DNA from: Anaerolinea thermolimosa
GTDB lineage: Bacteria; Chloroflexota; Anaerolineae; Anaerolineales; Anaerolineaceae
Length of the DNA stretch: 37,191 nucleotides
Direction: 5' to 3'
NCBI RefSeq assembly: GCF_001050195.2
Contig: NZ_DF967965.1
Span: 2,755,412-2,792,602 of the forward strand
Translations under genes and position numbers: made by a program
The notes under the pieces: generated by a model
What the model was told of the DNA's origin: nothing
What the model saw: the letters and a program-made list of their open reading frames with translations, nothing else
The model's database searches: none
Shown here: in pieces, positions 1-37,191 of the stretch
Position numbering within the stretch: the stretch's first letter is position 1
Layout: the number at the start of each line of letters is the position of its first letter

Positions 1-1
1 C

Positions 2-862
2 ACCCCCACCCTCACCCCCACGCTTGAAATCCGTGCTCCCGGCGCAGAAATGCCATCTACCGGTTATGCTGTCCAACCCGGCGGCCCCTTGCCTGACGGA
101 GTGGTGAATATCCTCGTCCTTGGCTCCGATGCCCGTCCCGGCGGAGGATTCCGCACAGATGTCATCGTGCTGGTTTCCATAAATCGCAACAACGGCACCG
201 TCAGCCTGGTTTCTTTCCCGCGTGATCTGTACGTAACCATTCCCGGCTGGATGACCAACCGGATTAATACGGCCCAGGCAGCGGGAGGGTTTGCGACCAT
301 GGCTTCCACCTTTGAGTACAATTTCGGCGTCCGCCCCACCTATTACGTGATGACCAACATGCAGGGGTTCACCGGTATCATCGACAGCCTGAATGGTATC
401 AACGTCAAAGTGCGCCAGTCGCTTCGTGATAAATGCGATCTCCCCTGGGCTGATGCTCACGGCTATTGTTCCATCGAAGCGCCCGCCACCGTTCCCATGG
501 ACGGACAAACCGCCCTCTGGTACGTGCGTTCGCGCTACTCTTCCAGTGATTTCGACCGCCTGCGCCGTTCGCAGGAGGTGCTCCAGGCAATCTTCAACCG
601 CCTCATTTCCATCGATGGTATCCGGCGGGCGCCTGAAATCTACGAAATTTACCGCCGAAGCGTCGAAACCAACCTCACCCTTGATGCCCTGCTGCCCCTC
701 GCCTCCGTGGCACAACAGGTGATGGAAGATCCCTCACGGATTCGCCGCTTTACCATCACCCCGGCCGAAGCCTACCCCTTCATCACCCCGGAAGGCGCCT
801 GGGTACTCTGGCCCAACCTCGATGCCATCAAAGCCATCGTGTACCAGGCGGTTTACCGCTGA
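2..862 (+). CDS. LytR-CpsA-Psr (LCP) family cell-wall glycopolymer ligase, 5'-partial
   Basis: The reading frame is open to the first base of the window, so the true start and any N-terminal membrane anchor lie upstream. LCP proteins act outside the membrane and transfer lipid-linked glycopolymers to peptidoglycan. The visible part begins with a Thr/Pro-rich linker (TPTLTPTLE), then a complete LCP domain. Its hallmarks are ILVLGSDARPGGGFRTD (nucleophile-loop and pyrophosphate-binding Arg/Asp), SFPRDLYV, TNRINTAQAAGG and SRYSSSDFDRLRRSQEV. Two cysteines in the segment RDKCDLPWADAHGYC could form an extracytoplasmic disulfide; that is inference. An internal ATG at 50 is not supported as a start, because the frame continues upstream in typical linker sequence. 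The family call is firm; the polymer attached cannot be told. Confidence 0.9.
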   Translation, partial: TPTLTPTLEIRAPGAEMPSTGYAVQPGGPLPDGVVNILVLGSDARPGGGFRTDVIVLVSINRNNGTVSLVSFPRDLYVTIPGWMTNRINTAQAAGGFATMASTFEYNFGVRPTYYVMTNMQGFTGIIDSLNGINVKVRQSLRDKCDLPWADAHGYCSIEAPATVPMDGQTALWYVRSRYSSSDFDRLRRSQEVLQAIFNRLISIDGIRRAPEIYEIYRRSVETNLTLDALLPLASVAQQVMEDPSRIRRFTITPAEAYPFITPEGAWVLWPNLDAIKAIVYQAVYR

Positions 863-916
863 TCCGCTCGGTACATGCTCTCACCAGAAGAGGTTCAAAC
901 CCGTGAAAATCGGCGA

Positions 917-945
917 TTGACTTTTCTGCCGAAAGAGGGTAGACT
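917..945 (+). promoter_or_regulatory. sigma70-type promoter of the recombinase-like gene
   Basis: TTGACT at 917-922 and TAGACT at 940-945 are separated by exactly 17 bases. It lies 30 bases upstream of the next gene start and downstream of the LCP stop, so the recombinase-like gene is probably transcribed on its own. Confidence 0.65.
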
Positions 946-974
946 ATTCTTTACCTACACGAAAACCTTTCCCG

Positions 975-1898
975 GTGAAGATGAAAATGCCCGCCGAACC
1001 CGCTCAACCCGTTGTCGCCCACCTGACCCCGCAAACCCCCCTCCTCCCTGCCATTCACGCCTGGGAAATCTTCCTCAAAGATCAGGGGCGTTCCATCTAC
1101 ACCATTAAAGCCTTCCGCGGTGATCTTGAATTGCTGGCTTCCTTCCTTCCACCCGATCGCACGCTTGGTGCAGTTTCCACCAATGACCTGAACCACTTTA
1201 TCCAGTGGCTTCAGAAAGGCCGCGGTGTGCCCTGCAGCCCCAAGAGCCTGGCGCGGCGCATCACTTCTATCAAGGCATTTTTTCGATGGTTACAGCGCAG
1301 TGGAGTCTTACTCCAGGATCCCGCCCTCAAGGTCATTCAGCAATCGGTCATCAGCCCTCTGCCCGTGGTGCTTACACCCGAAGAGGTGCTTAAGGCCGTG
1401 GAAGCCGCTCAGGCCTTCCGTCAGGCCGCCAAACCCGATCCCCGCCCCTACGTCCTGCTCACCTTGCTCCTCGAGACCGGCATTAAAAAAGGCGAATGCC
1501 TGACGATCACACGCAACCACATTGACGCCGAGGCCCCCGACGGACCCACCCTGTTTGTCCGATACGCCAGTCCCGCCAACCGCTATAAAGAACGAAAGAT
1601 CCCTCTCTCACAGGACTGGATCACGGCCTACCAGGAATATCTGGCACAGTACAACCCTCCCGACCAGATTTTCCCCTGGTCACCGCGCCGCCTGGAATAT
1701 CTCCTTGAAGATATCAGCAAAGCAGCCGGGCTGGAAAAACACATTTCTTTTGACATGTGCCGCTGGACCTGCGCCCTGGATGATTGGAAATCCGGCATGG
1801 AGGGGGAGAAAATCCGGCAAAAGCTGGGCATTTCTAAAATCCAGTGGCGAGAGGTATCCATGAAGTTGCGCCAGTTAGCTGGCGAGGCCATTGAATAG
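975..1898 (+). CDS. Degenerate tyrosine recombinase (XerC/D-like), probably catalytically inactive
   Basis: 307 residues, with an N-terminal SAM-like core-binding domain (about 25-110; AWEIFLKDQGRSIYTIKAFRG) followed by a recombinase catalytic fold (about 130-300). The catalytic residues of the family are largely missing. The Arg of the TGLR box is Lys (TGIKKGE, K171). The HxxR box reads DMCR (Asp260; R263 kept). The second His/Trp after LG is Ile286. No Tyr exists anywhere in the last 21 residues, where the nucleophile should sit. The beta-hairpin Lys (YKERKIPLS) is kept. It probably binds DNA without strand exchange. The start is GTG 975; ATG codons at 981 and 987 are equally possible because no clear ribosome binding site decides. 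It converges on tilS with 19 bases between stops. Confidence 0.75.
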   Translation: MKMKMPAEPAQPVVAHLTPQTPLLPAIHAWEIFLKDQGRSIYTIKAFRGDLELLASFLPPDRTLGAVSTNDLNHFIQWLQKGRGVPCSPKSLARRITSIKAFFRWLQRSGVLLQDPALKVIQQSVISPLPVVLTPEEVLKAVEAAQAFRQAAKPDPRPYVLLTLLLETGIKKGECLTITRNHIDAEAPDGPTLFVRYASPANRYKERKIPLSQDWITAYQEYLAQYNPPDQIFPWSPRRLEYLLEDISKAAGLEKHISFDMCRWTCALDDWKSGMEGEKIRQKLGISKIQWREVSMKLRQLAGEAIE

Positions 1899-1917
1899 CC
1901 TCTCCCGGCCACCTTCA

Positions 1918-3345
1918 TCAACCGGTGCCGCGGCTCAACTTCAGGTAAAGCAGGCGTTGACTGCCCTCCCTCACCCTGAAACGATGATCAGGGCGGTACC
2001 CTGGCACCCATACAATCTCTTCACCGCTGTAAACCAGCGGCCAGCCTGCCCGCAATTCCCGGGGTAATCGCACATTGATCCAGAAGTCTGAAAGCTTCTG
2101 AGAGCGCCCTCCCAGCCCCAGCGGCTGAAAACGCTCCCCTTGTCGGGCCCGGTGCACCAGCAGGGGCAAATGGAGCCTATCGGCGTCCAGGTAGGCTTCC
2201 CAGCGCCCGGCAGAACGATAAACCTCTCTGCCAGCCTCGCTCCAGGACGCCTCCAACCGCCAGCCGTTTTCCAGTTCCAGCACCCCCGGCACATCCAAGA
2301 CGAGAACACCCCCTTCGTCCAACTGCGGCCATTCCGCGCCAGAAAAAGGCAGGGTATCTCCTTCCAGAAGGAACACCCGATCTCCCTCGATCGCCAATCG
2401 CAGCCCCTGGGCCAGATGGAACCGCCCACTGCGGGAAGGCTCTGCGATGAAATGCACCCCCCGCTCCACCAGTTCGAAACCGATATCCCTCAACCCCGGC
2501 CGCAGGAACGCTATGGCACGGCGAAACAACCTTCGCTGCAGGCTAACCGGCAAAGCAAGGAAGGCCTCTCGATTCAACGCCACCTTCCCCACATTGACCT
2601 CACAGGCCACCCGAATCCAGGCCGCCTCAACCGCCTGCTCGATCACCTCCGCCTCCCCGGCGAGCACCTGTGCCGTACGCCAGAGCACCTCTTTAATGCG
2701 CGGGTTGTAGGTTTGCAACCGGGGGATCAATTCGTGCCGCAGGCGATTGCGGAAATAGGTCACATCGCGGTTACTGGCATCTTCCACCGGCTCCAGCCCG
2801 TATTCCTGGCAGTAAGTCTCGATCTCTTCACGCCATATTCCCAGCAGGGGGCGCACCAGAGGGATGCCTTCGTCCCACTCTTCCTGCACCCTGGAACCCT
2901 TCATTCCGGTTAATCCTTCCAGACCCGAACCGCGTAACAGATGCATGAGCACTGTTTCAACCTGGTCGTCAGCGTGATGTGCCACGGCTACCGCCTGCGC
3001 CCCCCACTGGCGTGCCACCCGAAAGAGAAACCGATAACGCATCACACGTGCGGCTTCTTCCACAGACAATCTTGCATCCCGGGCATACGCCGCCACATCC
3101 TGCCGTTCCACGATGAAAGGCAGACCGCGTTGACCGGCCACCTCTGCCACCCGGCGGGCGTCTTCCGCCGATTCCGGGCGCAGCGCATGGTCAAAATGTG
3201 CCACGATCACCTGAAACCCGGCCTTCCACAGGCAATCGAGCAGGCAGAGACTATCTGCACCGCCCGAAACCCCCACCACTACGGGGCGATCCAGCCGCAG
3301 AGAGCATTCTCTCAGACAGACATCCTTTATCCGTTCGATGAGCAT
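1918..3345 (-). CDS. tilS: tRNA(Ile)-lysidine synthase
   Basis: 475 residues. It attaches lysine to C34 of the CAU-anticodon tRNA(Ile) in an ATP-dependent step so that AUA is read as isoleucine; the enzyme is cytoplasmic and normally essential. The N-terminal N-type ATP pyrophosphatase domain has the PP-loop SGGADS at residues 27-32, then VAHFDHALRPES, RMRYRFL-type (ARVMRYRFLFRVA) and AHHADDQVETVLMHLLRGSG motifs. The central and C-terminal TilS domains follow, ending in GRSQKLSDFWINVRLPRE. Length fits the family. The ATG at 3345 lies only 8 bases after a perfect TATAAT, with no strong Shine-Dalgarno, which suggests a leaderless or nearly leaderless message. It is divergent from the GH4 operon. 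Confidence 0.95.
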   Translation of the reverse strand: MLIERIKDVCLRECSLRLDRPVVVGVSGGADSLCLLDCLWKAGFQVIVAHFDHALRPESAEDARRVAEVAGQRGLPFIVERQDVAAYARDARLSVEEAARVMRYRFLFRVARQWGAQAVAVAHHADDQVETVLMHLLRGSGLEGLTGMKGSRVQEEWDEGIPLVRPLLGIWREEIETYCQEYGLEPVEDASNRDVTYFRNRLRHELIPRLQTYNPRIKEVLWRTAQVLAGEAEVIEQAVEAAWIRVACEVNVGKVALNREAFLALPVSLQRRLFRRAIAFLRPGLRDIGFELVERGVHFIAEPSRSGRFHLAQGLRLAIEGDRVFLLEGDTLPFSGAEWPQLDEGGVLVLDVPGVLELENGWRLEASWSEAGREVYRSAGRWEAYLDADRLHLPLLVHRARQGERFQPLGLGGRSQKLSDFWINVRLPRELRAGWPLVYSGEEIVWVPGYRPDHRFRVREGSQRLLYLKLSRGTG

Positions 3346-3353
3346 CTTCTGTT

Positions 3354-3359
3354 ATTATA
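3354..3359 (-). promoter_or_regulatory. -10 element (TATAAT) directly before tilS
   Basis: On the minus strand TATAAT ends 8 bases before the tilS ATG, so transcription would start at or next to the A of the start codon. No convincing -35 was found at normal spacing. Confidence 0.5.
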
Positions 3360-3440
3360 CGCAATGAAAACATCATATTATTATGCAAGTCCCCGCCCCA
3401 ATTGAATATCTTTCTACAATTCTTTCTGGCCTTCCCGGTC

Positions 3441-3446
3441 TATAAT
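3441..3446 (+). promoter_or_regulatory. -10 element (TATAAT) of the GH4 operon
   Basis: A perfect TATAAT lies 36 bases upstream of the first GH4 start codon. The -35 region is weak (ATTCTT-like at 3419-3424), so an activator may be needed. The strong ribosome binding site AAGGAGG follows at 3470-3476. Confidence 0.5.
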
Positions 3447-3482
3447 CAATAATGACCACGGTTTTCCCAAGGAGGTACTGTA

Positions 3483-4817
<1,335 letters not shown>

Positions 4818-4847
4818 GGTTCTGAACTACCCTTTAAGGAGGTTCCC

Positions 4848-6248
4848 ATGCCCAAAATCGCCTTTATCGGAGCCGGTTCAACCGTCTTCGCCAAAAACTT
4901 ACTCGGCGATATCCTCAGTTTTCCAGAACTGGCCGGTTCAACCATCGCCCTGATGGATATCGATGAAACCCGCCTGAACACCACCCGTCTGGTAGCCGAG
5001 CGCATCGCCCGCAGCCTGGGAGCACATCCCACCCTCGAAGCCACCACCGACCGCCGCCGTGCTCTGGATGGTGCCGATTATGCTATCACCATGTTTCAGA
5101 TCGGTGGTTACCGCCCCAGCACGGTGATCGATTTTGAGATCCCTAAAAAATATGGCCTGCGTCAGACCATTGCCGATACACTGGGCATCGGCGGCATCAT
5201 GCGCGCCCTGCGCACGATCCCGGTGCTGTTAGATGTATGCCGCGACATGGAAGAACTTTGCCCCCAGGCTACCTTCTTAAATTACGTCAACCCGATGGCC
5301 ATGAACATGTGGGCCATCAACCGTGCCAGCAAGATCAAAAATGTGGGGCTGTGTCACTCTGTCCAGGGAACGGCCTATCAGCTTGCGGCAGATATCGGTG
5401 TGCCGCCGGAGGAGATCAATTACGTGTGCGCCGGCATCAACCACATGGCGTTCTACCTCAAATTCGAACGCAAAACTCCTCAGGGTGTTGAAGACCTCTA
5501 CCCGCGCATCCGTCAAATTGCAGCCGAAGGCAAAGCCCCGGCCTGGAACAGGGTACGCTACGAGGTATGCAAACGTACTGGCTATTTCGTAACTGAATCC
5601 AGTGAGCATTTCAGCGAATACGTTCCCTGGTTCATCAAGCGCGACCGACCCGACCTGATCGAGAAATTCAACATTCCTCTGGATGAATACATCCGCCGCT
5701 GTGAGGTGCAGCTGGCCGGCTGGGAAGTGACCAAAGATACCATCGAAAACCCCAGCATCCCGGTGGATAAAGAAAAAGCACGCCAGAAGCTCCTCGCCGC
5801 CGGAGCCACCTCTGAAGAGGTGCAATGGATCCTGGAGGAAGCCAGCAACTTCGATGCCATCGAGCAATCGCATGAATACGGTTCCTACATCATCCACAGC
5901 CTTGAGACCGGCCAGCCGCGCGTTGTATATGGCAATGTTGCCAATCACGGGCTGATCGACAACCTCCCCACCGGCTGCACTGTGGAAGTGCCCTGCCTGG
6001 TAGACAGAAACGGCATCCAGCCAGTGCGCGTGGGGGCACTCCCGCCTCACCTGGCGGCGATGATGCAGACCAACATCAACGTACAGGCTCTTACCGTAGA
6101 AGCCGCACTCACCGGTAAACGCGAACATATCTATCATGCTGCCATGCTCGACCCGCACACCGCGGCAGAACTGGATCTGGAGCAAATCTGGAACCTGGTG
6201 GACGATCTTATCGCAGCCCACGGAGACATGCTCCCACCTTTTGCCTGA
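4848..6248 (+). CDS. GH4 family NAD-dependent alpha-galactosidase/alpha-glucosidase, second paralogue
   Basis: 466 residues, co-linear with the preceding GH4 protein and clearly a paralogue. Shared blocks include KIAFIGAGSTVFAKNLLGD, ATTDRRRALDGADYAI, NYVNPMAMNMWAI, CHSVQGTAYQLA (Cys169), GINHMAFYLKF (His199) and CTVEVPCLVD. It carries a longer segment before the SHEYGS block (about residues 280-340), including a charged stretch (DKEKARQKLLAAGATSEE), that the first paralogue has only in shorter form. This suggests a different substrate pocket or quaternary contact. The ribosome binding site is AAGGAGG, 5 bases upstream of ATG. Cofactor and metal use are expected as for the family. The exact sugar specificity cannot be read from sequence. 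Confidence 0.9.
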   Translation: MPKIAFIGAGSTVFAKNLLGDILSFPELAGSTIALMDIDETRLNTTRLVAERIARSLGAHPTLEATTDRRRALDGADYAITMFQIGGYRPSTVIDFEIPKKYGLRQTIADTLGIGGIMRALRTIPVLLDVCRDMEELCPQATFLNYVNPMAMNMWAINRASKIKNVGLCHSVQGTAYQLAADIGVPPEEINYVCAGINHMAFYLKFERKTPQGVEDLYPRIRQIAAEGKAPAWNRVRYEVCKRTGYFVTESSEHFSEYVPWFIKRDRPDLIEKFNIPLDEYIRRCEVQLAGWEVTKDTIENPSIPVDKEKARQKLLAAGATSEEVQWILEEASNFDAIEQSHEYGSYIIHSLETGQPRVVYGNVANHGLIDNLPTGCTVEVPCLVDRNGIQPVRVGALPPHLAAMMQTNINVQALTVEAALTGKREHIYHAAMLDPHTAAELDLEQIWNLVDDLIAAHGDMLPPFA

Positions 6249-6284
6249 TCCTTCTCTCCAGATCATTCCATCAAGTTCGCAGGC

Positions 6285-6315
6285 ACAACACAGCGGCGTT
6301 CTGCCGCTGTGTTGT
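6285..6315. terminator. 13-bp perfect hairpin between convergent genes
   Basis: ACAACACAGCGGC (6285-6297) pairs with GCCGCTGTGTTGT (6303-6315) around a 5-base loop. It lies 36 bases after the second GH4 stop and 32 bases after the stop of the convergent diguanylate cyclase gene. Neither strand has a T-run after it, so it is a 3'-end stabiliser or a U-less terminator rather than a classical intrinsic terminator. Confidence 0.55.
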
Positions 6316-6347
6316 ACCGTTGACACCTGACCCTCCGCGCCTCCAGG

Positions 6348-7667
6348 TCAGCCTGCAATGTGGTTGGTAACCACTGACTCAAACAGCATTTTCCCGTCTG
6401 GATCGAACCCGCGAAAACATACCACCCTGTCTTTCCCGTGACTCTTGGCGGCGTACATGGCCGCATCGGCCCGTCCGATCACATCATCCAGGCTTTTTCC
6501 CCAGTGATCTGAAGAGAGAATGCCAATGCTCATGGTCAGGGGCAGGTCGGGCACATCAGGCCCAAGGCTTGAGAGGCCAAATTGATAGCGGCTACGCATC
6601 TTTACCGCAATCTCTACCGCCCGCTCTTCCGGGCAGTTCCACAGTAACACAATAAACTCGTCCCCGCCCATGCGTGCCACCACATCAGTAGAACGGCAAC
6701 TGCCAAGCAGTACCTCACCCGCATATTGCAGAATCCGGTCTCCGGCCAGGTGGCCAAACCGATCGTTAATCATCTTCAGATTATCCAGATCAATAAACAG
6801 GAGGGAATGCACCCCTTCGCCTGCAGGGCGTTTTAACACCTCTTCCAGCACCTCGGTGAGGTACTTACGGCTGCGCACCCCCGTGAGAGAGTCTCGCGCC
6901 ACCTGTTCATAAAATTGCCGTTTTTCAACCAGAGCAGCCTGCAGGGCCTGATTCTGGTTCTTAAGAAAACGAAAATAGTAAAGGCTCAATAAAAAGAGCA
7001 TCACGATGGCACCCAGCCACGGCTGTGCATCCACGTATCGGAAAATTCCCAGTGCCACCAACCCGTCGAAAAAGCCAAGAAGCAGCCATACCAGAAAGCC
7101 AAACACCAGCGGCGAAAGGACAAAACGCTCGCTCTTCCGGCGTAAAAAATAACGGAAGAGAAACCCCCAGCTGATGGTGGCCGAAATGAGGATACTTATC
7201 GGGAGCAAGGTATACCAGGGGCCGACCTGTAACACCGGGTAGCGAAATGATGCCCAGGTTGCCAGATCTCGCCCGAACACCCCCGGCACCCGCAGGATAA
7301 TGGCCAGCGCCCACACCCCATGCACTGCTGCAACTGCCGCCAGCCAGGTTTTACGTCGTTCCCCGGTAAACGCCTGAACAAGGTATTCAAAAGCAGGCGG
7401 GATGAATACCAGCCCTGTGAAACTTACCCGCGTCCAGAATTCAACCTCTTCCACGGTGCGGCCAGAGGTGTACATTCCATAGCCAAGGACGTAAAAAAAC
7501 ACCGGAACCAGAAAGAGGATAAGCGCCCTGGGTCGCCAGTGTTCACCGGTAAACGGGAAAGTAAGAGTGGCCACCCCCAGGCTCATCAAAATAACCATCG
7601 CACTGATCAGGTTGGGGATAGAGCCAATGTAGAGTTCAACCACGTATCCAGGGGGAAAGTTGACCAT
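6348..7667 (-). CDS. Membrane-bound diguanylate cyclase (7TM-GGDEF)
   Basis: 439 residues. It makes cyclic di-GMP from two GTP at the inner face of the membrane. The N-terminal half (about 10-240) has seven hydrophobic segments, for example LILFLVPVFFYVLGYGMY and LVFGFLVWLLLGFFDG, of the 7TM type also found at the N terminus of histidine kinases. A short coiled linker (LKNQNQALQAALVEKRQFYEQ) leads to the catalytic domain (about 270-425) with DSLTGVRSRKYL and an intact GGDEF at 334-338. RSTD five residues before GGDEF fits the product-inhibition I-site RxxD. The frame stays open far upstream, but ATG 7667 is chosen because GGAGA precedes it and the upstream part would overlap the divergent gene. 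The signal sensed is unknown. Confidence 0.9.
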   Translation of the reverse strand: MVNFPPGYVVELYIGSIPNLISAMVILMSLGVATLTFPFTGEHWRPRALILFLVPVFFYVLGYGMYTSGRTVEEVEFWTRVSFTGLVFIPPAFEYLVQAFTGERRKTWLAAVAAVHGVWALAIILRVPGVFGRDLATWASFRYPVLQVGPWYTLLPISILISATISWGFLFRYFLRRKSERFVLSPLVFGFLVWLLLGFFDGLVALGIFRYVDAQPWLGAIVMLFLLSLYYFRFLKNQNQALQAALVEKRQFYEQVARDSLTGVRSRKYLTEVLEEVLKRPAGEGVHSLLFIDLDNLKMINDRFGHLAGDRILQYAGEVLLGSCRSTDVVARMGGDEFIVLLWNCPEERAVEIAVKMRSRYQFGLSSLGPDVPDLPLTMSIGILSSDHWGKSLDDVIGRADAAMYAAKSHGKDRVVCFRGFDPDGKMLFESVVTNHIAG

Positions 7668-7720
7668 CCAGGTTCTCCGCGAGAGCACAGTTTCACAGGC
7701 ACAGACGGGAAACTCCCCCC

Positions 7721-7726
7721 ATTGTA
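7721..7726 (-). promoter_or_regulatory. -10 element (TACAAT) of the diguanylate cyclase gene
   Basis: TACAAT on the minus strand, 53 bases upstream of the chosen ATG, in the region shared with the divergent methyltransferase gene. No clear -35 was found; the G-rich sequence upstream is a poor match. Confidence 0.35.
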
Positions 7727-7792
7727 CCACGCACCGCCCCGCCAGCCCCGAACATTTCACGCCACCACGGGTCGTCCTGGCAGAGAATTTCA

Positions 7793-7801
7793 TGCTAGAA
7801 T
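7793..7801 (+). promoter_or_regulatory. Extended -10 promoter element of the methyltransferase-glycyl radical enzyme operon
   Basis: TGCTAGAAT is an extended -10 (TGn followed by TAGAAT at 7796-7801), 31 bases upstream of the ATG. The -35 is weak, which is common with extended -10 promoters. Confidence 0.45.
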
Positions 7802-7832
7802 CGACACGGGTTGATTGCAAGTGAGGTTTACT

Positions 7833-8879
7833 ATGGACTCCATCGAGCGCACCTACCGCACCCTGCATTTTGAGCCCACCGACCGGGTGCCGGTGAGCCT
7901 GCCAGACTTTCTGGTCACTGCGCGCCTCATGGGCGCGGCTTCCTTTGCCGACTTTTTCCATGATGGTGACGCCATGGCAGAAGGGCAACTCCTGGCCTGG
8001 CGTCGCTACGGGCACGATGTCCTCATTCTGGAAAACGGCACCGCCGCACTCGCCGAAGCCTGCGGCGTGCATGTCACCTATCTTTCCGACACCGCCCCGG
8101 TGGCGCGGGAGCCTGCCATCACCAGCCTGGATGAGGTAGAAAAACTGAAACTCCCCGATCCATACCGTGATCCGATCCTGAAAGAACTTCTCAAAGCCAC
8201 CCGCATCGTGGTGCAAGAAACTGCCGGGAGGGCATTCGTGATGGGGCGGGCCGACCAGGGGCCATTCAGCCTGGCCTGCGAAATTCGTGGCATGGAAGCC
8301 CTGATGATGGACCTGGCCCTGGGAGAACAACCCGAGAAAATTCACCGGTTGCTGGATTTCTGCCGCCAGGCAGTCACCCGGTTTGCCCTCGCCCAGGTGG
8401 AACAGGGAGCGCACTGCACCTCTATCGGCGACTCCCCTTCCGGCCCGGATGTACTCTCACCCCGCTTTTACCGCCAGTTCGCCTGGCCCCATGTTAAGAC
8501 CCTGTGTGCTGAACTGAGCCAGAAAAAGGTGCTCCTTTCTTATCATATCTGCGGCAATGCCACCCCCATCCTTGCCGATATGGTTGCCACCGGCGCCCCG
8601 ATGATTGAAATCGACCAGAAAGCAGACCAGAAGGCCTGTAAAGCCGCCGCACGGGGCAAAGCCACCCTCATCGGGCCGGTAGACCCCAACGCCGTCATGG
8701 CCATGGGTACCCCGGATCTGGTGCTCGAGAAATGTAAAGAAGCCATTGAAAACTTATCCCCCGGCGGCGGGTTCATCCTTGGGCCAGGTTGCGCTCTACC
8801 GGCCACTACCCCCGATGATAACATCCTCGCCATGGTCGAAGCGGCTAAAAAATATCCGCCCAAATTTACTGCAGGTTAA
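7833..8879 (+). CDS. URO-D superfamily methyltransferase, MtaA/MtbA-like (methylcobamide methyltransferase type)
   Basis: 348 residues from ATG 7833, which is preceded by GAGG; a TTG 18 bases earlier has no such site. The fold is that of uroporphyrinogen decarboxylase, but it groups with corrinoid methyltransferases, because it keeps the zinc site used to activate a thiol acceptor: His238 and Cys240 in YHICGNATPIL and Cys320 in GPGCALPATTPDDN. The opening RTYRTLHFEPTDRVPV and GDSPSGPDVLSPRFYRQF are typical of this branch. Known relatives move methyl groups from methyl-corrinoid protein to coenzyme M or another thiol. No corrinoid protein gene is in the window. It is 5 bases upstream of the glycyl radical enzyme and surely co-transcribed, so the two probably share a pathway. 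True heme-pathway HemE is unlikely. Confidence 0.8.
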   Translation: MDSIERTYRTLHFEPTDRVPVSLPDFLVTARLMGAASFADFFHDGDAMAEGQLLAWRRYGHDVLILENGTAALAEACGVHVTYLSDTAPVAREPAITSLDEVEKLKLPDPYRDPILKELLKATRIVVQETAGRAFVMGRADQGPFSLACEIRGMEALMMDLALGEQPEKIHRLLDFCRQAVTRFALAQVEQGAHCTSIGDSPSGPDVLSPRFYRQFAWPHVKTLCAELSQKKVLLSYHICGNATPILADMVATGAPMIEIDQKADQKACKAAARGKATLIGPVDPNAVMAMGTPDLVLEKCKEAIENLSPGGGFILGPGCALPATTPDDNILAMVEAAKKYPPKFTAG

Positions 8880-8884
8880 CCCTT

Positions 8885-11251
8885 ATGTCTATCTCCGAAC
8901 GAGTTGCCCGTCTGAAACAGCAAAGCCTTGAGGCCATTCCTGTCCTTTCACCAGAACGTGCCCTGCTGATGACCGAATTTTACGCCAGCTCCAGCATCCT
9001 GGAGTCTACACCGGTCAAACGGGCGCGTTCCTTCCAGTATTTGCTGGAGCATAAAACCATTTGCATCCATCCCGGGGAGCTGATCGTGGGAGAGAAAGGC
9101 CCCGCCCCTAAAGCCACTCCCACTTATCCGGAGCTGTGCTGCCACTCACTGCAAGACCTCGACCTGTTAAACACCCGCGAGAAGATTCCCTTCAAAGTGG
9201 CACCCGAAACCCGCCGTCTTTACGAAGAGCGCATCATCCCCTTCTGGCAAGGGCGTAGCATGCGCGATCTCATCTTTGCCAGCATGACCCCCGAGTGGCT
9301 GGCCGCCTACCGGGCAGGCATCTTCACCGAGTTTATGGAGCAACGCGCCCCCGGCCATACCGTACTGGACGGCAAAATCTATCATAAGGGCATGCTCGAT
9401 TTCATCGCCGAGATCGACGCCGCCCTTGCCCGGCTGGATTTCCTCAATGACCCTCACGCTTATTCCCGCCAGGAAGAACTCAGGGCCATGCGCATCTGCG
9501 CCCGGGCGCTGATTCATTTTGCCGGGCGCCACGCCGACCTGGCCCGCCAGCTGGCCGGGCAAGAATCTGACCCGCAGCGGAAAAAAGAGCTGGAACGTAT
9601 CGCCTCGGTGTGTGAATGGGTACCCGCCCATGCCCCACGCGACTTCTGGGAAGCCCTTCAGTACTACTGGTTTGTCCACCTCGGCGTTACCACCGAGCTG
9701 AACACCTGGGATTCCTTCAGCCCTGGCCACCTCGATCAGCATCTTGAACCCTTCTATTACCGCGGCCTCAGCGAGGGCACATTGACGCGCGAAATGGCCC
9801 GCGAGCTCTTACAGTGTTTCTGGATCAAGTTCAATAACCAGCCAGCTCCGCCCAAGGTGGGCGTCACGGCTGCCGAAAGCGGCACTTACACCGATTTTGC
9901 TCAGATCAACCTCGGCGGCCTGCGGCCCGACGGCTCGGATGCAGTCAGCGAAGTCACTTACCTGATCCTTGACGTGGTGGAAGAGATGCGCCTGCTTCAA
10001 CCAAGCGCCTCTGTGCAGGTGAGCAAGAAGAATCCCGACCGCCTCATTCAACGCGCCGGCGAAATTATCCGCACGGGTTATGGGCAACCCTCGCTGTTCA
10101 ACGCCGATCTCATCGTTCAGGAACTGGTGCGCCAGGGAAAACGGGTAGAAGATGCCCGCCTGGGCGGTTCTTCGGGTTGTGTGGAAGTGGGCGTCTTTGG
10201 TCACGAAAATTACAACCTCACCGGTTACTTCAACCTGCCCAAGGTACTGGAAATCACCCTTCACAACGGAGTCGACCCACGCACCGGGGAGAAAATTGGC
10301 CTGGAAACCGGAGACCCGCGTTCCTTCCAGAGCTTCGATGATCTCTTTGCGGCTTTCGAACGCCAGATGCAGCATTTTATCGACATCAAAATCCGGGGGA
10401 ACAATGTCATCGAGCGGCTCTACGCCACCCACATGCCCGCGCCCTTCCTCTCCCTGTTGATTAATGACTGCATTGCTCGCGGTCAGGACTATCACGACGG
10501 CGGTGCCCGCTACAACACCAGCTATATCCAGGGTGTAGGCATTGGCACCATGGCCGATTCCCTCGCCGCCCTCGATACTCACGTCTTTCAGCGCCGCGAA
10601 GTCTCCATGGAAGAATTGCTCACCGCGCTCGCCAGGGATTTTGAAGGCCACGAACGTTTGCGCCTTTCGCTGCTTAACCGCGCTCCGAAGTATGGGAATG
10701 ACGATCCAGCCGCAGACAGGATGATGCAACGAGTGTTCGACGCCTATTTCAACGCCATCGATGGGCGCCCCAATACCCGCGGTGGCACCTACCACATCAA
10801 CCTGTTGCCCACCACCTGTCATGTGTATTTTGGCTCCGTCACCGGCGCGACCCCCGATGGACGCCGCGCCTGGACCCCTCTCAGCGAGGGTGTTTCCCCG
10901 GTGCAGGGAGCCGACCGCCGCGGCCCTACCGCAGTGATCCAGTCTCTCGCGCGGATGGATCACGTCCGTACGGGTGGAACGCTTTTGAACCAGAAGCTCA
11001 CTCCGCGTCTGCTTCAGGATGAAGAGGGACTGCGCCACCTTGTCCAACTGGTGCGCACCTACTTCCGGCTGGACGGGCATCATATCCAGTTCAACGTGGT
11101 GGACGCTGCCACCTTACGCCGTGCCCGGGAACACCCCGAGCAATACCGCGACCTCATCGTGCGTGTCGCTGGCTATTCGGATTACTTTGTCGATCTGAGC
11201 GAAGCTCTCCAGGAGGAGATCATCGCCCGCACCGAACATCAGACCTTCTAA
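8885..11251 (+). CDS. Glycyl radical enzyme, trans-4-hydroxy-L-proline dehydratase (HypD)-like
   Basis: 788 residues. An anaerobic enzyme whose Gly radical generates a Cys thiyl radical that attacks the substrate. The catalytic centre GGSSGCVE puts the thiyl Cys at 432 and the partner Glu at 434; the glycyl loop RVAGYSDYF puts the radical Gly at 763. Long blocks match my recollection of HypD: TPEWLAAYRAGIFTEFMEQR, RAPGHTV, TTELNTWDSFSPGHLDQH, FNNQPAPPKVGVT, YTDFAQIN and TGYFNLPKVLE. HypD dehydrates hydroxyproline to pyrroline-5-carboxylate. It is not pyruvate formate-lyase, which has two adjacent cysteines. Neither the radical-SAM activase nor pyrroline-5-carboxylate reductase lies nearby, so the activase must act in trans and the substrate remains to be shown. 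The ribosome binding site is weak, suggesting translational coupling to the upstream gene. Confidence 0.82.
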   Translation: MSISERVARLKQQSLEAIPVLSPERALLMTEFYASSSILESTPVKRARSFQYLLEHKTICIHPGELIVGEKGPAPKATPTYPELCCHSLQDLDLLNTREKIPFKVAPETRRLYEERIIPFWQGRSMRDLIFASMTPEWLAAYRAGIFTEFMEQRAPGHTVLDGKIYHKGMLDFIAEIDAALARLDFLNDPHAYSRQEELRAMRICARALIHFAGRHADLARQLAGQESDPQRKKELERIASVCEWVPAHAPRDFWEALQYYWFVHLGVTTELNTWDSFSPGHLDQHLEPFYYRGLSEGTLTREMARELLQCFWIKFNNQPAPPKVGVTAAESGTYTDFAQINLGGLRPDGSDAVSEVTYLILDVVEEMRLLQPSASVQVSKKNPDRLIQRAGEIIRTGYGQPSLFNADLIVQELVRQGKRVEDARLGGSSGCVEVGVFGHENYNLTGYFNLPKVLEITLHNGVDPRTGEKIGLETGDPRSFQSFDDLFAAFERQMQHFIDIKIRGNNVIERLYATHMPAPFLSLLINDCIARGQDYHDGGARYNTSYIQGVGIGTMADSLAALDTHVFQRREVSMEELLTALARDFEGHERLRLSLLNRAPKYGNDDPAADRMMQRVFDAYFNAIDGRPNTRGGTYHINLLPTTCHVYFGSVTGATPDGRRAWTPLSEGVSPVQGADRRGPTAVIQSLARMDHVRTGGTLLNQKLTPRLLQDEEGLRHLVQLVRTYFRLDGHHIQFNVVDAATLRRAREHPEQYRDLIVRVAGYSDYFVDLSEALQEEIIARTEHQTF

Positions 11252-11285
11252 AAGTTTCATTACAACCTGCATGGAGTGAACCCAA

Positions 11286-12245
11286 ATGCCCTGGACCAGT
11301 GTTACCCCGATTGTGCTCTGGGCGGTCATTTTTATTCCGCTGGCTGTTGCCCTCTGGTTCATCCAGTTCAACAGCCGTCTAACCGCCCTCCTGTTCATTG
11401 TCGCCTATGCCGCGGCCAGTTTCTTCTGGGTGATGACCGTAAATTGGTCACTGGTGTGGTATTACCTGCGCTTCGTACCCGCGGTCTTTGTATTGTTGCT
11501 CATCATCCGTCAGATCTATCTCACCGATGGAAAACCTTTCTTCCCCCGGGGAGGTGTGGCAGGCTGGGCGGCCTTCTTCGTCGCCCTCCTCCTGATCGCC
11601 GCCTGCATTCCTCTTAATGCGCGTGTGCTCGAATCCTACGACTATGAGAGCTATTACAAAGAAGACGCGATTCTGGTGCTGTTCCCTCTGCGAGAGGGTA
11701 TGTACGTCATCACGAATGGCGGCAACGGTATTCAGGGGCTGGGGATGAACGATCATGTCCGCAGTCTGTTCGGCACACCCAGCGGTACCCTCCCCAACCA
11801 GGGATACGCCGTAGATATCATGAAAATGACCGTTCGTGGAACGGTCAGTGAAGGCATTCTCAACCGCGATTACCGGAAATATCTGAGTTACAACGAGCCC
11901 GTACACAGCCCATGTGTAGGCCAGGTGGTCAAGGTAGTCGATGGCATTCCCGATGTGCCCGTCCTCGCTCCGGGAGACCCGCTGGGGAACTATGTGGTGC
12001 TCAAGTGCTTTGAGTGGTACGTCACCCTCGCCAATTTCCGTTCCGGCACTTTCTTCGTGAAAGAAGGGGATCGAGTAGGGCTTGGGCAGGTTCTGGGGCG
12101 CATTGGCAACTCTGGAACACCTTCCATTCCTCATCTGCACATGCAGGTAAATCTGGGGAGTATGGAAGCAGACGCTCCCGCCGTGCCCATCCTCTTCGAA
12201 TTGCGTTTCTCGGCGAGAAACGCCATCTATATTCCACAATTCTAG
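11286..12245 (+). CDS. Membrane protein with C-terminal M23/LytM-like peptidase domain
   Basis: 319 residues. Four N-terminal hydrophobic segments occupy about residues 8-115 (for example IVLWAVIFIPLAVALWFIQ and GGVAGWAAFFVALLLIAA). They are followed by a beta-rich M23 domain (about 165-300) that should face outside. M23 marks seen are Asp177 in NQGYAVDIM, GNYVVLKC, GLGQVLGRIGNSGTPSIPHL and the zinc pair His283/His285 (HLH). The usual His four residues before the metal Asp is Gly here; the arrangement NQGYAVD resembles an M23 subgroup with QxYAxD, where a His further upstream (such as the one in MNDHV) may substitute. It may be a peptidoglycan hydrolase or a non-catalytic binder. Ribosome binding site GGAG. 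It sits 34 bases after the glycyl radical enzyme, in the same transcription unit. Confidence 0.7.
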   Translation: MPWTSVTPIVLWAVIFIPLAVALWFIQFNSRLTALLFIVAYAAASFFWVMTVNWSLVWYYLRFVPAVFVLLLIIRQIYLTDGKPFFPRGGVAGWAAFFVALLLIAACIPLNARVLESYDYESYYKEDAILVLFPLREGMYVITNGGNGIQGLGMNDHVRSLFGTPSGTLPNQGYAVDIMKMTVRGTVSEGILNRDYRKYLSYNEPVHSPCVGQVVKVVDGIPDVPVLAPGDPLGNYVVLKCFEWYVTLANFRSGTFFVKEGDRVGLGQVLGRIGNSGTPSIPHLHMQVNLGSMEADAPAVPILFELRFSARNAIYIPQF

Positions 12246-12266
12246 CCACCCGCCCCCCCAAACTAG

Positions 12267-12307
12267 CCGGGGCCGCCCATATTTGAGGCAGCCCCGGTTT
12301 TATTCTT
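12267..12307 (+). terminator. Intrinsic terminator of the 7833-12245 operon
   Basis: CCGGGGC (12267-12273) pairs with GCCCCGG (12291-12297). A further GCC/GGC pairing closes the top after one mismatch, and TTTTATTCTT follows on the plus strand. It is 22 bases past the M23-like gene stop and also separates it from the convergent beta-galactosidase gene. Confidence 0.85.
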
Positions 12308-12325
12308 AAGCGGGCAAAAGGATTT

Positions 12326-15493
<3,168 letters not shown>

Positions 15494-15509
15494 TCAATTC
15501 TGCAACCCA

Positions 15510-16601
15510 TCATCGATGCCGCGAGGCATCTTCTTCGGCCAGGGTGCGTAAAAAGTTCGAGACCTCATCCGGCCTGGCATACGCCCCTTCCCAGGGGTTG
15601 ACCACCAGCAAAAAGCCCTTGCCGCCCAGTTCGCGCACAATGCGGCGTGCCCCATCCGGAGTGACAAACACCTGGCACAACTTTCCGCCATCTCGAATGC
15701 GCTTCAGCAGCGGCAGCCACTCTTCGGGCGGGGGCGCGCCGTCTCCCGGAATCCATTGAATTCCCCTCAACCGTTCAATGCCCAGCAACAGGTCGAGATG
15801 GGGAATCTCTCCCTTGCCATCCAGATGATAAAAGCCGTGGTCGAGATAGGCACAGCAGGATTCCAGGTCTGGCAAAACAAAGCGTTTGAACATCGCCGGA
15901 GAAATCATGTACGAAAAATCACACTGGAGCATGTACGTCTTCCCGGTTGACCAGATCGGCGCCCAGCAGCTCGTCCCCCGGCAGGCAGGGCGGATAATCT
16001 GGTACAGCTCATCGTAATAACGTATCCAGAGTGAAGTAATCTGCCTCACCAGGCGGTCCACTTCCTCGGGATAATCGATCAGGTCAACGAGCAAATCCTG
16101 GGTATCACGGAAAGAAGCCAGAATATCCAGGTTCCCTCCCAGATCGGTATGAGCAACAGCCAGCTGATCACCAAACCGCTCAACCAGCCTGGCCGTGATA
16201 TCTTTGACCCGCTTCCACCAGATATTTTCCGGGTCGTATTCGAATTGAATTTCCTGAATGGGGCGCCTGACTTTAGGTCTGAACCAGACCGTCTCCGAAG
16301 GCTCGGTAACACTGTGCACCTCCGAACCGAGAAAACCCGCCACAATCCCCGGGCCAAAATTGACCCACAGCCACGGGAAGGCATCGGCGTAGAAGCGCAC
16401 TCCTGCCAGATAGCGCGCATAGATCTCCACCACCTGTTCCGCGGGCATTTCCAGCGGATAATTGCTCATATACCCCAGCGGCGCGGGCACAGAAGGATCA
16501 GGCAAAGCCAGATACACCAGTGGCCGATCCAGTTCCCCGGCCCACCAGGCCATTGTGTCGCGTTCCACGCGATCCCAATCTTCGCGGGTGAAATTCAACA
16601 T
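15510..16601 (-). CDS. URO-D superfamily protein of unknown function, lacking the zinc-ligand cysteines
   Basis: 363 residues from ATG 16601, chosen because AGGGAGGGG stands just before it; the frame extends 57 bases further up through a hairpin. The sequence has the uroporphyrinogen decarboxylase-like barrel pattern (for example HTDLGGNLDILASFRDTQDL, DFSYMISPAMFKRFVLPDLE, FYHLDGKGEIPHLDLLL). Where MtaA-type proteins have HxCG, it has HLDG, and no C-terminal GPGC is seen, so thiol methyl transfer is unlikely. It is not heme-pathway HemE by sequence. Such proteins occur near glycoside hydrolase genes in several phyla as I recall, with no established role. It lies between two GH2 genes on the same strand, which points to a part in sugar catabolism. 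No specific reaction is proposed. Confidence 0.65.
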   Translation of the reverse strand: MLNFTREDWDRVERDTMAWWAGELDRPLVYLALPDPSVPAPLGYMSNYPLEMPAEQVVEIYARYLAGVRFYADAFPWLWVNFGPGIVAGFLGSEVHSVTEPSETVWFRPKVRRPIQEIQFEYDPENIWWKRVKDITARLVERFGDQLAVAHTDLGGNLDILASFRDTQDLLVDLIDYPEEVDRLVRQITSLWIRYYDELYQIIRPACRGTSCWAPIWSTGKTYMLQCDFSYMISPAMFKRFVLPDLESCCAYLDHGFYHLDGKGEIPHLDLLLGIERLRGIQWIPGDGAPPPEEWLPLLKRIRDGGKLCQVFVTPDGARRIVRELGGKGFLLVVNPWEGAYARPDEVSNFLRTLAEEDASRHR

Positions 16602-16613
16602 ATCCCCTCCCTT

Positions 16614-16643
16614 CACGGGCGCAGCCGTGTGACTGCGCCCGTG
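16614..16643 (-). promoter_or_regulatory. Intercistronic 10-bp perfect hairpin before the URO-D-like gene
   Basis: CACGGGCGCA (16614-16623) and TGCGCCCGTG (16634-16643) form a perfect GC-rich stem with a 10-base loop. On the minus strand it sits 19 bases after the upstream GH2 stop and ends 3 bases before the AGGGAGGGG ribosome binding site of the next gene. No T-run follows, so it is a likely mRNA processing, stability or translation control element and not a terminator. Confidence 0.6.
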
Positions 16644-16662
16644 TACCCATGAAATCAATTCA

Positions 16663-20091
<3,429 letters not shown>

Positions 20092-20113
20092 TCAAAATCA
20101 CCAACTGTTTTCC

Positions 20114-20147
20114 AAAAAGAACCCGGTGAAGGTCCTCCACCAGGTTC
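20114..20147 (-). terminator. Intrinsic terminator-like hairpin between the transporter operon and the GH2 gene
   Basis: On the minus strand GAACC-GGTG pairs with CACC-GGTTC (each arm broken by one mismatch, 9-base loop; 20119-20147) and TTTTT (20118-20114) follows. It lies 42 bases after the stop of the DppF-type gene. No strong promoter is seen before the GH2 start, so partial read-through may set the enzyme-to-transporter ratio. Confidence 0.6.
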
Positions 20148-20188
20148 AAAAAATCCGATTGATTGCCCAGAGGTGGTTGACAGCCGGG

Positions 20189-21232
20189 TTACTGCCGGGC
20201 CAGGATCTCCGATACACCCGTTAGAGAAAGCTCACGCGCCCGATGGCATTTGACAAAATGACCCGGCTTCACCTCTTCAAGCTCTGGCTCTCTGGTCCTG
20301 CATAGATCTACCGCATAAGAACAGCGCGGATGGAAATAGCATCCCGAAGGCGGATTGGCCGGGCTGGCCACCTCGCCGGTCAGCAGTACGCGCTTCTGAC
20401 GGGGCCGCGGGTCTGGAAGAGGAATGGCCGACATCAACGCTTCGGTGTACGGGTGCATGGGATTGGTATAAAGCTCCCTGGTCTCGGCCATTTCTACCAT
20501 CTTTCCCACATACATCACTGCCACGCGGTCGCTGATGTGAGCCACCACGCTCAGATCATGCGCCACGAACAGATAAGTCAGACCAAGGTCTTCCTGTAAA
20601 TCCTGGAGAAGGTTTAGAATCTGCGCCTGCACCGACACATCCAGCGCCGAGACCGGTTCATCGCAAACCACGAACTTGGGATTTGGCGCAAGTGCCCGTG
20701 CCAGACCGATGCGCTGGCGTTGCCCACCGGAAAACGCATGTGGGTAGCGGCGCATGTATTCAGGGCGCAACCCCACCCGCCGCAACATTTCAGCCACCCG
20801 GTCTTCCAGCTCACTGCCATGAGCGATGTTCATCGCCCGTAAAGGTGCACCTACAATGTCCAGCAGCGTCATCCGGGGATTCAGCGAAGCATACGGGTCC
20901 TGGAAAATCATCCGCATACTCCGCCGTACCACCCGCAGTTTTTCATCATCCAGTTGGGCTACGTCCACCCGCCCAAGGTGGGGATCTCGAAAGAACACCG
21001 AACCGCTGGTTGGATTGATCGCGCGCAGAATCGAGCGCCCGGCAGTGGTCTTCCCACAGCCACTTTCTCCCACCAGCCCGAGTGTCTCACCTTCCATAAT
21101 ATAAAAGCTGAGGTTATCTACCGCTTTCACATGCCCCACCACCCGTTTAAAGTAACCACGGCGGATGGGGAAAAACTTCTTCAGGTCGACAACTTCCAGC
21201 AAAGGTTCAGCAGTTTGTACCTGATCTGTCAT
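20189..21232 (-). CDS. Oligopeptide/oligosaccharide ABC transporter ATP-binding protein, DppF/OppF type
   Basis: 347 residues from ATG 21232, which has GAGGGA six bases upstream; an in-frame ATG at 21250 is less well placed. Complete ABC ATPase: Walker [10 protein letters not shown]-loop [14 protein letters not shown], signature [14 protein letters not shown], Walker [14 protein letters not shown]-loop FVAHDLSVV. The C-terminal Opp/Dpp extension has the cysteine-rich patch ([18 protein letters not shown]) that binds an Fe-S cluster in some family members. It pairs with the DppD-type ATPase just upstream to power import. It is the last gene of the transport operon. Confidence 0.92.
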
Positions 21233-21265
21233 GCTTGTTCCCTCACTCATTTCTGGCCGCCCTGT

Positions 21266-22324
21266 CTAGTGGGAGGTATAGAGATGGCAGCGCACCATAT
21301 GCCCGGGCGCGGCTTCAATTTCCGGCACTTCGACTTCATCGCACACCCCGCTGATCATCACGGGGCAACGTGGATGGAAGGGGCATCCCTTCAAGCGCGC
21401 ATAGGGATCGGGCACCATCCCCTTAATCACGTTCAGGCGGCTTTTCTCCTGCCGGGTAAGCGCATCGCGCAACTGGGGAATAGAAGTCAACAGTGCCTGC
21501 GTGTAAGGGTGCAGGGGGTGGAAGAACAACTCCTTCACATCTGTCTTTTCCACAACCCGCCCCAGGTACATCACCGCTACTTCCTGTGCCATTTCGGCAA
21601 TCACCCCCAGGTTATGGGTGATATACATGATTCCCATTCCAAGCTCTTCTTGCAATTCGCGCATGAGCTTGAGAATCTGAGCTTCCGTGGTCACATCCAG
21701 CGCTGTGGTAGGTTCGTCCGCAATCAGCAACTGAGGGCGGCAACTGAGGGCCATGGCAATCACAGCACGCTGGCGCATCCCCCCGCTGAGCTGAAAGGGA
21801 TATTCATCCACCACACGCTCCGGGTTCGACATGCGCACCCTGGCCAGAATATCAATGGTCATCTCGCGGGCTGTCTTTTTATCCACCTTCTGATGGAGAA
21901 TAATCGCCTCCATAATCTGCTGGCCCACGGTGCGCACCGGGCTCATGGCCGTCATCGGCTCCTGAAAGACAATGGAGATGTAATTCCCACGAATATTGCG
22001 GATCGTCTCCCCGTTCGGGTCTACCTTGGCCAGGTTAATGACTTCTGCCTGTGACGAGCTGCCATCCTTGGGCACTTTATAGAAGAAAATATCTCCTCCG
22101 ACGATCTTTCCCGGTGGACTCACCAGACGCAGGATGGAATAAGCGGTAATGCTTTTTCCACAACCGCTTTCGCCCACAATTCCCATCGTTACACCACGGT
22201 TAACTGTGAGGTTAACCCCGTCCACCGCGCGAACCACCCCTTCCGCCAGGAAAAAGTAAGTGCGCAGGTCTTTGATCTCAACCAGAACGGATGAATTCTG
22301 AGGTGTAGTATGTTGCTCTGGCAT
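21266..22324 (-). CDS. Oligopeptide/oligosaccharide ABC transporter ATP-binding protein, DppD/OppD type
   Basis: 352 residues. Walker A GESGCGKS, Q-loop IVFQEPMTAMSPVRTV, signature LSGGMRQRAVIAMAL, Walker B LLIADEPTTALD, H-loop YITHNLGVIAEMA, and the C-terminal cysteine patch KGCPFHPRCPVMISGVC. A short insertion (FYKVPKDGSSSQAEVINLA) sits between Walker A and the Q-loop. It lies 10 bases after the DppC-type permease gene and 33 bases before the DppF start. As with the rest of this set, sequence alone does not separate peptide from sugar import; the GH2 genes downstream favour oligosaccharides. Confidence 0.92.
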   Translation of the reverse strand: MPEQHTTPQNSSVLVEIKDLRTYFFLAEGVVRAVDGVNLTVNRGVTMGIVGESGCGKSITAYSILRLVSPPGKIVGGDIFFYKVPKDGSSSQAEVINLAKVDPNGETIRNIRGNYISIVFQEPMTAMSPVRTVGQQIMEAIILHQKVDKKTAREMTIDILARVRMSNPERVVDEYPFQLSGGMRQRAVIAMALSCRPQLLIADEPTTALDVTTEAQILKLMRELQEELGMGIMYITHNLGVIAEMAQEVAVMYLGRVVEKTDVKELFFHPLHPYTQALLTSIPQLRDALTRQEKSRLNVIKGMVPDPYARLKGCPFHPRCPVMISGVCDEVEVPEIEAAPGHMVRCHLYTSH

Positions 22325-22334
22325 AAGGCACCTG

Positions 22335-23498
22335 TTAAGTTACATAGGGATCTGCGGCGTCGCGCAGGCCGTCGCCCAGGAAGTTGAACATGAGTACCGC
22401 CGTCACCACAAAAACGGTAGGCCACAGAAGCCACGGTAATTGCGAGACCGTCTGGATGGTCTGAGCATCCTGCAACATCACCCCCCAGCTGATGGTAGGT
22501 GCGCGCAATCCAATCCCCAGGAAGCTGAGCGATGTCTCACCCAGGATCATCCCCGGAATGGAAATGGTCAGCGAAACGATGATGTAGCTGGCAAAACCGG
22601 GAAGCATGTAGCGCGTGATGATGCTCCATTCACTCTCACCGTCCAGCCTGGCCGCCATGACAAAGTCTTCTTCACGCATACTGAGCATCTTTCCACGCAC
22701 CGTACGCGCCAGGCTCGTCCACCCAAAGATGGAGAGAATGATGGTGACGAAGAAGTAGGTGCGCAGTTGAGGCCAGTCTTGCGGAAGTGCCGCTGCCAGC
22801 GACATCCACAGGGGAATTTGCGGTAACGAGATCAGGACGTCGATGATGCGCATGATCACCTCATCAACGACCCCGCCAAAGAACCCCGCCACACCGCCGA
22901 GCAATAACCCGAAGATAAACGAGAGGGCCACACCGATCAATCCTACCGTAAGTGAGATGCGCCCCCCGAAGAAGATACGCGAAAGAAGGTCCCGCCCCAG
23001 GCTATCGGTGCCCAGAAGGAAGAAGGGGTAAGGCTTGGTAATATCCGGCTGATCGATTCCAATCAGGTGTCGATCCCAGGAGAACAGCCCCCACAGTTTA
23101 TAGGGGTCACCTTTGGCAAAAAACTTGACGGGTAAAATGGTGTTAAAGTCGATCTGATACACCGGGCGCAAAGTCACCGGATCGCGTCCGAAGACCATAT
23201 TGTAAACAAAAGGCCCGCGGAAATTCCCGTTGTAATCAAAAAAGTAAATTTTCATGGGAGGCATTGCCGCATATTCCTTCATGCGATGCAATGGGTCCCA
23301 TGGTGAAACCACCTCGGCAAAGATGGCAATCAGATAGAAAATAGAGAGCACCACCATTGCCAGTTGAGCCAGTTTATGGCGCCGGAATTTCCACCATACC
23401 AGCTGCCACTGGCTGGCACGGTAGAACGCCTCGTCTTTGGTGATGACCGGCGATCCATTGTTCGGTACTTCTACCTTAGGCATGGTCGTCTCGCTCAT
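22335..23498 (-). CDS. ABC transporter permease, DppC/OppC type
   Basis: 387 residues, longer than the usual 290-310. The extra length is a large extracytoplasmic loop between the first transmembrane helix (LAQLAMVVLSIFYLIAIFAE) and the HLLGTDSLGRD-type motif (here FFLLGTDSLGRDLLSRIFFG). The binding-protein-dependent transport domain follows (RISLTVGLIGVALSFIFGLL and others) with the ATPase-contact EAA-like loop near AARLDGESEWSIITRYMLPG. The enlarged loop may contact the solute-binding protein. It overlaps the DppB-type gene by four bases (ATGA), with ribosome binding site GGAGGTG, so translation is coupled. Confidence 0.92.
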   Translation of the reverse strand: MSETTMPKVEVPNNGSPVITKDEAFYRASQWQLVWWKFRRHKLAQLAMVVLSIFYLIAIFAEVVSPWDPLHRMKEYAAMPPMKIYFFDYNGNFRGPFVYNMVFGRDPVTLRPVYQIDFNTILPVKFFAKGDPYKLWGLFSWDRHLIGIDQPDITKPYPFFLLGTDSLGRDLLSRIFFGGRISLTVGLIGVALSFIFGLLLGGVAGFFGGVVDEVIMRIIDVLISLPQIPLWMSLAAALPQDWPQLRTYFFVTIILSIFGWTSLARTVRGKMLSMREEDFVMAARLDGESEWSIITRYMLPGFASYIIVSLTISIPGMILGETSLSFLGIGLRAPTISWGVMLQDAQTIQTVSQLPWLLWPTVFVVTAVLMFNFLGDGLRDAADPYVT

Positions 23499-24496
23499 GA
23501 CACCTCCAACCCACCAAAGCGAATACGCGGATCAAGAGCCGCCAGCATCAGGTCTGAAATCAGGCTGCCCAGGGCGGTGAGGGTACCAATGATAACGATA
23601 TACGCCCCGGCAGTATACATATCCTGGTTCATCAAAGCGCGCCAGAGAACCGGCCCGGCTGTATCCAGGTTCAGCACAATCTCAACCACCGTGCCGCCCG
23701 AGAAAAACCACACCAGCAACCACCCAAAGGTGCTCACGATGGGGTTGATGGCAATCCGTACGGGGTAGAGCATCAACACTTTGAATTCCGAAAGCCCTTT
23801 CGCGCGGGCAACGGTCACGTACTGCTTGCGCAGTTCATCGAGCATCGTAGCGCGCAGGGTGCGGATCAGATTCGCCGTGCCACCAATCGCAAGAATGATC
23901 ACCGGCAGCCAGATGTGTTTGAGAAAATCCACAAATCTGGCCCAGCTCCAGGGGGCGGTCTGGAATTCCTGAGAGAAAAGCCCTCCCACCTTCAGGCCAA
24001 ACCAGGAATAGGACACATACATTAAAACCAGCGCCAGTAAGAAGCCAGGAACCGCCAGCCCAATGAACCCCAGGAAGGTGAAAAAGTAATCGACCACAGA
24101 GTATTGCTTCACCGCTACCAGGATCCCTACCGGGATGGCAAACGACCAGCAAACCACAAAGGCCAGAAAAGCAATGAAGAAGGTCATCCCCATGCGTGAC
24201 CCGATGATCTCATTGACTGGCTTACTGAACACGAAGGAATAACCAAAATCTCCCTTCGTGACAATATTCGTGATCCACTTTAAATACTGGAGATGCATGG
24301 GTTTATCCAGACCATACATTTTGGTCAACCGCTGCACCTCTGCCTCATCAACCGTATACCCCGATGCCCTCAAACGATTAAGGCGCTCTGTTAAAAAATC
24401 TCCCGGGGGCAACTGAATAATGATAAACGCCAGCACTGAAATAATTAAAACCTGCGGGATCATCCGCAACAAACGCATCAAAATATAATTTACCAT
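23495..24496 (-). CDS. ABC transporter permease, DppB/OppB type
   Basis: 333 residues, six predicted transmembrane helices starting with YILMRLLRMIPQVLIISVLA. Typical DppB features are the N-terminal RLLRMIP, DFGYSFVFSKPVNEII before the core domain, and the EAA-like loop RATMLDELRKQYVTVARAKG. It forms the channel together with the DppC-type protein. The ribosome binding site is a very strong GGAGGTGA. It is separated from the solute-binding protein gene by 115 bases that contain a long hairpin. Confidence 0.92.
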   Translation of the reverse strand: MVNYILMRLLRMIPQVLIISVLAFIIIQLPPGDFLTERLNRLRASGYTVDEAEVQRLTKMYGLDKPMHLQYLKWITNIVTKGDFGYSFVFSKPVNEIIGSRMGMTFFIAFLAFVVCWSFAIPVGILVAVKQYSVVDYFFTFLGFIGLAVPGFLLALVLMYVSYSWFGLKVGGLFSQEFQTAPWSWARFVDFLKHIWLPVIILAIGGTANLIRTLRATMLDELRKQYVTVARAKGLSEFKVLMLYPVRIAINPIVSTFGWLLVWFFSGGTVVEIVLNLDTAGPVLWRALMNQDMYTAGAYIVIIGTLTALGSLISDLMLAALDPRIRFGGLEVS

Positions 24497-24550
24497 GCGA
24501 AATCACCTCCATCACAGTCCACGAACGCCATTCCATCCGGCGTCCTAATG

Positions 24551-24592
24551 GACTACCGGACATAGGCTCAAAACAGCCTATATCCGGTAGTC
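24551..24592 (-). promoter_or_regulatory. Long intercistronic hairpin between solute-binding protein and permease genes
   Basis: GACTACCGGA (24551-24560) pairs with TCCGGTAGTC (24583-24592), and ATAGGCT (24562-24568) with AGCCTAT (24575-24581), around one mismatch and a 6-base loop: 17 paired bases. It lies 19 bases after the solute-binding protein stop. No T-run follows on the minus strand. Such elements in ABC operons protect the upstream message end and give an excess of binding protein over permease. A small overlapping hairpin (GTCC/GGAC at 24542-24553) could compete with its base. Confidence 0.7.
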
Positions 24593-24611
24593 CCATGGAA
24601 CTCAACGGGTG

Positions 24612-26702
24612 CTACGCACGCACGCCGCCCTCATAGAAGAAGGCTTCGGGGTGGTAGGTGGAAAGACCGTACGTATCCCAGCCGATGTAGGCCTTGGCCG
24701 GAGGCAGGTTCCGCAGGTTCTTGTTGAACAGCAGCGGTGCGGGGCACTCGAGCACCAGCCCAATCTCCAGCGGGTTGTCAGCCAGCCAGTCAAAGATTTC
24801 CTGGCCCAGCTTCACACGTTCATCTTCCGAGACCACCGAGGTCATCTGGTCGTAGATGTTAAGCAGTCTCTTGATGTGATCCGGGGGTTCCACCAGTCCG
24901 GGGGCCGACTTATCAGGAGCCTGATACCACTGCGCCCACTTGGCGGCCGGGCCTGCCTGGCCTTCGTTCGTGGTCGGGATGAACCAGCACATTTCGATGG
25001 GCATCAGCATGTCGGTGCAGCGGTCGGCGTGCCAGACGGTAACCTGAACCTGTCCGTTCGTCTTCCGTTCAACCAGGAGCGAGTCCTGCACCTCTTTGGT
25101 GGTCGCATCAATCCCTACCTCGCGCCAGTACCCGATGATCATTTCGGTGATCTTGGGCACCGCCGGTCCAACACGGATGCCGGAGTGTTCGAGGTTGTAG
25201 GTGAGCTTGGTGCCATCCGGGCGGGTGCGCATGCCATCGGGGCCTTTCTTCAGACCCATCTCATCCAGCAGGCGATTGGCTTCCTCCGGGTCATACTGAG
25301 CATAGGCCGTACCGTACTTTTCCTTATAGTACTTGGAAGCCGGCATCGGTGACATTTGCCCCATGCGCGCCGTGCCAAAGAAGATCGTCTGGTTGATCTC
25401 CTCGCGGTCGATCGCCAGCGAGAGCGCCTTGACAAAGCGCGGATCGTTGACAATATCGTACAACCCCTGATCCAGCTTGCCATCATCCGTGAACGGCGCG
25501 TGGTTGGGGAAGATCGTCACCCGGTCGCCCATGCAGGAGATGTAATCACCGACGATGAAGTTCGCCTTGGGTTCGTTCTCTTTGTAGAACGGATACTCCA
25601 TCATGGTCACTTCATGCTGACCAAGGATGTCGAGCTCGCTCTGCGCTACTTTAAGCTTGGTCACCTCGGTGTTGGCGGCGTAATCGAAGCGCATCTTGTC
25701 AATATAGGGGAGCTGATTACCCGCTTCGTCAACCTTCCAGTAATAGGGGTTGCGTTCCCACAGGTAGATACCCTCTTTCGGGTGCTCGACCACGTTCCAG
25801 GCCATGAATTTGGGGAACTCGATCACGCCATCCGGCCCGCCCCAGACACCCGGTACCACCTTGGAGTTGTAATACTGCACCCAGGTCTCCAGTTTGGCAG
25901 CCTTGGCGGCTTCTTCCAGCTTGGCCTTATCGGTGTATTTGGCATGGAATTGCTTGAGGTAGTGGCTGGGGAAGATGAAGCCATCATTGCCCGACCAGCG
26001 GGTCATGTGAGCGGCAAAGTTTCCGAAGGGCACCACAAAGGTAAAGCGGAAGGTGTAGTCATCCAGGATATCCACCTTCATGTTTTCGCCGCCGAAGCGG
26101 AACTGCCACCATGGTGCGGCATTGATGTCGGTATCGGCCATGTGATCTTCCCACCAGAAGCGTACATCCTCGGTGGTGATCGGCTCGCCATCCGACCACT
26201 TCATGCCCTTGCGCAGGCGCATCGTCCAGGTCTTGCCATCGGGAGTAACTTCCCAGCTTTCCAGCACGTTGGGCACAATGGTCTTGCCATCCTGGTCTGA
26301 ATAGACCAGCATGCGCTCGACGATCAGGTCGTAGGCGCTCACCCACCAGACCGGGTCAAACATATTGACCCGCAACTCACCACCGTAGGTACCAATCGCC
26401 TGGCGATTGCTCACCACCAGCGGGTTCTCGGGCAGGCGTTCTTCCAGCGGCGGCAGCTTACCGCTATCCACCAGCGGTTGCAGCATGGGGGGTTCTTTGA
26501 CGGCAGCGGGCATTTCCGGCGCTTTGGTCGGCTCAGCCTGAGGCTGCTCGGGGGCTTTGGTCGGTTCGGCCTGGGGTTGTTCAGCGGCCTGTGTGGGGGC
26601 TTGCGTCTCAGGCGGTTTGGGGCTGCAGGCCGCAGCCACAGCTCCAAGCACAGCCACCGATGACAGCTTGATAAAATCTCGACGCTTCAACTTGCGGTCC
26701 AT
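24612..26702 (-). CDS. ABC transporter solute-binding lipoprotein, family 5 (peptide/oligosaccharide type)
   Basis: 696 residues. The N terminus has both a twin-arginine motif (KLKRRDFIKLSS, R7-R8) and a lipobox ending at Cys26 (LGAVAAAC), so it is probably exported folded by Tat and lipid-anchored. A Pro/Glu-rich linker with two copies of QPQAEPTKAPE (about 36-65) acts as a tether. The SBP_bac_5 domain fills the rest (VVPNVLESWEVTPDGKTWTM, RLRKGMKWSDGEPITTEDV, ALSLAIDREEINQTIFFG). The length is above the usual 500-600. Relatives in Thermotoga and other anaerobes bind beta-linked oligosaccharides, and the linked GH2 genes fit this. Ribosome binding site GGAGGAAAG. Head of the transporter operon. 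Confidence 0.92.
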   Translation of the reverse strand: MDRKLKRRDFIKLSSVAVLGAVAAACSPKPPETQAPTQAAEQPQAEPTKAPEQPQAEPTKAPEMPAAVKEPPMLQPLVDSGKLPPLEERLPENPLVVSNRQAIGTYGGELRVNMFDPVWWVSAYDLIVERMLVYSDQDGKTIVPNVLESWEVTPDGKTWTMRLRKGMKWSDGEPITTEDVRFWWEDHMADTDINAAPWWQFRFGGENMKVDILDDYTFRFTFVVPFGNFAAHMTRWSGNDGFIFPSHYLKQFHAKYTDKAKLEEAAKAAKLETWVQYYNSKVVPGVWGGPDGVIEFPKFMAWNVVEHPKEGIYLWERNPYYWKVDEAGNQLPYIDKMRFDYAANTEVTKLKVAQSELDILGQHEVTMMEYPFYKENEPKANFIVGDYISCMGDRVTIFPNHAPFTDDGKLDQGLYDIVNDPRFVKALSLAIDREEINQTIFFGTARMGQMSPMPASKYYKEKYGTAYAQYDPEEANRLLDEMGLKKGPDGMRTRPDGTKLTYNLEHSGIRVGPAVPKITEMIIGYWREVGIDATTKEVQDSLLVERKTNGQVQVTVWHADRCTDMLMPIEMCWFIPTTNEGQAGPAAKWAQWYQAPDKSAPGLVEPPDHIKRLLNIYDQMTSVVSEDERVKLGQEIFDWLADNPLEIGLVLECPAPLLFNKNLRNLPPAKAYIGWDTYGLSTYHPEAFFYEGGVRA

Positions 26703-26916
26703 TCTCTTTCCTCCAATGTTTCAGTCAAAAAGGAAATCTGAAGTTTCTATCCGGTGAACGCCACCGGCACCAAATTGGGTCATCGCGTCTGTTCTTCCTT
26801 ATCCTCTACCCTCCATTATTTTACAAAATATGGCTTCACTTTAGCATAGCATCCTGAATCACGAAATTCTTGCACTTAACGGACATGGTTTTGGATTATT
26901 AGGACATATCACCCGG
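26703..26916 (-). promoter_or_regulatory. Control region of the transporter operon
   Basis: This 214-base region, the longest without a gene, holds from far to near: a GTCC direct repeat with 21-bp period (26880-26905), an AT-rich stretch with a possible promoter TTGTAA, 17 bases, GATAAG on the minus strand, a small hairpin in the likely leader (CCGGTG/CACCGG, 26751-26767), and the ribosome binding site. The promoter is weak, as expected for activator-dependent transcription. The hairpin has no T-run. Confidence 0.5.
26880..26905 (-). promoter_or_regulatory. Candidate AraC-type operator: GTCC direct repeat, 21-bp period (copy B)
   Basis: Minus strand: GTCCT then GTCCG, starts 21 bases apart; on the plus strand GGACAT occurs twice, 21 bases apart. 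Between the repeats, A at +2, AAT at +5 to +7 and CAA at +9 to +11 are shared with copy A at 30495-30520. Direct repeats two helical turns apart are the usual layout of AraC-family activator sites. It is 178 bases upstream of the solute-binding protein start. Confidence 0.55.
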
Positions 26917-29463
26917 CTACTCCACCTCGTCTCCAAAGTCCAAACGCAGGAGATAATCCTCCGTACGCACCTCCATCTTCTCGCAGGGCAAAGGAGTCTG
27001 CGTGAAAGGATTATCGAAGTGCAGGAAGCCATGCAGGGGTTGTTCCTCGCCATTGACGACGAAGGGGTCCTCCCAGCCAAAGGTCAACACATCACCCCTG
27101 ATCGTCTCCCATCTCACCTGCTGTCCATCCACATGCAGAGGAGCCGCCAGCACTTTCTGCTGGAAGGAGGCAAAATCTCCATCCAGCGCTGCCCTCCCAA
27201 GCTGACAGAGCCAGATGTTCTCCAAACCTTCAGAGCGTAATTCGCGGTATGCTGTTCGGCCACTGTCGGCAATTTGCATACCGTTCACGGCTATGAGCGC
27301 CAGATAACCCTCTCCCTGCCGGGCAAAAGCCGCGTTCCCCTGCAGGGCATACTCGTCAAACGAGCGGGTCGGGAAATAAGCGTGGGTAAACGGCATCCGA
27401 ACATCCGTAGGGAGCCTATAAAGGGCAATCAGAGCATCTTTCCACTGAGCCACTCGCGGCAGCACGCCATTACCAAGCCAAAAATTGGGCGTGTGGATAT
27501 CGTTCTCCTGTGCGCACCCCGGATGATTGACGAACACCGGTGCCTGCGGCCCCAGGGTGGCCTGCCAGATATGTTCACGCGCCCCCCGTTCACCGGGGCG
27601 ATAGTCCTGCGCTGAGCAGAGCATGGCATCGGGCGTTCGGTAGGTGACCTTGTTCACTGCCCTGTCAGCGCAACCCTGCTGTTCCCGGCTCCACATCTCG
27701 CCGGGCAACCCGGCGGCAATATCGGCGATAATGGGCGGAAGTTCATACTTCCGCATACACGCCAGGCTTACTGTACCGGCGATGTGCCGGTTGAATACCC
27801 CCATTCCCCACATTAACCGGGTAATCCCGCTGGTGGCTTCCAGGTACCCGCTCTTCAGGCTCCAGGTCGTGGCCCAGCCGCGAGTCGATCCGAACACTCC
27901 CCGGAAAGAATTGAGCGCCAGCGAGAAAAAGATTTTATCCATCAGCACCGATCCAAGTTCCCAGACGGCCTCCGTGCGCGCCAGATCAACCAGGAAAGCC
28001 AGAGCCGTCAGCGTATCTGCGTAGATTTCCGGCGCATCCCAGCCAGTGAATCCCCACCGGCCGTGCTCTTTCATCCACGCCAGGGCACTGGTCTCGCCCC
28101 GCTTTCGCAACATGGTACCGGTGATCCCCAGCGGCTGAAATGTCGCCTCGGGGTAGAGTTGACCGGCCAGAATCTGGCACACCGCGCGCAGGAAGCTGGC
28201 ACTTTCGGCGGGCATCAGCGAAGAATCAACCGGAGGTACCTCAACCGGGAAGGCATATTCAATCACCCCCGCCTTGATCTCCTTTTTAATCCACCGTGGA
28301 AAGTCGGGCTTGCTTCCAAACCTGCCCACAGCCCCCAGTAGCCCTAAAAGCTGGCGTTCGCTGGCAATTTCCTGCCTCTGGATACTTTCCAGAGCGCCAA
28401 AGATCACCTGACGGTCAACCTGTTTCCAGCGGCCCAGGGCCATTTTCGCAATTTCTGCAAACAAATCTTCTTCACGCCGGGCGGCATCGATCAACGCTTC
28501 CTGACGCCGTTCTTCGATACTGCCATAAGGCCCATCTGAAAACCGGTTGCGCCCCATCACCCAGGCAGGCAATTTTTTGGTCACGCGGATATGCGTGTCG
28601 TACATCTCCCAGGCCCGCGGCATAAGAAAGGCATGGTAGGGGCCTTCCAGGAGCGAAACCGAATCACCCAGGAACAGCGCCTGCCCCGGTTCACCCACAG
28701 CTTCGGCCTGTCCATAGATACGCCCCGTGGTGGTTTGAAAACGCACGTCCTGGTAGACCTCTTTTTCGATCCAATCCGGCCAGTGCAAGTAAACCTCCTG
28801 CCCGGCCGCGTAAACATCACGGTCAAGGTACACCTGGTTGAACACCCGCTCCAGATCATTGCGCCGTTCCAGTGCAGGAATCAGGGTGGGAATGTGCACC
28901 TGAATCCCGTCACCATCTACACGGAGCGCCATCACCAGCAATGCATCAGGAGCAGCAATTCCACCGAACCGCACCAGAACATCATTGGCCCCGTCCCTGA
29001 GATCCACTGTGAAGCTGGTCTCCACAGGCACATCAGACAGCGGCGCCCACTGGAAAACCCGCTCCTCATTGACCCAGACATCGGCCACACCCGCCGTGAT
29101 CAGCGTGAACGTCACCAGGCGGGCCTCAGAGCTGACCAGCTGAGTGTACGCCCAGGAACGAAGGTAAGCCCCACCGGCCACCGCCTGGGAATGATCAACC
29201 CAGTGGTCTTCCAGGCAACGATAATAAGACCATTCGCCTTCATACGCGCCAATTTTGAACTTCCCTTCCTGCAGTGGGCCACACTCCACCGGCTGACGGG
29301 TAATACCCGAGCGTTCATCGGCAAAGGAGGCCACGATCTGGCGTTTCTCTTCCTCGCTCAGAGCCACCAGCGGCCTGCCCGGCGAAAGGCTTTGCGGCCC
29401 TGCCACAAGCCAGTTATGAATGAACCCCTTCTCCAACGGATAAACCACATACGATAATGTCAT
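26917..29463 (-). CDS. Large protein of unknown function in the carbohydrate locus (possible alpha/alpha-toroid polysaccharide-active enzyme)
   Basis: 848 residues from ATG 29463, which has GGAGAA just upstream; a TTG 21 bases earlier is worse. I do not recognise a family. No signal peptide or transmembrane segment is seen, so it is cytoplasmic. The N-terminal third is beta-rich, with a carbohydrate-binding-like pattern (ITAGVADVWVNEERVFQW, DLRDGANDVLVRFGG). The middle (about 370-620) is helical, as in an alpha/alpha toroid. The last third is beta-rich again, with conspicuous polar motifs HPGCAQENDIHTPNFWLGNG, AYFPTRSFDEY and GEGYLALIAVNGMQI, reminiscent of the C-terminal sheet of heparinase-like lyases and GH toroid enzymes. 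It lies 75 bases downstream of the small membrane protein gene and 12 bases before operator copy B. A lyase or hydrolase acting on an imported oligosaccharide is a guess. Confidence 0.75.
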   Translation of the reverse strand: MTLSYVVYPLEKGFIHNWLVAGPQSLSPGRPLVALSEEEKRQIVASFADERSGITRQPVECGPLQEGKFKIGAYEGEWSYYRCLEDHWVDHSQAVAGGAYLRSWAYTQLVSSEARLVTFTLITAGVADVWVNEERVFQWAPLSDVPVETSFTVDLRDGANDVLVRFGGIAAPDALLVMALRVDGDGIQVHIPTLIPALERRNDLERVFNQVYLDRDVYAAGQEVYLHWPDWIEKEVYQDVRFQTTTGRIYGQAEAVGEPGQALFLGDSVSLLEGPYHAFLMPRAWEMYDTHIRVTKKLPAWVMGRNRFSDGPYGSIEERRQEALIDAARREEDLFAEIAKMALGRWKQVDRQVIFGALESIQRQEIASERQLLGLLGAVGRFGSKPDFPRWIKKEIKAGVIEYAFPVEVPPVDSSLMPAESASFLRAVCQILAGQLYPEATFQPLGITGTMLRKRGETSALAWMKEHGRWGFTGWDAPEIYADTLTALAFLVDLARTEAVWELGSVLMDKIFFSLALNSFRGVFGSTRGWATTWSLKSGYLEATSGITRLMWGMGVFNRHIAGTVSLACMRKYELPPIIADIAAGLPGEMWSREQQGCADRAVNKVTYRTPDAMLCSAQDYRPGERGAREHIWQATLGPQAPVFVNHPGCAQENDIHTPNFWLGNGVLPRVAQWKDALIALYRLPTDVRMPFTHAYFPTRSFDEYALQGNAAFARQGEGYLALIAVNGMQIADSGRTAYRELRSEGLENIWLCQLGRAALDGDFASFQQKVLAAPLHVDGQQVRWETIRGDVLTFGWEDPFVVNGEEQPLHGFLHFDNPFTQTPLPCEKMEVRTEDYLLRLDFGDEVE

Positions 29464-29516
29464 TTTCTTCTCCACACAAAACAAAGGGTAAGGTCAGATC
29501 GAACAGTTTGCCAGGC

Positions 29517-29534
29517 AGCCCCCGCCCGGGGGCT
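29517..29534. terminator. GC-rich hairpin after the small membrane protein gene
   Basis: AGCCCCC (29517-29523) and GGGGGCT (29528-29534) form a 7-bp stem with a GCCC tetraloop, four bases past the stop of the 29539-29988 gene. CTTTTC follows only on the plus strand, the wrong side for these genes. A pause or 3'-end stabiliser on the minus strand is more likely than full termination. Confidence 0.4.
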
Positions 29535-29538
29535 CTTT

Positions 29539-29988
29539 TCAGGAAAGATGAGGTTTACGGCTCGAAAGATAAATGGTTCCCACCCCAACCGTCAATTCAA
29601 CCGCCAGAAGTACCCAGCGCATCCAGGGTAAGGGGATGGGATCAACCCAGATCGCTTTAACGGCATCGGCCAGGAAGATCAATAACACCTGTGGGCCCAG
29701 CACCCGCCCCACACGCCGCCCCAGGTCACCCTTTTTTACTCCTGTTCGGAAATAATTTTCCACCAAAATCATCAAGATCACCCAGATCAGTCCGGTGCCA
29801 AAGACAAAAACCCGGTCGACCAGCTGAGCCTGAAAGCGGCGCTGGAAACTTTCGCCAATATAATAAAGGCCCAGCACGCCCAGCAGGGCATCGCGGCCCA
29901 GCAACATGAACCCGAGCCAGAGCAGGAACGAAACAATCCACATGGTATAAGCCAGGAGATACCCTGACCATTGTTGAAGCTTCTTCAT
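29539..29988 (-). CDS. Small membrane protein of unknown function
   Basis: 149 residues with four hydrophobic segments: LLAYTMWIVSFLLWLGFMLL (two parts), VFVFGTGLIWVILMILVEN, VLGPQVLLIFLADAVKAIW and WVLLAVELTVGVGTIYLSS. Charged loops RRFQAQ and RTGVKKGDLGRRVGR are positive and probably cytoplasmic. No catalytic motif is seen and no family is recognised. It has ribosome binding site GAAGGA and a TAGAAT -10-like element 13 bases upstream of the ATG (30002-30007). It lies between the pseudo-receiver and the 848-residue protein on the same strand, 32 bases from the former. Confidence 0.7.
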   Translation of the reverse strand: MKKLQQWSGYLLAYTMWIVSFLLWLGFMLLGRDALLGVLGLYYIGESFQRRFQAQLVDRVFVFGTGLIWVILMILVENYFRTGVKKGDLGRRVGRVLGPQVLLIFLADAVKAIWVDPIPLPWMRWVLLAVELTVGVGTIYLSSRKPHLS

Positions 29989-30020
29989 GGCATCCTTCTC
30001 GATTCTACTCTTTTAGAAGT

Positions 30021-30392
30021 TTAAATGCCTAACCTGGAAAGCACCTGCAGGAAATCACCATACAGAACGGGCATTTGCAGATGGATGTCCGCCCGGGCAC
30101 TGGATTGCCCATCGGTTTCTCCCTGCCAGGAACACACCACCACCGGAATGCACGCAGTAAACTTGTTCGATCTAAGCCCCGGTAGAATAGTGCGGCTATA
30201 AATCGAAAACGGGCCGGCTTCCATGACGATCAGCGCTGGCTTTTCACTCATGGCTACCGCAATCACGGCCTGTTCATCAGGAGCGGAGAACAGCAAGGGG
30301 TGCGCCGATTCAACCACATACCTGCGCATCAGATAACAGAAATGGGAATCGACGCCAATGACCAGGATGCTGTTGTTGCTTGAATGACTCAT
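30021..30392 (-). CDS. Stand-alone pseudo-receiver domain protein
   Basis: 123 residues with the alternating beta/alpha pattern of a response-regulator receiver: NSILVIGVDSHFCYLMRRYV, then KPALIVMEAGPFSIYSR, IPVVVCSW and a final ADIHLQMPVLYGDFLQVLS. The phospho-acceptor Asp is Glu58 (VMEAGP), the acidic pair is reduced to one Asp in the first loop, and the conserved Lys-Pro is Met-Pro. It therefore cannot be phosphorylated in the normal way and may be locked in an active-like state or used as a binding partner. It has a good ribosome binding site (GGGGAGG) and is the first gene downstream of the hybrid regulator, separated by 131 bases that hold operator copy A. Confidence 0.7.
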   Translation of the reverse strand: MSHSSNNSILVIGVDSHFCYLMRRYVVESAHPLLFSAPDEQAVIAVAMSEKPALIVMEAGPFSIYSRTILPGLRSNKFTACIPVVVCSWQGETDGQSSARADIHLQMPVLYGDFLQVLSRLGI

Positions 30393-30494
30393 GGCCTCCC
30401 CGTAGGTTCATCCGCCTGCCAGTAGAAAAGAAAAGCAGGACATTCTCCTTTCTCTAAATGGTAATAATCTCATCCGTTAATTTCTTCCACTATT

Positions 30495-30520
30495 CGGACG
30501 AACACTTGTATTTCTCGGAC
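30495..30520 (-). promoter_or_regulatory. Candidate AraC-type operator: GTCCG direct repeat, 21-bp period (copy A)
   Basis: CGGAC at 30495-30499 and again at 30516-30520 on the plus strand (GTCCG twice on the minus strand), exactly 21 bases apart. 16 of 26 positions match copy B upstream of the solute-binding protein gene. It lies between the regulator stop and the pseudo-receiver gene, about 103 bases before that start, so the regulator may drive the genes behind it. A single GGACAT occurs closer in, at 30438-30443. Confidence 0.55.
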
Positions 30521-30523
30521 AAT

Positions 30524-33500
30524 TCAACCCCGCTGGCTTTGCACATAAGCCCGCGGTGAAATACCCACCTCCTCACGGAAGACACGCGTGAAGTACCCTC
30601 CAGAAGAAAAGCCCGCTTCCATCGCCACTTCAGTAATGCTCAGTTTTCCCTGATCCAGCAGGCCTTTGGCCACTTTGACCCGAAACCGGTTGAGATACGT
30701 GATCGGAGAAAGCCCAATTTCATTCTGGAAGCACCGCGCCAGGTGCCGCTCGCTCACCCCCACATGGGCGGCAATATCACTGCGCGAAATGTCTTCCTTA
30801 TAATGAGAGTGAATGTACGCCATTGCCTTCAAAACCAGCCGCTGAGATTCCGTCCCCGGTTTCCGCGAGCGCAGCAGAGCGGTGGTTAACGTTTCGAGCA
30901 TTTCTTCTCGGGTAAAAATTCCCTTGCTGAGAACCGCTGTGGCCCCCTGGTTGAGGCGTTGAATATCTTCCTCGGTAAGCGCCTGACCGGTAACCACCAC
31001 TACCGGAATGTTGCGGCTGGCCTCACTGGCACGCAGGGCATCCAGAACCGCAAACCCGTCCATCTCCGGCATCATTAAATCCAGAAGGATCAGGTCAGGG
31101 CGCTCTTGCTTCACCCTTTCAAGCGCTTCGCGCCCACTGCTGGCCAGCAATACCCGGTTATCAGACGATTGGGCTTCGACAATCCGCCGATGTAAATCCA
31201 AAATCCCCGGGTCATCGTCCACGATCAACACGGTTTTTCCTTGAGGTTGCTCTTGCCCGGTGAGACCACTCTGAATATCGAGTGACATCAGCGCCTCGGT
31301 AAGTAAGGCTGCATCCACCGGCTTGGTCATGTAATTCAACTCCAGCAGGGCCCCTGCTCCCTCTCCTCCATCCTCCAGCGCATAGAAGAAAACCGGCACA
31401 TCCGCAGTGGCTGGTTTTTCTTTCAAATGTTTCAGAATATCCCAGCCCCATTTACTTGCAAGGCCTCGATCCAGAATGACCGCTTCTGGGGGGGCCTGGT
31501 ATATCCAGTCTCGCCAGCTCTTCTCGTCCTCTGCCATTTGCAGGTTCACTTCGAACCCTGCATTGGAAAGGTGCCCCCGAAGAACCTCACCGGCCTCCCA
31601 TTCTTCAACCAGAATCAACACCCGCTGGCGGTCTTCCAGAACATTTCCGGGTTCTTCTACCGGGACGGGACGATCAATGACCGGGAGGGTAAAATAAAAC
31701 ATGGAACCTTCCCCTTCTTTCCCCGAGGAACACACGGCCAGTTTTCCACCGTGCATTTCTACCAGCCGCCGACAAATCGAAAGCCCCAGGCCAAATCCCC
31801 CAAAACCTCGCGCTGTGGTGCGGGAAGATTGTCGGAATTCGTCAAAAATAACCTCCTGTTCCTCCGGGGGAATCCCCAATCCCGTGTCGCTGATAGCCAC
31901 CGTCACCTGATGGTCTTCGACAAAGGCTGTCAGCAAAACGTATCCCTGCTGGGTGAACTTGACCGCATTGGTGATCAGATTCAAAATGATCTGGCGCAGG
32001 CGGGTACGGTCACCAAGCACCCAGGGAAGATGACGTGGGTATTCAGCAGACCAGGCCAACCCCTTATCTCGCGCAAGTTGCTTTCCAATCACCGCAACCG
32101 AATCCAGCACCTCGCGCAGATCCAGCGGCTCGCAGGAAAGGCGAATTGTACCCACATCCAGGCTGCTTAATTCGATCACATCGCGAATTAACCCATCCAA
32201 ATGCTGGGCGCTGATATAAATACGCTCGAGGTCTTCCCAGTTCACACGCGCTGTACCGTTCTGATGGGTCTCCCGTTCTCGCAAGAGCATATTACTCAGC
32301 CCGGAGATCAGGTTGAGGGGAGTGCGCAATTCATGGCTGACCATGGAAAGAAAACGGCTCTTTAAGCGGTTGGCTTCTTCGGCTTCTCGCCGCGAAGCCA
32401 GCGCCTCCTGGTACAGGCGGATACTCTTGATCGCCGCCATAAGCTGTCCGTTGACCAGCCCAAATTGCTCCAGGTTACTCCCTTCATAGGCCACAAAACC
32501 TTCCGTCTTTTCCCCCGATTGTAGCGGCAGCAAGACCAGGTTAAACGGTTCAAAGGTCGAGTACAGCCCCGCCGGAGGGAACTGGCGAGTCACAAACCGG
32601 CGTTGACCACTGTTTGCCTCCGTCCCAACCGCCTGACGGCTCCAGGCAAATGGATCGTTGTTTTCTTCCTCATAAAAGAAAACCTCGGCATGACGGATTC
32701 CCAGAAGCGGCATGAACCGATGAAAAACATCAATGAGACCTGCCTCGCTGCCCGCCGCAAAGAACTGAGCCATCATCAGGCTGTTCACCTGAGCCAGAGA
32801 TGAGCTGTGTACCAGGTTGCGATAGGACTCGCGCCGGGCCAGGTCGCTGATCGCCACCCGCGCCTGGTCAAGCATCTCTTCAGCCAGCCGATGACGCCCC
32901 GACCCCTTACTGCCAAGGATCTCTCCAAGTCCCTCACGGAGAACGGTAATTGCCTTCTGGCAGACGTGTAAATCTTCTCCCCGCATTGATAAGAAATCTA
33001 AAACCTGCTGGAGCGACTCTCGAAACCGCACCGGCTCCTGGGTTTCAATGCTGGCAAAAAAGTTTTCGGTCAGGCGCCGGCTTAACCGCTCGACTTCATG
33101 CAACGCCATCAATCCCACATCATTGAACAGCGCGTTGGCTATCAGTTCGCTCAATTCATCCTTCAGAGTCACACCGGAGGCGTGCCCGGTGCCTTTCCCC
33201 AGGCTTCCTGCCGCAGAGCCTTCCACATCTCCCGGCAGACAACCACACGACTCGCGAATCACCAGTCGCGTCGACACATGCACCACCGGGGGATTCCTGT
33301 CTTCACCGGTGAGAATTTCATGCAACACTTCTGCCGTGCGATATCCCATCTCAAACATGGGATAATGCACCGTGGTTAAGGAAGGCACATTGGCTCGTGC
33401 CTCCAGGCGATCGTCAAAACCGACGACCGCCACGTCATGAGGGACATGCAGACCGGCTTCGCGCAACACATCAATCGCCCCGATAGCCGATTGATCATTA

Positions 33501-34147
33501 CTGGCAATCAGGGCGCTGAAGGGACGTTTTTTGGCCAGCAACCGTTGCATGGCCTCGCGGCCGCCCGCCTCGTTGTGATACCCATACTCCACCAGCTCAG
33601 GATCGTAAGGCAGGCCGGCATCAACCAGTCCCTGCATGTATCCTCGCAGCCGGGCAAGGCTATCTCCCTCCAGGTTAGAACGCCTCCCTGCAATAAAGGC
33701 AATCTGCCGGTGGCCGTGTTCAATCAGGTGAAAGAGAGCCTGCCTGACGCCATTGTAGTTATCCACCATGGCTCCTGGCCCGGCCTGCCAGTCACCGGTA
33801 TAGGCTACCGGGAACCCCCGCGCCTGCAGATCCCGGATATAGTCTAACCCGGCCAGGTTATGAAAAGGGGGAATAGCCAGAATGCCATCGCAGTTCCAGT
33901 GACCTACGGGGACGAAATCGACATCGGGGAGGTTTAATGGCCAGGCCGGCCGATTGACGCTGGTGTGTACCCCTGATTGCAACACACCACAACCGATCAG
34001 CAGATTCCAGTCTAATTGCCGGGCAGCTGCCTGGATCCCCCGGATGACGTTGGAGAGAAAACTATCCAGAACACCAGTATAAGCCTGCCACCCGGCAAGA
34101 ACACCGATGGTAAACCGGCGCCGCCGCGCTATGGGATACATGTTCAT
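30524..34147 (-). CDS. Soluble hybrid regulator: LacI-type sugar sensor, histidine kinase, two receivers, AraC DNA-binding domain
   Basis: 1207 residues, a whole phosphorelay in one chain. Order: LacI-type periplasmic-binding-like sensor (about 12-320; FTIGVLAGWQAYTG, HGHRQIAFIAGRR, VAVVGFDDRLEARANVPSLTTV), helical and GAF-like linker (about 340-590), HisKA with His605 (MVSHELRTPLNLISG), HATPase (NLITNAVKFTQQG, SDTGLGIPPEEQ, GGFGLGLSICRRLV), receiver 1 (Asp893 in VILDRG, MTKP), receiver 2 (VDDDP, Asp1023 in LLDLMMPEMDG) and an AraC domain (about 1104-1207; IAAHVGVSERHLARCF, AMEAGFSSGGYFTRVF). There is no LacI helix-turn-helix, signal peptide or transmembrane helix, so it senses a cytoplasmic ligand. 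The ATG 34147 (or 34141) has no Shine-Dalgarno, and an in-frame stop 15 bases upstream excludes longer forms. It probably controls the genes downstream through the 21-bp repeats. Confidence 0.9.
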   Translation of the reverse strand: MNMYPIARRRRFTIGVLAGWQAYTGVLDSFLSNVIRGIQAAARQLDWNLLIGCGVLQSGVHTSVNRPAWPLNLPDVDFVPVGHWNCDGILAIPPFHNLAGLDYIRDLQARGFPVAYTGDWQAGPGAMVDNYNGVRQALFHLIEHGHRQIAFIAGRRSNLEGDSLARLRGYMQGLVDAGLPYDPELVEYGYHNEAGGREAMQRLLAKKRPFSALIASNDQSAIGAIDVLREAGLHVPHDVAVVGFDDRLEARANVPSLTTVHYPMFEMGYRTAEVLHEILTGEDRNPPVVHVSTRLVIRESCGCLPGDVEGSAAGSLGKGTGHASGVTLKDELSELIANALFNDVGLMALHEVERLSRRLTENFFASIETQEPVRFRESLQQVLDFLSMRGEDLHVCQKAITVLREGLGEILGSKGSGRHRLAEEMLDQARVAISDLARRESYRNLVHSSSLAQVNSLMMAQFFAAGSEAGLIDVFHRFMPLLGIRHAEVFFYEEENNDPFAWSRQAVGTEANSGQRRFVTRQFPPAGLYSTFEPFNLVLLPLQSGEKTEGFVAYEGSNLEQFGLVNGQLMAAIKSIRLYQEALASRREAEEANRLKSRFLSMVSHELRTPLNLISGLSNMLLRERETHQNGTARVNWEDLERIYISAQHLDGLIRDVIELSSLDVGTIRLSCEPLDLREVLDSVAVIGKQLARDKGLAWSAEYPRHLPWVLGDRTRLRQIILNLITNAVKFTQQGYVLLTAFVEDHQVTVAISDTGLGIPPEEQEVIFDEFRQSSRTTARGFGGFGLGLSICRRLVEMHGGKLAVCSSGKEGEGSMFYFTLPVIDRPVPVEEPGNVLEDRQRVLILVEEWEAGEVLRGHLSNAGFEVNLQMAEDEKSWRDWIYQAPPEAVILDRGLASKWGWDILKHLKEKPATADVPVFFYALEDGGEGAGALLELNYMTKPVDAALLTEALMSLDIQSGLTGQEQPQGKTVLIVDDDPGILDLHRRIVEAQSSDNRVLLASSGREALERVKQERPDLILLDLMMPEMDGFAVLDALRASEASRNIPVVVVTGQALTEEDIQRLNQGATAVLSKGIFTREEMLETLTTALLRSRKPGTESQRLVLKAMAYIHSHYKEDISRSDIAAHVGVSERHLARCFQNEIGLSPITYLNRFRVKVAKGLLDQGKLSITEVAMEAGFSSGGYFTRVFREEVGISPRAYVQSQRG

Positions 34148-34194
34148 GCGAACGAAAAGTCAGCAAAAAAGGTCAAAGGCGACTCTCTCCTGAG

Positions 34195-34203
34195 ATTTTA
34201 ACA
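34195..34203 (-). promoter_or_regulatory. Extended -10 promoter of the hybrid regulator gene
   Basis: TGTTAAAAT on the minus strand (TAAAAT at 34200-34195), about 48 bases before the start codon. No good -35 at normal spacing. It lies in the 111-base gap after the metallo-hydrolase gene; no terminator was found in that gap. Confidence 0.45.
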
Positions 34204-34258
34204 TGAAACACGCCCCGGCACATTAAGTCAGGTAAAGACCACGTTTATCCACCTGCTC

Positions 34259-35155
34259 CTACCGCATGACCAGTGGTAGAAAAACCGTCTGGCAGAAGGT
34301 TTGAGGAAGAACCTGATACCCCACCCCATCGCTCTCCACCCGAACCGTGCCGTGGCAATCAGTACGCCAGATGGTCACCCCGGCCTGGCGAAGACGGTCG
34401 AGCACTGCCGGGGCAGGGTGGCCGTAAGAATTTGGCCCCACTGAGATCACCCCTTCCATCGGGCTCGCCGCCGCCAGAAAGCCATCGCTGGTAGCTCCGG
34501 CACTGCCATGGTGTGAAACCTTGAGCACCTGTGCTGCCAGGGGCGTCTGCCGGGCAACGATGGTCGCCTCTACCGTGGCATTGACATCACCGGTGAACAA
34601 ATAACGCATCCTTCCAAAATCAACCCGAAGGAACAGGCTATCCCGGTTGGTATCAGTCTGACTGCAGGCGCTCCCCGCCGCTGGATGAAGCACATAAACC
34701 GTCATCAATCCCCATTGCAACACTGCCGGAAAGCGTATCTCTTCGAACGTAAGCCCCCGCTCAGCTGCAGCAGCTTTAAGCTCGCTCCAGGTTTGCGTAT
34801 CATTCTCACAGCCGTTGGAAATCGCCCGCAGGATAGAGAGATCCCTCGCCTGGAAAACACCGATCAAACCACCCACATGATCGGCGTCGGGATAGGTGGC
34901 TACCACAACATCCAGCTCGCTAATACCCTGCTGTCGCAGAACCTCTAAAATCGCCCCGGTAGCGCTTTTCTTCCCTCCATCAATGAGCACATCGAAACCG
35001 TTCCCGTCGCTCAGGAGTGCGGCATCGCCCTGCCCCACATCGAGAAACAACACGGATTGAGGCGCATCGGAATGAACACCGCCGCCGATCAATCCAAAGG
35101 CAGACAGAAACAGGCACAATACCACACCCAGAATGAAGATTCTTCGTTTATCCAT
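34259..35155 (-). CDS. Secreted ComEC/Rec2-like metallo-beta-lactamase-fold hydrolase with altered metal motif
   Basis: 298 residues from ATG 35155 (AAGG upstream); an in-frame ATG at 35185 would put ten polar residues before the signal peptide. Signal peptide MDKRRIFILGVVLCLFLSAFG. The domain matches the stand-alone ComEC C-terminal hydrolase: FLDVGQGDAALL, VLIDGG, TYPDADHVGG, LFTGDV, LKVSHHGS and SVGPNSYGHP. The first His of the HxxxDH metal motif is Tyr88 (TYPDADH, His93 kept), so metal binding may be reduced or altered. The last residues, VFLPLVMR, match a hydrophobic-basic tail I associate with secreted Chloroflexota proteins. Relatives cut nucleic acid outside the cell or are of unknown substrate. 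No comEC transport domain is attached. Confidence 0.8.
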   Translation of the reverse strand: MDKRRIFILGVVLCLFLSAFGLIGGGVHSDAPQSVLFLDVGQGDAALLSDGNGFDVLIDGGKKSATGAILEVLRQQGISELDVVVATYPDADHVGGLIGVFQARDLSILRAISNGCENDTQTWSELKAAAAERGLTFEEIRFPAVLQWGLMTVYVLHPAAGSACSQTDTNRDSLFLRVDFGRMRYLFTGDVNATVEATIVARQTPLAAQVLKVSHHGSAGATSDGFLAAASPMEGVISVGPNSYGHPAPAVLDRLRQAGVTIWRTDCHGTVRVESDGVGYQVLPQTFCQTVFLPLVMR

Positions 35156-35162
35156 CCTTATA

Positions 35163-35168
35163 ATTGTA
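35163..35168 (-). promoter_or_regulatory. -10 element (TACAAT) directly before the metallo-hydrolase gene
   Basis: TACAAT on the minus strand ends 7 bases before the ATG at 35155, so the message would have almost no leader. It is divergent from a similar element serving the next gene. Confidence 0.4.
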
Positions 35169-35196
35169 GTGTGAAAACCATCCACACCAAATGCGA

Positions 35197-35202
35197 TACA
35201 AT
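35197..35202 (+). promoter_or_regulatory. -10 element (TACAAT) directly before the YdjM-like gene
   Basis: TACAAT ends 6 bases before the ATG at 35209, again predicting a leaderless message. No clear -35 is present in the short divergent region. Confidence 0.4.
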
Positions 35203-35208
35203 GAAGCT

Positions 35209-35727
35209 ATGCAACTACCAACCCACTTCATCACCGGTGTGCTGATCGATCAGCTGATCCAACGATCCACCGTACCATCCAGAGCCAGGCCCGCTCTGAT
35301 CGCTGCAGGGTGCTACCTTTCTCATGGCCTGCTGGATAAACTCGCGCGCGCTACCTATCATCCCCCTGATCCTCTGCATGACCCATTCTGGATCACCTAT
35401 CACAAACGGATTCTCCCGCTCTTCACCTGGTTCACGGCTTTATGGTTTGGCCCCAGACACTGGTTTGCCATGCTCTGGGCGGCCCTTCCCGACCTGGATT
35501 GGGTGGTGCGCGGCCTTTCAGCACGTTTCGGTTGGAGCATCCCGGGCTGGAACCGCCCTGTTCTTAATGAAAGCCTGCACACCGCCCTCAATCATGTCCC
35601 GGTGGTCAACAGGCTTAATCGCCTGCCCGACCTGCGCTACGACCGCCGTGGCGCTCTGGTAGAAGCCGGCCTGGTAACTTTTCTCCTGGCTCTGGTGATC
35701 CTGACCCGCCCTCCCCGCCATCGATAA
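35209..35727 (+). CDS. Small His/Asp-motif membrane-associated protein (YdjM/DUF457-like)
   Basis: 172 residues. The layout recalls the YdjM-like membrane-bound hydrolase family: a His at the very start (MQLPTHFITGVLID), a second His in CYLSHGLLDKLARATYH, an acidic LPDLDWV and a third group NESLHTALNH. Hydrophobic stretches lie around 58-90 and at the C terminus (LVTFLLALVILT). The His/Asp spacing is compatible with a metal site, but the match is loose, and no substrate is known for the family that I can cite. ATG 35209 is preferred over ATG 35191, because the putative -10 lies between them. It stands alone, divergent from the metallo-hydrolase. Confidence 0.6.
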   Translation: MQLPTHFITGVLIDQLIQRSTVPSRARPALIAAGCYLSHGLLDKLARATYHPPDPLHDPFWITYHKRILPLFTWFTALWFGPRHWFAMLWAALPDLDWVVRGLSARFGWSIPGWNRPVLNESLHTALNHVPVVNRLNRLPDLRYDRRGALVEAGLVTFLLALVILTRPPRHR

Positions 35728-35782
35728 ACGCGCTCCAGGGATAGAGGGGAGGTCTCTTTGAATGTAAAAAGGATTGAAAAAG

Positions 35783-36391
35783 ATGGCCACATCTCCGCCT
35801 CTGCCCGAACCCAATCCTGTGGGAGCCGAAGGACTCCCATCAGGAGAAACACTTCCGCCTGCCTCGGAACCCGAAGCAGTTAAACCCTCACCACTGCCTT
35901 CCACAGCCGAAAACCCTTCAGTCCCGCCCCCTCCAGCCACCTTTACCCGCACTCAGATGGGTTGTGCTTTCGCATTAAGCTTCTTTCTCACCCTGGGCCT
36001 GTCGCTCTTCCTTACGCTGGGTATCCTCGCCAGCCTCAATGGAGGGTTGCGCTTTGCCTCCCAGGCTCAGGTGGCCTCCCTCAGTGCCAGGATGGAGGCC
36101 ATGGAAACCCGTCTTGGCCAGCTCTCTACCGATATCAATACCCTGCGTGAGCGGGTCTCCAGCCTGGAAGCCCTCGGAAAACGAGTCACCACAGTGGAAC
36201 AGGCAACCCGCTCACTGAATGACTCTGTAGAGAGCCTTTCCCAACAGGCCGATGAAAACGCGGCCCAGTTGAACGCGTTGCAGAAAGAATTCAAAGCCCT
36301 GCAGGAGCAAAATGGCCGCATCCAGGCCTTCCTGGAAGGTTTGCGAGACTTGCTGACCGGCATCTTTCCCCCGGAGGTAAACACGCCATGA
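35783..36391 (+). CDS. Single-pass membrane protein with Pro-rich N terminus and extracytoplasmic coiled coil
   Basis: 202 residues from ATG 35783 (AAGGA nine bases upstream; TTG 35774 is too close to that site). Residues 1-55 are low complexity, rich in Pro, Glu and Ser. One transmembrane helix follows (FALSFFLTLGLSLFLTLGIL), then a long heptad region (about 90-190; MEAMETRLGQLSTDINTLRE, EQATRSLNDSVESLSQQ). No enzyme motif is seen. The next gene starts within its stop codon (ATGA overlap) and has a similar membrane/coiled-coil design, so the two probably form a complex. Role unknown; a structural or envelope function is plausible. Confidence 0.75.
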   Translation: MATSPPLPEPNPVGAEGLPSGETLPPASEPEAVKPSPLPSTAENPSVPPPPATFTRTQMGCAFALSFFLTLGLSLFLTLGILASLNGGLRFASQAQVASLSARMEAMETRLGQLSTDINTLRERVSSLEALGKRVTTVEQATRSLNDSVESLSQQADENAAQLNALQKEFKALQEQNGRIQAFLEGLRDLLTGIFPPEVNTP

Positions 36392-37191
36392 CTGCTTCCA
36401 TTTCTCCTTCCAGCCGTCCTTCTCTTTTGAGTCGTATCCTCCGTTTTTTGCTCCTGTTGTCGGTTTTCGTGGGAGGGGTGATCCTCGGCGTGGCAGGGTA
36501 CACCTTTCTCTTTACAACCAGAGACTGGTTTACCCGCACTGTTTCCGAAAATGAAACCCGCCTGACCCATCTGGAGGCCCGGCAAAACCAGCTCGAGACC
36601 CAGACTTATGAGCGCCTGAACGATCTTCAGGCGCGTGTGGGAGATCTCGAGGTGCAGAGCGACAATTTCAAACTGCAACTGGATGAAGAATCGGCCCGGC
36701 TGGACCTTCTCCCAACCCTCGAAGGCTATCTTGCATCCAACCGCGAGGCCCTCCCCACCCTCCAGCGCCAGATTACTGACCTGCAAACCGGCGTCAAATC
36801 GCAGGAGCAGACTCTCAGCCAGCTGGAGGCAAAGTTGACCGCTCTGGGGCAGGTGGCCACCACTCAGGCTCAACTGGAAGCCACCCTGACGACCCTCCAA
36901 ACCCAGATGCAACTCACCCGCGCCGCAACCGCGCTCGCGCGCAGCCGTCTTGCTCTGTCTGAAAACAATTTCGGACGGGCTGCTCTGGAGCTCGATCAGG
37001 CTTACCAGCTCCTCCTCGCCCTGAAAAACACCGCCCCTGCTGAAAAAGCTTCCCTGATCGATGTGCTCCTGGCACAGCTTGATCTGACCCGACAGGCCAT
37101 TCCCTCCCGCCCGGTTGTAGCCGCCGACCAGCTCGATGCCGCCTTGAGCGCCCTCAACCTGGGTTTCGAGCCCACCCCCACACCACTCACG
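36388..37191 (+). CDS. Single-pass membrane coiled-coil protein, 3'-partial
   Basis: The frame opens at ATG 36388, overlaps the previous stop by four bases, and runs without a stop to the last base (268 codons). After a short cytoplasmic start comes one transmembrane helix (ILRFLLLLSVFVGGVILGVA), then a coiled coil (about 55-185) with repeated short heptad units such as LEARQNQLETQTYERLNDLQ. A helical region follows with a TPR-like rhythm (TALARSRLALSENNFGRAAL, ELDQAYQLLLAL), and last a Thr/Pro linker (GFEPTPTPLT) where the window stops. More domain sequence probably follows. It is likely a partner of the preceding protein. No catalytic motif is visible in the part seen. Confidence 0.75.
   Translation, partial: MTASISPSSRPSLLSRILRFLLLLSVFVGGVILGVAGYTFLFTTRDWFTRTVSENETRLTHLEARQNQLETQTYERLNDLQARVGDLEVQSDNFKLQLDEESARLDLLPTLEGYLASNREALPTLQRQITDLQTGVKSQEQTLSQLEAKLTALGQVATTQAQLEATLTTLQTQMQLTRAATALARSRLALSENNFGRAALELDQAYQLLLALKNTAPAEKASLIDVLLAQLDLTRQAIPSRPVVAADQLDAALSALNLGFEPTPTPLT

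Follow-up and report, generated by a model that had tools for sequence, protein, structure and literature searches.

The window (the whole analysed stretch of Anaerolinea thermolimosa DNA, 37,191 nucleotides) carries a gene for a large regulator, two predicted tandem operators, termed sites A and B, and the genes behind them. The features are as follows.

30524 to 34147, minus strand: regulator of 1207 aa with Pfam matches to Peripla_BP_3, HisKA, HATPase, two receiver stretches and HTH_18/HTH_AraC
30479 to 30520, minus strand: site A, predicted 42-bp tandem operator (half-sites at about 30505 to 30520 and 30484 to 30499, 21-bp period)
30458 to 30463, minus strand: predicted -10 box TACCAT of the site A promoter, a TAnnnT at the common offset
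30021 to 30392, minus strand: first gene behind site A, 123 aa, receiver-like by eye
29539 to 29988, minus strand: second gene behind site A, 149 aa, with a hydrophobic segment (19-residue mean 2.09)
26917 to 29484, minus strand: third gene behind site A, an ORF of 855 aa
26864 to 26905, minus strand: site B, predicted 42-bp tandem operator (half-sites at about 26890 to 26905 and 26869 to 26884, 21-bp period)
26843 to 26848, minus strand: predicted -10 box TATGCT of the site B promoter, with TGC directly before it as in extended -10 promoters
24612 to 26702, minus strand: first gene behind site B, family 5 solute-binding protein (PF00496)
20189 to 24496, minus strand: Opp-type ABC transporter, two permeases and two ATPases
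12326 to 20076, minus strand: two GH2 LacZ-type beta-galactosidases (16663 to 20076 and 12326 to 15481)

The N-terminal sensor of the regulator is of the LacI/GalR sugar-binding type according to Pfam. As judged by hydropathy only, no membrane segment is apparent, since the highest mean of any 19-residue stretch is 1.25. The DNA-binding domain matches solved AraC-family chains, including AraC itself (2k9s) and a hybrid two-component protein (12aw). The 123-, 149- and 855-aa proteins encoded behind site A match no Pfam or NCBIfam family. Both GH2 proteins pass the NCBIfam cut-off for Bga2A, and a 382-aa protein is encoded between them. Strand and spacing suggest that the genes behind the sites are grouped into two operons, with the beta-galactosidase genes presumably at the end of the site B operon.

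The two sites were originally predicted as 26-bp elements, each a pair of GTCC direct repeats with a period of 21 bases, located at gene starts. Both GTCC-N17-GTCC pairs are present on the minus strand (30496 to 30520 and 26881 to 26905), and the copies share 16 of 26 positions in register, as had been counted. Site A begins 3 bases after the preceding stop codon and lies 86 bases ahead of the next predicted start codon; the corresponding distances for site B are 11 and 161 bases, confirming the gene-start location. The extent of the element had to be revised. Although the GTCC pairs fall inside the 26-bp interval, the likeness of the two copies runs 16 bases past it, so that the original interval cut off the second half-site and the predicted operator is 42 bp long. 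The 42-mers are identical at 27 of 42 positions, whereas elsewhere in the window no 42-mer agrees with either at more than 23. The claim that there is no third pair held up in a matrix scan of the window, in which the next best score was 12.4 versus 46.1 and 49.2 for the two sites.

The bare GTCC-N17-GTCC pattern was rejected as evidence, as it is at chance level in both the window and the genome. Two occurrences were seen in the window versus 1.31 expected (40 of 100 shuffles reached two), and the genome contains 48 versus 904 for a reversed control pattern. When the pattern also requires the inner AAT, the CAA and the terminal G, the only exact matches in the 4.17-Mb genome are sites A and B, and the next best are four places with two mismatches each. 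Equally good matches are thus not scattered through the genome; such scatter, inside genes, had been named with the original prediction as what would count against it. At up to three mismatches the 26-bp pattern gave 78 genome matches versus 201 for the reversed control and hence is without specificity at that setting. An extended pattern gave two genome matches, both of them the window sites; note that its AAT was placed one base early and three mismatches were allowed, which is what the window sites score. The exceptional feature of the pair is the remainder of the element rather than the bare GTCC pair.

Conservation in related genomes, the other test that had been proposed, placed sites at the same two positions, the end of the regulator gene and ahead of the transporter gene. 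In total, nine sites were found in six genomes, five of type A and four of type B. Orthologous sites share ancestry, so these are not nine independent events. Site A is kept in genomes G003 and G057 and in loci L042 and L043, and site B is kept in G003, G057 and G001. In G003, which belongs to the same genus, the regulator is 55% identical, the gene order is the same by ORF layout and both sites are at the same places. In G057 the regulator (50% identical) is on contig C209, from base 32, and the sites are on contig C56, the nearer about 200 bases from the contig end; because both lie near contig ends, their adjacency is inferred. In L042 (Anaerolineae bacterium, regulator 51% identical) and L043 (Anaerolinea sp., 50%) a site lies where the regulator gene ends, in L042 overlapping the stop codon, and both contigs end ahead of the place of site B. 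All five regulators of at least 50% identity that were found, that of the window included and counting the inferred adjacency in G057, therefore have a site at the gene end.

With up to two mismatches allowed, 400 genomes of the order were searched for a pattern built from the sites of the window and of G003. Three genomes gave two matches each and the other 397 gave none, whereas the reversed control gave one match. Four of the six matches are so by construction of the pattern, and the two in G057 are independent. When up to four regulator candidates per genome were scored in 147 family genomes, regulators of at least 50% identity were found in three, the same three that gave pattern matches, and the next was 43% identical. 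The gene for the solute-binding protein was found in four of the 147 family genomes (E <= 1e-150), and a site precedes it in all four, the window's included. One of these is G001, which was used for no pattern or matrix and is among the family genomes that the 400-genome sample omits. In G001 both site B and the transporter gene are present, but a search for the regulator at E <= 1e-100 found none in this assembly, which is 61% complete and in 590 contigs. Finally, a matrix was made from four sites. The other five score at least 29.0, versus a best score elsewhere of 17.4 among 2,092,382 positions of the scanned loci (both strands; the loci overlap and repeat each other). Rarity in the genome together with conservation supports the original reading of the repeats as operators of a carbohydrate regulon, at which the adjoining regulator is predicted to bind, and illustrates how a chance-level pattern can be made firm by orthologues.

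In relatives with a 40-46% identical regulator the matrix found no site, and in 27 of their 28 loci (one was too short) 21-bp repeats were not in excess over the 300 bases that precede the regulator gene. Generality of the arrangement in this wider regulator family is thus not supported by either scan. At about 15.8-16.2 kb, several loci gave a recurrent weak match, on the minus strand, that looked like conserved coding sequence.

These distributions bear on the possibility that the operators belong to some other DNA-binding protein, either another AraC-type protein or a response regulator encoded elsewhere in the genome. The genome does encode two further homologues of the regulator (39% identical over residues 81-1203 and 37% over 562-1206), and G001 has a site and the transporter gene with no regulator found in its incomplete assembly. 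However, no site turned up anywhere but next to this regulator and the transporter gene, and every genome of the order sample in which sites were found also has a regulator at least 50% identical. Moreover, for a regulator that serves other functions, further sites would be expected across the genome, and none were found. We consider this explanation improbable and favor the adjoining regulator as the protein that acts at both sites.

Cutting the 42-mers into two 21-mers showed that each 21-bp unit is one half-site, approximately GTCCnAnAAnTnnAA, or in rough form GTCC-n-A-n-A-A-n-T-n-n-A-A-(G). All nine sites align with a period of 21, in direct orientation and without gaps, and eight of the nine have an exact GTCC in both units (the second unit of L043 has GGCC). 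As at araI, the half-sites are bipartite, with boxes about 10-11 bp apart, although the first unit is looser in its second box. Among the eight sites aligned initially, AAG occupies positions 14-16 of the second unit in all, whereas in the first unit A is found at position 14 in five and at position 15 in seven, and the G that follows AA (8/8 in the second unit) is present in only two. The AAT and CAA noted between the repeats do occur at the same offsets in both copies. Since the 42-mer splits into two repeated half-sites, however, they are parts of half-site 1 rather than of a spacer, and the matching part of half-site 2 falls beyond the 26-bp interval. Given boxes about 10-11 bases apart and half-sites 21 bases apart, all four boxes would lie on one face of the helix. 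Four same-face boxes are expected for a dimer of an AraC-type protein, each subunit of which has two helix-turn-helix motifs.

Behind the operators, the eight aligned sites all have TAnnnT at columns 58-63, and seven have G at column 56. In 20,000 shuffles of the flanks, TAnnnT at one offset never exceeded four of eight. The ninth site, that of G001, was found afterwards and has TATGGT at the same offset. Between A and B flanks, 7 to 19 of 38 positions agree, a count that takes in those of the -10 box. In all nine sites TAnnnT begins 20 bases behind the AAG box, and we predict a promoter there. A 17-base spacer would place the -35 hexamer on columns 35-40, inside half-site 2, and thus the second half-site would cover the -35 position. 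The letters at this position begin with AAG in all nine sites and read AAGnAT in six, and none resemble TTGACA. The fixed -10 box suggests that the sites are operator-promoters, probably for activation, and the geometry would be that of an activator-dependent promoter. Upstream of the regulator gene itself, the matrix scan revealed no site.

The same geometry could be read as repression, with a dimer that occupies the -35 position and keeps RNA polymerase out until a sugar releases it. Coverage of the -35 position by the second half-site fits this reading. The lack of TTGACA-like letters there, in contrast, suits a promoter that needs an activator, and AraC-family tandem sites that touch the -35 region are typically activating. 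Repression seems a little less probable even than the action of a different protein, and activation remains our preferred reading. Least credible of all is a chance or coding-driven repeat, or an RNA element, devoid of regulatory meaning: the bare GTCC pair is indeed at chance level, but the full element occurs only twice in the genome and is kept in six genomes at two places, and an RNA element was rejected because no Rfam family matches at E <= 0.1 within 26500-30800 and because the element lies upstream of the predicted -10 box and so would not be transcribed from that promoter.

Taken together, it is very probable that sites A and B are the operator-promoters of a small local regulon that is switched on by the adjoining 1207-aa regulator. 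In favor of this regulator, its DNA-binding domain matches AraC-family structures, and the five orthologues with a site share residues in the first recognition-helix region that are absent from the other regulators compared. Most likely it binds in dimeric form and activates two operons; one of them would encode the Opp-type transporter and the two beta-galactosidases. In the mechanism we propose, the LacI-like domain would sense an inducing sugar and the histidine kinase would hand phosphate to the receivers of its own chain. The AraC-type domain, as a dimer, would then bind the two half-sites, which are separated by two helical turns and so face the same side of the DNA. Of these, the upstream one would anchor the dimer, and the downstream one would cover the -35 of a promoter that has a -10 box without a TTGACA-like -35, so that the bound protein would recruit RNA polymerase. 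Activation would turn on both the operon directly behind the regulator and the transporter/beta-galactosidase operon. This gives a concrete and testable operator, promoter and regulon for fused sensor-kinase-AraC regulators of the Anaerolinea group, and would add a known kind of control, that of beta-galactoside uptake and breakdown, in a little-studied group.

The closest classical parallel is AraC at araI1-I2 of E. coli araBAD, where activation proceeds from tandem half-sites with a 21-bp period and two boxes each, about one turn apart. AraC is a one-component regulator that also acts by DNA looping, and its downstream half-site reaches the -35 region. The present sites share the tandem half-sites, the period, the two boxes and the position of the downstream half-site at the -35. 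They differ in that the downstream half-site covers the whole -35 position, in the kinase-receiver fusion of the regulator and in that no further distant site was found. A second parallel is provided by the hybrid two-component regulators (HTCS) of Bacteroides, for which Ravcheev et al. 2013 (PMC3878776) predicted direct-repeat operators with an average distance of 21 bp. As there, the operator is a direct repeat with two conserved sites at which monomers would sit on the same DNA face two turns apart, the regulons are local and concern carbohydrates, and an AraC-type domain is fused to kinase and receiver. Here too a direct repeat of about 21 bp lies upstream of local carbohydrate operons, and the operator is of the same kind in another phylum. 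The Bacteroides systems of that account (PMC3878776) serve SusC/SusD loci, whereas the present one, in an Anaerolinea relative (Chloroflexota), has an Opp-type ABC transporter and GH2 enzymes; the operator letters also differ, in a comparison made without the Bacteroides motif logos. A LacI-like sensor without an apparent membrane segment and a -10 box predicted at a fixed distance further set the present system apart from the regulators treated in PMC3878776. According to PMC11253607, Bacteroides HTCS proteins likewise join kinase, receiver and AraC/HTH_18 domain in one chain, and its abstract names a membrane sensor as part of them. The present regulator has the former features in one chain; in place of a membrane-bound extracytoplasmic sensor it has the LacI/GalR-like N-terminal domain, with no membrane segment apparent by hydropathy only, and hence is not a typical HTCS. 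Judged by titles and the starts of abstracts, none of the open papers listed for hybrid two-component or AraC regulators in Chloroflexi/Anaerolineae deals with such operators, nor, among the matches listed for LacI with kinase and AraC, does any do so for Chloroflexota.

More tentatively, and with the balance somewhat against it, this soluble, LacI-sensing HTCS relative of the Anaerolinea group may share the 21-bp tandem logic of the membrane-bound Bacteroides proteins while joining intracellular sensing and phosphorelay in one chain, and a change of a few residues in the first recognition helix (SERHLxR) may mark the switch to GTCC half-sites. If true, the SERHLxR change would supply a first letter in a readable protein-to-DNA code of this regulator family. 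The residues SERHLxRCF in the first recognition-helix region are common to all five orthologues with a site. They are absent from 15 other regulators (L072, which gave no DNA-binding domain, is outside these 15) and from 27 others, 10 of them shared with the 15, in which the helix was captured out of 50 other loci; even the shorter SERHL is lacking at the helix in all of the 27, some of which are the same gene from two collections. At this helix the other regulators read mostly S-E/D-D-Y/H-L, versus SERHLxR in the orthologues with a site.

The regulator looks like a soluble relative of the hybrid two-component system (HTCS) proteins; no membrane segment is apparent in its sequence, and many Anaerolineae assemblies hold relatives of it with 40-46% identity.

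30524-34147, minus strand: regulator with a LacI/GalR-like sensor
30021-30392: 123-aa protein, first gene behind site A (a predicted tandem operator)
26917-29484: 855-aa protein within the carbohydrate locus
L009 1110-1151 / L024 8762-8803 (genome G002, contig C17): operator look-alike, matrix score 15.4

Judged by eye, the 123-aa protein looks like a degenerate receiver domain. An ORF of 131-146 aa lies behind the site in genomes G003 and G057 and loci L042 and L043, and was likened to the 123-aa gene by size and place only. Searches of Pfam and NCBIfam with the 855-aa protein gave zero matches, and it possibly represents a glycan-active family undescribed so far. Its TTG start is doubtful, and an ATG is found a few codons downstream.

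The G002 look-alike, which lies upstream of a regulator relative of 35% identity, reads GACGC..GTACTG..CAAG with a spacing of 21 bases and is a weaker match; it could be a diverged operator.

Site A of G057 has an additional GTCC about 10 bases ahead of the first half-site (L082 near 8658-8720, minus strand). In L042 site A (4104-4145) runs over the 3' end of the regulator reading frame (stop at 4137), and thus the predicted operator is partly coding there.
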